Below are positions 1 through 51,916 of a stretch of 51,916 bases of DNA, in pieces. Position numbers and translations under genes: made by a program. The stretch comes from Clostridium brassicae (lineage in GTDB: Bacteria > Bacillota > Clostridia > Clostridiales > Clostridiaceae): assembly GCF_026738875.1 (NCBI RefSeq), contig NZ_JAPQFJ010000022.1, forward strand, positions 1-51,916, given 5' to 3'. The notes under the pieces are model-generated. The model made no database searches. It was not told the origin of the DNA and saw only the letters and a program-made list of their open reading frames with translations. Position 1 is the first letter of the stretch. Every line of letters starts with the position of its first letter.

Positions 1-127
1 CGCCTATAGAATATAGACAATATCTGTTGAATTTAACAGCATAAAAATAACGTCAACCTTCATTTAGTGATTGGCGTTATAGAATTTTTTTATTTTTTCC
101 ACTGTCTACTTGACAGGGGGCACTTCA
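1..127. mobile_element. Probable outer end of an IS3-family element (truncated by window edge)
   Basis: The stretch ends at 127 in a sequence whose reverse complement begins TGAAGTGCCCCCTGTCAAG, followed by TAGACAG. This resembles the terminal inverted repeats of many IS3-family elements in Firmicutes (recognised from memory). A hairpin with a T-run lies just inside it (47-95), as expected behind a transposase gene. No transposase codons and no second copy of the end are visible in the window, so this is either the last part of an element lying to the left or a solo remnant. Confidence 0.4.
47..95 (+). terminator. Intrinsic terminator hairpin at window start
   Basis: ATAACGTCAA (47-56) pairs with TTGGCGTTAT (71-80) through one G-U wobble, followed by a T-rich run (85-95). 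It would end a rightward transcript entering the window, most simply that of a transposase. Confidence 0.6.
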
Positions 128-277
128 ATCTTTAACTTTTAAAATATCTGTTTAGGCTTTTAATTTTTGGCAAATTGCATAGTTGAAAAACTACATACCT
201 ACATGCAAATTTACGTGTGTTTTAAAGAATTTGGTAAAATAAACGATAAATAATCAATATTATAAAAAATGTAGGTA

Positions 278-1429
278 TTGAAGTTTATGAATGATGTTTT
301 TAACGAATTAGATAAAATAAAAATTTTAGATAAAGATAATATTTTAACCTTTAAGAATTACATAAATAAAAAGTATCCTAAAAATCCTCCAACTGAAAAC
401 GCCAAGATACTTTCAGAAACTATTAATAAAATTATATATACAAATTTAGAAGGATTACCAGATGACTTAAAACTACCTATTAAAAACGATATAATAAAAA
501 ATACTTTAAGTAAGGGAAAAGTTTCAATTACTCTATGTGATATTTTTCAAACTTGCATAGGCTCTGAAAACATAGGAAAGGATTTTACACAAGAGCTAAT
601 AAATTGGATTGATTTAAAAATAACAATACAAACTTCAAAAGAACATCTATATGATTATTTAGAATCAAATGGATTTAAAATTGTAAATTCAACTAATCAA
701 CCGGAAGACCTCTTGTATCATGAGGATAACTTTATTATTGAGGATAATACTGCAGATTTAAGTACCAATGAGAATGCAAAATCAAAAGGTTTTGTGTTTA
801 ATTACTTATCTGATTTCAAAAATTTTAAAAAAATTGGGTACCTAATCCTTGTGGCTATTATTATTATCCCTTTGTGTAACATTAATAAAGTTTCTTGTTT
901 TAATAAAAAAACAAACCAAGAAAAACGTATTGTAAAGTCAGGTAAAAAAGAGTTCATTTCAACTAAATATCCAAACTTACATATTCCTAAATATATGAGA
1001 TATACAGAAATAAATAAAGAAAAGCTGAGGACTTTTTTAGAAAAGAAAAATTCTCTTTTATCTAAAGAACCCTATTTCTCTACAATACTTTCTGTATCAA
1101 AAGAATTTAATTTAAACCCAATTGTTCTTTTCTCTATAACAGGACAAGAACAAAGTTTTGTACCTAGAAGTAATAGTAATGCTTATAAAATAGCCAATAA
1201 TCCATTCAATGTATTTCATAGTTGGAAAGAATACAATACAGATATAAATGATACAGCTAGAATAGCCTCTAGAACTGTAATTAATTTATCTAAAAACAGA
1301 CCAGAAAATAAAGATCCCTTTGAGTGGATAGGTAGGAAATATGCTGAAGATAAGAACTGGGGTAAAGGTGTAAAATCAATTTTTGAAAATTTAACCAAAC
1401 AAGTTAATGAGGCTGTTTCTAAAAGTTAA
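278..1429 (+). CDS. Membrane-anchored lysozyme/glucosaminidase-like protein
   Basis: 383 residues from a TTG start; an ATG at 287 is an equally possible start and neither has a strong ribosome binding site. Residues 1-180 are hydrophilic with no signal peptide, residues 186-203 form one membrane helix, and residues 210-383 would lie outside the cell. The outer part (about 255-375) looks like a lysozyme or glucosaminidase fold: ITGQEQSF with a likely catalytic Glu at 291, then NNPFNVF (307-313), which parallels the N-P-F-G/N-hydrophobic block of GH73-type enzymes. The role is inferred as peptidoglycan glycan cleavage anchored at the membrane, with an unrecognised cytoplasmic domain. It stands alone, next to a probable IS end on the left and a convergent chemoreceptor gene on the right. 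Confidence 0.6.
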   Translation: MKFMNDVFNELDKIKILDKDNILTFKNYINKKYPKNPPTENAKILSETINKIIYTNLEGLPDDLKLPIKNDIIKNTLSKGKVSITLCDIFQTCIGSENIGKDFTQELINWIDLKITIQTSKEHLYDYLESNGFKIVNSTNQPEDLLYHEDNFIIEDNTADLSTNENAKSKGFVFNYLSDFKNFKKIGYLILVAIIIIPLCNINKVSCFNKKTNQEKRIVKSGKKEFISTKYPNLHIPKYMRYTEINKEKLRTFLEKKNSLLSKEPYFSTILSVSKEFNLNPIVLFSITGQEQSFVPRSNSNAYKIANNPFNVFHSWKEYNTDINDTARIASRTVINLSKNRPENKDPFEWIGRKYAEDKNWGKGVKSIFENLTKQVNEAVSKS

Positions 1430-1475
1430 TCCTTAGAACTTATACTAGGAAATATTTTAAGACAGCCCCACTACA

Positions 1476-2684
1476 TTATCTATGCTTTTTTATTTTTTGA
1501 ACTTCTCCATCAAAATCATTTTTTAATACTTGTGCTATATCCGCTAAATGTTGACTAGCTTTAGCTATGTCTTCCATGGAAGCTTTTTGTTTTTTGGTAA
1601 TATCTAAATCTTGATAAGTAATGTCTCCTATCTTTTTAACTAATTGAAGCATTTCATTAGAAGATATATCTATCTCTTTTATCAATCCAAGTAATTGTTC
1701 TATACTAATCTTACTTGAGTCTAAGTTATCTTGCGTATCCTTAATAAACAAGACAGTTTCTTTAACTACATCAATAATTGTTTTAATAGTTTTGTTTATT
1801 TCTTCTGCAGAATCATTTGACTGCTCCGCTAGCTTTCTTATCTCTTCTGCAACTACAGCAAACCCTTTACCATGTTCACCTGCTCTAGCTGCTTCAATGG
1901 ATGCATTTAATGCAAGAAGATTTGTTTGTTCTGAAATTTCTTGTATAGTTGTTACTATATTTCCTATAAGTTCAGATTTACGAGTAAGATCATTTATTTT
2001 TTCAACAGATGACTTCATAGACTTATCAACAATATCCATATCCCCTATAACCTTACTAGCAAACTCACTGCAATTATCAGCTTTTTTATGAACAGTAGAT
2101 GCTGTAGTTAATCCATTTTTAGTTTCATCATTTATTTGTAAAGAGCGCTGATTTACCTCATTTGATAAAGCCACTACTTCTTGAGAAGAAGCTGCAAGTT
2201 GCTCTGAAACAGAGCTTATTTGTTCTGTATTGCTTTCTATTGAATCTATTAAGCTCTTATATGTATTATTGTCTTTTAATACCTCTACAACTCCAATACA
2301 CTCTCCATTCTCATCATAAATACCTATACTTGATACTAGAGCACTAATACACCTATTGTTTTTGTCATATACATTTACCTCAGTATATTTTAAAGTTTCC
2401 TTATTTAAAGCACATTTTTGTATGGGACAATCATCACATACATCTGATTTTAAAATATCGTAGCATTTTATCGTCTTTGCTTCTTCCTGGCTATAGCCCG
2501 TAAGCTTTTCTGCTGCCTTTGACCATGATAGTACATTATACTCCATGTCTCTTACATAATATGCATCGGATATAACCGTTTCAATTGATTTTAAGATATT
2601 ATTTTCTTTCTTCAAATCTTCTATCTCTCTATTTTTTTGCTCTAACTCCTTATTTAGTTCATTAATTTTACTACTTCCAAACAT
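1476..2684 (-). CDS. Soluble PAS-domain methyl-accepting chemotaxis protein
   Basis: 402 residues with no membrane segment, so a cytoplasmic chemoreceptor. Residues 1-30 are a charged coiled coil, about 32-135 a PAS domain, and 150-395 the signalling coiled coil with the hairpin signature [20 protein letters not shown] and [18 protein letters not shown], which contacts CheA/CheW. The PAS domain has a Cys-rich stretch, [18 protein letters not shown]. Similar cysteines occur in other clostridial PAS sensors, and a redox or metal role is only inferred. The start ATG at 2684 follows a GGGGGG-type ribosome binding site. It lies convergent to the lysozyme-like gene, and no chemotaxis genes are adjacent. 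Confidence 0.85.
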
Positions 2685-3073
2685 GTTGTTAATCCCCCCA
2701 TAATCTTTTATCCTTAATTTAAATATCGATAATCCTCTTAACTTTCTTAAATTTAAAACACAATATTAACTACTTAATTGAAATCATAATATAAATTATT
2801 GATACAAATATATCATTATATCTTATTATTTTTAATTTAATTTCTATAACAAATAAATCTGTATTATTTTTAATTCCTTTAGATATTACTGATTTATAAT
2901 ATTACTATGTATGAAAATATATAGTAATATCTTTTTTTCTCTGTTTATTATATAAAAACCATTTAATCTTTAATTTTACAACCACAAAATTTATATTCTT
3001 AAAAAATATTTTAAATTTAAGGTATAATTAAATCAATCAGTATAGCACACCCCACAAAAAGGAGATAAGTAAC
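2685..3073. other. AT-rich divergent intergenic region
   Basis: Gene-free spacer between the chemoreceptor (leftward) and a small membrane protein (rightward). A TATAAT lies near 3024 and a good ribosome binding site (AAGGAG, about 3059) precedes the rightward gene. No ORF, RNA motif or long repeat is evident. Confidence 0.5.
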
Positions 3074-3403
3074 ATGGACAGAAAAACACTAGCAATCTTA
3101 GGTATACTATTTATTATTATAAATTTTACATTTCATTGGACAATGATACCTAAGAATATAAAACATGCAAAACAATCTGGTAAAACAATATTAAATGAAA
3201 ATAATTTTGTTAAATCCCTAAAAAAAGAAACTATTATACACAACATTATATTAGGTTTAATCGTAATTTTAGCTATTTTGAACATATTAGTAAGTTATAA
3301 ATTAAATTTGACTATAGCCGTATATTTTCTAATTGAAGCTATTGTTTATTATAAAATTCATAAAAAATATATAATTGAAAATCCTAACAAAAAAGCAAAT
3401 TAA
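3074..3403 (+). CDS. Small membrane protein of unknown function
   Basis: 109 residues with an ATG start behind AAGGAGATAAG. One hydrophobic segment lies at about 8-28 (ending FHWTMIP), a second at about 59-75 and a third at about 78-92, with basic stretches between and a basic, hydrophilic C-terminus. The layout suggests three helices. No family is recognised. It is monocistronic, with no gene for 1 kb downstream. Confidence 0.6.
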   Translation: MDRKTLAILGILFIIINFTFHWTMIPKNIKHAKQSGKTILNENNFVKSLKKETIIHNIILGLIVILAILNILVSYKLNLTIAVYFLIEAIVYYKIHKKYIIENPNKKAN

Positions 3404-4422
3404 TCACTCATACACAAAAAGAAAGCTTCAACATTTAAAATTTTATATTCTCTTATAGCATTGCAAACAATATTATAGACAATAAAAATTCTACTAATAA
3501 TGAAATAACTATCCAATAGACAATTGGTATCAAAATCATACATTACAATCTAATATTAAAAACTCTGGAGGTTGATTTGTATAAAAACAAACCAACCTCC
3601 ATTCTCAGCTTTTACTTAAAAATTTAATTATTTTTAAATCATTGATTCTTGAATAATTTATTGACAATAGTTATATTTTAAAATCAAACAATATGGTTAC
3701 AATGTATTTTTTATACAATTATTTAATGAAATATTATAGGAAATATAATATATTTTTTACTATAGTTAAATAACAATAGTATCTTATTTTACTAAAGTAT
3801 TACTTTTATTCTACTTATCAATAAACAACAACAATATATTATCTAAATAATTTTTTTAGTTATAAAAATATTTTTTTATAACATAGGTTTATATAAATTG
3901 AAAAACTTATTTATAGTCTTTTTTACATATATACTTCTTATCAATTTTATAATGTATAATCATTTTAATTATTTCATATCCTGTTATAATTAAAATTGTT
4001 TCAATTTTTATTTTTTATTTTATAATTCAATTAGGCAGTAAACCTCATCAATATCATCTTGATTGATCTCTACCGAAACCAAAAATTTTATTTATCACTC
4101 CTAGTATCATTAATAAAAAATAATACTTTAAATTCGTTTAAGAAAATTAATAATACTGATTTTAAAAAAGAAAATATCCAAATAGTATCTAGTTCAGATA
4201 ATTATTTGGAATATACTTATTCTTCAATATGATAATATTCTCCTGTGCTATTGGGATTTTGTAAAAATTATGTATAATATTCAAAGTATTGGAACAACTC
4301 CGAACCAATTAAAAAATCATATACAAAAGTACTTAAAAGCTCAGTGTGTAACAGATAAATGGTAAAAAGCCTCCAAATTGTATGGAGGCTTTTTCAACAA
4401 TCTGAGCACATAGTATTGCATT
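3404..4422. other. 1-kb gene-free region with a hairpin and decayed coding traces
   Basis: No intact gene. A hairpin with TGGAGGTTG (3566-3574) and CAACCTCCA (3593-3601) is present. From 4035 to 4365 two overlapping frames on the plus strand stay open for about 65 and 59 codons without a start or ribosome binding site. They read as one protein tail if joined by a frameshift, so this may be a decayed gene. Two terminators close the region next to glgD. Confidence 0.45.
4362..4395 (-). terminator. Terminator downstream of glgD
   Basis: AAAAAGCCTCCA and TGGAGGCTTTTT form a 12-bp stem with a 7-base loop and U-runs on both strands, so it can act bidirectionally. It ends the leftward glgC-glgD transcript. 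Confidence 0.75.
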
Positions 4423-4441
4423 TTATGCAATACTATGTGCT
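4405..4441. terminator. Perfect 16-bp hairpin overlapping the glgD stop codon
   Basis: AGCACATAGTATTGCA (4405-4420) and TGCAATACTATGTGCT (4426-4441) pair perfectly around a 5-base loop. One arm encodes the last residues of GlgD (AHSIA) and the loop contains its TAA stop. The T-run (TTTTTT, 4441-4446) is on the plus strand, so as a terminator it would stop transcription running into glgD antisense. Confidence 0.6.
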
Positions 4442-5559
4442 TTTTTATTATAATGATTACGATTTTTTTCTATAACTACAGGGAATTCGCTATCCCCTTT
4501 TAATTCTTTATTCTTTTCTATTACTACGTTCTTATCTATAATAACATTTGTGAGTTTAGCATTTTCTTTTATCTCACAATTTTGCATTATTATGCAGTTT
4601 TCTATTTTAGCGCCCTTATGAACCACAACTCTTCTTGAAATTATACAATTCTTTACTTCCCCTTCGATAATACATCCATTAGCAATAAGACAGTTTGATG
4701 CCTTAGAACCATTATAATATTTTGTTGGAGGTGCATCTTTTACTTTTGTATATATAGGCCCATTTTTAGAAAATAGCTCTTTACCTATTTTAGGATTTAA
4801 CATATCCATATTAGCTTTATAGTAAGCTTTAGTTGAGTTTATGCATGTCAAATATCCGTCAAATTCATGAGCTTTTATATTAAACTTATCGCAATTTGCA
4901 TATACATACTCTTTAACTGATTTGTAATATCCTTTAGAAACACATTCATCTAAAATCTGTAAAAGCGTATCCTTACTCATTATAAACATATCCATAGATA
5001 GATTTATTTCATTATTAGTTCCTATGTTTTTTCCTACACTTATGACAGAATTGTTTTCTCCTATATTAAGCACATGGCAATCTAAAAAATTGCAAGATGA
5101 GTTTTTAACTTTTTTATAAATTATAGTTATATCATTATTGTCATTTTCATAGAAATCTATAGCGCTTTTATAATCTATGTTACAAATCATATTTGAAGAT
5201 GAAAAAACAACCTTACTTTGTTTACTTCTATATAAATATTCCATATTATTTGTTATAAGTTCTATATCATTAGTAATTGCACTTGAATAATTAAAATTAA
5301 AAATAAACAGTCCATTAATTTTTCTATCTAAATCCCAATACCTTCCTGAATCAAGATGATCCATTAAAGACCTAGATCTACTCTGAGTGTATATCCCTAC
5401 ATTAGTTAATCCTCCATTAACCATATTTGAAAGAACAAAATCTATTATTCTATACTTTCCACCTATAGGTATAGATGCAAGAGGTCTTTTACCTGTTAAA
5501 TTTTTTATATTTTCATCATTTTCATTTAAACTTATAATCCCCATGTAATCATTGTTCAC
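4423..5559 (-). CDS. glgD: GlgD, regulatory-type subunit of glucose-1-phosphate adenylyltransferase
   Basis: GlgC-like protein that partners GlgC in Firmicutes to make ADP-glucose for glycogen. It keeps the fold motif [19 protein letters not shown] but lacks the N-terminal GGxGTRL nucleotide loop seen in GlgC: its start reads YMGIISLNENDENI. The C-terminal half is a left-handed beta-helix of hexapeptide repeats (about 290-365). I chose GTG at 5559 because GGGGTG precedes it at good spacing and the protein then starts VNNDYMG; a longer start at 5568 falls in the ribosome binding site. It lies 16 bases after glgC and is the last gene of a two-gene operon. Confidence 0.9.
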   Translation of the reverse strand: MNNDYMGIISLNENDENIKNLTGKRPLASIPIGGKYRIIDFVLSNMVNGGLTNVGIYTQSRSRSLMDHLDSGRYWDLDRKINGLFIFNFNYSSAITNDIELITNNMEYLYRSKQSKVVFSSSNMICNIDYKSAIDFYENDNNDITIIYKKVKNSSCNFLDCHVLNIGENNSVISVGKNIGTNNEINLSMDMFIMSKDTLLQILDECVSKGYYKSVKEYVYANCDKFNIKAHEFDGYLTCINSTKAYYKANMDMLNPKIGKELFSKNGPIYTKVKDAPPTKYYNGSKASNCLIANGCIIEGEVKNCIISRRVVVHKGAKIENCIIMQNCEIKENAKLTNVIIDKNVVIEKNKELKGDSEFPVVIEKNRNHYNKKAHSIA

Positions 5560-5575
5560 ATATATCACCCCGAAT

Positions 5576-6721
5576 TTATTTAATTATTGAATTACTTTTT
5601 ATATCCTCATTATCACCTATAACTGTTACCTTCCCAGAATTACCTATAATACTATTTTTGCCAATTGTTACCCCCATACTAACTATAGACTTTCTTATTA
5701 TCGCATTATCACCTATCTTTGTATTACTCATAATAACCGAATCCTCAATTATAGCATTTTTCCCTATGTGAACCCCAGGAAATAAAATAGAGTTGGTTAC
5801 TGTACCAAATACAGTACAGCCCTCAACTATTAAAGAATTTTTTACTTTTGCAGTATTTCCTATATATTGAGCAGGTTTAGTTGGATTAACAGAATATATA
5901 TTCCAATACTCATCATAAATATTTAATTCATTATCAGGATCTAAAAAATCCATATTTGCTTCCCATAAACTTTCTATTGTTCCTACGTCTCTCCAGTATC
6001 CTCCAAAAGGGTAGGCATATAAATTTAATTCACTTTTTAGCATTTTTGGTATTATATTTTTACCAAAATCATGGCTAGACTGCTTGTCTTTACAATCTTC
6101 TATAAGGATTTTCTTCAAAACATTCCAATTAAATATGTATACCCCCATAGAAGCTTTGTTATTTTTAGGTTCTGAAGGTTTTTCCTCAAATTCGTATATT
6201 TTATTATCCTGAAATGTATTCATAATACCAAATCTACTAGCTTCTTCTATTGGGACCTCAATAACAGCAATAGTTGCATCGGCATTTTTCTTCTTATGAA
6301 ATTTAAGCATTTTAGAATAATCCATTTTATAAATATGATCTCCAGATAGTACCAATATATGTTCTGGCTCATATCTATCAATAAAAGATATATTCTGATA
6401 AATAGCATCTGCCGTACCCATATACCAATTTCCACCATCATTCCTCATATGAGGTGGAAGAATACTTATTCCTCCATTTATCCTGTTTAAATCCCATGGT
6501 GTTCCTATTCCTATATGTGAATTAAGTTTATGTGGCTGATATTGAGTTAATACTCCTATAGTGTCTATTCCTGAATTAGAACAATTACTTAAAGTAAAGT
6601 CAATTATCCTATATTTTCCACCAAAAGGTATTGCAGGCTTTGCATTTTTTTTAGTTAATACTTTTAACCTTGTTCCTTGTCCACCAGCTAAAATCATAGC
6701 TAGTATTTCTTTTTTTAACAT
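5576..6721 (-). CDS. glgC: Glucose-1-phosphate adenylyltransferase catalytic subunit
   Basis: Makes ADP-glucose from ATP and glucose-1-phosphate, the committed step of bacterial glycogen synthesis. The N-terminal nucleotidyltransferase has [16 protein letters not shown] and [14 protein letters not shown], then [12 protein letters not shown] and [11 protein letters not shown] with the metal-binding Asp. The C-terminal beta-helix contains repeats such as [14 protein letters not shown]. The ATG at 6721 follows GGTGGTG; the longer TTG start at 6736 lies across that site and is unlikely. No glycogen synthase, branching enzyme or phosphorylase gene is in the window, so the rest of the pathway must be elsewhere. 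Confidence 0.95.
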
Positions 6722-7061
6722 TTCATTCACCACCAAGTATATTAATTTTCTGTTATAAAATGGTATTTATGAATTCTATATTACATTATTTGGTATTTAA
6801 TTTCAATATGTTTAATGTAAATTTATTCCTTTTGTTGTAATTACTTTATCTTTTCCCTGTTTTATATAAATTATTTAATAATTCTCTTGGTTGAAATACA
6901 CTTTTTTATTTAAGAAAAATTCACACCATCTTTTATATACTTTGATATAATATAAATGGTATGATTTTTTGATATTAAAAACTTTAGTTTAGCATTTAAT
7001 ATTACTCAATTTTTCAATTTTCCCTATAATATTGGACATAATCCTATTAAGAGGCGGTGTT
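6722..7061. other. Divergent promoter region between glgC and a histidine kinase
   Basis: AT-rich spacer with no ORF. It must carry the leftward glgCD promoter and the rightward kinase promoter. TATAAT-like hexamers occur near 6950, but no -35 element is clear enough to assign. Confidence 0.4.
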
Positions 7062-8771
7062 TTGAAATTGTTTTTTAAAATTGTATTAATCATTTTTTCT
7101 TTATATTTTATTTTAGATAATTTCAAAGCTTATAGACACATAAAAAATCAAAATAAGAAATTAGATTTAAATGAGAACCTTTTAGAATGTATTCTTAATT
7201 CAACTGGAGATGGTATACTTGTAGTATCTTTAGATTATGAAATACTTCATTTTAATAACAATTTTTTAAATCTTTGGAACCTATCGAAAAACTTATCATT
7301 AGATAAGTATAAAGGCCACGAACTTATAGACTTAGTTTCTGATCAATTAAAATACCCAATTAAATTTAAAAAAGATATAGAATTAACTTTTAAAGAAAAT
7401 AAGGAAATGAAACAAATAGTATTATTCAAAGACAATAGGATTATAGAACAATATAGCCGACCACTGATTATAAATTTTGAAACCATAGGACGTGTCTGGA
7501 GTTTTAAAGATATAACCAAAGAAACTAATGCAAATAATCTTATAGAAAAAAATGCTCAACAGTATAAAAAATTGATAGAATTTCTACCTGCCGGAATATT
7601 AATTCATATAAAAGGTAACATTCTATTTTGTAACACAGAATTTTGTAACCTTCTTTCAGTTAATAATCAAAACTTTCTAGTAGGTAAAAATATTTTAGAT
7701 TTTGTACATAAAGACTATATAGATATTGTAAGAAATAGGATAAATGAGGTTCAAGTAGAAAGTAAGACACCTAAACCTTTAGAAGAAAAGCTTGTCACAA
7801 TTGATGGTAAAATAATAGAAGTGAATGTGTCTACTTGCCCTTATATGTATGAAGGTAAAATGGCCTCATTAGTAGTATTTCAAGATATTACGGAACACAA
7901 GCAAGCAGAAGCACTAAGAAAAAAAGTAGAAGAAAAACAAAGATTACTAGACCAAGCAAAAAAATATTCAGAACTTGAATCTCAGTTTTTCTCTAATCTA
8001 TCTCATGAATTCAGAACCCCTTTAAATGTACTTTATAGCTGTTTACAATTAACAAGTTCATTAATTGAAAATTCTAATGAATATGAATTAGGACAGGTTA
8101 TTGTTAAACTTAATGGCTATACCTCTTCTATGAAAAATAACTGCTTTAGACTTATGAAAATGGTAAATAACCTAATAGATATAACCAAAATTAAATCTGG
8201 TTATCTAAAAGTTTACTTCAAGAATGAGAATATAGTGAGTCTTGTGGAAAACATTGTACTTTCTTCATCACAATATATTGAACAAAGTGGATTATCATTA
8301 ATATTTGATACCGATACAGAAGAAAAAATAATGGCTTGTGATTCTTATTTTATAGAACGGATTATTTTAAATCTTCTTTCAAATTCAACAAAATTTACGC
8401 CCAAAGGAGGAAAAATATTAGTAACTTTATATGATAAATCTAAGCATATAGTTATCTCTGTAAAAGATACAGGTATTGGAATCTCAAAAGAAAATCAATC
8501 TATGATATTTGACCCCTTTACCCAAATAGATAAATCTCTTACTAGAAAAAGAGAAGGAAGTGGAATAGGTTTATATATTGTTAAATCTTTAGTACATCTT
8601 CTTGGAGGAGAAATTAATATTAGAAGCCGTCTTGGAAATGGTAGCGAGTTTATTATACAATTACCCTCATTTCTTGTTTCAAATCCTGCTATGAATCTAG
8701 AAACAAGATTTGATTATGGAAATATAGATACTGCTAACAATGTAAAAATTGAATTTTCAGATATATATTAA
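7062..8771 (+). CDS. Orphan membrane PAS sensor histidine kinase
   Basis: 569 residues from the TTG at 7062, which sits behind GAGGCGG; a longer TTG start at 7032 has no ribosome binding site. One N-terminal membrane helix (about 3-20), two PAS domains (about 35-145 and 165-280), a short coiled coil, then a kinase core: H-box SNLSHEFRTP, N-box NLLSNSTKFTP, G1 DTGIGI, G2 GSGIGLYIV. It autophosphorylates on His and passes phosphate to an Asp of a response regulator, but no regulator gene is adjacent, so it is an orphan kinase. In clostridia such kinases can feed Spo0A; that is only a possibility here. Confidence 0.9.
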   Translation: MKLFFKIVLIIFSLYFILDNFKAYRHIKNQNKKLDLNENLLECILNSTGDGILVVSLDYEILHFNNNFLNLWNLSKNLSLDKYKGHELIDLVSDQLKYPIKFKKDIELTFKENKEMKQIVLFKDNRIIEQYSRPLIINFETIGRVWSFKDITKETNANNLIEKNAQQYKKLIEFLPAGILIHIKGNILFCNTEFCNLLSVNNQNFLVGKNILDFVHKDYIDIVRNRINEVQVESKTPKPLEEKLVTIDGKIIEVNVSTCPYMYEGKMASLVVFQDITEHKQAEALRKKVEEKQRLLDQAKKYSELESQFFSNLSHEFRTPLNVLYSCLQLTSSLIENSNEYELGQVIVKLNGYTSSMKNNCFRLMKMVNNLIDITKIKSGYLKVYFKNENIVSLVENIVLSSSQYIEQSGLSLIFDTDTEEKIMACDSYFIERIILNLLSNSTKFTPKGGKILVTLYDKSKHIVISVKDTGIGISKENQSMIFDPFTQIDKSLTRKREGSGIGLYIVKSLVHLLGGEINIRSRLGNGSEFIIQLPSFLVSNPAMNLETRFDYGNIDTANNVKIEFSDIY

Positions 8772-8818
8772 AAAATAATTTCCTGTGAAGTATTTTAATT
8801 TCATAGGAAATTATTTTT
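8772..8818 (+). terminator. Terminator after the orphan histidine kinase
   Basis: AAATAATTTCCTGTGAA pairs with TTCATAGGAAATTATTT (one G-U or mismatch in the centre), followed by T residues. It begins directly behind the kinase stop codon. Confidence 0.75.
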
Positions 8819-8953
8819 GTAAATGGCTATGTTTTAATAAATTGTTGATTTCGTATAATTTCAAAAACAATTGAAAACAGAACCTTTTAAATTAACATTT
8901 TCACAAATTCATCACAATTAAAACATACTTTAATCACAATAATTTTTTACTAT

Positions 8954-8959
8954 TATAAT
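8954..8959 (+). promoter_or_regulatory. Likely -10 element of the 4Fe-4S membrane protein gene
   Basis: TATAAT 27 bases before the ATG, with AGGAGG just upstream of the start. The -35 region (about 8930-8936, TTAATC-like) is weak, which would fit an activated promoter. Confidence 0.45.
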
Positions 8960-8985
8960 ACAAAATATTTAGGAGGTATTATAAT

Positions 8986-10122
8986 ATGAAAAATAAATTT
9001 AAATGGATTATATCAATATTTTTTTTAGTTCTTACTCCTTTTATAGCTATAAGACATCAATTAATGGGCGGCGGTCCTAGCGGTTCTCCTTCAGTGGATG
9101 CCCTTTGTCCCTTTGGTGGTCTAGAAACGTTACCTACTTTATTGAAAAATGGTACTTATATTCAAAAAATCACTCCATCTTCCTTCATACTATTAATTGC
9201 AGTAATCATTTTAACTTTTGTTTTAGGAAGAGCTTTTTGTGGATATATATGTCCTCTTGGAAGTATTCAAAGTTTAATTACTAAATTAGGGAAAAAACTT
9301 AATATAAAGCAGATTACATTAAATAGGTTTTTTGATAGAATCTTAAGATATGCTAAATATTTAGTTTTATTTGTAGTATTATTTACAACATATAAAGCTG
9401 GTGAATTAATACTAAGACCTTATGATCCTTGGGCTACATTTATGCACTTAACCTCTGGACCTGAAGTCTTTGAAGAATTTTTGATTGGTCTAATTATATT
9501 AATAGCCATCTTTATATCGTCATTATTTATTGAAAGAGCATGGTGTAGATATTTCTGTCCACTAGGTGCAGCATTATCTTTAACTTCGCCTCTTAGAATA
9601 TTTAAAATCAAAAAAAATAATTCTACTTGTATAAACTGTAAATCTTGTACTCATAATTGTCCAATGGGACTTGAAATACATTCAAAAGTTTCTCCGTCTA
9701 GTATTGAATGTATCTCTTGTGGAGAATGTATGACTAGTTGTCCTATAAATAAAACTTTAGAAATGAAAAAAGGAGACATTTCTCTATCCATAAATAAAGT
9801 TGGTATTACTATAATCTTAACTCTAGTTTTAATTATTGGTGGGAATATGGTAATAGGGAATTTTAAAACATCTTTATCAAATCAAACTGTTCTTAATGAA
9901 AATGGGACGTCAAACCCCGATAATATAAAAGCATATATGACATTAAGTGATATATCTAAAGAATTTAATATAGACTCAAAAGATTTATTAAAAGCGTGCA
10001 ACTTACCTAATGATACTGATTTAAATAAATCAATAAAAGAACTAAAAGATGATTTTGCAAAGAAAGGCATAGATTTTGAACCCTCTACTTTACGAGAAAT
10101 AGTAAAAAAAATTATGAAATAA
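8986..10122 (+). CDS. Membrane 4Fe-4S electron-transfer protein (NapH/CcoG/YccM-like)
   Basis: 378 residues with about five membrane helices. Cysteine motifs appear in order: CPFGGLETLP, then GRAFCGYICPLGS and ERAWCRYFCPLGA (the paired CxxxCP motifs of the NapH/NosR/RdxA membrane family), then two ferredoxin clusters, CINCKSCTHNCP and CISCGECMTSCP. After a last helix (about 263-285) there is an outer tail of about 90 residues (NIKAYMTLSDISKEFNI...) resembling the small domain found at the end of some such proteins. It probably moves electrons between a membrane or cytosolic donor and an outer acceptor; the partner is not identifiable. Strong AGGAGG site before the ATG. It is convergent with an ArsR-family gene. 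Confidence 0.85.
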   Translation: MKNKFKWIISIFFLVLTPFIAIRHQLMGGGPSGSPSVDALCPFGGLETLPTLLKNGTYIQKITPSSFILLIAVIILTFVLGRAFCGYICPLGSIQSLITKLGKKLNIKQITLNRFFDRILRYAKYLVLFVVLFTTYKAGELILRPYDPWATFMHLTSGPEVFEEFLIGLIILIAIFISSLFIERAWCRYFCPLGAALSLTSPLRIFKIKKNNSTCINCKSCTHNCPMGLEIHSKVSPSSIECISCGECMTSCPINKTLEMKKGDISLSINKVGITIILTLVLIIGGNMVIGNFKTSLSNQTVLNENGTSNPDNIKAYMTLSDISKEFNIDSKDLLKACNLPNDTDLNKSIKELKDDFAKKGIDFEPSTLREIVKKIMK

Positions 10123-10336
10123 CCTTAGACTCTTATCAGAATCTATAAAAAATTCAGTGTATAAATAACTTTGTGTAAACTTCTATAAAAAGATAATGTA
10201 AATATAAAGAACGTAGATAGATTTGTGTAAATACAAATCTATTTACACTTCTTTTGTATGCATAATTATGGTATTTATGATAAAAATAACTTGTATATCC
10301 TCTATTATTATATGAATCTTACGGAGTCTGCACAGA

Positions 10337-10651
10337 TTATTCTACACTCTTCAATTTGTTACTCATATTTTTTATATCATCTTTAATCATATCATCTACA
10401 ATGCTTATAATATCTACTACTCTCCTGTCTTTGATACTATACATTATTTTAAGTCCATCTTTCTCTGATTTTAAAATTCCAGCATCCTTTAGTATTTTTA
10501 AATGTTGTGATAAGTTTGATTGAGTAAACTCCACATTTTCATTTAATTCACATACACATAATTCTCTATTTACAAGTTCCTTTACAATCTTTATTCTTAT
10601 TGGATGAGCTAATGCTTTAAATACTTTCGTATACATATCTTCAATCAACAC
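10337..10651 (-). CDS. ArsR/SmtB-family winged-helix repressor
   Basis: 104 residues from GTG 10651, which follows GAGGTG; the longest reading frame (to 10729) would start inside a terminator hairpin and adds 26 residues foreign to the family. It has the ArsR fold: KALAHPIRIKIVKEL, the metal-site motif ELCVCEL, recognition helix QSNLSQHLKILKDAGI, and a beta-wing around KDGLKIMYSI. The two Cys of CVC match the alpha3 metal or arsenite site of ArsR/CadC proteins, so it probably senses a thiophilic metal(loid) and releases DNA. No resistance gene is adjacent, so its targets are unknown. Confidence 0.85.
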   Translation of the reverse strand: MLIEDMYTKVFKALAHPIRIKIVKELVNRELCVCELNENVEFTQSNLSQHLKILKDAGILKSEKDGLKIMYSIKDRRVVDIISIVDDMIKDDIKNMSNKLKSVE

Positions 10652-10728
10652 TTTATACACCTCACTAATTTCTATACCCTTATAATATTTTAACCTATAA
10701 TCCTTATTAAATCTATAAATTCTGAGCA

Positions 10729-10760
10729 AATGAAAAGGAGGCTAGTGCCTCCTTTTCATT
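10729..10760 (-). terminator. Terminator after the DUF5667-like gene
   Basis: AATGAAAAGGAGGC and GCCTCCTTTTCATT form a perfect 14-bp stem with a 4-base loop. It separates the leftward coiled-coil protein gene from arsR. It contains GGAGG, but this is a terminator arm rather than a ribosome binding site. Confidence 0.7.
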
Positions 10761-10859
10761 ATATTTACATTAATATTTTTCTAAAATATTATTTAGTTAT
10801 ACTATAGTTTTATCTGCAAATTGTAAAATCATATATTTGTTCTGTTTTTCACTATTTTA

Positions 10860-11933
10860 TTATCTATTTTTTTCCACTCTTTCCTTTATTTCTTCTTTAC
10901 CCTTATTTACTTTATCTTCTCTTGCTTTTAGCTGTTCTTCTCTTACTTTTAACTGTTCTTCTTTTGCTTTATTTGCTTTTTCTACTTTAACCTTTACTTC
11001 TTCTTTAGCTTTATTAACTTTTTGTACTTTTTCCTTTGCTTTAATTGTTTTCTCTTGTGATTTCTTTACTTCAGTGTTTAGTTTTTCTTCTATATTTTCC
11101 TTCTTAGCTTCTATTTTACCTTTTTTAACCTCTTCTTTTAATTCCTTTTTAGCTTCATTCATTGTTTTTACAACATTTCTCTTTTCCTCAAAAGCCTTTT
11201 TTAACTCTTCTTTTGAAGTTTCATAAGCTACTTTTTGCGTATTTAAAGTTTCCTCTGCAACCTTAATTGCATTTTCATCTCCTGACTTTTTCGCTTCTTT
11301 TAAACCAAGTACTGCCTTTCTATAAGTTTTTTTAGCATCATTTAAAGCTTGTCTTTTTTCAGCCATATTTATTATAGCTTCCTTTTTAGCTGTTTGCATT
11401 TCTATAACTTTAGCTATAGTTTCTTTAGCATTGTCTCCAACCTTTGCTTGTATAGATTTTAAAACTTGTATAGATTTCATTTGCTTAGCTATAATTTTTT
11501 GCTCTAATTCTTCTAATTTTTTATCCTCATCTTTAGTTTCCACTTGTAAATCCTCTTCTTTATTAACTTCTTCAGTATTTATTACTTCTTCAGGTTTATT
11601 AGAAATTTCTTCTAATACTTCATTTGTTTTATCCATATTTTCTTGATACTCTTCTAATGCTTTTTGAGCAAGTTCTTCATTGTTAGCTTCAGCCATAACT
11701 TCACTTTCACCAAGTCTTTCTTGTGCCACATCTGATATTAAATCAACCTTTTTCTCATCATCAAAGGTAAGACTTATTTGTAAATCATCTAAAGCTTTAT
11801 CCATCTTATAAAATATACTGTCCGGTGTTACTCCTGCTGAATCCTTTAAAGATACCTCTCCTTCTGCAAAAGCACTTCCACTAACCCCGCCTATTATAAT
11901 TATTGCTGCTAAAAAAATCCTTATTTTTTTCAT
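10860..11933 (-). CDS. Secreted lysine-rich coiled-coil protein (DUF5667-like)
   Basis: 357 residues. A clear signal peptide (about 1-23: MKKIRIF, hydrophobic core, SAFA/EGE) sends it out of the cell. Residues 30-75 (TPDSIFYKMDKALDDLQISLTF) match the start of the DUF5667 domain as I know it. The rest is almost all helix: Glu/Lys-rich coiled coil from about 140 to the end, with near-repeats such as KAKEEQLKVREEQLKARED. No anchor or sorting signal is seen. It is transcribed away from sigI, with a possible SigI-type promoter between them (see findings). It is probably an envelope stress or wall-associated protein; function unknown. Confidence 0.65.
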   Translation of the reverse strand: MKKIRIFLAAIIIIGGVSGSAFAEGEVSLKDSAGVTPDSIFYKMDKALDDLQISLTFDDEKKVDLISDVAQERLGESEVMAEANNEELAQKALEEYQENMDKTNEVLEEISNKPEEVINTEEVNKEEDLQVETKDEDKKLEELEQKIIAKQMKSIQVLKSIQAKVGDNAKETIAKVIEMQTAKKEAIINMAEKRQALNDAKKTYRKAVLGLKEAKKSGDENAIKVAEETLNTQKVAYETSKEELKKAFEEKRNVVKTMNEAKKELKEEVKKGKIEAKKENIEEKLNTEVKKSQEKTIKAKEKVQKVNKAKEEVKVKVEKANKAKEEQLKVREEQLKAREDKVNKGKEEIKERVEKNR

Positions 11934-11998
11934 ATTTGTTCCTCCTTAAACTGCAATTTTAAAAATAAATACAATGAGCATTAAGATTTAGTATTGTA

Positions 11999-12028
11999 TA
12001 CGACAAACATCAATATTTTAGAGGGGTG
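11999..12028 (-). promoter_or_regulatory. Possible SigI-type promoter for the DUF5667-like gene
   Basis: On the minus strand, CACCCCTC (-35-like C-run, 12021-12028) is followed 20 bases after the C-run by CGTA (11999-12002). SigI promoters are known for a C-rich -35 and a CGWA -10. The spacing could be too long, so this is a weak inference supported mainly by the divergent sigI gene. Confidence 0.25.
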
Positions 12029-12118
12029 ATTTGTAAAATTTTATTTATTTTATTTTAATTTTTTTTAAAAATTTATTTAAAAATTCGTGTATAATTATAA
12101 ATGCAAAGAGGTGGTGTA

Positions 12119-12811
12119 ATGAACCTAGAACAAATGAAAAAAGTAAATAGAGATGATTTTATAAAAAACAACAAAAATTTTATATATACTACAACTTATA
12201 AAGTTTGTAAAAAAAATCTACATTGGGAAAATGACGATGAATTAAGCATAGCTTTAATAGCTTTTAATAAAGCTTGTGATACTTATGATGATAATAAAGG
12301 GAATTTTTTTAGTTATGCTTCTGTACTTATAAAGAACTCATTAATCGATTTTTTTAAAAAATCAAAGGATACGCCTTATTTAATTTTTGATTCAAATAAT
12401 GATGAAGAAAAAAATAATCATTATATAGACTATAAAGTCTCTTTAAATCAGTATGAAATTGATTGTGAAAATAAAAATCGTGGTGAAGAAATAATGCTTT
12501 TTACACAACAATTAAAAAAATATAAATTAGATTTTCACTCTTTAGTTAAATCTTCTCCTTCTCACATAGATACAAGAAATAATTTATTAAACCTAGCACT
12601 TATTTGTTCCAAAAATGAGGATATATTAACATATATTAAAACAAAAAAGCTACTTCCTATTACTCAAATTGCACTAATAACTAATAATAGAAAAAAATAT
12701 ATAGAGAAATGGCGAAGATACATATTAACACTAGTAATACTTCTTTCTAGTAATGATTTTCCTTATATAAAATCTTATTTAAACATAAAGGTTGGTGATA
12801 ACTATGAGTAA
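12119..12811 (+). CDS. sigI: RNA polymerase sigma factor SigI
   Basis: 230 residues from ATG 12119, which follows AGAGGTGGTG; the longer ATG at 12101 lies upstream of that site. It has the SigI-type region 2: NLHWENDDELSIALIAFNKACDTYDDNKGNFFSYASVLIKNSLIDFFKK. The C-terminal region (about 130-220) carries the SigI-specific DNA-binding part. SigI directs heat or wall-stress genes in Bacillus and polysaccharide-sensing regulons in cellulolytic clostridia. Its stop overlaps the rsgI start by 8 bases, so sigma and anti-sigma are translationally coupled. Confidence 0.92.
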   Translation: MNLEQMKKVNRDDFIKNNKNFIYTTTYKVCKKNLHWENDDELSIALIAFNKACDTYDDNKGNFFSYASVLIKNSLIDFFKKSKDTPYLIFDSNNDEEKNNHYIDYKVSLNQYEIDCENKNRGEEIMLFTQQLKKYKLDFHSLVKSSPSHIDTRNNLLNLALICSKNEDILTYIKTKKLLPITQIALITNNRKKYIEKWRRYILTLVILLSSNDFPYIKSYLNIKVGDNYE

Positions 12812-13718
12812 AAAGTGTGGAATAGTAATGGAGGTAAAAAATAGAACTGCGTGTCTATTAACTAGTAATGGTGAATTTGTACAAGTTAAAATTAATAAAA
12901 ATCTTCCTTCTATTGGTAGCTCCTACACAGGCGAGGAAACAACGAAATTTTCTTTAAATAAATTTGTTGCAGCAGCTGCTTGTTTAATCTTATCTTTGTC
13001 TATATGTGGTGGTGCCTATGCTTACTATACTCCTGTAGCATCGGTGTTAGTTAAAATAAACCCTTCTTTAGAATTAAAAATAAATAGATGGAACAAAATA
13101 CTATCTGCAACTTCTTTAAATTCTGAGGGTAAGCATATACTTGATTCAATTAAAATTAAAAATAAATCAATAAATGATGGCCTTAATATTATACTTGATC
13201 AGGCAGAAAAACAAAATTTTATTAATAAAGAAAAAAATAGTACCATTAGCTTGTGTATAAATAGTAATAAAGACATTGATTTAAAAATAGCTGAATTAAA
13301 ATCCACAGTAAAAAATAAAAACTTTAATTTACAAATCAGTGCTTATACTGATGATAAAAATTATTATAAAGATAAAGGAAAAACTAATAACAGCAATAAA
13401 ATTGATAATAAAAATAATATTAAAAATATACCTAATAATGATTTTAATCCAAATAAGTCTAATAGTTCAAAAATTAATAAAACTAATAATATTGATTTAA
13501 AAAATAACTCTAGTAATGGCAATTTAAAAGCTAATGATAAAAAGACTAATAGTCCTTCAAATACTAATAATATAAATAAGTCTAACAATGACAAAGCTCA
13601 TCAGAATATAAACAAAAAAAACATAGATAAAGGTTATGAATATAAAAACCAAAAACATAATCCTAAGAAACAAAAATCCTATGAAAAAGAAGGTAATAAT
13701 AAAAAGTCATCGAATTAA
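12804..13718 (+). CDS. rsgI: Anti-sigma-I factor RsgI with Asn/Lys-rich outer tail
   Basis: 304 residues from ATG 12804 (GGTTGGTG site). The N-terminal RsgI domain (about 2-50: CGIVMEVKNRTACLLTSNGEFVQV) binds SigI in the cytoplasm. A membrane helix (about 54-74) follows, then the conserved periplasmic-side domain (ASVLVKINPSLELKINRWNK..., about 77-185) known to undergo self-cleavage in related RsgI proteins (the cleavage is family knowledge). From about 190 the tail is low-complexity Asn/Lys/Ser, unlike the carbohydrate-binding modules of cellulolytic RsgIs. This suggests wall or anionic-polymer contact rather than a sugar-binding sensor; that is inference. Confidence 0.9.
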   Translation: MSKKCGIVMEVKNRTACLLTSNGEFVQVKINKNLPSIGSSYTGEETTKFSLNKFVAAAACLILSLSICGGAYAYYTPVASVLVKINPSLELKINRWNKILSATSLNSEGKHILDSIKIKNKSINDGLNIILDQAEKQNFINKEKNSTISLCINSNKDIDLKIAELKSTVKNKNFNLQISAYTDDKNYYKDKGKTNNSNKIDNKNNIKNIPNNDFNPNKSNSSKINKTNNIDLKNNSSNGNLKANDKKTNSPSNTNNINKSNNDKAHQNINKKNIDKGYEYKNQKHNPKKQKSYEKEGNNKKSSN

Positions 13719-13771
13719 ATTAAAAGAAGGTATCTAAATAATTATTTTTAAATAAGAAGTAGGTGAACTAT

Positions 13772-14350
13772 GTGAAAAAAGCTACGGGAGTGGTAATTAA
13801 GGTTTATTCTAAATACGTTTGTGTAAGAACAATAAATGGAGAATTCATAAATTTAACTTTAAAAGACTACACTCCAAATGTAGGAGATATATATACAGGA
13901 ACTATATATAGTGGAACTGCTTTAAAAAGAATTAGAGCAATAATCTTGCTCTCTGTAGTCCTGTTAATATTATTTGGACAAAGCTTGTATTTTTACTTAA
14001 TACCATCTGCCACTATAGTACTTAATATTCCTCCATCCATACAACTTAAGGTAAATAAATGGAATAGAATAATTTCTGTAAAAGGACTTCAATCATCAGG
14101 TCAAAAACTTACTGATTCTATAAAATTAAAAAATAAATCCTTAGATGAAGGCCTAAAGCTAATTATAGAAACGGCTAAATCGGAAGATATTATTAATAAA
14201 AAATATATTGATAATAACAATGCTGTAACTATTTATGTTTGTTGTGATGAAAACAAAGATATTGATTTAATTAAATTTGATGAATTCATGAAGCATGAAT
14301 CACTTAAATACCAAATAAATAATAACGGGAAAGGAACTTTTATAGACTAA
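13772..14350 (+). CDS. Second, short RsgI-family anti-sigma protein
   Basis: 192 residues from GTG 13772, behind GTAGGTGA; a GTG at 13763 lies inside that site. It is a tandem paralogue of the preceding RsgI: N-terminal domain KATGVVIKVYSKYVCVRTINGEF, one membrane helix (about 54-76), then ATIVLNIPPSIQLKVNKWNRI...LTDSIKLKNKSLDEGLKLI, which aligns block by block with ASVLVKINPSLELKINRWNKI...LDSIKIKNKSINDGLNII of RsgI. It ends soon after this domain and has no outer tail. It may modulate SigI or serve another SigI-like factor. It follows rsgI by 53 bases, probably in one transcript. Confidence 0.82.
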   Translation: MKKATGVVIKVYSKYVCVRTINGEFINLTLKDYTPNVGDIYTGTIYSGTALKRIRAIILLSVVLLILFGQSLYFYLIPSATIVLNIPPSIQLKVNKWNRIISVKGLQSSGQKLTDSIKLKNKSLDEGLKLIIETAKSEDIINKKYIDNNNAVTIYVCCDENKDIDLIKFDEFMKHESLKYQINNNGKGTFID

Positions 14351-14382
14351 AAAAAATTTTATTGTTTCATAGTTATATAACT

Positions 14383-14416
14383 GAACTCCTAGTAAAAATA
14401 TTTTTACTAGGAGTTC
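14383..14416 (+). terminator. Terminator between the sigI operon and the glucosaminidase gene
   Basis: GAACTCCTAGTAAAAAT and ATTTTTACTAGGAGTTC form a perfect 34-base palindrome, with no unpaired loop in the linear sequence. It closes both convergent transcripts. Confidence 0.75.
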
Positions 14417-14431
14417 TTATCAAGCATATTC

Positions 14432-15955
14432 TTATTTAAATTTTGGTATTTCATAAACTGGTTTTGCAGACTTACAGCTTTCTATTAATGTCTTAATATT
14501 AGCTATTTGTTTCCTTGCCCAACCTATATCTGTAGCATATTGATGCCATGTAACAGATATATTCCATTTCATTTTATAAAGATTATTTTGCATATATTTT
14601 GTGCTATTTATATATCCTGAACTTATAAACTTAGCTCCTCCCTTAATTGCTGCATCTACACTAAACCATCCTTGACTATAAGCATATTCTGAGCCATATT
14701 TATTAGGATTACTATCAAATGCATGTACACCAAACATATTATATACGACTTTAGGAGTTACTGGCTTCCCATCTACAGAAGATACTAGAATACCCTTAGC
14801 TAATGCTGATGTTCCATTTCCAGTCTCAAGTAAGGCATGAGATACTAAATATATAGGGTTTATATTGCTGTCCTTAGCTGCTTGTAAAAATGCCGCTCCC
14901 GTTCCAACTAATATACCTTTACCTTTTAACATATTATTAAGATCTTCAACACTTACTTCCATATAATTCAAGCTCAAAAACATATATTTATCATAGTTGT
15001 CTAAGAAATTGTTTCCATTCATATAATATTTAATTAAATTAGTACTTGGAGTATTCCAACCATTATCGCTATATATAGGCGCTCCATCTACTTGTTCTTT
15101 TGTCGCATCATCTAAACTTTTGCTATATTCTTTGTATATGACAGTTTCATTACTCTTTTTATCCTTAATTATGTTGCTATCTAAAACTTTGAAATATGTA
15201 GAATAGTAATTATCGTAGTCTGTATTACCATCCTTATACTTTCCTTGTTTATTGGCTCTTTTTACATAAACTACAATCTTATGCTTTCCTGATTCTAATC
15301 CACTAGTTAATGATACTGGATAAACAGTATTACCATCTTTAGCACTTGTATAACCTGTAGTCAATTCATTATATGTATTATTGGGATACTTATTTGCATT
15401 GTCATATGTATCGTTGGGATATCTAAAATCAAATATTCTATACTGAACTTGTCCAGAATAGCTGCCATACACATTAAAATCAATCTTTTGATTCATCATA
15501 ATAGGACTATTATTAAATTTAATATCCTTTAATACTGGCAAAGAGGAGTAACTTGTACAATCTTCATACTTTATAGATGTTGTAAAACTCATTCTCACAG
15601 CCTTTGTAAGCTTTTTTCCCAAAGATGATTTAACATTAGTACTTAATGTTAATGTATAGTTTTTATTTGGTGTATATCCTCCAGTAGGTGGACATACAAT
15701 TATAGACTTACTATTATCGCCTGGTAAAACATTGGCTTTTACAACATTTCCACTACTATCTTTTACTATTATATTCGTAGAATTTACTGAACTACTATCT
15801 AAATCAAGGCTGCAATTTACAGTCCAAGGCTTAATTATGCTTACTTCTGTTTTAGATGGCATGTCCACAAATTCCTCTGCAAAAACAGTAAGAGACATAG
15901 TAGATAAAATAATTGTTAAAATCATTGCCTTTATTAATCGTTTTATCCCCTTCAT
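14432..15955 (-). CDS. Secreted beta-N-acetylglucosaminidase (LytG/GH73-like autolysin)
   Basis: 507 residues from ATG 15955, behind TAGGAGGTG; the longer start at 16033 would spoil the signal peptide. Signal peptide about 1-26 (MKGIKRLIKA...LTVFAEE). Residues 28-125 form an SbsA-type Ig-like domain (VNSTNIIVKDSSGNVV...YTLTLSTNV). The C-terminal 170 residues carry the glucosaminidase domain: SHALLETGNGTSALAKG with the catalytic Glu, then NMFGVHAFDSNP and QGWFSVDAAIKGGAKFIS. It should cut peptidoglycan glycan strands during growth or division. It lies convergent to sigI-rsgI, so it may belong to the same envelope-stress block. Confidence 0.88.
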   Translation of the reverse strand: MKGIKRLIKAMILTIILSTMSLTVFAEEFVDMPSKTEVSIIKPWTVNCSLDLDSSSVNSTNIIVKDSSGNVVKANVLPGDNSKSIIVCPPTGGYTPNKNYTLTLSTNVKSSLGKKLTKAVRMSFTTSIKYEDCTSYSSLPVLKDIKFNNSPIMMNQKIDFNVYGSYSGQVQYRIFDFRYPNDTYDNANKYPNNTYNELTTGYTSAKDGNTVYPVSLTSGLESGKHKIVVYVKRANKQGKYKDGNTDYDNYYSTYFKVLDSNIIKDKKSNETVIYKEYSKSLDDATKEQVDGAPIYSDNGWNTPSTNLIKYYMNGNNFLDNYDKYMFLSLNYMEVSVEDLNNMLKGKGILVGTGAAFLQAAKDSNINPIYLVSHALLETGNGTSALAKGILVSSVDGKPVTPKVVYNMFGVHAFDSNPNKYGSEYAYSQGWFSVDAAIKGGAKFISSGYINSTKYMQNNLYKMKWNISVTWHQYATDIGWARKQIANIKTLIESCKSAKPVYEIPKFK

Positions 15956-16027
15956 TTTTTCACCTCCTAATATTATATATGGTATTATATTATCGTTTAG
16001 TTTGATTAATTTTTTAGTTATAATTAT

Positions 16028-16050
16028 TACCATATATTACTTTTATGGTA
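16028..16050. promoter_or_regulatory. Inverted repeat upstream of the glucosaminidase gene
   Basis: TACCATA (16028-16034) and TATGGTA (16044-16050) form an inverted repeat, and a third TATGGTA occurs near 15977, closer to the gene. It lies between the divergent glucosaminidase and small membrane protein genes and could be an operator. No regulator is assigned. Confidence 0.3.
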
Positions 16051-16092
16051 TCATAATATAAAAAAGTATTCTACACTGAAAGGGGTCATAAT

Positions 16093-16386
16093 ATGCAAAA
16101 CTTGCAACAAATTTTAATGCTGTTATCAGGTATAGGAATTTTATTATTTTCATACCTTATAGGTAAAAAACAAAAATTGTATTTAGTAACAAATAATATT
16201 GCATCAATTAAAGATAAAGACAAAGTATCTAAGTCTCTTGGAATAGCCTTAGGAATTATAGGTATAGCCAATATTAGCACCCCTATTATTATTGATTATT
16301 TAGGTAAATTAGCCCTGATCATATATTCTATATTAGTTGTTATTTCAGTAATTTATATTATAAGAATCTACATAAAATATATGTGA
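16093..16386 (+). CDS. Small membrane protein (DUF3784-like)
   Basis: 97 residues, ATG behind AAAGGGG. Three hydrophobic segments (about 5-23, 46-64, 68-92) separated by a basic stretch, KKQKLYLVTNNIASIKDKDK. The shape of an N-terminal helix, a KD-rich link and two further helices resembles DUF3784-type small membrane proteins, which is only a tentative match. No functional residues are recognised. It stands alone and is transcribed divergently from the glucosaminidase gene. Confidence 0.5.
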   Translation: MQNLQQILMLLSGIGILLFSYLIGKKQKLYLVTNNIASIKDKDKVSKSLGIALGIIGIANISTPIIIDYLGKLALIIYSILVVISVIYIIRIYIKYM

Positions 16387-16446
16387 AATTATACAAGCTC
16401 TCTTTCTAATAAATTGCCGTTTATTATTTTATAAAATTTAAATATT

Positions 16447-16517
16447 AAAGGACCTGCTAATCATAATAATTAAAATTTCTTTGATAAAAGGTACGTTTTA
16501 ATTTTAGCAGGTCTTTC
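16447..16517 (-). terminator. Terminator after the ferritin-like gene
   Basis: GACCTGCTAA and TTAGCAGGTC bracket a long hairpin with inner AT-rich pairing (AATTAAAATTT/TTTTAATT). It ends the leftward ferritin-like transcript and can also stop the rightward small membrane protein gene. Confidence 0.6.
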
Positions 16518-16522
16518 ATTAT

Positions 16523-17224
16523 TTATTTATTTTTAAAAAATTTTAGTTCTTCACTTTTTTCCCAATCCTCAACTTTATTTGCTGCTTCTCCTAATAAATC
16601 TTTTAGACTTACTAATAAAGAGGATACTTTAAAATCTTTGGCTGCTCTTTCTAATCCCGATATGTCTATCTCATCAAACATTTGACTAACTACTGGAACT
16701 ATATAGCTTATAATATTATCTTTTTCATCCTCCTCTTTATTTTCCTCATCATTACTACCTCTAGTCATTTTCATATCTTTGTTTAATGTATATAAATAAT
16801 TATATTTAGATGCATGCTTTAATTCATCTGTTATAATTTCAAAAAGCATATCTCTATAATACCTAGTAGGTAACCCCTGCCTTATTACTCTATACTTCTC
16901 AACAGCCTTAAGCTCACCAAATAAAGCTCTTTTTATACCATCTATATAAGATGATGGTTTTTCAAAATCAACATTTTCATCTGCCTTAATATCCATTCCA
17001 GTTAAATCTTTATATATCATTCTAAACATTTTATTATGCTTTTTTTCATCATCTCTTATTGATGCAATTATCTCCTTTTCATCTCTTGTAGGTGCTACAC
17101 TTATTAAGTAATCATAAAATAATTCGTCTTCTCTTTCCCCCGAAACAGCCTCTTCTATTAGCTTGAGGGAAGTCTGTAATGCATCTGTATTATACATCAT
17201 ACCATATGGCATTGGCTGATACAT
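16523..17224 (-). CDS. Ferritin-like di-iron domain protein
   Basis: 233 residues from ATG 17224, behind TAGGAGGAG; a longer start at 17251 adds nine residues upstream of that site. The N-terminus (MYQPMPYGMMYNTDAL) is Pro/Met/Tyr-rich like some spore-coat proteins. The four-helix bundle residues are present: GEREDE, DDEKKH (ExxH), GELKAVEKY and TDELKH (ExxH), typical of rubrerythrin/ferritin-like proteins that bind two irons. The C-terminal 90 residues are acidic and then helical (FDEIDISGLERAAKDFKVSSLL). It may act in peroxide defence or in the spore coat; the choice is not decided by sequence. Confidence 0.75.
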   Translation of the reverse strand: MYQPMPYGMMYNTDALQTSLKLIEEAVSGEREDELFYDYLISVAPTRDEKEIIASIRDDEKKHNKMFRMIYKDLTGMDIKADENVDFEKPSSYIDGIKRALFGELKAVEKYRVIRQGLPTRYYRDMLFEIITDELKHASKYNYLYTLNKDMKMTRGSNDEENKEEDEKDNIISYIVPVVSQMFDEIDISGLERAAKDFKVSSLLVSLKDLLGEAANKVEDWEKSEELKFFKNK

Positions 17225-17354
17225 AATTCTCCTCCTAAAATATTTCTTCAATATTTATAATATAAAAAAGCTTATTAAATGGTTACTAAAAAACTTAATT
17301 AAACTCTAATTTTACTAAGAATATATATAGAAATTAAATATATAACAGGAATTT

Positions 17355-17414
17355 TTAAGGAATTTTTAAGATACTCTTAATCTTGAGTTAAAGAAAAAAG
17401 TGTAAAATTATATT
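17355..17414 (+). promoter_or_regulatory. Pho-box-like array of four hexamers ahead of the glycosyltransferase
   Basis: TTAAGG (17355), TTAAGA (17366), TTAATC (17377) and TTAAAG (17388) repeat at an exact 11-bp pitch with 5-base spacers. This is the layout bound by PhoP/PhoB-type OmpR-family regulators (TTAACA-like hexamers, 5-base spacer, in fours). A TATATT at 17409-17414 would put the last repeat at the -35 position, as in activated promoters. Confidence 0.5.
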
Positions 17415-17466
17415 TATAGGAAATACTATTCGTATATTAACGAAAATATTTGTTGGAGGATTTGAC

Positions 17467-18645
17467 ATGAAAATTCTACTAACTACAGACACTTATTGTC
17501 CTTATATAAGTGGAGTTGTTATATCTACACAAAATCTTTATAAAGAATTAAAGTCCATGGGACATGATGTTAGAATTTTGACTTTATCTAACGATGGCAA
17601 AGAAAAAATTGATGGCGATATATATTATTTGAAATCTTTTGATTTAAAGATCTATCCAGGTGTAAAATTCAAAAAACCTTTCAATAGTGCAGTTGGGGAA
17701 GCTTTAATGAATTGGAAGCCTGATATAATACATTCTCAAACAGAGTTTTCAACTATGATAAATGCCAAATATCTATCTTCAAAACTAAAAATACCTCAAA
17801 TACACACTTATCATACAATGTACGAGGATTATTTAGATTATGTATTAAATGGGAAAATAATAACACCTAAAACTATGGCGCTATTTATGAGACTTCTTTT
17901 AAATACTTTTGATAGAGTAATTGCTCCTACTGTTAAGGTAAAAAAAGCCCTTACTGGTTATGGAGTTAAAACTCATATGGAAATAATACCAACAGGAATT
18001 GATCTAAGTAGATTCCAAAAAAGTATATCTGATGAAGAAAAAATCTTGCTAAGAAAAAAACATGGTCTATCTTCTGATGATAAAGTTTTAGTTTACTTAG
18101 GAAGAGTAGCATATGAAAAAAATATAGATGAGATTATAGAATTTTTCTCAACAATTAAAGATGAAATCCAAGGCTTGAAACTCTTAATTGTTGGTAAGGG
18201 TCCTTACCTTGAAGATCTTCAATCCACAGTCAAGGATAAAAATTTACAAGATAAGATAATTTTCACAGGAATGGTGGATCCAAATGAGGTTTATAAATAT
18301 TATAAAATATCCGATGCATTTGTAACTTCCTCAACAAGTGAAACTCAAGGCCTTACTTATATAGAAGCTTTATCTAGTGGACTTCCTGTAATATGCCGTT
18401 ATGATTCTTGTATAGAAGGTGTTATTGAAGAAGGCTTAAATGGATTTGTTTATGAAAATAAAAAAGGTTTCACAGATGCAGTAAGAAGATTCTATTCAGA
18501 TGATAATCTTCGTTATAAACTTTGCCAAAATGCTGGTCTTGCAGCAGATAAGTTTTCATCTAGAACCTTTGCTACAAATATAGAAGATGTTTATAAATCT
18601 GTATTAGCTGAAAAAAAGGCTGTTTCAGCCCAATGTTCAGCATGA
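17467..18645 (+). CDS. GT4 glycosyltransferase, probable diacylglycerol glucosyltransferase
   Basis: 392 residues, ATG behind TTGGAGG. The N-terminal acceptor domain starts MKILLTTDTYCPYISGVVIST and includes HTYHTMYEDYLDYV, a block shared with family GT4 enzymes that glucosylate diacylglycerol. The C-terminal donor domain has IPTGIDLSRF, YLGRVAYEKNID and the EX7E motif ETQGLTYIEALSSG for UDP-sugar binding. There is no signal peptide; such enzymes sit at the inner membrane face. The product would be a glycolipid, either a lipoteichoic acid anchor or a phospholipid substitute. The Pho-box-like array upstream fits the latter. It ends at a good terminator. Confidence 0.82.
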   Translation: MKILLTTDTYCPYISGVVISTQNLYKELKSMGHDVRILTLSNDGKEKIDGDIYYLKSFDLKIYPGVKFKKPFNSAVGEALMNWKPDIIHSQTEFSTMINAKYLSSKLKIPQIHTYHTMYEDYLDYVLNGKIITPKTMALFMRLLLNTFDRVIAPTVKVKKALTGYGVKTHMEIIPTGIDLSRFQKSISDEEKILLRKKHGLSSDDKVLVYLGRVAYEKNIDEIIEFFSTIKDEIQGLKLLIVGKGPYLEDLQSTVKDKNLQDKIIFTGMVDPNEVYKYYKISDAFVTSSTSETQGLTYIEALSSGLPVICRYDSCIEGVIEEGLNGFVYENKKGFTDAVRRFYSDDNLRYKLCQNAGLAADKFSSRTFATNIEDVYKSVLAEKKAVSAQCSA

Positions 18646-18680
18646 AAAGCTTGAATCTAAAATAGCTTCAAGCTTTTTAT
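18645..18680 (+). terminator. Terminator after the glycosyltransferase
   Basis: AAAAGCTTGAA (18645-18655) pairs with TTCAAGCTTTT (18667-18677) and a T-run follows. It starts on the last base of the stop codon. Confidence 0.8.
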
Positions 18681-18689
18681 ATTACTACA

Positions 18690-18840
18690 ATAAATATGCT
18701 TCTTAATTTCAGGTGGAGTTTTTGCTCCAGCTGAAAGTTACTAACAAAATTCTTAGTGGTTTCATTTCTTAGAAGTAATTATCCCTTAGTGAAAGCCTTT
18801 GTCCAAGAGCATCAGAGATGTACTCCAACTTTAAATAAGG
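18690..18840. repeat. Possible dispersed intergenic repeat with strong hairpin
   Basis: The block holds a strong hairpin, TTTCAGGTGGAG / CTCCAGCTGAAA (18707-18736, one G-G mismatch), then TTCTTAGTGG, AGTAATTATCCCTTAGTGA, and ACTCCAACTTTAAATAAG at its right edge. I have an impression that similar blocks occur many times between genes of botulinum/sporogenes-type genomes, but it appears only once here. Its right end overlaps the stop codon (TAA, 18831-18833) of the TIM-barrel gene. Confidence 0.35.
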
Positions 18841-19625
18841 TACTTTAATTCCTTTAAACTCTCAAAAGCTTTTTCTCTAGGCCTTACTTCAATAATATAT
18901 ACTATATCTCTTCCACCCATTTTTTGAAAATGCCATTTAAAATCTACATCTCCTGTTCCTATCACCTGATGATCACTTATCCCATTATTGTCATGAATAT
19001 GACAAGTTCTAATTCTATCTAAATGCTTTAGAAAAAATTCTACCTCTTCATATTTATTTTCATACGAGTGACCTATATCCCATGTTAAAAATAGCTCCTC
19101 TTCTCTTTCTAACATTTCTTCTAAAACTTCTTGAACTACTTTTTTAGGAAATCTCCCTGAATTTTCAACACACAATTTTAATTTTCCTTTTGAATAGTCT
19201 ATTAACTCCTTTAACGTGGAAATAAGCACATCTTTATATTCATCATAAAATAATTCGTCCATATATGTCTTTCTATCTGTTAGAGTAAAACATACTGCAC
19301 TTCCTATATGCATTGTCATTCTGCTTGCCCCAATATGAAACCCAAAATCTATAACTTCCTTTAATCTATTAATTGCAGCATCTCTAATCCCTTTTTGGAG
19401 CTGCAAAAGAGAAATATCTTCGGGTGCATGAAGGGTGAGTTCTATATCCTTATCTTTTCTATAACTATTTATTATACCTCTTTCTTCTTTTGAAAATTTT
19501 TCAGGGAAATAAATAGGCATATTTATATTAATTTCAACAGCATTAAATCCATTATTCTTTGCATAATCTATAGTATCATATATATTTTTCTCTCCTGCCG
19601 ATGCTGCATATCCAATATATTTCAT
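18831..19625 (-). CDS. Sugar-phosphate isomerase/epimerase-like TIM barrel protein
   Basis: 264 residues, ATG behind GAAGGGGGC. Xylose-isomerase-like/AP-endonuclease 2 fold (PF01261 type): GFNAVEININMP, LTLHAPEDISL, ASRMTMHIGS, LKLCVENSGRF, LFLTWDIGHSYE, IRTCHIHDNNG and YIIEVRP. The Glu, Asp, His and Glu at strand ends could bind a divalent metal as in the family. The substrate is unknown. It lies 174 bases downstream of serA on the same strand with inverted repeats between, so it may be separately transcribed or read at a low level from the serine operon. Confidence 0.75.
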   Translation of the reverse strand: MKYIGYAASAGEKNIYDTIDYAKNNGFNAVEININMPIYFPEKFSKEERGIINSYRKDKDIELTLHAPEDISLLQLQKGIRDAAINRLKEVIDFGFHIGASRMTMHIGSAVCFTLTDRKTYMDELFYDEYKDVLISTLKELIDYSKGKLKLCVENSGRFPKKVVQEVLEEMLEREEELFLTWDIGHSYENKYEEVEFFLKHLDRIRTCHIHDNNGISDHQVIGTGDVDFKWHFQKMGGRDIVYIIEVRPREKAFESLKELKYLI

Positions 19626-19701
19626 AATTGCCCCCTTCTTAATAGTAATTAATCCCTCACTACTAGTTTATGTGCTTTCCTGTGTTAAAAATCTCTACTG
19701 C

Positions 19702-19803
19702 TAATTGCTAATCTCTAACTTTGTAAAGATATTTTTATATTTTCTTAGAGACTAGCAATTATTTTAATTAGATGGTTACTATCATATAGTCACTAATTGC
19801 TAA
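19702..19803. repeat. Inverted and direct repeats between serA and the TIM-barrel gene
   Basis: TAATTGCTAATCTCTAA (19702-19718) and TTAGAGACTAGCAATTA (19745-19761) pair over 17 bp with one mismatch. A third copy of the core, TAATTGCTAA, lies at 19794-19803 across the serA stop. On the minus strand it could attenuate serA transcription. Confidence 0.45.
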
Positions 19804-21392
19804 AGTGTTGTTGTTTTTGCCTCTATTATATCTTTAACTTGTTTGAACTTTTCAAGAGATTCTTTTGAAATCTCATCATCAACATTCAATACCATTAAAG
19901 CCATATGCCCCTTAATTTTTCTACCTACCTGCATTGTAGCTACATTTATATTTTCAGTACCAATTATCGTTCCTACCCGGCCTATAACTCCTGGTACATC
20001 TCTATTCTGTACAAACAACATGTGTCTACTTGGTTTTACATCTACCTCATAACCCTGTATTTCTACAATTTTACCTTCATTTTTGCTTGACACTGTTCCC
20101 GATATTGTAAATTGTTCCATCTTATTATTAATTATTTTTATAGTAACTAAGTTAGAGTAATTGTTATGATTTTTATCCATTACCTCTTGACTTATGCCTA
20201 TTCCATTATTCTCTGCAATAATTTCTGAGTTAATATAATTTACTCTATCTGTACTTATAGGCTCTAATAACCCCTTTAAAAATGCCCTTTTAAGAATATC
20301 TATATCCACATTTATTGACTCTCCCCAATAAACAATATCCACATATTTTACAGGATGTGTATTTAGTTGATAATAAAACTTCCCTAAAGTTTCCGCAAGC
20401 TCAATATATGGTTTCATATCTCTTAGTTCTTCTGTTGTTATTCCAGGTAAATTAACTGCATTAGGAACCATTTCCCCTTTTATTCCATTAATGACTTGCT
20501 GAGCAATAGTAACACCCACATTTTCTTGCGCTTCCACTGTTGTAGCTCCTAAATGGGGAGTCACTGTCACACTTTTAAATTCATATAAATTACAAGAATA
20601 CCTAGGCTCCTCATCATGTACATCTAACCCTACACTCTTAATCTTACCACTCTTTAATCCATTATATAAAGCAGTTTCATCCATGAGTTTTCCTCTTGCT
20701 GCATTTACTATTCTTACTCCATCTTTCATTATTTCTATTTCACTCTCACCTATCATACCAATAGTTTCTTTTGTCTTAGGAGTATGAATAGTTATTATAT
20801 CCGCTTCTCTTAGGAGTTCCTCTAAAGCCTCTTTTTTCTCAGCACCAAACCTTTTATACCTCTCATCAGATATATATGGATCATAAGCAATTATCTTCAT
20901 TCCAAAAGATTTCATTCTTGTAGCAACAAGAGCTCCTATTTTTCCAAGACCTATTATTCCAAGAGTCTTATTATAAAGCTCATTCCCCATAAAAATCTCT
21001 CTTCCCCATTTCCCGCTTTTCAGATATTCATCAGCAAAAGTTAAATTTCTAGACCCTGCAAGTATATGAGCTATTGCAATTTCACAAGCTGATATAATAT
21101 TACTTTCAGGTGTATTTGCAATAATAACCCCTTTTTTTGTAGCCTCTGGAATATCTATGTTATCTACTCCATTACCTGCTCTACCTACGATTTTTAAATT
21201 CATAGCCTTATTCAAAAGCTCTTTATCTATTTTATTATCACTTCTTATTATGAGCCCCTCATATTCATGTATTTTGTTAAGTAAATCTTCTCTAGATATA
21301 TCTATACATACATCTACATCCATTTCTTTTCTTAAAAGCTCTACCCCTGCATCATCTATTCTTTCTGCTATTAAAACTTTACCCCTTTTCAT
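19800..21392 (-). CDS. serA: D-3-phosphoglycerate dehydrogenase
   Basis: 530 residues, the long SerA type. It oxidises 3-phosphoglycerate with NAD, the first step of serine synthesis. The substrate domain flanks an NAD-binding domain with GIIGLGKIGALVA; catalytic residues lie in VNAARG (Arg), DVHDEEP (Glu) and TPHLGATT (His). Residues about 315-450 are the allosteric-substrate-binding domain and 455-530 an ACT domain (MLFVQNRDVPGVIGRVGTII) that normally binds serine for feedback control. ATG behind GCGGGGGG. It is the second gene of the T-box controlled serine operon, 91 bases after the aminotransferase. Confidence 0.95.
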   Translation of the reverse strand: MKRGKVLIAERIDDAGVELLRKEMDVDVCIDISREDLLNKIHEYEGLIIRSDNKIDKELLNKAMNLKIVGRAGNGVDNIDIPEATKKGVIIANTPESNIISACEIAIAHILAGSRNLTFADEYLKSGKWGREIFMGNELYNKTLGIIGLGKIGALVATRMKSFGMKIIAYDPYISDERYKRFGAEKKEALEELLREADIITIHTPKTKETIGMIGESEIEIMKDGVRIVNAARGKLMDETALYNGLKSGKIKSVGLDVHDEEPRYSCNLYEFKSVTVTPHLGATTVEAQENVGVTIAQQVINGIKGEMVPNAVNLPGITTEELRDMKPYIELAETLGKFYYQLNTHPVKYVDIVYWGESINVDIDILKRAFLKGLLEPISTDRVNYINSEIIAENNGIGISQEVMDKNHNNYSNLVTIKIINNKMEQFTISGTVSSKNEGKIVEIQGYEVDVKPSRHMLFVQNRDVPGVIGRVGTIIGTENINVATMQVGRKIKGHMALMVLNVDDEISKESLEKFKQVKDIIEAKTTTL

Positions 21393-21483
21393 TTTTACCC
21401 CCCGCTAATTTAAAAATTTATAATTGTCTTTAATTTTATAACAATTCTTGTTTTTATATTTATTGAATATCATTTTAAATAAA

Positions 21484-22560
21484 TCATATACATCTTCTAA
21501 GTGCATTTAAGGTTTTCTCTATCATTTCTTCGTTTACACAACCCATATGCCCTATTCTTATCATTTTTCCTTTTAAATTTTGTTGTCCTCCTGCAATTAC
21601 TATTCCGAATTCATCTTCCATTCTCTTTTTTATGTCAGAAGCTATATTATCTTTATTAAAACTTATAGCTGTAACATTATTAGAAAGATAGTTTTTATCT
21701 GTATAAATATTAAGCCCCATTTTTTCTACTTCTACCCTAAGATTTTTAGCAAGTCTTTCATGTCTTGCATATACATTGTCAAGCCCCTCCTCTTCTATCA
21801 TTTTAAGTGCTTCATTAGTAGCTACAATCAATGAAACCGCTGGTGTATATGGATTTTGAGGCATTGATTTTTCAAGACTTTCCCTTGCTGACTTAAAATT
21901 AAAATAAAATTTAGGAAGATTAGATCTTTCTATAGCTTCCCAAGCTTTGTCACTAATACCTACAAAACTTAATCCTGGCGGTGTCATTAAAGCTTTCTGA
22001 GATGCTGTTACTAATACATCTATATTCCATTCATCCATTTTTGCTTCTATTCCACCAATGGAGCTTACTCCATCTACTATAAAAAGCTGATTTTTATCCT
22101 TCATAAATTCTCCTATTTCTTTTATGGGATTAACAGCTGCTGTAGATGTTTCATTGTGAGTTACTATAAGAGCTTTATGTTTTTCTAATAAATTATCTTT
22201 TATTTCTTGAAGAGTAACTCCTCTTCCCCAAGGTATGGAAAGTACATCTACATCCAATTCATAAGTTTTAGCAATTTTTATAAATCTATCACCAAACACT
22301 CCTATAGTAACTATTAAAACTTTGTCCCCTTTTGAAAATAAATTAGCTATAGAAGCTTCTAATCCCCCAGTTCCTGCACATGTTAGCGTAAGTACAGGAT
22401 TTTTAGTCTGAAATACATATTTAAGTCTATCTGTCATATCAGCCAAGATGTTACTAAACTCTTTTGTCCTGTGATGAAATACTACCTCGGACATTTTTTT
22501 TAAGACTCTATCAGGTACATTAGTTGGACCTGGTGTCATTAATAATTTATTTATCATCAT
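21484..22560 (-). CDS. Class V aminotransferase, probable phosphoserine/serine transaminase
   Basis: 358 residues, PLP-dependent class V fold related to serine-pyruvate/alanine-glyoxylate aminotransferases: LMTPGPTNVP at the start, CAGTGGLEASIANL, VTHNETSTAAVNP, FIVDGVSSIGG, and the PLP lysine in TASQKALMTPPG. Classical SerC differs, but in clostridia this type sits beside serA and is thought to supply phosphoserine transaminase activity. The serine-specific T-box and serA next door support a serine role. The start is the first of two adjacent ATGs behind GGGGGG. It is the first gene of the operon. The exact substrate is not proven. Confidence 0.85.
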   Translation of the reverse strand: MMINKLLMTPGPTNVPDRVLKKMSEVVFHHRTKEFSNILADMTDRLKYVFQTKNPVLTLTCAGTGGLEASIANLFSKGDKVLIVTIGVFGDRFIKIAKTYELDVDVLSIPWGRGVTLQEIKDNLLEKHKALIVTHNETSTAAVNPIKEIGEFMKDKNQLFIVDGVSSIGGIEAKMDEWNIDVLVTASQKALMTPPGLSFVGISDKAWEAIERSNLPKFYFNFKSARESLEKSMPQNPYTPAVSLIVATNEALKMIEEEGLDNVYARHERLAKNLRVEVEKMGLNIYTDKNYLSNNVTAISFNKDNIASDIKKRMEDEFGIVIAGGQQNLKGKMIRIGHMGCVNEEMIEKTLNALRRCI

Positions 22561-22684
22561 TGCCCCCCATTTATTAAATATTAATTATTTAATCGATTAA
22601 TTTTTGTAATTTTCTGTATTTATTTTTTACTATAGTTTATTATATCTGCAGTTATTGTTTACCATATATTTCAAATTACAGTTT

Positions 22685-22928
22685 CAACACATTAAAAAAA
22701 TCTCCATCCTCGACTATAGTCAAGGACGGAGACTGGAATGTCTACGTGGTACCACCTTATTTTACTGCCTAAACAGCCTCTTTACTTTAACGGGTAAATC
22801 CGATATAGGTTGTTACTCCTATACAGCCTTCAGGTCGGATTCAATAACTTTCATTGTGAATTTCCACCAAACATTCACTCTCTAAAAATGAAATATTATT
22901 TACTACTACCTTGCATAGCTTTTACTTT
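22685..22928 (-). promoter_or_regulatory. T-box riboswitch, serine-specific (UCC specifier)
   Basis: Leader of the aminotransferase-serA operon. The conserved T-box GGTGGTACCACG lies at 22745-22756 (minus strand). Stem I contains AGAGAGTG and a specifier region GAATCCGACC, in which UCC after GAA reads as a serine codon. Uncharged tRNA-Ser should stabilise the antiterminator and allow read-through. The competing terminator is at 22694-22731. The specifier call agrees with the downstream serine genes. Confidence 0.92.
22694..22731 (-). terminator. T-box regulated terminator
   Basis: CTCCGTCCTTGACTA and TAGTCGAGGATGGAG form a 15-bp stem with two wobbles or mismatches (22702-22731), followed on the minus strand by seven U's (22694-22700). 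Confidence 0.9.
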
Positions 22929-22934
22929 TGTATA

Positions 22935-22963
22935 ATTATAATAAAATAAAAATATTAATGCAA
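22935..22963 (-). promoter_or_regulatory. Promoter of the serine operon
   Basis: On the minus strand TTGCAT (22958-22963), a 17-base spacer, then TATAAT (22935-22940). Transcription would start near 22928, just ahead of the T-box leader. Confidence 0.8.
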
Positions 22964-23308
22964 CAATTATTTTTTTGAAAACCTTTACTTTATTTAACAA
23001 CATTTTTAATAATGTATTTATTTTATTTATATATCATATTCACCTCCCATATTATATTCTTCACCTATAATCGAACCATCATCAGCCCCATCCTCTAAAA
23101 TAGTAGCTGTTTTATTGTATTTCTTTATAAGTGTGTATATATAATTTATGCCTTTATCACTCTTAAATTTTATGATTTTATCCTTTATATTTATAAATTA
23201 GTAAAATAACCCTAAAATTGTTTATTGTTTTACTCATATTACTTAATATTACGTATAACTATCCATATCATTGTGATAAAATAATTCTAATAAGGGGTGA
23301 TTTTATAT
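22964..23308. other. Divergent intergenic region with a start-less open frame
   Basis: Between the serine promoter and the OmpR regulator. On the minus strand 23027-23197 stays open for 56 codons with natural-looking composition, ending in ADDGSIIGEEYNMGGEYDI, but it has no start codon or ribosome binding site and is closed upstream by TAA. It may be the tail of a lost gene. The rest holds the promoter of the rightward regulator. Confidence 0.4.
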
Positions 23309-23986
23309 ATGCAAAAGAAAATTCTTATTGTTGAAGATGAAAAAAAACTCTCTCAAATAATGTCTTTATATTTAGAAAAAGAAGGTTATTTAGTTACTAC
23401 AGCACAAGATGGTTTAGAAGGAGAAAATATATTAACTGAACATACTTTTGATCTTATAATATTAGATGTAATGATGCCTGGCATAGATGGTTGGTCCATT
23501 CTTAGAAAAATTAAATCTAAAAATAACACTCCAGTAATTTTAACTACTGCTCGTGGAGAAGAAGAAGATAGGATCTTTGGTTTAGAACTTGGAGCAGATG
23601 ATTATATGGTTAAACCTATAAGTATGAGAGAACTAATTCTTAGAGTAAATCTTAGAATTAAAAGTACATTTACTAATAAAAATAAGCAAATTATATTAGC
23701 AGATGCAGATATGATAATTGATGAGAATAAAAGAGAGGTTGTCGAAAAATCTCACATTATAAACCTAACTCCAAAAGAATTTGATCTCTTAGTATTCTTT
23801 TGTAAGAATTCGAATCAGGTTTTTAATCGCAGTCATCTTTTGGATAAAGTATGGGGATACGACTTTTCTGGCGATACTAGAACTGTAGATACTCATGTTA
23901 AAAATCTAAGAGAAAAATTGTCATTTTGCAGTCTAAATTTAAAAACTATTTGGGGTGTGGGCTATAAATTGGAGGTTAATTCATGA
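23309..23986 (+). CDS. OmpR/PhoB-family response regulator
   Basis: 225 residues from ATG 23309, behind AAGGGGTGA; a longer start at 23297 overlaps that site. Receiver domain: VEDE acidic pair, phospho-acceptor Asp in LIILDVMMPGIDGW, TTARG and the Lys in DDYMVKPIS. The winged helix (about 127-222) has LTPKEFDLLVFF and TVDTHVKNLREKL. It binds DNA as direct repeats after phosphorylation by the next gene's kinase. Its TGA stop overlaps the kinase ATG (ATGA), showing translational coupling. The regulon is unknown; the Pho-box-like array at 17.36 kb is one possible target. Confidence 0.93.
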   Translation: MQKKILIVEDEKKLSQIMSLYLEKEGYLVTTAQDGLEGENILTEHTFDLIILDVMMPGIDGWSILRKIKSKNNTPVILTTARGEEEDRIFGLELGADDYMVKPISMRELILRVNLRIKSTFTNKNKQIILADADMIIDENKREVVEKSHIINLTPKEFDLLVFFCKNSNQVFNRSHLLDKVWGYDFSGDTRTVDTHVKNLREKLSFCSLNLKTIWGVGYKLEVNS

Positions 23987-25287
23987 ATCTAAACAAAATA
24001 ACCTTAAAATTAATCAAATATTTTATATATATTATAAGTACTGCCATTTTAATTTGTTTTATTGGAAGCAGTACTTTTATATCTAAATTTTATAAACAAA
24101 CTCAATTAAAAACACTTCAAAAATCAGCTTACGACATTTATGAAGGTTTAAAGGAAGGATACATGTATGAAGATTTATCTATAAGTATAGTTGTTATAAA
24201 AGACAATAAAGTGATTCCTCTTGGAAGAAGAAAGATGGCAATACAAGGTGCTTTTAGAAACGTAGACTTTAATTCTCTTTCTACTGAGGGTACTTTTAAA
24301 AATATTGGGAATGAAAGTTTTTTATACTATAAGATGCCTACTGAATTAGGTGACATAATCGCTTTTGAAAATACTAAATATTCCTCTGATTATTTAAAAA
24401 TAATATATTTAACCCTACTTATAATATTCATTTTATCTATTATATTATGTATTCCTCTCATCTCTTATATAGGCAAAAAATTCACTAATCCAATTATTGA
24501 GCTAAAAAAATCATCACAAAAAATTGCTTCTGGAGACTTTAATTTTAATCCAAATATAAGAACTGGAGACGAAATTGAGGAACTAGCGATGAGCCTTCAA
24601 TCTATGGCTATAAATCTAGAAAAAAAATACGAACTTCAAAAAGACTTTATAGCAAATGTTTCTCATGATTTTAAAACCCCCTTAAGCATTATACGAAGCT
24701 ATAGCGAGGCTATAAAAGATGGATTAGTTGAAGGACAGGATATAAATAATTATGCTGGTGAAGTAATAGAAGAAGTTGATAGATTAAATAAACTAGTAAT
24801 AGAAATATTAGAGCTTTCCAAACTACAAAGTGGAAAAATACCTCTAAGCAAAGAATATCTAAACATAAAAACTTTATTAAAAGAATGTATTGAAAAATTT
24901 AGACCTCTTTCAAAAGAAAAAAATATTTCTCTTTTACTTAAAGGGGAGGAATTTAAAATATATGGAGATAGAACTTACCTTTTAAGAGTCATTTACAATT
25001 TTATAGATAATGCTCTAAAATTCAGCCCTTGTAATGAAGAAGTTTTAGTGTGTACATCTTATGTAAACAGTAATGTCAAAGTTTCAATTATAAATAAAGG
25101 AAACGGTATCTCTCAAAATATGTTAGAAAATATATGGCATAAGTATTATAAACACGAAAAAAGTGGTGGAATTGGCCTTGGCCTTCCTATATGTAGTGAA
25201 ATCTTAACCCTTCATAAATTTGAATATGGTGTAATTAGCAAAGAAAATCAGGAAACTGAATTCTATTTTTTAGCTCCTATAAAATAA
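23983..25287 (+). CDS. Sensor histidine kinase, partner of the upstream regulator
   Basis: 434 residues. Two membrane helices (about 10-33 and 138-162) bracket an outer sensor of about 100 residues without a recognised fold. A HAMP linker (about 163-215) leads to the dimerisation domain with H-box ANVSHDFKTPLSIIRSYSE, then the ATPase domain with FIDNALKFSP, NKGNGIS and GIGLGLPICSEIL. It phosphorylates the regulator encoded just upstream. The stimulus cannot be told from sequence. The transcript seems to end in the DnaA-box region that follows. Confidence 0.93.
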   Translation: MNLNKITLKLIKYFIYIISTAILICFIGSSTFISKFYKQTQLKTLQKSAYDIYEGLKEGYMYEDLSISIVVIKDNKVIPLGRRKMAIQGAFRNVDFNSLSTEGTFKNIGNESFLYYKMPTELGDIIAFENTKYSSDYLKIIYLTLLIIFILSIILCIPLISYIGKKFTNPIIELKKSSQKIASGDFNFNPNIRTGDEIEELAMSLQSMAINLEKKYELQKDFIANVSHDFKTPLSIIRSYSEAIKDGLVEGQDINNYAGEVIEEVDRLNKLVIEILELSKLQSGKIPLSKEYLNIKTLLKECIEKFRPLSKEKNISLLLKGEEFKIYGDRTYLLRVIYNFIDNALKFSPCNEEVLVCTSYVNSNVKVSIINKGNGISQNMLENIWHKYYKHEKSGGIGLGLPICSEILTLHKFEYGVISKENQETEFYFLAPIK

Positions 25288-25301
25288 ATATAGCTATTAA
25301 G

Positions 25302-25648
25302 ACAAGTTATGCACATTATCCACAATCTCTTGTGCATAACTTGTTAATGTTATGTTAATACACTTTCAAATTCAATGGATTATATTTACATTTATTGTAT
25401 TATGCTATAATTTATTAGACTATTCTTTATTATATTCTATTATATTTAAATTTATAGGATATGATTTTAGATATAATTCACATTATCCACAGCTAACTGT
25501 TATTAACTTGTGTATTCTATGTTAATTTAAGGTATAATATATTATAAAGTATAGTACTTTACTATAAATTTAACTGAAAATTCAACACATTTCCTTCATT
25601 GTTATACACATTATCCACAGTTATGTTAATAACTTGTGGATAATGTGT
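25302..25648. other. DnaA-box cluster 1 (three modules) in a gene-free region
   Basis: Boxes on plus: TTATGCACA 25307-25315 and TTATCCACA 25316-25324 directly joined; TTATCCACA 25483-25491; TTATACACA 25602-25610 and TTATCCACA 25611-25619 directly joined. On minus: 25331-25339 (TGTGCATAA) and 25635-25643 (TGTGGATAA). Modules 1 and 3 are also long hairpins (14-bp perfect, and about 19-bp with one bulge). dnaA and dnaN are absent, so this is not the main origin. DnaA titration or control of initiation is plausible. Confidence 0.6.
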
Positions 25649-25650
25649 TT

Positions 25651-26229
25651 TTAATGGCTAATTAATTTACCTTTTATTATTAACCTATGAGAAGCTACCC
25701 TTATAGGTGTACATGTTACTAAGGTAATTTCCCCTTCCTTTGTGTTATTTAACACTGAAACTTCTGTTGGTTTAACTACCATTTTTTTATAAACAATATA
25801 TTTATACTTCCCTTTTTTATTTTGAATATATATTTCATCATTTTCTTTTAACTCGTCTAATCTATTGAAAAATTCATTATAAGTATAACTTCTATGCCCA
25901 GCTATACAGCAATTTCCCTTATCACCTGGAAGAGGTGTATCTTTAAAATGTCCTACCGAATACTTCAGTGTATTTTTGTCAATCCCTTCACAAATAGGAA
26001 CTTTACAATCAATCTTAGGAATACTTAAAATTCCTATTGTACTATCTAAATTAGTATTACGTTCATCTTTATTATCGTTTATTTTAGAATCTATATCCTT
26101 TAATTGTTGATTAAATTCTTTTATTAAACTCTGCTCCTTCATATTACTCTTTATTCTTAAAAATAAAGCTGTTGTAATTATTAAAACTCCTATAAAAATA
26201 AGTGCAATACTTACTTTATTTTTTTTCAT
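25651..26229 (-). CDS. Sortase, class D-like
   Basis: 192 residues. An N-terminal membrane anchor (about 7-25) is followed by a charged stalk (30-55) and a catalytic sortase barrel. His is in CCIAGHRSYT, Cys in LVTCTP, and Arg in VASHRLIIKG, the three residues of sortase transpeptidases. The size and TLVTCTP context fit class D. It cleaves LPxT-type signals and links surface proteins to peptidoglycan. No protein with such a signal is encoded in this window, so its substrates are elsewhere. ATG behind GGGGGAAGG. It faces the two-component genes and ends beside the DnaA-box cluster. Confidence 0.88.
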   Translation of the reverse strand: MKKNKVSIALIFIGVLIITTALFLRIKSNMKEQSLIKEFNQQLKDIDSKINDNKDERNTNLDSTIGILSIPKIDCKVPICEGIDKNTLKYSVGHFKDTPLPGDKGNCCIAGHRSYTYNEFFNRLDELKENDEIYIQNKKGKYKYIVYKKMVVKPTEVSVLNNTKEGEITLVTCTPIRVASHRLIIKGKLISH

Positions 26230-26304
26230 ACACCTTCCCCCATAACATAATTAAATTTCCCCATTTAATTATACACTCGCTTTAACCATTGTCACAATTA
26301 TATT

Positions 26305-26333
26305 ATACCTTTAATATAATATAATTAAGGTAT
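26305..26333. promoter_or_regulatory. Inverted repeat in the sortase upstream region
   Basis: ATACCT (26305-26310) and AGGTAT (26328-26333) flank an AT-only core that also pairs with one bulge. It lies in the 303-base divergent region between the sortase and a small rightward gene. The region otherwise shows only a TATAAT near 26500 for the rightward gene. Confidence 0.3.
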
Positions 26334-26532
26334 TACCATATAACTCTCATAGCACTATCAGTTGCATTTTTCTTTAAATCACTTCCATTTAATATGTATA
26401 TTTTATTATTGTATCATTAATAATAACTGTATAATCTTAGTTTAATTTTTCACATAAAATTTTTTCAATTTTCAGTAAAGTAGTTAATTTTATGATATAA
26501 TATAATCATAATTATATATGAGAGGTGATATT

Positions 26533-26736
26533 ATGGATAATAAGATAATATATGTTGACTTTAAAAAAGCCTCTAAAAAAAGTAAACGTTATCTTAAGGG
26601 GAATAATACAAAATATTCAAATTATAAATCTTCTTATTTGATAAGAGTTTTTGATAAAATCAAATCTTTATTCAGTTATTGCCATAATAATAGATGTAAA
26701 AGTAGAGAACGTATAAGTTATAAACACTGGTTATAA
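26533..26736 (+). CDS. Small basic protein of unknown function
   Basis: 67 residues from ATG 26533, behind GAGAGGTGATA; a longer start at 26518 precedes that site. It starts MDNKIIYVDFKKASKKSKRYL, is very rich in Lys, Arg, Ser and Tyr, and has no membrane segment. It contains CHNNRC, two Cys five residues apart. No family is recognised. A good terminator follows at once, so it is a short monocistronic gene. The ribosome binding site and terminator make it likely real. Confidence 0.55.
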   Translation: MDNKIIYVDFKKASKKSKRYLKGNNTKYSNYKSSYLIRVFDKIKSLFSYCHNNRCKSRERISYKHWL

Positions 26737-26741
26737 TTATC

Positions 26742-26772
26742 ATCAAACTGCCCACTGCAGTTTGATTTTTTA
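26742..26772 (+). terminator. Terminator after the small basic protein gene
   Basis: ATCAAACTGC (26742-26751) pairs with GCAGTTTGAT (26757-26766), and TTTTTT follows. Confidence 0.85.
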
Positions 26773-26834
26773 TTCATAAATAATTTATAATAATTTTTAT
26801 AGATTATAATATAAATTCACTTGGAGGAATATAT

Positions 26835-27308
26835 ATGAGAGTAGGAATGGGATATGATGTACATAGATTAGCAGAAGATAGAAAACTTATTTTAGGCGGT
26901 ATAGAAATTCCTAATCCTTTAGGTCTTTTAGGTCATTCTGATGCCGATGTTCTTGTACACGCAATAATGGATAGCTTACTTGGAGCAGCTGCACTTGGAG
27001 ATATAGGAAAACATTTTCCTGACACCAATGCAAAATATAAAGGAATATCAAGTCTAAAACTTCTTAAAGAGGTAAAAAATTTATTGTATGAAGAGGGATA
27101 TAAAATCGTAAATATAGATGCCACAATAATAGCTGAAAAACCTAAAATGGCTCCACATATACCATTTATGGTAAAAAAAATATGTGCTGCTCTTGAAATT
27201 GATGAAAATAGACTAAACGTAAAGGCAACTACAGAAGAAGGGTTAGGGTTTACAGGAAGCGGAGAAGGAATAGCTAGTCAAAGCATTTGTCTTATCACAA
27301 AAAAATAA
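26835..27308 (+). CDS. ispF: 2-C-methyl-D-erythritol 2,4-cyclodiphosphate synthase
   Basis: 157 residues, full length. It forms the cyclic diphosphate intermediate of the non-mevalonate isoprenoid pathway with release of CMP. Family motifs: MGYDVHRL (zinc ligands Asp and His), [39 protein letters not shown], and C-terminal [23 protein letters not shown] behind TTGGAGG. It stands alone, with no ispD next to it. Confidence 0.97.
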
Positions 27309-27364
27309 TAGCTTTTATATTATAAACATAAAATTTTATCAGCAAACTCTCTATTTATAAATAA

Positions 27365-27399
27365 AATAGGGTTGTGGTTTATTAAACCACAACCCTATT
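27365..27399. terminator. Bidirectional terminator between ispF and the CoA-transferase genes
   Basis: AATAGGGTTGTGGTTTA and AAACCACAACCCTATT form a stem of at least 15 bp. The T-rich flank is on the minus strand, favouring the leftward CoA-transferase transcript. Confidence 0.75.
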
Positions 27400-27434
27400 A
27401 GTAAATAAACATCACATAATCTACAATATATTTA

Positions 27435-28100
27435 TTAGCTTACTTTCATTTCACAAACTTCATTTGGTATTATTAAATCTGCATCAGTCTTTTGTATAAC
27501 TTCCTTCACTGTAACACCTGGCGCAGTTTCTTTCAATACTAATCCTTTAGTTGTTACTTCCATAACAGCTAATTCTGTTATAATTAAATCAACTGCTCCT
27601 TTTGCCGATAATGGCATTGTACACTTTTTAAGTATTTTTGACTTTCCCTCTTTAGTTGTATGAGTTGTAGTCACTACTACTTTTTTTGCACCAGTAAGTA
27701 AATCCATAGCTCCACCTACTCCTGGTCCATACCTTCCATCTGCATATGGAATTGCCCAGTTTGCGATATTCCCTTCTTGATCTACTTCTAAAGCTCCTAA
27801 AATGGTCATATCAACATGTCCGCCACGAATTATCAAAAAAGAAGTATCTATATCTACAATGCAACATCCTGGAAGTGATGTTATAGGTACTCCTGCAGCA
27901 TTGCACAAAGTAGGATCTTCTTCTCCCAAGTTTGCATTAGGTCCAAAGCTTAAAACACCATTTTCAGATTGTAATATAACATCAACTCCTTCCTGTATAT
28001 AATTGGCTGCCATTACAGGTATTCCAAATCCAAGATTCACCACCATACAATCTTTGAATTCTTGAGCTGCTCTCTTAGCTATAATTGTTTTTATATTCAT
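27435..28100 (-). CDS. ctfB: CoA-transferase subunit B (acetate/acetoacetate type)
   Basis: 221 residues, beta subunit of a class I 3-oxoacid-type CoA-transferase. The catalytic Glu that forms the CoA thioester is in QSENGVLSFGP, and the glycine-rich GRYGPGVGGAMDLLTGAKKVVV motif is intact. With subunit A it moves CoA between short-chain acids such as acetate, butyrate and acetoacetate. Substrate preference is not readable from sequence. ATG behind GGGGGAGG. It follows subunit A by 33 bases. Confidence 0.92.
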   Translation of the reverse strand: MNIKTIIAKRAAQEFKDCMVVNLGFGIPVMAANYIQEGVDVILQSENGVLSFGPNANLGEEDPTLCNAAGVPITSLPGCCIVDIDTSFLIIRGGHVDMTILGALEVDQEGNIANWAIPYADGRYGPGVGGAMDLLTGAKKVVVTTTHTTKEGKSKILKKCTMPLSAKGAVDLIITELAVMEVTTKGLVLKETAPGVTVKEVIQKTDADLIIPNEVCEMKVS

Positions 28101-28133
28101 TTTAATTCCTCCCCCTTAAACCTAGTAATTAAG

Positions 28134-28844
28134 TTATTTAAAGATTCCTACAGCTTTATACATCTCTCTTGATTTTTGAATAAATTCATCTCTTTCATAA
28201 CCTAAACAAATTGCATTTACAAAAATACCTGGTGTTCCTATTTCATTCGCTTCCAATTCTCCAACCTCTACAATTTCATCAACTTCAGCAATTGTAATTT
28301 TTCCTGCTGTTGCCATTATTGGATTAGCATTTGCTGTGCCCTTATACACAATATTTCCTTTTTTATCAGCTTTAAAACCTTTTATTATAGCTACATCAGC
28401 ACTAAGTGGTGTTTCAAGTAAATATTCTTTACTGTTGACCTCTATTTTTTCCTTCCCTTCTTCTAATAAAGTTCCAATACCTGTTGGTGTCAAAACTCCA
28501 CCTAATCCAGCTCCAGCACATCTTATTTTTTCTATCAATGTACCTTGTGGATAATATTCTACTTGCAATTTTCCTGTCCTATACTGATTTACTACTACTG
28601 CATTAGTTCCTATATGTGATCCTATAAATTTTCTAACTAATCCAGCATCAAAAAGTTTTCCCATATCTTGATGTGTAAAAGAATTAACTGTTGATATAAT
28701 AGTTAATTCTTTTGAACCTTGTTTTACTATCTGATCGATGGCTTTATATGGAGTATTGCACCCCAAAAATCCACCTATCATAATACTTGAACCATCTTTA
28801 ACATACTTTTTAATAGCTTCTTCAATTTTCATAATTTGTGGCAT
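28134..28844 (-). CDS. ctfA: CoA-transferase subunit A (acetate/acetoacetate type)
   Basis: 236 residues, alpha subunit. The family signature near the start is SSIMIGGFLGCNTPYKAIDQIV, with the conserved LISNS/FIGSHIGTN region and CAGAGLGGVLTPTGIGTLLEEG. First gene of a two-gene operon, ATG behind AAGGAGG. Its long AT-rich upstream region carries two identical 14-bp palindromes and is shared with the divergent blaI-type gene, so cross-regulation is possible but unproven. Confidence 0.92.
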   Translation of the reverse strand: MPQIMKIEEAIKKYVKDGSSIMIGGFLGCNTPYKAIDQIVKQGSKELTIISTVNSFTHQDMGKLFDAGLVRKFIGSHIGTNAVVVNQYRTGKLQVEYYPQGTLIEKIRCAGAGLGGVLTPTGIGTLLEEGKEKIEVNSKEYLLETPLSADVAIIKGFKADKKGNIVYKGTANANPIMATAGKITIAEVDEIVEVGELEANEIGTPGIFVNAICLGYERDEFIQKSREMYKAVGIFK

Positions 28845-29275
28845 TTTTTATTCCTCCTTTAAATAGATTTATCCATAGTATAATGGTAAACCAACATAAT
28901 ATATGCCAGTTTATTCCATATTTCTAAAACCAGGCATTTTTATAGATTTTACAAAATTAATATTCCTTTCATTAATTAATATTAATTAGTATTTTATATT
29001 ATTCATGAATTAATATTAATTAAAACTAATTATTATTTATTAATACTTAAATTATATCATATTTATATTAATATTCAATAAATTTAAAATTTTTACAATT
29101 ATATTTTTTAACATTTATTCATTTTATTATGTATGTATCAACTCCTTCCCAATATTAAATATGCATTTTTTAATAAAATTAATCATAAATAATAATATTT
29201 TGAAACAAGTTGACAATTATAGATTACAGATGTAATATATATTAAAGATTACATTTGTAATATGGAGGTGAGATA
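28845..29275. other. Divergent regulatory region between ctfA and blaI
   Basis: 430 bases, no ORF. It holds two copies of the palindrome AATTAATATTAATT (28974-28987 and 29008-29021, 34 bp apart), nearer to ctfA, and the blaI promoter with two BlaI-type operators at its right end. Otherwise A/T-only sequence. Confidence 0.6.
29210..29261 (+). promoter_or_regulatory. blaI promoter with twin BlaI-type operators
   Basis: TTGACA (29210-29215), a 17-base spacer, TAATAT (29233-29238). Operator 1 ATTACAGATGTAAT (29223-29236) covers the -10, and operator 2 ATTACATTTGTAAT (29248-29261) covers the start of the transcript, 25 bp centre to centre. Both contain the TACAnnTGTA core recognised by BlaI/MecI repressors, so autorepression is very likely. 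Confidence 0.88.
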
Positions 29276-29659
29276 ATGTCAAATATACCTAAAATATCTG
29301 ATTCAGAGTGGCAAGTAATGCAAGTCATTTGGTCTAAGTCACCATGTACAGCTAACCAAATAGTTGAAGGTCTATCTAAAATTACTAAATGGAAACCTAA
29401 AACAATAAAAACTTTAATAAATCGTCTAGTGAAAAAAGGGATCATTAGTTATGAAGTGGACAAAAAAGATAAGAAAACCTATCATTACTTTCCTTTGTTC
29501 TTACAAAATCAGTGTATAAAAGCAGAAAGTAAATTTTTCTTAGATCGAGTGTTCAATGGTTCATTAAATGCTATGCTTGCAAATTTTTTAAATGAAAGTG
29601 AATTATCACCAGAAGAAATTCAAGAATTAAAAGACATCCTTGATAAAAAGAAAGGGTAA
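29276..29659 (+). CDS. BlaI/MecI-family transcriptional repressor
   Basis: 127 residues. N-terminal winged helix: ISDSEWQVMQVIWSKSPCTANQIV, WKPKTIKTLINRLVKKGII, then YHYFPLF. The C-terminal dimerisation region contains FNGSLNAMLANF; Asn103-Phe104 matches the Asn-Phe bond cut in Staphylococcus BlaI and MecI on induction (family knowledge). It should repress its own promoter through the twin operators and be inactivated by the membrane protease encoded 11 bases downstream. No beta-lactamase or mec gene is near. ATG behind ATGGAGGTG. Confidence 0.92.
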   Translation: MSNIPKISDSEWQVMQVIWSKSPCTANQIVEGLSKITKWKPKTIKTLINRLVKKGIISYEVDKKDKKTYHYFPLFLQNQCIKAESKFFLDRVFNGSLNAMLANFLNESELSPEEIQELKDILDKKKG

Positions 29660-29670
29660 ATGGTGATTCT

Positions 29671-31530
29671 ATGCTATATTTTCTACCTACTTTTAAATGG
29701 ATAATTTATTCAACTATCCTTGGAAGTATTTTATCCTTTGTTATTTTTATTTTTAAACTTTTATTTAAAAATAAACTAAACGCTCGATGGCACTATTGTG
29801 TTTGGTTATTACTAATAATAAAGCTATTAGTTCCTTATTCACCTAAAAGTACACTAAGTATTTTTAATATTTTAAATTTATGCAAAATAAACGTCACTGA
29901 AATAAATTCTACCTTAACTCATAACACTATTAACTCAGAACTAAAAGTTTCTACACAAAAACCAATATCCATTAAACCAAAAAATAAAATATATTCAAAC
30001 CAAAATAAACCTATTACTACAGCAAATACCCATACTGAAGAGTTTAAATCTAACACCCCTTCAACAGTGTCATTTAACAATTTATCTCTATACTTTAAAA
30101 TTACTTATATGTTATGGCTATTTGGAGTACTTGCACTTACTATTTTTACAATAACAGCAACTTTAAAATTCTATCTTAAATTAAAAAAACAACAAATATG
30201 TGTAGATAAAGATATTATAAAAATTTTAGCTACATGTAAAAATAAAATGGGTGTACATAAGGAAGTAATGATATTAAATACTAGTTTAGTGAGTAGTCCA
30301 GCAATTTTCGGATGTATACATCCAAAATTATTATTACCTTTAGAGATAAATAAACAACTTAATCATAAAGAATTAGAATATGTTATTTATCACGAAACAG
30401 CTCACTTAAAACGTAAAGATATTTTAGTAAGCTGCATAACATGTATTCTGCAAATACTACATTGGTTTAATCCAATTATATGGTATTCATTCTACAACAT
30501 GAGACATGATAAAGAGTTAGCTTGTGATTCTCTTGCTTTATCATATATCTATCCGGATGAATATGTATATTATGGTAAAACAATCATAAAGTTATTAGAA
30601 TACTATCAACACTCTAACCATGTTTGTGGAATGGCGTGTATCATAAATAATAAATCTATTATTAAAAGGAGAATTACTATGATTTCTTTATTTAAAAAAG
30701 GTTCCTACAAATGGTCACCAATACCAATCTTTATTCTAGCAATGATGAGCCTTGCCTTGTTAACTAATGGTAAAAATGCTCAAGTACTAGCTTCTAATAA
30801 AAATCCTAAGAGTTCAAAAATAGAACAAAACTTAAATAACAAAGATTCTTCCATTTCCGAATATGACATAGAAGGTAATCATTTTAAAGGTAAAATGTTA
30901 GTTATACCTAAATCCAAAAAAATATCTGTTGGTTTTAATAATGAAGTTTCAAAAATCACCAAAACAACAAGTGAAATAGCTAAAGACAATAATGCTCTTT
31001 GCGCAATTAATGCAGGTGGATTTACAGAATCTATTCTACCTTACGGTTTAATAATTCATAATGGAAATGTTGTATATAATGATATAAAAGATAAAGAATC
31101 CGAAACGGATATAGTTGCCTTTAATGAAACTGGAAAATTAATTGTTGGAAGACACTCCTTATCACAATTAAAAAAAATGAATATTAAAGAAGCTGTAAGT
31201 TTTGGACCTGCACTTGTAATTAACGGACAACCTATGATAGCAAAAGATAATGGTAACTGGGGTACTGCACCTAGAACAGCAATAGGGCAACGAGCAGATG
31301 GAACTACTCTTTTTTTAACTATAGATGGCAGAAGTAACCTCTCTTTAGGTGCTACCTTATCAGAAGTACAAAATATACTTATTGAATTTGGTGCTGTTAC
31401 TGCATCTAATCTTGATGGAGGAAGTTCCTCTACTATGTATTACAACGGAAATATAATAAACCACCCTTTTGATCTTAAAGGTCATAAAGTTGAACGTATA
31501 ACTTCATCAACTTTTATGGTATTACATTAA
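29671..31530 (+). CDS. BlaR1-type M56 antirepressor fused to a phosphodiester glycosidase (NAGPA) domain
   Basis: 619 residues. Membrane helices at about 10-32, 41-56, 142-166 and 351-366, the four-helix plan of BlaR1/MecR1. The cytoplasmic loop between helices 3 and 4 is the M56 zinc protease: HETAH at 241-245 and DKELACDSLAL (280-290). Where BlaR1 has its outer penicillin-binding sensor, this protein has a NAGPA domain (about 400-619, PF09992 type): CAINAGGFTES (444-454), PYGLIIHNG, SFGPALVINGQ, PRTAIGQRADGTTLFLTIDG (534-553) and NLDGGSSSTMYY (580-591). SxxK, SxN and KTG transpeptidase motifs are not evident. Inferred role: sense or cleave a cell-surface sugar phosphodiester, then inactivate the BlaI repressor. 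Confidence 0.9.
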   Translation: MLYFLPTFKWIIYSTILGSILSFVIFIFKLLFKNKLNARWHYCVWLLLIIKLLVPYSPKSTLSIFNILNLCKINVTEINSTLTHNTINSELKVSTQKPISIKPKNKIYSNQNKPITTANTHTEEFKSNTPSTVSFNNLSLYFKITYMLWLFGVLALTIFTITATLKFYLKLKKQQICVDKDIIKILATCKNKMGVHKEVMILNTSLVSSPAIFGCIHPKLLLPLEINKQLNHKELEYVIYHETAHLKRKDILVSCITCILQILHWFNPIIWYSFYNMRHDKELACDSLALSYIYPDEYVYYGKTIIKLLEYYQHSNHVCGMACIINNKSIIKRRITMISLFKKGSYKWSPIPIFILAMMSLALLTNGKNAQVLASNKNPKSSKIEQNLNNKDSSISEYDIEGNHFKGKMLVIPKSKKISVGFNNEVSKITKTTSEIAKDNNALCAINAGGFTESILPYGLIIHNGNVVYNDIKDKESETDIVAFNETGKLIVGRHSLSQLKKMNIKEAVSFGPALVINGQPMIAKDNGNWGTAPRTAIGQRADGTTLFLTIDGRSNLSLGATLSEVQNILIEFGAVTASNLDGGSSSTMYYNGNIINHPFDLKGHKVERITSSTFMVLH

Positions 31531-31635
31531 AACTCTAGAAATCAGTTCGTTTATAATTATTTTGTTTATTAAATCCTTATATACCTAGATTCATTAAGGT
31601 TATGTTTTAAAAGTTGTTGATTTTCTATAACTTAT

Positions 31636-31680
31636 AATAGGCATATAAATAACTTTTTATTAGTTATTTATATGCCTATT
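31636..31680. terminator. Bidirectional terminator between the M56-NAGPA gene and the ParR-like gene
   Basis: AATAGGCATATAAATAACT (31636-31654) pairs perfectly with AGTTATTTATATGCCTATT (31662-31680), a 19-bp stem with a 7-base loop. The plus side continues ATTTTC. Confidence 0.8.
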
Positions 31681-31698
31681 ATTTTCTAAGAGTTAATA

Positions 31699-32049
31699 TT
31701 AGATTCTACTCTCTAATTCTTCGTCTATTACTTCTGTTGTCTTTATCTTTATTCCCTTAAAATCAGGTTTTTCTAGTGTTGCGCTGTTATCCTTTATAGT
31801 TACAACAGGAATATTTATATTCCCTTTACTTCCTCTCTCCATGGCTCCTACAAAATCATTATTATTATTATAAATATATCTCATATCCAACAATTTATTA
31901 TCTATATCATTTCTTCCTTCAAATATTAGTCCTTTAAGTATTAAATCTTTTATTCTGTCACTTCTGTCTCCTTCTACATACTTTTCGAGCTCATCATCTA
32001 CTATTTTATCCTTCTTCTTTCTTCGTCCTATATAAAGAGAAATTTGCAT
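31699..32049 (-). CDS. ParR-like partner of the actin-like protein
   Basis: 116 residues. The N-terminal 45 residues (MQISLYIGRRKKKDKIVDDELEKYV..RSDRIKDLILKGL) look like a ribbon-helix-helix DNA-binding unit: a beta strand then two helices, as in ParR adaptor proteins. The C-terminal part is acidic and less ordered, as expected for the part that contacts ParM filaments. It follows the ParM-like gene by 15 bases on the same strand. The assignment rests on gene order and shape; no direct family motif was seen. Confidence 0.55.
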   Translation of the reverse strand: MQISLYIGRRKKKDKIVDDELEKYVEGDRSDRIKDLILKGLIFEGRNDIDNKLLDMRYIYNNNNDFVGAMERGSKGNINIPVVTIKDNSATLEKPDFKGIKIKTTEVIDEELESRI

Positions 32050-32064
32050 AATTTACCTCCTTCC

Positions 32065-33111
32065 TCAACCTGCATTCCTTTTCCATTTTCTAACACCTTG
32101 TTTAAAAAGACCTGATGGATTCTGAGTTCTACTTAAATACATTGCATTTTTAAATTCATCTTCAAGATAAGGCTTTAAGATACTGGCCCCTCCCCCTGTG
32201 AATATAATATTTTCTATAAATGGGAAAGCATTTTCCCATACTGTTTGTATTTCTAAAATAATCTTTCTTGCCAAACTCTTATATGCTTTTTCAATTACGG
32301 GAGTTAAATCATAACCTTTAATATGACCAGCTGCCACTATATAAGGAATTTGTCCATCTCCAACATAAAGATGTAACTCCTGCTCTATGTAATCCTGCAC
32401 CCACATATAAGCTGTATACATTCCACTATTTTTTGTCTCACAAAAGTCTGAAAGAGGCTCTAAAGCATCAACTAAATAAAGGTTATGTGTTTTTCCACCA
32501 ATATCTGATATAGCATTTACCTTTCTAGCCATATCCTTATTTATGATATTTCCTTTAGAATCTAATATTAACTCACACAAAGTCCCATGCGGTTGGGCTT
32601 TTATTAAAAGGTCTTCAACCTTTATAATTTTATTTTCAAAATCTTTTTGTCCATATAATTTCATACTTATACTATGCTGCCTTATTACTTTTGCTCTCAT
32701 TTTTTCAATTCTTTCCTTATCTAATGTAGCCTTTACAGGCAGCCCCATAACAAGCTTTACTCTACTCATGGGTTTTTTTGACATTAAAGACAAATGGGTT
32801 TTTAACAAAATATCAAAAGAAGTGTCGTTATGCTTGTCCGCAGCTCCATTCCACTGCATATTTCTATCTTGCCTTATAGCACATTCTCCTACAAGATACT
32901 TTGAACCATTTACTTCAACTTCAATTCTACTAAGACCACTTTTTTTTGACTCATTCAAATCACTTTCATTGTCATAAATAGGTCTCCATCCTGTAACATA
33001 TGACGGAGTTATAAACATTCCTGTGTCTTCAGATCTAGATTTAGTATCTGCATATCCATCATCGATTACTTGTACATTAAAAGAATCTACAATAGCATTC
33101 TTTGCTCCCAT
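32065..33111 (-). CDS. ParM/StbA-family actin-like ATPase
   Basis: 348 residues of actin fold: phosphate-1 loop VIDDGYADTKSRSEDTG, phosphate-2 AISDIGGKTHNLYLVDA and adenosine loop IIFTGGGASILKPYLE. The family polymerises with ATP and pushes plasmid copies apart, bridged by a ParR adaptor on a parC centromere. Here the gene pair sits among ordinary chromosomal genes. ATG behind CGGAGGTGG. Upstream is a promoter whose -10 lies between the arms of an inverted repeat, plus a 20-bp palindrome, which could be the operator/centromere. It may be an integrated plasmid relic or a system recruited for a chromosomal task. Confidence 0.85.
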   Translation of the reverse strand: MGAKNAIVDSFNVQVIDDGYADTKSRSEDTGMFITPSYVTGWRPIYDNESDLNESKKSGLSRIEVEVNGSKYLVGECAIRQDRNMQWNGAADKHNDTSFDILLKTHLSLMSKKPMSRVKLVMGLPVKATLDKERIEKMRAKVIRQHSISMKLYGQKDFENKIIKVEDLLIKAQPHGTLCELILDSKGNIINKDMARKVNAISDIGGKTHNLYLVDALEPLSDFCETKNSGMYTAYMWVQDYIEQELHLYVGDGQIPYIVAAGHIKGYDLTPVIEKAYKSLARKIILEIQTVWENAFPFIENIIFTGGGASILKPYLEDEFKNAMYLSRTQNPSGLFKQGVRKWKRNAG

Positions 33112-33147
33112 TTAGCCTTCCACCTCCGAATATTTCATATTATAAAT

Positions 33148-33213
33148 AGATATATTATAATATATCTTCTTACCAATTTATTCCATTATAATACACTGGA
33201 ATAAATTAGTAAA
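33148..33213 (-). promoter_or_regulatory. Promoter and palindromes of the ParM-like operon (possible parC)
   Basis: Minus strand: TTTACT (33208-33213), 17-base spacer, TATAAT (33185-33190). The -10 lies between the arms ACCAATTTATTCCA (33172-33185) and TGGAATAAATTAGT (33197-33210), 13 of 14 matching. Just downstream is the perfect 20-bp palindrome AGATATATTATAATATATCT (33148-33167). ParR-type proteins bind such repeats at their own promoter. Confidence 0.6.
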
Positions 33214-33242
33214 TACCTTTTGGAAATTTTTTCAAAAACATT

Positions 33243-33295
33243 AAAGAAACACTATCATACTTCCTTAACATTAAGCAACCTGATAGTGTTTCTTT
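33243..33295 (-). terminator. Terminator after the CARF-nuclease gene
   Basis: AAAGAAACACTATCA (33243-33257) and TGATAGTGTTTCTTT (33281-33295) pair perfectly over 15 bp around a 23-base loop. It ends the leftward nuclease transcript ahead of the parM promoter. Confidence 0.6.
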
Positions 33296-33349
33296 TGAAT
33301 TATAGATATATTGTAATAAATTTTTTATAATTTATACTATAAGAATAGA

Positions 33350-34501
33350 CTATGATAGAATAATCCTTTCGAGCTCTTTTTTTAAATCTCTTATATTGCC
33401 ATGAAAAATAACAATATCAATGCCCATTTCTTTAGCTCTTAATATAATGCTTCTTTTACAGGGTTCTTTTGTCGCTACAAGTATTTTTCTTACTTCTTCT
33501 CCTCCAATTTGAGCTCCATATACCTCTAATTCATTTAAAGCTTCTATACCATACTTTGAAGTATCCTTACAGGATATATATATAAGCTTAGAATTAATAG
33601 ATGCAAGTACATCTATTTCATTTCTTACATGTCTTTCTTCGCCATCCCATAAAAATACAACCCCACTTTTTATATCATCTACCTCTTTTATTTCCTTTAC
33701 TATATTATAAACAAGTATTTCAAGCCAAGTACCCGTTTTTAAAAACAAGGTTTTTGTTTCCAATCCTTTAAAATTTAAGATTATTTTATCCTTACCTTCA
33801 TACTCATAGTTAAAAAAATCGAACTGTTGAAATTTATCTAAAAGTCTATTATATTCCACTCTCTCCTCTTTATTTGCTTCAGTAATACTTATTACAGACT
33901 TTTGGTTTATATAATCATTCTCTTCTGCAGAACTTACACTAGAAAGAATTTTTTTAAATTTTTCCCATGAATCATAGTTAGAAATTATATATTCTATAAA
34001 TCTTTTTATATTGTCATTATTAAACCATTTTGTAGAATGAGAGATAATTTCCCCACCTGTAATTTCTATAAAATCCTCCACATCCATATCTTTTATCACA
34101 ATATCTAACTTTTCACATTTTCCATAACTTAAATCCAAAATACATTCATTTTCTATATCTATATATACTGATTTCATTTCCATTTTTTCTGCTATTCTAT
34201 AAGTAAGTAAATTTATAATCCCTTTTCCAGAAGACAAGTTAACAAAAGTGCCCTCATCTCTAATGTTATTTAAAATATTTTCTATATTTTCTGAGTTTAC
34301 TTCTTCAATACATTCTTCAAGAATTTCTGTGCTTGGAAGTTTCTCTCCTAAATACTCTTTTACCCTACTAAATTCTTCTTTATTATGATCATTAAATTCG
34401 TATAAAAATACTGTTTTCTCTGGATTCAAATTTAAAGTGACTATAAGATTATACTGCTCACTATTTTCATCTAATAAATTAATTAGCTTTTTACATTTCA
34501 T
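33350..34501 (-). CDS. CARF-domain PD-(D/E)XK nuclease (Card1/Can2, DUF1887-like)
   Basis: 383 residues. The N-terminal half (1-145) resembles a CARF sensor: LIVTLNLNPEKTVFLYEF and the nucleotide-loop-like FVNLSSGKGIINLLTYRIA (87-105; compare N-x-T/S-G-G-T-K). The C-terminal half resembles the DUF1887 nuclease: GTWLEILVYNIV (Glu261), VVFLWDGEERHVRNEIDVLA (Glu295, Asp297), then LIYISCKD (Lys312), and YGAQIGGEEVRKILVAT. Card1/Can2 enzymes cut nucleic acid when cyclic oligoadenylate from type III CRISPR binds CARF. No cas gene or array is in this window. The acidic residue often found before Cys-Lys is Ser310 here. ATG start; the ribosome binding site is only AGGTGA-like. Confidence 0.75.
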   Translation of the reverse strand: MKCKKLINLLDENSEQYNLIVTLNLNPEKTVFLYEFNDHNKEEFSRVKEYLGEKLPSTEILEECIEEVNSENIENILNNIRDEGTFVNLSSGKGIINLLTYRIAEKMEMKSVYIDIENECILDLSYGKCEKLDIVIKDMDVEDFIEITGGEIISHSTKWFNNDNIKRFIEYIISNYDSWEKFKKILSSVSSAEENDYINQKSVISITEANKEERVEYNRLLDKFQQFDFFNYEYEGKDKIILNFKGLETKTLFLKTGTWLEILVYNIVKEIKEVDDIKSGVVFLWDGEERHVRNEIDVLASINSKLIYISCKDTSKYGIEALNELEVYGAQIGGEEVRKILVATKEPCKRSIILRAKEMGIDIVIFHGNIRDLKKELERIILS

Positions 34502-34655
34502 AAAATCACCTATTTTAAACGATTAATACAATTAGTTTGTGCAATTAGTTTATTAATTAATCTTAATCAACAAACTATTTTTTAAGTGTATATTAATTTT
34601 AAAAATGGTTATGCTATTACAGTAAAATATTACAAATCTCTAAGGAGTGAGATAA

Positions 34656-34781
34656 GTGGGCAATACTAAAGCTAAGAATAGTAAAAAAATGGATAAAAGA
34701 ACTTCTAAACCCGATATTATTCATGAAGATGAGATGAAAAAACACAAATCAAAAAAAGTAATACGAGGTGAGGAGATTTAG
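34656..34781 (+). CDS. Tiny basic ORF, first of a pair
   Basis: 41 residues from GTG 34656, behind an excellent AAGGAGTGA site. It starts MGNTKAKNSKKMDKRTSKPD and ends in KKVIRGEEI; it is rich in Lys with no membrane helix. The stop is one base before the next ORF's ATG, and that ORF's AGGTGAGGAG site lies inside this gene, so the two are coupled. Size and composition recall minor spore core proteins, but no family is recognised. Confidence 0.6.
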   Translation: MGNTKAKNSKKMDKRTSKPDIIHEDEMKKHKSKKVIRGEEI

Positions 34782-34782
34782 T

Positions 34783-34938
34783 ATGGGAAAAAATAAAATG
34801 AACAATACCCAAAACAATAAAAAAGAGGATGGGAAGTTTAAGAAAAAGAACATAAAGCATGGTCACGCTGAAAGTTCAAGAAGCGCTTTCGGTTCACCTA
34901 GCGAAAAAGATATTGATGATTTATTTGACATAGACTAA
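34783..34938 (+). CDS. Tiny hydrophilic ORF, second of a pair
   Basis: 51 residues, ATG behind AGGTGAGGAG. The N-terminal half is Asn/Lys-rich (MGKNKMNNTQNNKKED) and the C-terminal half reads HGHAESSRSAFGSPSEKDID, then an acidic end (DLFDID). A strong terminator follows 6 bases after the stop. Two stacked ribosome binding sites, coupling and a terminator argue that both are real genes. The function is unknown; a spore protein is a guess. Confidence 0.6.
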   Translation: MGKNKMNNTQNNKKEDGKFKKKNIKHGHAESSRSAFGSPSEKDIDDLFDID

Positions 34939-34944
34939 ACTAAA

Positions 34945-34978
34945 AAATAGAGTGAGGTTTTTTAATCTCACTCTATTT
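34945..34978. terminator. Terminator shared by the tiny ORF pair and the MCP gene
   Basis: AAATAGAGTGAG (34945-34956) pairs with CTCACTCTATTT (34967-34978) around a 10-base T-rich loop. Confidence 0.8.
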
Positions 34979-35009
34979 CTTTATATTAAATTGATTTTAT
35001 TTTATAATT

Positions 35010-37031
35010 TTATTGTACTTTGAAGCTACTAACTAAGACCTTAAGTTCTTCAGATAAATTATCAAGTTTTTCTGCTGAAGAAGCTATTTCTTGAAGAGCA
35101 GAAGCTTGTTCTTCTGTAGAAGCACTTACTTCCTCTGAACTAGCAGCTGCTTCTTGTGCTACAGATGCTGCTTCAGAAATATTTTCTATAACAATATCTT
35201 TATCTGTACTTATTTCATTCAATGAATTACTTACTTCCCCTATATTTACTTCCAATTTTTTTATGTCTCTTTCTATTTTTTCAAAGCTTTCGTTTGTGAC
35301 AGACATGCTAGAAGAGGTTTTGTCACTTAACTCCATTGAAAGTTTAAGCTGGTTCATAGTATCATCAATATTTCTTTTAACTTCTCCTATCACACTTTCT
35401 ATCTTGGCTGCTGACTCTGATGATTGTTCTGCTAATTTTTTAACTTCATCAGCTACTACAGCAAATCCTTTTCCTGCTTCTCCCGCTCTTGCAGCTTCTA
35501 TAGATGCATTCAATGCTAAAAGATTAGTTTGTTTAGTTATTCCTTTTATAACTTCTGTAATTTCTTCTATCTCATTTGATTTTTCAGCCAAAGATCTTAC
35601 TTTTTCCGCAACTTCTTTGTTTGCTATATAATTTTCTTCAAAGGATTGTCTAAGTTCTCCGATTACTTCAGTTCCTTTGTAAGTAGCCTCTTTAACTTCA
35701 ATAGCTGCATTAACCATATTATTTGAATTCGTTATGGACTCTTCAACTTTTTCTCCTAGCCCCTCAGCTACCTGTGCTCCATCACTTAATTTTTCTGATT
35801 GATGAACTGATCCATTAGCAATTTCTTGAACAGCCTTAGCTACTTCTTCTCCAACCGCACTGGATTGCTCAGTTACAGATAAAAGTGCTCCTGAATTACC
35901 CTTTAACTCATCTGATGCTCTATAAATTTTTCTAATTACTTGTGAAATATCTTCAGTAAATTTATTAATAGCATCTACTATTATTTCTAATTCGTAGGAT
36001 AATCCTTTTCCTTTATCTACAGTATCAGTAAAATCACCTTTTTGCACTTTCTCCAAACTCTCCACAATTTTTCTTATAGGTTTAATTATACTGGACCCTA
36101 CAAACTTAATTCCTATAAAAATTGCACCAATTAAAGAAACTATTGCTACTATAATATTAACCAATATTTCTTTGCTTATTTGGCTTGTAAGCTCTGCTTT
36201 AGGTATAAATCCTAAAATAGTATATCCTGAGAGTTCCTCTTTTTCTTTGAATATAACATAATTTATTCCTTCAATACGTTTTTCAAAAACTTCTTGGTCT
36301 TTTTCTAATACTTCTTGCATTTCTTTATTATCTTTGTATGTTGTACCTATTTTACTCTTATCTTTATGAGCTATAACTGTAAGATTTTTATCTATAACGT
36401 TAGAAAACCCTTCTTTACCTATAGTTATTTCTCCAACACTTTTACTCATAGCCTCTAAAGCTATATCTATACCAACTACGCCTACTACCTTACCTGATGC
36501 ATCTTCTACTGTCTTTGCAAAAGTTACTACGTACATTTTATCATTTCCTGCATCTGTATAAGGTTCTGTTCTTATTATTTTACCTTTATTTGCTATGGCA
36601 TCTTTATACCATGGTCTTGCAGTTGGGTCATAACCAGCTGGAAGACTTTCAGCTGTGGTACTTAGCATTTTTTTATTCTCTGCTCCAAAATAAACAGACA
36701 AGACATCCTTATGAGTTTTTGCAAAGCCTTCTAAACTTTTCATAAACCATACTTTAGCATCTGCATTAGCCATAAAAGCTTTAGCATTAGGATCCAAAGA
36801 GAGCATATCTACAGACTCTTTAGTTACTTTGTCAGCATTTTTTATGATTTCACTTATTTTGCTGACTTTGCTATCTGTAGCCTCTGTAAATTGTCTTTTA
36901 ATGTTATTACTAAGACTGTAATAACTAATTGATGATAAAAGCACTATAGGCACTAATATACAAAAAACTATGAGACTAATAATTTTAAAATATAAACTTT
37001 TTCTTTTAGTTTTACTTAATTTTTTTTTCAT
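35010..37031 (-). CDS. Transmembrane methyl-accepting chemotaxis protein (dCache sensor)
   Basis: 673 residues from ATG 37031, behind AAAGGTGTAAGG; a longer start at 37082 has no such site. Membrane helices at about 12-33 and 284-307 enclose a dCache-type outer sensor ([59 protein letters not shown]) of the family that often binds amino acids or small carboxylates. A HAMP linker leads to the signalling coiled coil with [20 protein letters not shown] and [18 protein letters not shown]. The C-terminus has no CheR-binding pentapeptide. It lies just downstream of the arginine catabolism genes; an amino-acid ligand is only a guess. Confidence 0.92.
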
Positions 37032-37212
37032 ACCCTTACACCTTTCTAATAGATTTTTATTCGTCCACTTAAAAATTGTCATTTATATCGTCATCGTATC
37101 TATAATTTCGTTTAGTAAAATTGTAACTTTATAATTATATTAAATGTAATATATGCCATGTATACCGTATATTTATTCAGTATGTAAATATATTCTTATA
37201 TTTTTAAAATAA

Positions 37213-37241
37213 AAAAAGTACAGCTATAAACCATACTTTTT
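37213..37241 (-). terminator. Terminator after the ornithine carbamoyltransferase gene
   Basis: On the minus strand AAAAAGTA pairs with TACTTTTT around a 13-base loop and more T's follow. Confidence 0.6.
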
Positions 37242-37260
37242 AACTTGTTTATTATGTTTT

Positions 37261-38253
37261 TTATAATGTAGCTACCATAACCGCTTTTATTGTGTGCATT
37301 CTATTCTCAGCCTCATCAAAGACTATTGAATAATCGCTTTCAAATACTTCATTTGTAACTTCCATAGCATTAAGACCATATTTTTCATATATATCTTTTC
37401 CCATCTTTGTATCTAGATCATGAAATGCCGGTAAGCAATGCATAAACTTAACATTTTTATTATATGTTTTATTTATAATATCCATGTTGACTTGATAAGA
37501 CTTTAATAAATTTATTCTTTTTCCCCATTCATCCTCACTTTCACCCATAGATACCCATACATCTGTATAAATCACATCTGCATCTTTAACTCCGCTATCT
37601 ATATCTTCAGTAATAATTATACTACCTCCACTTTTTTCTGCTTCCATCTTACATTTATCTAATAAGCTATGCTCAGGAAATAACACTTTTGGAGATACTA
37701 TTCTAAAATTCATACCAACTTTGCAAGCACCTATCATAAGTGCATTTGCTACATTATTCCTTCCATCCCCTATATAAACTAAAGTTATATCTTCTAAAGG
37801 TTTGTTAAAATGTTCTCTTATAGTTAAAAAATCTGCTAATACTTGAGTTGGATGATCTTCATTTGTAAGTCCATTCCAAACCGGCACTCCTGAATGCTCT
37901 GCTAAAGTTTCTACAATACTCTGACCAAATCCTCTGTATTCTATCCCATCATACATTCTTCCTAGAACTCTTGCTGTATCTTTTATAGATTCCTTTTTGC
38001 CCATTTGACTTCCTGTAGGTCCAATATATGTTACATGAGCTCCTTGGTCATAAGCTGCAACTTCAAAAGCACATCTTGTTCTAGTAGAATCTTTTTCAAA
38101 AATTAAAGCAATGTTTTTCCCTACAAGATTTTTCACTTCTCTTCCAGAATATTTAGATTTTTTTAGCTCTGCTGATAAGTCTAATAAAAAATTTATTTCT
38201 TTAGAAGAGAAATTCATCAAAGTTAATAAACTTCTATTTTTTAAATTAAACAT
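37261..38253 (-). CDS. argF: Ornithine carbamoyltransferase
   Basis: 330 residues. Carbamoyl phosphate site [53 protein letters not shown], and the ornithine loop HCLPAFHD. It converts citrulline and phosphate to ornithine and carbamoyl phosphate, or the reverse. Placement right after arginine deiminase favours the catabolic direction (arcB-type). No carbamate kinase (arcC) or arginine-ornithine antiporter (arcD) is in the window. ATG behind AAAGGGGG. It follows arcA by 99 bases. Confidence 0.95.
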
Positions 38254-38352
38254 AAAGATACCCCCTTTGTTTTATCCTATTATATTACTTCTATTTTAAA
38301 TTTAAATTTTGAATATTTATTCATTAATTATACATTATTATACACAAATTGT

Positions 38353-39555
38353 CTACAACTTCCTTCTAAGAGGCATAGACATACATCTTGGGCCACCTCT
38401 TCCTCTTGAAAGCTCTGAAGATGGTATAGGTATTACAGAAATATTATTTTTGTATAATATTTCATTAGTTATGTAATTTCTTTCATAAGTTATAACCTTC
38501 CCTGGAGCAATTGCTAAAGTATTAGAACCATCATTCCATTGTTCTCTAGATGCAACTACCTTATCTCCACCACCACATCTTATAAGTTTTATATCTTTTT
38601 TTAAGTGTTTAGACAATATCTTTCTAATACTATCCATATCTTCCTTTATAATCAATTGTTTATTTTTATAATCATAAGTTATAGTATTAACTTTTATACT
38701 TTCCTCTATATTGGGGTGTAAAACAAATTTATCATAGTCTACCATAGTAAATACTGTATCTAAGTGCATAAATGCTCTTCTTTTAGGTATTTCAAATATT
38801 AATATAGTTTTAAACTTCTCACCTTTTTCAAATATATTTTTAGCTATTGTTAAAATAGCTTCTTTATCACTTCTTTGGCTATGTCCAATAGCAAGCACAT
38901 CTTCAGATAATATTAATTCATCACCACCTTCAATACAATATTCATCTTCTCTGTTATACCAGCGTGGTATATTTTGTCCTCCTAAAATTGGATGATAAGA
39001 AAATATATACTTTGCAAATATAGTCTCTCTTTTTCTTGTCTTTGTCTTCATAGAATTTATTGTTACTCCACTTCCAATACAAGCAAAAGGATCTCTTGTA
39101 AAATAAAGGTTTGGCATTGGATGCATTATAAAAGGATAGTCCTTGTATTCCTCACATATACCTATTTCCTTATACCTTATACCTGCCATTATCTTTAAAA
39201 TGATTTGTTTAGGTGTCATATACTCTAAATACCTTATAGTCTTCTCTTTTAAAATATCATCCTTTATATAACTTTCTTCCATAACATCATTTATGAACTT
39301 TTCTTTTATATTCTCATTTTCTATACTTTCTGCACTTAAATCCTCTAAATACAGAACTTCTATACCATTTTCTTTCAATGCTTTCGCAAATTTATCATGT
39401 TCTTCTACAGCTCTACTTAAATAAGGTATATCATCAAATAAAAGTATTTTTAAATATTCTGGGGTTAAATTCTCAATTTCCTCTCCCGGTCTATGTAAAA
39501 GTACTTTCTCAAGCTTTTCTACTTCAGAATAAACATTTATCATACTCTTAAACAT
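38353..39555 (-). CDS. arcA: Arginine deiminase
   Basis: 400 residues from ATG 39555, behind GGAGGTG; the longer frame starts upstream of that site. It hydrolyses arginine to citrulline and ammonia. Family motifs: LEKVLLHRPGEEIENL, PNLYFTRDPFACIG (Asp), CIEGGDELILSEDVLAIGHS (Glu and His), and the nucleophile Cys near the end in LSRGRGGPRCMSMPL. First gene of the arginine degradation pair. A TTGACA (minus, 39646-39651) about 90 bases upstream may be its -35. Confidence 0.96.
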   Translation of the reverse strand: MFKSMINVYSEVEKLEKVLLHRPGEEIENLTPEYLKILLFDDIPYLSRAVEEHDKFAKALKENGIEVLYLEDLSAESIENENIKEKFINDVMEESYIKDDILKEKTIRYLEYMTPKQIILKIMAGIRYKEIGICEEYKDYPFIMHPMPNLYFTRDPFACIGSGVTINSMKTKTRKRETIFAKYIFSYHPILGGQNIPRWYNREDEYCIEGGDELILSEDVLAIGHSQRSDKEAILTIAKNIFEKGEKFKTILIFEIPKRRAFMHLDTVFTMVDYDKFVLHPNIEESIKVNTITYDYKNKQLIIKEDMDSIRKILSKHLKKDIKLIRCGGGDKVVASREQWNDGSNTLAIAPGKVITYERNYITNEILYKNNISVIPIPSSELSRGRGGPRCMSMPLRRKL

Positions 39556-39667
39556 ATTAAGCACCTCCAATGCTCAGATATTGCAATCCATAACTATACT
39601 TTCAAATTATTATATAATTAAATGTTATCCTTTTTAACTCAATATTGTCAATATTCTGAAAAATAAA

Positions 39668-39698
39668 AACACTAAAGGCTACTTACCCCTTTAGTGTT
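39668..39698 (-). terminator. Terminator between the DUF1836 gene and arcA
   Basis: AACACTAAAGG (39668-39678) pairs with CCTTTAGTGTT (39688-39698), with A/T flanks on both sides. It ends the leftward DUF1836 transcript, so arcA has its own promoter. Confidence 0.7.
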
Positions 39699-39755
39699 AA
39701 AATATATTTTCTGACTTAAGTTATTATGAACTTATCCAATACATTATATAATTTA

Positions 39756-40349
39756 TTATTTTTCACCGTACTGATCTACTATCTTCTTAGCTAATTTTTT
39801 TGTCGCACTTGCTTGAGCTATTAAACTCATTACTACTAAGAATATAAGTATTCTTTCCTCGTCTCCTTCTTTTAGCTCACTCTCTTCTATATATTTTTTT
39901 AGCTTCTCTTCATTAAATCTTTGAACAGTTAAAAAATTATCTAAACTTTCGTTTTGAATTTCATCAAATACTTTATATGCCTTTTCCCAAGATATAATAT
40001 CATCACTTCTGTCATTTATTTGATTAAAAGCAAGCCTAAATACTTTTTTTATCTCTTCTGTTGTAAGTATAGGTCTCATATAACTTAAAAGCACTAATTG
40101 AGCTAAATGAAGCTTTGTATATCCCCTCTTTTTCCCATCCTCTGGCTTAGATATAACTTCATTTTTAATATAGTTTTGCACTATATTGTTTGTGTACTTT
40201 TCTTCCTCAAACCTATTATTTAGATAATCTATAACTTGAGATAAAAACAAATCATACTCAGGTAAGTCATCATAAGCTACTAAACTATTCTCTGACATTA
40301 CTTTAGCTAAATTAACTATGTCCTTTAATCCAAACTTATCCTTTTCCAC
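39756..40349 (-). CDS. DUF1836 family protein
   Basis: 197 residues. The N-terminal part, DLPEYDLFLSQVIDYLNN, and the middle, YTKLHLAQLVLLSYMRPILTTEEIKKVF, match DUF1836 proteins of clostridia as I know them. The middle may form a MerR-like winged helix, since DUF1836 is thought to be DNA-binding. The C-terminus ends in a hydrophobic helix, RILIFLVVMSLIAQA, then basic residues. Function unknown; a transcription regulator is plausible. The start has a GGAGGTAA-type site. It lies beside the second DnaA-box region. Confidence 0.75.
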   Translation of the reverse strand: MEKDKFGLKDIVNLAKVMSENSLVAYDDLPEYDLFLSQVIDYLNNRFEEEKYTNNIVQNYIKNEVISKPEDGKKRGYTKLHLAQLVLLSYMRPILTTEEIKKVFRLAFNQINDRSDDIISWEKAYKVFDEIQNESLDNFLTVQRFNEEKLKKYIEESELKEGDEERILIFLVVMSLIAQASATKKLAKKIVDQYGEK

Positions 40350-41116
40350 TTATATTACCTCCAAAAATTTATGTTTATACCAACCTTATCTCAGCAGTTT
40401 ACATTTTTTCATTTATCCTTACAATATATTATACGGTATACATAACCCCATTACAAGTTTAAATGATATATAGATATTTTTTATACTTATTCGACAGTTA
40501 TCTTTATCTTTAAAACTTTTATTAATTTGAAATTTTAAATTCACTATTTTATAATTATTAACCCTAACACTAGTTATACACATTATTGTACAAGTTATAA
40601 ACAATTTTTGTGGATAACTCATAAATTTATCTCTATTATTGAGTTTATTAACTTTTTCTATATAACAAAAAAAACTTATCCACATTATCCACAATTGCTT
40701 GTTGATAACTTGTTGAATTTATGTGGAACAAATCGAGTATTTTTTATTTTAAAATTTCATTTTTTTTATAATTCTGCAGTTTTATACTTAATTTTATTAC
40801 ATTTTTTGTAAAACATAATTTTAACATTTATATTTTATTAAATAATTATTTTTTTAAATCATTTTTTAGCAATATTTTTAACTTAAAATAGTCAAATTAT
40901 ATAACTATACTCAATATTTATTATTAATCTCTATCTATGTAATTAAGAGTCTAATTTAAGTCCAATATCACCATTAGAAATTTATTTATAAGTCCATATT
41001 ATTGTTAAAATATATAAAGCACAAATAGAATCATATCCTTATTTGTACTTTATATACCTTATATATTATTTAAAGCATTTATAAATCAATTCAACCTACT
41101 AAATATTATATAATGC
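40350..41116. other. 767-base gene-free region carrying DnaA-box cluster 2
   Basis: Between DUF1836 (leftward) and transaldolase (leftward). It contains the DnaA-box cluster at 40574-40693 and, near the right end, a weak hairpin AAAGCACAAATA / TATTTGTACTTT (about 41018-41053) that may end the transaldolase transcript. The rest is A/T-rich with short homopolymer runs. An open frame over the boxes (40419-40694, minus) has no ribosome binding site and is not believed. Confidence 0.6.
40574..40693. other. DnaA-box cluster 2
   Basis: Plus strand: TTATACACA 40574-40582, TTATAAACA 40595-40603, and two perfect TTATCCACA boxes joined end to end (40676-40684, 40685-40693). Minus strand: TGTGGATAA 40609-40617. 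The joined pair repeats the layout of cluster 1. No dnaA or dnaN is nearby. Confidence 0.6.
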
Positions 41117-41761
41117 TTATTTTTTTATTATATTATAATCCTCTAAGAACTTTTCTATTCCTATATCAGTTAATGGATGTACTATCATTTGCTTAAAAAT
41201 TTTATAAGGTATAGTAGCAATATGAGCTCCTACCATAGATACATCTAGTACATGTTTAGAACTCCTTACGCTCGCTGCAATAACCTCAGTTGATATATTA
41301 TACATTTCGAAAACCTTTACTATATCCGAAATAACTTGTAATCCATCTCCTCCAATATCATCAAGCCTACCTATAAAAGGACTCACATATGAAGCTCCTG
41401 CTTTCGCTGCCATCAAAGCTTGTTGTACAGAAAACACCAAAGTTACATTAGTCCTAATATCTTCTTTTGATAATATACTAACAGCTTTTAATCCTTCTTC
41501 ACACATAGGTATCTTTATAACTATGTTTTTATTGATTTTTGATAATTCTCTAGCTTCCTCTATCATTTTATCACACTTTAAATTTATAACTTCTGCACTT
41601 ATTGGACCATCTACTATTGAGCAAATTTCCCCAATTACATCTTTTATATTTCTTCCTTCTTTTGCTATTAAAGATGGATTAGTAGTAACTCCTTCTAAAA
41701 TTCCCCATTCGCTAATCTCCTTTATCTCTTGTACATTTGCCGTATCTATGAAGAACTTCAT
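41117..41761 (-). CDS. Transaldolase (TalC/fructose-6-phosphate aldolase-like)
   Basis: 214 residues from ATG 41761, behind AAGGGGAGTG; the longer start at 41800 is upstream of that site. The short transaldolase type: [31 protein letters not shown], the Schiff-base Lys in [45 protein letters not shown]. It exchanges three-carbon units in the pentose phosphate pathway; related enzymes are fructose-6-phosphate aldolases and the two are hard to tell apart. It is a single gene. Confidence 0.92.
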
Positions 41762-41882
41762 ATCCACACTCCCCTTAACTAAATTTATATACCTTTCCAT
41801 ATTAAACTAGTTTCTAAATAAATATCATTTTTCACATTTATTTAAAACTTATTTAATAGTTGATTACATCTTAATTATACTC

Positions 41883-43253
41883 CTATTTTATTGATTTAAT
41901 TAAATTTATTGCCTCTTCTCTATCATTTATTTCGCCATAATAAGTTCTTCTGTCCAATTCATCTAAAATATATTTAATGTCCTTACCCATAGCTCCTGTT
42001 ATATCTATTACCTCTTTACCATCTAAGAATCTTTTTTCTTTACATTCTTTAAAAACCCTATATTCCTTAAATAAATGCTCTAAATATTCTACAAGCACCT
42101 TTTCTTCATTATCTGGATCATATAGCATCTTTGTAGCATGCATATCACAATAAGACAGAGCTAAAATATATGGTATATACTTATCATACCTAGAAAAAAA
42201 CTTATAAAAACTCTTTTTATAAGTTTTAACCTTATTCTTACAAAGTCCCAAAGGATACATATGCGCTTCAATTAACTTTTTAACAAATTTTTCTCCCTTC
42301 TTAGGAAACCCTATTTTTTTAGAAACCTCATCAATAATTTTAGCTCCTTCTTTATCATGACCAATAAAACTAACCTTTTCTTCCTTTTTTACATAACACT
42401 TTGCTTTTCCAATATCATGACAAAAAGCAGCAAAGCCCATATAATTTTTAATAGACTGTTCCCCAATCTTTTGGTCAAATATACTTAGCTCTAGACCATC
42501 TATATGTAATCTTCCCTTAGATAAGTCTATAAAATTTTTATACACCAAATTCATATGAGTAAAAGCATCCTCTATATGATATTTGCATCTACCTATAATT
42601 TTCAATTGATCAATATATGGAATAATAAATTTTAGTATCCCATTCTTATCTAATTCCTCAAATGCTACACCTTCATTATCCTCTTGAAGTATTGACATGA
42701 TCTCCATAAAAATTCTTTCTTTAGGGCAATTAAGAATGTATTTACTTTCTTGAGCAATATTCTTTAGGCTACTCTTACTAAAATGCATCCCATATTTTAT
42801 AGACAACCTTTGTCCTCTTAGAATCCTTATTCTATCATTTTTTATGCTATCTTCTGTAACAGGATGAATTATTCCATCTTTAATATGGTTTTTTCCTCTA
42901 AAAGGGTCAATTATTACATTATCAATAAGTTTTAATGCAATTGCATTTATTGTAAAATCTCTATTTTTTAAATCTTCTTCTATAGTATTTCCTTTTAATT
43001 TTGCCAAATCTAAAATTTTCCCATTTTTTGTACTCCTATATATTTGTTTATCTTTATTTAAATTAAATATTTTATATCCTTTGTTATATAATTCTTGTAT
43101 AAACCTTTCTACATCTCCAGAAATAATTATATCTATATCTTTTAACTCCATATTCCTATTAATAAGCTTATCTCTTATATATCCACCTACTATATATCCA
43201 GAACTATTAGTGTCTTTTAAAATCGCTTTAACATCATTTATTATGGAATCCAT
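41883..43253 (-). CDS. cca: CCA tRNA nucleotidyltransferase / poly(A) polymerase family protein
   Basis: 456 residues. The head domain has SSGYIVGGYIRDKLINR and LKDIDIIISGD with catalytic Asp pair, then ILDLAKLKGNTIEEDLKNRDFTINAIAL, RILRGQRLS. The second half has an HD phosphohydrolase domain (CHDIGKAKC, about residue 275). It adds or repairs the 3' CCA of tRNA; class II CCA enzymes and poly(A) polymerases share these motifs, and CCA addition is the likelier role as no other candidate is in the window. ATG behind TAGGTAGGTGG. Confidence 0.9.
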   Translation of the reverse strand: MDSIINDVKAILKDTNSSGYIVGGYIRDKLINRNMELKDIDIIISGDVERFIQELYNKGYKIFNLNKDKQIYRSTKNGKILDLAKLKGNTIEEDLKNRDFTINAIALKLIDNVIIDPFRGKNHIKDGIIHPVTEDSIKNDRIRILRGQRLSIKYGMHFSKSSLKNIAQESKYILNCPKERIFMEIMSILQEDNEGVAFEELDKNGILKFIIPYIDQLKIIGRCKYHIEDAFTHMNLVYKNFIDLSKGRLHIDGLELSIFDQKIGEQSIKNYMGFAAFCHDIGKAKCYVKKEEKVSFIGHDKEGAKIIDEVSKKIGFPKKGEKFVKKLIEAHMYPLGLCKNKVKTYKKSFYKFFSRYDKYIPYILALSYCDMHATKMLYDPDNEEKVLVEYLEHLFKEYRVFKECKEKRFLDGKEVIDITGAMGKDIKYILDELDRRTYYGEINDREEAINLIKSIK

Positions 43254-43841
43254 TTTGCCACCTACCTATTAATATATTTTTAATATAATTCTAATTATAC
43301 CATAATTATTTTTCAAATTTTTGTAATTAAAATTTTTCATATTTCTTACATTCTTAATTATTTATTTAAATTTAATAGTTATATTTTCAATATTTTAGAA
43401 ATTTTCATCATAGGTTCAATACTTTCTATTTTTTTTATGAGCATTTTAAACCTAAAAATTTTAAAAATAGAATTAAATAACAATGCTTTTCGACAACAAC
43501 TTGTCCATTATCCATATAATTACTATTTTATTATTTTATATTACAGTTCTTGATTTTACCTATATTTTACTATTATTTATATCTTCTTTTCTATATTTTC
43601 TTTTAACTCATTGATATATCTAGTTTTAAAGCTAAAGTAAAAATTTGTATTTTGTTTCAAAAAAAATATTGACTTTTGAATAAATTGGTAGTATATTAAC
43701 TTTAGATGGAATTTAATAAGAATTTTGTAACTTTAACAAAAAAAAATCATTTTATAGGTTGACTTTATTTGTCATATTTGCTATAATTTCATCATAAAGA
43801 TGTCGAAAGATGTAAAATAATAATTTTTAGGAGGAAGTTAA
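43254..43841. other. 588-base gene-free region with the abrB promoter
   Basis: Long A/T-rich spacer between cca (leftward) and abrB (rightward). Only the abrB promoter at its right end is clear. No ORF, hairpin or repeat was recognised in the left 450 bases. Confidence 0.5.
43759..43787 (+). promoter_or_regulatory. abrB promoter
   Basis: TTGACT (43759-43764), 17-base spacer, TATAAT (43782-43787), a near-consensus housekeeping promoter about 55 bases before the start. GTCGAAAGATG (43803 on) follows in the leader; a 0A-box-like TGTCGAA overlaps it (43801-43807), suggesting repression by Spo0A as in Bacillus abrB. That is an inference. Confidence 0.8.
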
Positions 43842-44090
43842 ATGAAATCAACAGGAGTAGTAAGAAGAGTAGATGAACTTGGAAGAATAGTTATACCAAT
43901 AGAGTTAAGAAGAACTTTGGACATAGCAGAAAAAGATGCTTTAGAAATTTATGTAGATGGAGAACAAATCATCTTAAAGAAATATGAACCAGCTTGTATT
44001 TTCTGCGGAGACGCTAGAAATGTTATTAACTATAAAGGTAAAAATATCTGTCATAATTGTTTAGAAACACTTAAAGAAGAAGTTAAATAG
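43842..44090 (+). CDS. abrB: AbrB-family transition-state regulator
   Basis: 82 residues, ATG behind TAGGAGGAAG. The N-terminal swapped-hairpin DNA-binding domain STGVVRRVDELGRIVIPIELRRTLDI is classic AbrB. The C-terminal part carries four Cys in two CxxC pairs, CIFCG and CHNC, like a small zinc ribbon, where Bacillus AbrB has its multimerisation domain. It should repress stationary-phase, toxin or sporulation genes during growth. Monocistronic with a consensus promoter and a strong terminator. Confidence 0.93.
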   Translation: MKSTGVVRRVDELGRIVIPIELRRTLDIAEKDALEIYVDGEQIILKKYEPACIFCGDARNVINYKGKNICHNCLETLKEEVK

Positions 44091-44104
44091 TTTATTTTAA
44101 AAAC

Positions 44105-44134
44105 AAACCCTTTAGGAATATTCCTAAAGGGTTT
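44105..44134 (+). terminator. abrB terminator
   Basis: AAACCCTTTAGGAAT and ATTCCTAAAGGGTTT form a perfect 30-base palindrome, and AATTTTATTT follows. Confidence 0.85.
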
Positions 44135-44245
44135 AATTTTATTTAAATATATTGTAAAACTGCATTTTAATAAATCATCAGGTTAATTATAATAAGCTTA
44201 ATAATTTAAAGTAGAACATATAAACCTAATGATTAACCTACTAAA

Positions 44246-44278
44246 GCCTAAAGATAAAACAATTTTATCTTTAGGCTA
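44246..44278 (-). terminator. Terminator after the NlpC/P60 gene
   Basis: AGCCTAAAGATAAAA pairs perfectly with TTTTATCTTTAGGCT around a 3-base loop. It lies about 75 bases downstream of the leftward NlpC/P60 stop. Confidence 0.7.
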
Positions 44279-44352
44279 ATTTAAATTCTATTACATATAA
44301 GCATAGATCAATGCCCCTATAATGGGGATTTACCTATAAATCGTATGTTGAA

Positions 44353-45543
44353 TTATCTTGAAACTCTTCTAGCATGAGAATAATCTGATCTTCCTGCTAA
44401 AGAACTTATCTTAACAACATCACCAGTTTTTGGTGCATGAATGTAACATCCATTTCCTACATATATTCCAACATGATGTATTGAACCCTTTCCAAAGAAT
44501 ACTAAATCACCTGGTTGTAAACTACCTTTAGATACATATGCTCCTACTTCTGCTTGATCTCTAGAAACTCTTGGTATTCTTATTCCAAAATGAGCAAAAA
44601 CATATTGAGTAAAACCTGAACAGTCAAAAGTATTTGGTCCTGTTGCTCCCCATACATATCTACATCCTTGGAATCCATATGCATAAGAAACTATTGCACT
44701 ACCTGATGATGATGCAGGTGGTGTTCCTGTTCCCTGATTGTTTGAGCTGCTATTTGAGTTACCAGATGAACTACTACTTGACAAACTATCTCCTCTTGAT
44801 GGTCTACTAGTTGTACTAGTTGCTGTTGTTGTCTTCATTTGTTCTATCATTTTCTTAGTTTCACTTATCAATCCTGAATCATTTTGTAGCACACTTGAAT
44901 ATAATTCAAATTGATGTTTTGCTTCAACTATAAGCTTATTCTGATCTGCCTTATCCTTATTGAGCTTGTCCATTTCCTGTTGTTGTGTTGCAACTAATGA
45001 TGTTAATTGGCTTTGCTCCTTAGTTAGTTGCTCTTTTTTAGCTTTTATATCATCTTGTTTTTGTCTTAATTCACTTACTATTTTTTTATCTAACTTAGTA
45101 ATTCTTTTTACTGTTTCTATTCTTGAGAATAAATCGCTCAAGTCCTTAGCTCCAAGAATTACATCTATGTATCCACCTGTACCGTTCATGTACATGGCTC
45201 TTATTCTACTATTATAAAGTTCTTGTTCTTCTTTTATTTCACTTTCTGCTTTTTTAATATCTTTTTCAGCAGATACTATGCTTGTTTTAATACTTTGTAT
45301 TTTATTCTTATTAGCTTCCATTTGTTGCATCTTATCTTCTATTTGGCTATCTAATTTTTCAATAGCTTGTTCAAGATCTTGCACTTTTTTTTGCGCACTA
45401 TTATATTCACTCTTATGTTGTTGTTGTTGTTGTTGTTGTGATTTAAGTTTTTCAGATAAAGGTTGTGCTATAACAGCTGTTGTACTTACAGATACTAGCA
45501 ATCCTGCTGTAATTACTAATGACGTTAATTTTTTATTCATCAT
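44353..45543 (-). CDS. Secreted NlpC/P60 peptidoglycan endopeptidase with PcsB-like coiled coil
   Basis: 396 residues. Signal peptide about 1-27 (MMNKKLTSLVITAGLLVSVS...AQPL). Residues 30-240 are a long coiled coil like that of PcsB/CwlO, including YNSRIRAMYMNGTGGYIDVILGAKDLSDLFSR, the region that contacts FtsEX in PcsB-type hydrolases. A Ser/Thr/Asn linker (245-280) leads to the NlpC/P60 domain: nucleophile Cys in NTFDCSGFTQYVF, His in GSIHHVGIYVG, then YIHAPKTGD. It should cut peptide crosslinks in the wall during growth or division. It contains a (CAA)n tract coding QQQQQQQ. No ftsE/ftsX are adjacent. Confidence 0.93.
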   Translation of the reverse strand: MMNKKLTSLVITAGLLVSVSTTAVIAQPLSEKLKSQQQQQQQHKSEYNSAQKKVQDLEQAIEKLDSQIEDKMQQMEANKNKIQSIKTSIVSAEKDIKKAESEIKEEQELYNSRIRAMYMNGTGGYIDVILGAKDLSDLFSRIETVKRITKLDKKIVSELRQKQDDIKAKKEQLTKEQSQLTSLVATQQQEMDKLNKDKADQNKLIVEAKHQFELYSSVLQNDSGLISETKKMIEQMKTTTATSTTSRPSRGDSLSSSSSSGNSNSSSNNQGTGTPPASSSGSAIVSYAYGFQGCRYVWGATGPNTFDCSGFTQYVFAHFGIRIPRVSRDQAEVGAYVSKGSLQPGDLVFFGKGSIHHVGIYVGNGCYIHAPKTGDVVKISSLAGRSDYSHARRVSR

Positions 45544-45843
45544 CTCATCTCCCTATATTCGAATTATTAATTTTCATATTATGTCAGTCTTTTATTCAAC
45601 ATTAAATTATCTACTCTTATCAACTATTTCTATAATTTCTTATAAATTGACTTCTATTGAGTATTTAAATTTTCATTTTAATGTTTTGTCTTAATTTTTG
45701 TCTTAATATTTATTTAAAGAATTTGTAATTAATTTGTCACACATTTCATCGTCTATTATATTATAACATTAAATAATTGATATTCATAGTAAAAATAAGG
45801 TTTAATTTTTACCATCTTTTTTCCTTTAAAATAAATATAAGGC
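45544..45843. promoter_or_regulatory. Upstream region of the NlpC/P60 gene with tandem repeats
   Basis: 300 bases between the hydrolase and rsmI. A perfect tandem pair of TTTTGTCTTAAT (45684-45695, 45696-45707) and a WalR-like TGTAAT-N5-TGTCAC (45724-45740), both read on the plus strand, precede TATAAT-like hexamers near 45755-45770 for the leftward hydrolase. PcsB/CwlO-type genes are known WalR targets, so a regulator site is plausible. Confidence 0.35.
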
Positions 45844-46686
45844 TTATATATCTATAGAATGCTTATATACTTCAGATTTGGACAGACTTCTATCCTTGGC
45901 AGTCTTTTTTATGGCTTCTTTTTTTGAAAAACCTTCATTTATATATTTTTTTATATGTTCTTCTATAGTTAAAGCTTCCCACTGACTTTTCTCTTCATTC
46001 TTTATTTCTTCCTCACTTTTCCCTTCAAGTACAAGGACATATTCTCCTCTTGGTTCCTTAGTCATATAATACTCCATAGCTTCCTTTATAGGTAATCTTA
46101 TTATTTCCTCATGAAGTTTGGTAAGTTCCCTACAAATTGCAATTTTTCTATTTCCCAAATTATCATATAGAAATTCAAGAGTCCTAATAAGTCTATGAGG
46201 CGCTTCATAGAAAATCAAACTTTCCTTTCTATCCTTTAAATCCTCAATCACAGGGTTTCTATCTTTATTCTCTCTTGGTAAAAATCCTCTAAATATAAAT
46301 TTGGTTGTATCTAGCCCTGAATAAACAAGAGCAGTAGTAACTGCTGTAGCTCCAGTTAAAACTTCAAACTCTATGTTTTCTTCAATACATTTCTGTATTA
46401 TAACACTTCCTGGATCAGAAATTCCTGGAGTTCCAGCATCAGAAACTAATGCTATTTTATTTCCCTCTAATATTTTGTTTATAATGTCTTCACTTTTTAT
46501 ATTTTCATTGAACTTGTGATAACTCATCAAAGGTTTTTTTATATTAAAATGATTTAATAATTTAAGACTTTGTCTTGTATCCTCTGCTGCTATTATATCT
46601 ACATTTTCAAGTACTTCAAGAGCTCTTAAAGTAATATCTTTTAAATTGCCTATAGGAGTTGGAACTACATAAAGTTTACCATTCAT
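45844..46686 (-). CDS. rsmI: 16S rRNA (cytidine(1402)-2'-O)-methyltransferase
   Basis: 280 residues. SAM-dependent tetrapyrrole-methylase fold: MNGKLYVVPTPIGNLKDITLRALEVL, IAAEDTRQSLKLLNHF, ALVSDAGTPGISDPGSVII, FRGFLPRENKDR, LIFYEAPHRL and CRELTKLHEE. It methylates C1402 in the decoding centre of 16S rRNA. The C-terminus is a small helical domain ending in SLSKSEVYKHSIDI. It follows the tRNA methyltransferase gene by 56 bases on the same strand, the order seen near abrB in Bacillus (yabB-yazA-rsmI-abrB), here without the YazA/GIY-YIG gene. Confidence 0.95.
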   Translation of the reverse strand: MNGKLYVVPTPIGNLKDITLRALEVLENVDIIAAEDTRQSLKLLNHFNIKKPLMSYHKFNENIKSEDIINKILEGNKIALVSDAGTPGISDPGSVIIQKCIEENIEFEVLTGATAVTTALVYSGLDTTKFIFRGFLPRENKDRNPVIEDLKDRKESLIFYEAPHRLIRTLEFLYDNLGNRKIAICRELTKLHEEIIRLPIKEAMEYYMTKEPRGEYVLVLEGKSEEEIKNEEKSQWEALTIEEHIKKYINEGFSKKEAIKKTAKDRSLSKSEVYKHSIDI

Positions 46687-46742
46687 ATTACTGTTTCCTT
46701 TCTAAATATGTCTCGTATATTTCACCATACAAGATGTAATTC

Positions 46743-47483
46743 TTATTTACCATATATTTCTTCTATCTGTTCAGAATACCCACCTTTATTATTATACACA
46801 TATATAGGTTTCTCCCATTTTAGAAAAGTCCCTCCATCTCTCTGACCTTCTATCAAAACTATATTAGGTGCTTTTTTAGTATTTGGATGAACCATTTGTA
46901 TTCTTTTAGGTTCTATTTTATGTTTTCTCATAATAGTTATTATATCAACAAGTCTATCTGGCCTATGTACCATATACATTCTTTTATTGTCCTTTAAAAG
47001 AATCCTACATGCTATTATAACATCTTCTAAATTACAACATATCTCATGCCTTGCTATAGCCATTTTATCATTTGGATTTATAAGCCCTGAATTTTGTAAT
47101 TTATATGGAGGATTAACCGTTACAACATCAGCCTTAGGTAATTTTTTCATAAACTCTATGTTAGTTAAATCTCCCTGAATAAAATTCATTCTTTCTCCAA
47201 GATTATTAAATTCAACGGACCTGTTTGCCATTTCTACCATTTCTTCTTGTATTTCAATGCCAGATATCTTAACTGCTTCCGTCTTTCCTGCCATAATAAA
47301 CGGTATTATACCTGTTCCGCTACATAAATCTGTAACATTATCTCCTTTTTTAACCTTAGCAAAATTAGCAAGGAGTACTGCATCAACTCCAAATCTAAAT
47401 CCTTCTTTTTTCTGTATGACATGTAGCCCTTTTAATTGCAAATCATCTAATGTTTCATCTTTCATTACTAAGCTTCTATTCAT
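46743..47483 (-). CDS. tRNA1(Val) (adenine-N6)-methyltransferase-like protein (TrmN6/YabB family)
   Basis: 246 residues from ATG 47483, behind GAAGTGGTGG; the longer start at 47504 lacks a good site. Rossmann methyltransferase: SAM motif I in VTDLCSGTGIIPFIMAG, ISGIEIQEEMVEMA, and the N6-adenine signature VTVNPPY. A starting block, DETLDDLQLKGLHVIQKKEGFRFGVDAVLLANF, is typical of the YfiC/YabB family that modifies A37 of tRNA1(Val) in E. coli. First gene of the pair with rsmI. Confidence 0.9.
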   Translation of the reverse strand: MNRSLVMKDETLDDLQLKGLHVIQKKEGFRFGVDAVLLANFAKVKKGDNVTDLCSGTGIIPFIMAGKTEAVKISGIEIQEEMVEMANRSVEFNNLGERMNFIQGDLTNIEFMKKLPKADVVTVNPPYKLQNSGLINPNDKMAIARHEICCNLEDVIIACRILLKDNKRMYMVHRPDRLVDIITIMRKHKIEPKRIQMVHPNTKKAPNIVLIEGQRDGGTFLKWEKPIYVYNNKGGYSEQIEEIYGK

Positions 47484-47504
47484 AAATACCACCACTTCTA
47501 ACAT

Positions 47505-47914
47505 TTAATTTTAGTTTTGCTTTAAATAAATTATTATAGAATCTGCTTTAAAAAATTCAAACATCTTTAGTAGTCTTATATTTTAATTCTCAGCTAATAC
47601 ATTATACCCTAAAGCCAATTTTTAAATCAAATTATTCATTAATATTGTGTCATCATTTTTATATCTATATTTATATTTTGAATTTATGAATAATGATGAA
47701 AATATGCCTATAAAGAGTATCAATAATATAGAATATAAACATATTTTTACATGGTCATAATTTTTCGAATTATTTTGCTAATTTCTCTTTTCATGTAATT
47801 AAAGTTTAACTTAAAAACAGGTATATTATATAATAATAAATAGTAATTAATATTAGTATAATATAACCTACCTTATTATTTTAATTTTAGTTATTAGGAA
47901 AAAGAGGTGACACT
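47505..47914. other. 410-base divergent spacer
   Basis: Between the tRNA methyltransferase (leftward) and lrgA (rightward). A/T-rich with no credible ORF; a 24-codon ATG frame at about 47685 has no ribosome binding site. The lrgAB promoter should lie near 47820-47870 (TATAAT-like, 47868), but no -35 is clear. Confidence 0.4.
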
Positions 47915-48262
47915 TTGAAATTATTAAGACAAACTTTAATAATTCTCTCAATATATTTTTTAGGCAATCTTTTACAGAACCTTCTGCATTTAGCCATTCC
48001 TGGGAGCGTTTTAGGTATGGTGATTTTACTTATTTGTTTATGCACAGGTGTAATCAAATTAGAAATGATAGAAGAAATAAGTAACTTTTTATTAGATCAC
48101 TTAGCATTCTTTTTTATACCTGCTGGAGTTGGTTTAATTTCATATTTTTCTATACTAAAAGATAACTGGGTTTCTATATTAATCATATCCCTTTTATCAA
48201 CAATATTAGTAATGTCCTTTACCGGAAGTACTATACAATGGATGATAAGGAGGAAAAAATAG
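47915..48262 (+). CDS. lrgA: LrgA/CidA-family holin-like protein
   Basis: 115 residues from TTG 47915, behind AAGAGGTGA. Four membrane helices with the family block LLHLAIPGSVLGMVILLICLC and LAFFFIPAGVGLISYFSILKDNW. LrgA/CidA proteins are holin-like and modulate autolysis or move small metabolites such as pyruvate in Bacillus (PftA). It shares one base with the lrgB start (TAGTG), so the two are coupled. No LytSR system is adjacent. Confidence 0.92.
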   Translation: MKLLRQTLIILSIYFLGNLLQNLLHLAIPGSVLGMVILLICLCTGVIKLEMIEEISNFLLDHLAFFFIPAGVGLISYFSILKDNWVSILIISLLSTILVMSFTGSTIQWMIRRKK

Positions 48263-48954
48263 TGTCTGAACTTATATCTAATCCCATTTTTGGTATACTA
48301 ATTTCCTTGATTGCTTTTGAATTAGGATGCTTTATGTATACTAAAACAAAATTAACTATATTTAATCCACTTTTTATAAGTATTTTTTTAATAATATTAT
48401 TTTTAAATAAATTTAACATAAGTGTTGATTATTATAATAATGGAGCACAATTTATTTCTTTCTTTTTAGGACCTGCAACAGTCATACTAGCTGTTCCTTT
48501 ATATAAGAAAATAAATTTACTAAAAGAAAATGTAATCCCAATTTTAATTTCAATAGCTAGTGGATCCTGTATAGGCATAATAAGCATTGTTTTATTAAGC
48601 CATTTGTTTAAACTTGATAAATCTATTTATATATCATTAATGCCTAAATCAGTTACAGTACCTATAGGAATAGAAATTTCAAAACAGCTAGGTGGAATAC
48701 CTGCTGTTACCGCTGCCGCTATCATACTAACAGGCATATTAGGTGCAGTAATTGGACCTTTTATCTGTAAATGCTTTAGAATAAAGGAAGATATTGCTGT
48801 AGGAATAGCTATAGGAACAGCATCTCATGCAGTAGGAACTACAAAAGCTCTTGAACTCGGAGAAACTGAAGGAGCTATGAGTGGATTATCTATAGGTATA
48901 GCTGGACTTCTAACTGTTTTTATAGCTCCAATTATATTAAAAATGTTTAGCTAA
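48262..48954 (+). CDS. lrgB: LrgB/CidB-family membrane protein
   Basis: 230 residues from GTG 48262, which sits behind AAGGAGG inside lrgA; the ATG at 48238 would lie upstream of this site. About six membrane helices. Family motifs: NPIFGILISLIAFELG, FLGPATVILAVPLYKK, LMPKSVTVPIGIEISKQLGG, TGILGAVIGPFICK and GTASHAVGTTKALELGE. It works with LrgA as a two-part membrane complex involved in autolysis control or organic-acid transport. Confidence 0.95.
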   Translation: MSELISNPIFGILISLIAFELGCFMYTKTKLTIFNPLFISIFLIILFLNKFNISVDYYNNGAQFISFFLGPATVILAVPLYKKINLLKENVIPILISIASGSCIGIISIVLLSHLFKLDKSIYISLMPKSVTVPIGIEISKQLGGIPAVTAAAIILTGILGAVIGPFICKCFRIKEDIAVGIAIGTASHAVGTTKALELGETEGAMSGLSIGIAGLLTVFIAPIILKMFS

Positions 48955-48982
48955 CATATTCTAAACAATTACTTATTTAACT

Positions 48983-49015
48983 AAAAAAGGCCGTCCCCTT
49001 AGACGGTCCTTTTTA
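48983..49015. terminator. Bidirectional terminator between lrgB and ferredoxin
   Basis: AAAAAAGGCCGTC and GACGGTCCTTTTT form a GC-rich stem with one mismatch and U-runs on both strands. Confidence 0.85.
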
Positions 49016-49018
49016 GTA

Positions 49019-49192
49019 CTATTCTTCTGGAGATATAGCGCCTACTGGACATACATTTGCGCAGTTTCCGCAATCTATGCAAGTATTTGCATCAATGTCA
49101 AATTGAGTATCGCCTTGGTTTATAGCGCCTACTGGACATTCTGAAGCACAAGCTCCACAGCTTACACAAGCATCGCTTATTTTAAATGCCAT
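49019..49192 (-). CDS. 2[4Fe-4S] clostridial-type ferredoxin
   Basis: 57 residues from ATG 49192, behind TTAGGAGGTG. Two classical cluster motifs, CVSCGACASECPVGAI and CIDCGNCANVCPVGAI, each giving three Cys to one cluster and one Cys to the other. A small cytosolic electron carrier for pyruvate oxidation, hydrogenase and other low-potential reactions. It is separated from the upstream genes by about 94 bases and probably has its own promoter. Confidence 0.97.
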   Translation of the reverse strand: MAFKISDACVSCGACASECPVGAINQGDTQFDIDANTCIDCGNCANVCPVGAISPEE

Positions 49193-49285
49193 TAAAAACA
49201 CCTCCTAAAATTTAAATACATTAGCAAGATATATAAATATCTTTTCATAATTGTATCACGTTTTCATAAGTTTTTAAAGACACTT

Positions 49286-49489
49286 TTATAGCACTGTATA
49301 TCCCATATCTTCTAATATCTCATATATATCTTCAATTCCTACAAAGTAATTATCATATACAACATCAACTTCACCTTTTTCTAATTTTATCTGACAAGCA
49401 ATTATTCCCTGGGCTTTGCTAAGAGCACTTCTTATCTTGTTTACATCTTTTGAGGAACGAATATTGGAAACTTTAACTAGAGATTTCAT
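49286..49489 (-). CDS. HMA-fold small protein lacking the metal-binding CxxC
   Basis: 67 residues. The beta-alpha-beta-beta-alpha-beta pattern (SLVKVSNIRSSKDVNKIRSAL, GIIACQIKLEKGEVDVVYD, IEDIYEILEDMGYTVL) matches the heavy-metal-associated fold of copper chaperones, down to the EDMGY ending. The usual MxCxxC loop is replaced by NIRSSKD; only one Cys, in the strand, remains. Copper carriage is therefore unlikely and a protein-protein role is possible. ATG behind GGAGGAAG. It follows ricT by 15 bases, so it belongs to the darA-holB-ricT transcript. Confidence 0.7.
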   Translation of the reverse strand: MKSLVKVSNIRSSKDVNKIRSALSKAQGIIACQIKLEKGEVDVVYDNYFVGIEDIYEILEDMGYTVL

Positions 49490-49504
49490 GATAGTACTTC
49501 CTCC

Positions 49505-50416
49505 TTAATCCTCTTTCAATAGTTCATGTAATGCATCCTCATCACCATCATCAGTCTCTAATTTTATATCTTCCTCTTTAATTTGTTCAGTATACTCATA
49601 CTTTCCAGAAATAAGAGTAATATCCTTTATAGCAATTTCTTTTATAATGTCTTCTCCCTCTTCAGTTTTAAGCTTTACTTTTACAGATTCTTTAACTACT
49701 GAATTGTCTACAACCTCACCTCTACCATAAGGTGTTTCCACTATAGACTCTACCATTGGAAGCCTCTTTCTTATATCTTCATAAGTATTTTGTTCGTAAT
49801 TTAAACAGCACATAAGCCTTCCACAGATCCCAGATATTTTTGTAGGATTTAATGATAAATTTTGCTCTTTAGCCATCTTTATAGATACTGGTGCAAAATC
49901 ACCTAAAAAACTAGAACAACACATAGGTCTACCGCAAGGTCCAAGACCTCCTATCATTTTAGCCTCATCTCTAACTCCAATTTGCCTTAACTCTATTCTT
50001 GTTCTGAATATAGCTGCTAAATCTTTTACTAGTTCTCTAAAATCCACTCTGCCATCTGCAGTAAAATAAAATATTATTTTATTATTATCAAAAGTATATT
50101 CTACATCAATAAGTTTCATAGGAAGATCATGTTTTTGAATTTTTTCCAAACATATTTTAAACGCTTCTGCTTGCTTTTCTCTATTATTTACATTTTTTTC
50201 TATATCCTCTTCAGTAGCTTTTCGTATAACATTCTTTAATGGGGTAACTACTTCCTCCTCTGATATTTGCTTTGGCCCTATTACACAGTTACCAAACTCA
50301 ATACCCCTTACCGTTTCAACTATAACACTATCACCGGCTTTTATGTCTAATTCATTAGGATTAAAGTAATATATCTTGCCTGATTTTTTAAAGCGTATAC
50401 CTACGACTGTTACCAT
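49505..50416 (-). CDS. ricT: PSP1/RicT-family Y-complex protein
   Basis: 303 residues. N-terminal barrel (VTVVGIRFKKSGKIYYFNP), then the PSP1 C-terminal region with KIIFYFTADGRVDFRELVKDL, LRQIGVRDEAKMIGGLGPCGRPMCC and KISGICGRLMCCLNYE. The two CGRxMCC groups are the cysteines that bind Fe-S in the RicAFT complex, which steers RNase Y processing and affects competence and sporulation in Bacillus. Its start is two bases from the holB stop, as in the conserved darA-holB-ricT order. Confidence 0.95.
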   Translation of the reverse strand: MVTVVGIRFKKSGKIYYFNPNELDIKAGDSVIVETVRGIEFGNCVIGPKQISEEEVVTPLKNVIRKATEEDIEKNVNNREKQAEAFKICLEKIQKHDLPMKLIDVEYTFDNNKIIFYFTADGRVDFRELVKDLAAIFRTRIELRQIGVRDEAKMIGGLGPCGRPMCCSSFLGDFAPVSIKMAKEQNLSLNPTKISGICGRLMCCLNYEQNTYEDIRKRLPMVESIVETPYGRGEVVDNSVVKESVKVKLKTEEGEDIIKEIAIKDITLISGKYEYTEQIKEEDIKLETDDGDEDALHELLKED

Positions 50417-50417
50417 A

Positions 50418-51362
50418 TTAAACCTCCTGCATTTTAAGAAGCATTACCTGAAATGCTAATGCTGAATTAACTCTTCTATCTAGTTTTTGTTTTGTTTTAT
50501 CTATCAATTCAAACATGCCATAAAGTTCATTGAATGAATACATATTTGATAATTGCTGTATGTTTTCAATTTTATCACTATTTATAATTAATTCTTTTTT
50601 GCTTATATCTTTATATATAATAATATCTCTAATATATGAATTAAAAGAACTTATTACTTCCTCCCATTTTTCACTGTATCTATAAAAGAATTTTTCGTAC
50701 TTTTTAACTATATTTTTTTCTTTTTTAGTAATCTCAAAAAGTATATCTAAGGAAATATCTCTAATTTCTATAAAAGAACTATCTTCTAAAAAAAGTTGAC
50801 ATCTTCCTGGTATACCATCACTAAAAGCTATAACTGCCCTAATCTTCTCAGTTTCTAAATTTGGATATTCCCTTAAAAGATATTCTCTAATCTCTTCCGA
50901 ACTTAATCTCTTCAATTTATGGATTTGACACCTAGATCTTATAGTCTCCAAAATAAGACCTATACTTTCACTTAATAATATTATAGTAACACCTTTTGGG
51001 GGTTCTTCTATTGTCTTTAAAAAAGCATTTTGTGCTTCTACCGTCATTTTATGAGATTCATGTACTATTATTATTTTTTTATCACCTTCATAAGGCTTTT
51101 TATTTACTTCCCTTATAATGTCTCTAACCTCATCAACCCCAATTGATTGCTTGTTTTTGAGCACTTTCCATTCTACAATATCTACATAATCTCTATCTTC
51201 ATGCTTATCTAAAAGCCTTAATGCAATTTCTTTTGCAATAAGGCTCTTTCCTATACCATCTTCACCTATTATAAGATGAGCATGAGCAAAATTTTCTTGC
51301 TGTATAGCACCCTGGATTTGCTTTTTTATAAAATTGTGCCCAATTATTCTTTCAAAGCTCAT
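50418..51362 (-). CDS. holB: DNA polymerase III delta-prime subunit
   Basis: 314 residues from ATG 51362, behind GGAGGTTA; the longer start at 51380 is upstream of that site. AAA+ clamp-loader subunit: GHNFIKKQIQGAIQQ, Walker A GEDGIGKSLIAKE, AQNAFLKTIEEPPKGVTIILLSE, sensor SRC in IRSRCQIHKL. The zinc-binding Cys set of E. coli delta-prime is missing, as is common in this operon's version. It loads the sliding clamp as part of the tau-delta-delta-prime complex. Confidence 0.93.
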   Translation of the reverse strand: MSFERIIGHNFIKKQIQGAIQQENFAHAHLIIGEDGIGKSLIAKEIALRLLDKHEDRDYVDIVEWKVLKNKQSIGVDEVRDIIREVNKKPYEGDKKIIIVHESHKMTVEAQNAFLKTIEEPPKGVTIILLSESIGLILETIRSRCQIHKLKRLSSEEIREYLLREYPNLETEKIRAVIAFSDGIPGRCQLFLEDSSFIEIRDISLDILFEITKKEKNIVKKYEKFFYRYSEKWEEVISSFNSYIRDIIIYKDISKKELIINSDKIENIQQLSNMYSFNELYGMFELIDKTKQKLDRRVNSALAFQVMLLKMQEV

Positions 51363-51376
51363 CTTTAACCTCCATA

Positions 51377-51706
51377 TCACACTTTAATAAACTGATCTAC
51401 ATCTACTACAAATACTGTAGCACCACCAACTTCCACCTCTACAGAATATGGAACATAAACTCCTGTGGAACCAACTACTGGTGATGGTGTTGATATAACT
51501 TGCTTTCTTTTTTGACAAGTGTCTTTAATAATTGATACTACTTTATCTACCTCTTCTTTTTTTACTCCAGTTAAAAGAGTAGTATTCCCCTTCTTTAAAA
51601 ATCCACCAGTTGTGGCAAGTTTTGTGACCATGTGCCCAGCATCAGTAAGTACATCTATTAACTCACCAGAATAATCGTCTTGAACAATAGCAATTACAAG
51701 TTTCAT
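51377..51706 (-). CDS. darA: PII-like cyclic di-AMP receptor DarA (YaaQ)
   Basis: 109 residues from ATG 51706, the usual family length; the frame extends to 51721 but GGGGGG there is the ribosome binding site. PII-like trimer fold: MKLVIAIVQDDYSGELIDVL, TKLATTGGFLKKGNTTLLTGV (base of the ligand loop), YVPYSVEVEVGGATVFVVDV. It binds cyclic di-AMP; its downstream target is unknown in Bacillus as well. First gene seen of the darA-holB-ricT operon. Confidence 0.95.
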   Translation of the reverse strand: MKLVIAIVQDDYSGELIDVLTDAGHMVTKLATTGGFLKKGNTTLLTGVKKEEVDKVVSIIKDTCQKRKQVISTPSPVVGSTGVYVPYSVEVEVGGATVFVVDVDQFIKV

Positions 51707-51916
51707 AAATAATCCCCCCATACTTTCTAAACTACTACTTTTATTTTACCATATAAGTAAAGATCTTTACTTATACTTTATAACTTTTTTAATTACCTAG
51801 ATTTCGTACAAATATAAAAATTATATTTTCATATAATTACCTGTTAATATTATTCAATATATTCCATAGTCGCCCAGATTTTTAGGCGGAGCCTACTGGA
51901 ATAATTCCACAGAATT
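51707..51916. other. Upstream region of darA with a 24-bp palindrome and an edge hairpin
   Basis: 210 bases to the window edge without a recognised gene. It holds a perfect 24-bp palindrome (51752-51775, half-site TATAAGTAAAGA) and a two-tier hairpin at 51856-51907: outer arms TATTCCATAG / CTACTGGAATA with one bulge, inner CGCC / GGCG. The hairpin may belong to an RNA or repeat that continues past the edge. Confidence 0.45.

Follow-up and report, generated by a model that had tools for sequence, protein, structure and literature searches.

BlaR1 is the textbook antibiotic sensor. A gene pair of Clostridium brassicae that is built on the same plan, with a phosphodiester glycosidase (NAGPA) domain in the place of the penicillin-binding one, raises the question of what such a switch would sense. 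The pair lies in a stretch of 51,916 nucleotides (contig NZ_JAPQFJ010000022.1), here called the window. We consider it likely that the two genes form a one-component switch of the BlaI/BlaR1 type that acts by proteolysis at the membrane, in which derepression would be gated by a phosphodiester-glycosidase input domain. The observation behind an earlier, sequence-only reading of this DNA is right, and richer than first described.

The repressor, the protease and the outer domain

The first gene (29276..29659, + strand) encodes a repressor of 127 aa, assigned to the BlaI/MecI family by its match to Penicillinase_R (PF03965, E 8.2e-36) and by alignments to S. aureus MecI/BlaI and relatives. The Asn-Phe dipeptide that the sequence-only reading had picked out at residues 103-104 aligns with the NF pair of S. 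aureus BlaI/MecI; S. aureus BlaI is cut between Asn101 and Phe102, as given in PMC9834060. The second gene (29671..31530, + strand), separated by 11 bp according to the ORF positions, encodes a protein of 619 aa, in which Pfam, an AlphaFold2 model and fold comparison identify an M56 protease fused to a NAGPA domain (M56::NAGPA).

Peptidase_M56 (PF05569) matches residues 13-338 of the fusion (E 5.1e-63). The M56 part (29707..30684, + strand) keeps H241, E242, H245, D250, E282, D286, Y301, R333 and R334, as judged from invariant columns and from the alignment to S. aureus BlaR1, whose functional M56 residues (roles taken from PMC9834060) recur here at a constant offset of 40. A membrane M56 (gluzincin) domain with HExxH and the partner Glu, characteristic of BlaR1/MecR1, is present, and the protease looks competent from its residues. 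The four-helix protease with a HETAH motif that had been proposed from the letters was recovered, with HETAH at residues 241-245 and, in the AlphaFold2 model (mean pLDDT 83), four long membrane-type helices (4-32, 38-53, 136-172 and 350-364) followed by a beta-rich outer domain. The first extracellular loop (29833..30117, + strand), equivalent to EL1, runs over 95 aa (residues 55-149) from the conserved Pro55 to Trp149, and its residues 74-132 have a pLDDT <50 in the model. The NCBIfam model blaR1_generic covers residues 12-380 only, with 207 bits against a cut-off of 400.

The outer part belongs to another family. NAGPA (PF09992) matches residues 440-609 of the same chain (E 5e-46), a match that, like the M56 one, lies far beyond the Pfam cut-off, and no transpeptidase or beta-lactamase family matches the fusion in Pfam at E up to 1. 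The predicted outer-domain fold is likewise that of NAGPA, not of a transpeptidase. The replacement of penicillin-binding motifs by NAGPA motifs, claimed from sequence, was thus borne out by domain search and structure prediction alike, and neither contradicts it at the sequence level. The domain (30988..31500, + strand) is delimited by its family limits, its conservation against 47 free homologues and its fold, and contains the motifs INAGG, PRTAIGQ, IDGRS and NLDGGSSS, which we take to be the NAGPA active site. In fold and motif residues it resembles the NAGPA/DUF2233 phosphodiester glycosidases, such as the vertebrate enzyme (6PKU) and BACOVA_00430 (3OHG; alignment range 101-619, loose with trimming off), and it differs from them in its fusion to a membrane-spanning regulatory protease and in having a repressor as partner.

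An outer penicillin-binding domain (class D beta-lactamase-like, SxxK/KTG), the mark of BlaR1/MecR1, was not found in the fusion, which on account of its sensor domain is not a member of BlaR1 proper. The chassis, the repressor and the operators all match the family, and a plain beta-lactam sensor of merely different look could be imagined from them; beta-lactam sensing by this protein is rejected on family and fold grounds (Pfam, predicted fold), which leaves that reading hardly credible.

The domain keeps 43 of the 48 columns that are conserved in at least 93% of the 47 free NAGPAs, including N447, G449, R535, T536, D552, G553, D582, G583, G584 and S586. The five changed columns (415, 430, 444, 485 and 550) lie outside the INAGG, PRTAIG, IDGR and LDGGSS motifs, with 444 and 550 near two of them. 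Because of these kept columns and intact motifs, the C. brassicae sensor looks able to bind, and probably to cut, a substrate. To judge from the alignment, such ability is not retained by the sensor of every relative: of 15 sensors, 12 have G449, 13 have D552 and 14 have D582, and one (G133) is without the columns of residues 519-553.

Fusions and effector operons in relatives

After removal of duplicates, there are 17 distinct M56::NAGPA fusions, that of C. brassicae included, and the existence of 16 others places the two-domain combination far beyond chance. The full fusion is present in one of the eight genomes of the genus and, at E up to 1e-60, in 14 of the 206 genomes of the family (15 loci, counted as listed matches reaching into both domains). 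In the class sample (391 genomes, best 3 candidates per genome scored), it is found only in C. brassicae and G138 among the matches listed; in the phylum sample (398 genomes), it is found in C. brassicae, G599 and G748 at E up to 1e-110, a cut-off that would miss fusions as divergent as those of G074 and G037. The named carriers, Clostridium tagluense A121, C. bowmanii DSM 14206, Clostridium sp. DSM 17811 and Clostridium sp. CF012 (two copies), provide the five loci, out of 69, whose match extends over 1-618. One further candidate, G161, with a match over 7-490, was discarded, since the retrieved sequence has no NAGPA match.

An intact-looking blaI adjoins 15 of the 17 fusions. The two remaining loci are broken, with blaI truncated in one (L068, CF012 contig00051) and both blaI and the M56 part in pieces in the other (G138), so some copies have decayed. 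The Asn-Phe cleavage pair is not general among the repressors beside fusions, as far as an alignment of 19 BlaI proteins indicates: in seven of the 15 that come from beside fusions (G133, G120, G179, G074, G037, G599 and G748), the Asn, the Phe or both differ.

In eight of the 17 loci (C. bowmanii, C. tagluense, DSM 17811, the second copy of CF012, G082, G084, G599 and G748), blaI, the fusion, a free NAGPA gene and a gene for a partner of 342-430 aa follow each other in this order on one strand; the other nine are without an adjacent free NAGPA. These pairs and the 16 further fusions are new here. Five partner copies (L155, L139, L140, L067 and L071) match no Pfam family at E 0.01, and one C. 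brassicae copy (L152) gives a weak hit to a beta-propeller family (E 4e-4, under the cut-off). The AlphaFold2 model of the partner, built from four sequences (mean pLDDT 81), consists of an N-terminal helix and beta-strands throughout, and its Foldseek list is headed by WD40-type and other beta-propellers with TM-scores around 0.5. In a database of ten sequences, the partners are mutually homologous across the six clostridial loci. The C. brassicae genome itself has two such NAGPA-partner pairs (L152 and L153) away from the window, whose partners match, in the same database, those of all eight loci (G599 and G748 weakly), and a third NAGPA gene (L154) with no partner within the 6.5 kb inspected. 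The free NAGPAs of the paired loci have a hydrophobic N-terminus by eye, and both they and the propeller partner look membrane-anchored from sequence and model. By analogy, the pairing of the fusion with a free NAGPA would repeat the logic of BlaR1 and its beta-lactamase with another enzyme. A comparable arrangement surrounds an M56-transpeptidase of Pelosinus JBW45 (L077), flanked by two homologues of its own outer domain.

The chassis is also shared with proteins bearing other enzymes outside. A Pfam tally of 52 M56 proteins gives 14 outer domains of NAGPA, four transpeptidases, two M23, one SpoIIP, and various or no known families for the rest; it covers 52 of 91 M56 frames, 6 duplicates and 33 distant ones being left out, and is biased towards relatives of the C. 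brassicae protein. The examples comprise PBP transpeptidases (G003 and C. tetanomorphum), SpoIIP (G005), M23 (a Marinisporobacter MAG and Anaerophilus nitritogenes) and, in a distant protein from a Clostridiales MAG (L132), an LCP domain. They differ from the present system in the outer enzyme domain and so, presumably, in the wall component sensed.

This series bears on the alternative in which NAGPA serves mainly as a hydrolase, tethered to the membrane or shed, that happens to share a chain with the protease and is delivered as part of the output, with the switch sensing something else through, for example, EL1 or the state of the membrane. The intact motif residues make catalysis by the C. 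brassicae domain likely, and S. aureus BlaR1 has a signal-peptidase site at Gly331 (PMC9834060), both of which would suit delivery. Against it, other M56 proteins carry other wall-enzyme domains at the same place, and a second delivered copy would be redundant in the eight loci where a free NAGPA already follows. We regard this alternative as unlikely, and prefer the NAGPA domain as the input.

Trees suggest that the combination arose repeatedly. In the tree of 66 NAGPA domains (17 sensor and 49 free), the sensors of G599 and G748 group with their own free neighbours (support 100/99); in a tree of 62 domains, the sensors from G074 and G037 cluster with free NAGPAs from their own genus (100/100). 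A single clade of sensor NAGPAs is rejected (p-AU 1.27e-9; 66-domain tree), at least three label changes being forced. A single clade of NAGPA-type M56 parts is also rejected (p-AU 3.8e-6), with at least four changes forced, in a tree of 53 M56 parts that holds 16 of the 17 of NAGPA type, one being too short. For the main NAGPA-type M56 group (10 rows), one common origin is compatible with the data (p-AU 0.49) without being established by them. Of the two M56 trees, both without the distant rows L101-L135 except L132 in the first, the first included L162 and L163, truncated copies of the C. brassicae protein, as 'other'; the second was made without these two, without L132, and without two rows close to L151, namely L160 (truncated) and L027 (a near-duplicate). 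By path, the C. brassicae M56 part is nearest to a transpeptidase-type protein of its own genus. In the C. bowmanii/C. tagluense group, the NAGPA genes that follow the fusions belong to separate branches among the free enzymes (L155/L141/L140, L139/L071 and L067); the NAGPA trees contain long rows with unsure places, some of these branches among them. At least three recruitments of NAGPA onto M56 would be a natural reading of these trees, though not the only one, since each change may be a gain or a loss. The combination seems to have been built several times in related bacteria, often next to a free enzyme. The proposal of a derepression switch with the NAGPA domain as its input gains indirect support from this repeated evolution and from the sensor/effector pairing in the operons of relatives.

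The control region and its reach

The C. brassicae operon is preceded by a sigma-70-type promoter (29210..29238, + strand), with TTGACA at 29210-29215, a 17-nt spacer and TAATAT at 29233-29238. The consensus scan as a whole gives 19 promoter-like sites against 19.8 in shuffles, so the weight of this assignment rests on conservation and position. Two palindromes accompany it, both presumed operators to which BlaI would bind: ATTACAGATGTAAT (29223..29236), overlapping the -10 hexamer, and ATTACATTTGTAAT (29248..29261), 25 bp 3' of the first and directly 5' of the ribosome-binding site. Both are contained in a 23-nt direct repeat with a spacing of 25. Searched in the window only with up to one mismatch, ATTACANNTGTAAT has two matches, both exact, and 13 of 100 shuffles give at least two such looser matches; the conservation across loci is the stronger argument for the palindromes. 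Downstream of the two genes lies a terminator-like hairpin of 20 pairs with a T-rich tail (31635..31681, + strand), one of three such sites in the scanned stretch (0.4 expected). The tandem palindromes, the promoter and this hairpin are additions to the sequence-only reading.

Promoter DNA was aligned for 13 loci: nine of the 17 fusion loci, two transpeptidase-type and one SpoIIP-type system, and the second BlaI/M56 pair of C. brassicae. TTGAC is invariant in all 13 and TTGACA present in 12; a palindrome lies over the -10 in all 13, as an exact TTACAnnTGTA in 12. The two transpeptidase-type systems and the SpoIIP-type one have the -35 and both palindromes, the one over the -10 included, in common with the C. 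brassicae locus; in one of the former (G003), the M56 gene lies 5' of blaI. Six further fusion loci, L068 and G138 were inspected outside the alignment. G599 and G748 have TTGACA and TTACAnnTGTAA 5' of blaI, with a near-copy of TTACAnnTGTAA further on. No [AT]TACAnnTGTA[AT] is found within 120 bp 5' of blaI in G120, G179, G074 and G037; upstream of blaI, G179 has a CTACAnnTGTAG pair, G074 and G037 have a different palindrome, TCTATAnTTATAGA, and G120 has none that could be named. Of the two broken loci, L068 has TTGACA and TTACACATGTAA, and G138 one TTACAACTGTAA.

The genome-wide operator scan that the sequence-only reading had called for recovered the two sites here and one at a subtilase gene, and gave no link to the free NAGPA genes of C. 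brassicae. Exact ATTACANATGTAAT occurs at three places in the genome, two at this operon and the third 36 bp 5' of the subtilase gene, which adjoins the second blaI/M56 pair. When up to two mismatches are allowed, the forward matches number 441 and those in the control 391, so this relaxed search carries little information. For TTACANNTGTAA, 18 sites compare with 12 in the control; of the 15 inspected for context, seven lie inside open frames of at least 70 aa and eight outside, four of the latter having a start no more than 60 bp downstream (both sites of this operon, the one at the subtilase and one 5' of a 139-aa frame). The stretches inspected at the two NAGPA-propeller pairs (L152 and L153) have no [AT]TACAnnTGTA[AT]. 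A wide BlaI regulon in this genome was considered and dropped, nothing being supported beyond autoregulation and perhaps the subtilase. BlaI matches in the genome are two full proteins and a partial one, and the two full proteins are identical over WKPKTIKTLI, presumably part of the recognition helix. Since they have this stretch in common and the subtilase site is the same palindrome, cross-talk between the two BlaI/M56 pairs seems possible.

No effector gene lies 3' of the C. brassicae fusion and no downstream NAGPA gene in the window, which could mean that a system working in relatives persists here as an isolated, largely useless remnant. The sensors nearest by path to that of C. brassicae are in another genus of the family, and the breakage of L068 and G138 points the same way. 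Both genes are open, though, with key residues, both palindromes and the promoter intact, and homologous NAGPA-propeller pairs are present elsewhere in the genome; decay of this copy is improbable, and a working switch is the reading we keep.

Mechanism, ligand and meaning

That the pair works like BlaR1 is a prediction well supported by anatomy and comparative genomics. The BlaR1/MecR1 and BlaI/MecI systems of S. aureus and B. licheniformis resemble it in the repressor family, the cleavage dipeptide, the four membrane helices, the M56 protease with the same functional residues, the palindromes over the promoter and, in eight of the 17 fusion loci, the homology of the outer C-terminal domain to an adjacent enzyme. 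They differ in the outer domain, class D beta-lactamase-like there and NAGPA here, and in the paired enzyme, which in relatives of the fusion is a phosphodiester glycosidase. The varying cleavage pair, the varying operators and the second broken locus count against a BlaR1-like reading.

In the mechanism we propose, BlaI dimers on the two tandem operators, one of them over the promoter -10, would keep the operon off. The outer NAGPA domain would engage a sugar-1-phosphodiester of a wall or surface glycopolymer, and the resulting change would be relayed along the membrane helices to the M56 protease on the inner side, which would cut BlaI at Asn103-Phe104. The operon would then be expressed and, in relatives, so would the adjacent free NAGPA and beta-propeller pair. 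In BlaR1, the first outer loop sits in the sensor active site and is displaced by the drug (PMC9834060); by analogy, substrate in the NAGPA groove may displace the long first loop. A peptide may plug such a groove, since some vertebrate NAGPA structures are called auto-inhibited in their PDB titles, the auto-inhibiting element being, we assume, the propeptide.

The repeated combination, often with a free enzyme alongside, suggests a circuit for the surveillance of a sugar polymer in the wall or at the surface. LCP enzymes typically attach glycopolymers to the MurNAc C6-OH through a phosphodiester, and alpha-GlcNAc-1-P is the end of the conventional linkage unit, as described in PMC7831098; the substrate of vertebrate NAGPA is GlcNAc-P-mannose, with GlcNAc-1-P on mannose C6 (PMC12024695). 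In CF012, the first fusion copy is followed after 60 bp by a gene for an LCP ligase (PF03816, E 5e-38). The teichoic-acid GlcNAc-1-phosphate linkages suggested in the sequence-only reading would agree with this chemistry and with that LCP neighbour. The like bond types, the apparent membrane anchors and this one LCP neighbour make the GlcNAc-1-P linkage unit of wall glycopolymers our best guess and leading candidate for the ligand, held tentatively. The ligand might instead be a foreign phosphodiester polysaccharide, from a competitor wall or an exopolysaccharide, with the circuit inducing an enzyme for scavenging or attack. NAGPA also occurs in large proteins of spore-forming Bacillota proposed for conflicts (PMC12419801), and the distribution of the fusion is patchy (1/8 genus and 14/206 family genomes at the cut-off used). 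The membrane-anchored look of the free NAGPA and propeller suits work at the cell's own surface, as does the LCP ligase gene downstream in one relative, and we find such a foraging or attack role rather doubtful.

Among the papers searched, none has both 'BlaR1' and 'phosphodiester glycosidase', and the architecture is absent from the titles and abstracts listed, consistent with its having been called uncharacterised. A BlaR1 homologue of M. tuberculosis without an equivalent sensor domain is mentioned in PMC9834060, and two small BlaI regulons of C. thermocellum, with BlaR1 genes and hypothetical proteins, are interpreted as beta-lactam responses in PMC8457756. Most M56 proteins in our biased sample have other outer domains, and no paper on what those sense was among those listed by the literature search. 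Since NAGPA sensors are repeatedly paired with a free NAGPA enzyme, we predict that the ligand is the enzyme's own substrate. More broadly, and as a possibility rather than an expectation, BlaI/M56 may be a general wall-surveillance module with interchangeable inputs (NAGPA, PBP transpeptidase, SpoIIP amidase, M23 endopeptidase and LCP ligase), each borrowed from the envelope enzyme controlled, with beta-lactam resistance as a special case among others. The NAGPA version would then read the phosphodiester link between glycopolymer and peptidoglycan, and would have come together on at least three independent occasions. The system offers a handle on the role of bacterial NAGPA enzymes at the Gram-positive surface and possibly a reporter for wall-glycopolymer damage in clostridia.

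M56 proteins with other outer domains

The outer domain of M56 proteases is not always of the phosphodiester-glycosidase type found in the M56::NAGPA fusion. A PBP transpeptidase domain occupies this position at locus L148 of genome G003 (PF00905, E 5e-69) and at locus L149 of genome G111, where the end of the protein is identical to that of its counterpart at L072 of C. tetanomorphum, whose outer domain matches PF00905 in Pfam with an E-value of 8e-61. The transpeptidase-type genes of L148 and L149 lie under the same tandem palindromes as the blaI/M56::NAGPA operon of the window and, judged from length and motifs, their outer domains seem closer to a class B PBP than to the class D beta-lactamase-like domain of BlaR1. 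Other M56 proteins carry an outer domain of the SpoIIP amidase type (L150:6935-8704, in G005; E 1.7e-24) or an LCP glycopolymer-ligase domain (L132:3962-5863; PF03816, E 1.6e-32).

The C. brassicae genome itself encodes a second blaI/M56 pair (G000:C8:2286-5530, locus L151), in which the outer domain of the M56 protein is short and matches no Pfam family at E 0.01. Next after this M56 gene comes a subtilase gene, and a TTACATTTGTAA site lies 36 bp upstream of the subtilase start; both genes recur in genome G006 (L027).

Other genes of the window

A response-regulator and histidine-kinase pair, adjoining a sortase gene (PF04203) on the opposite strand, is encoded at 23297-26229, approximately 3 kb upstream of the blaI/M56::NAGPA operon. 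The window also contains, at 12101-14350, a sigma-factor gene (PF04542, E 1.5e-6) followed by two tandem RsgI-type anti-sigma genes (PF12791/PF23750), the second of them short. A gene for a Card1-like endonuclease protein (33350-34501; PF09002, E 3.5e-18) is adjoined by an Alp-type actin gene (32065-33111) and by a small gene that matches no Pfam family.

blaI genes and presumed operators among relatives

In Clostridium sp. CF012, the blaI adjoining one M56::NAGPA copy is truncated (L068:3689-3990); its upstream palindrome is retained, as is the fusion gene, and an LCP gene comes next.

Within the 120 bp before blaI, the presumed operator is a CTACAnnTGTAG pair in genome G179 (L144) and TCTATAnTTATAGA in genomes G074 and G037 (L146 and L147, respectively). 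Since these genomes carry other presumed operators, the operator seems to have shifted along with the BlaI lineage.
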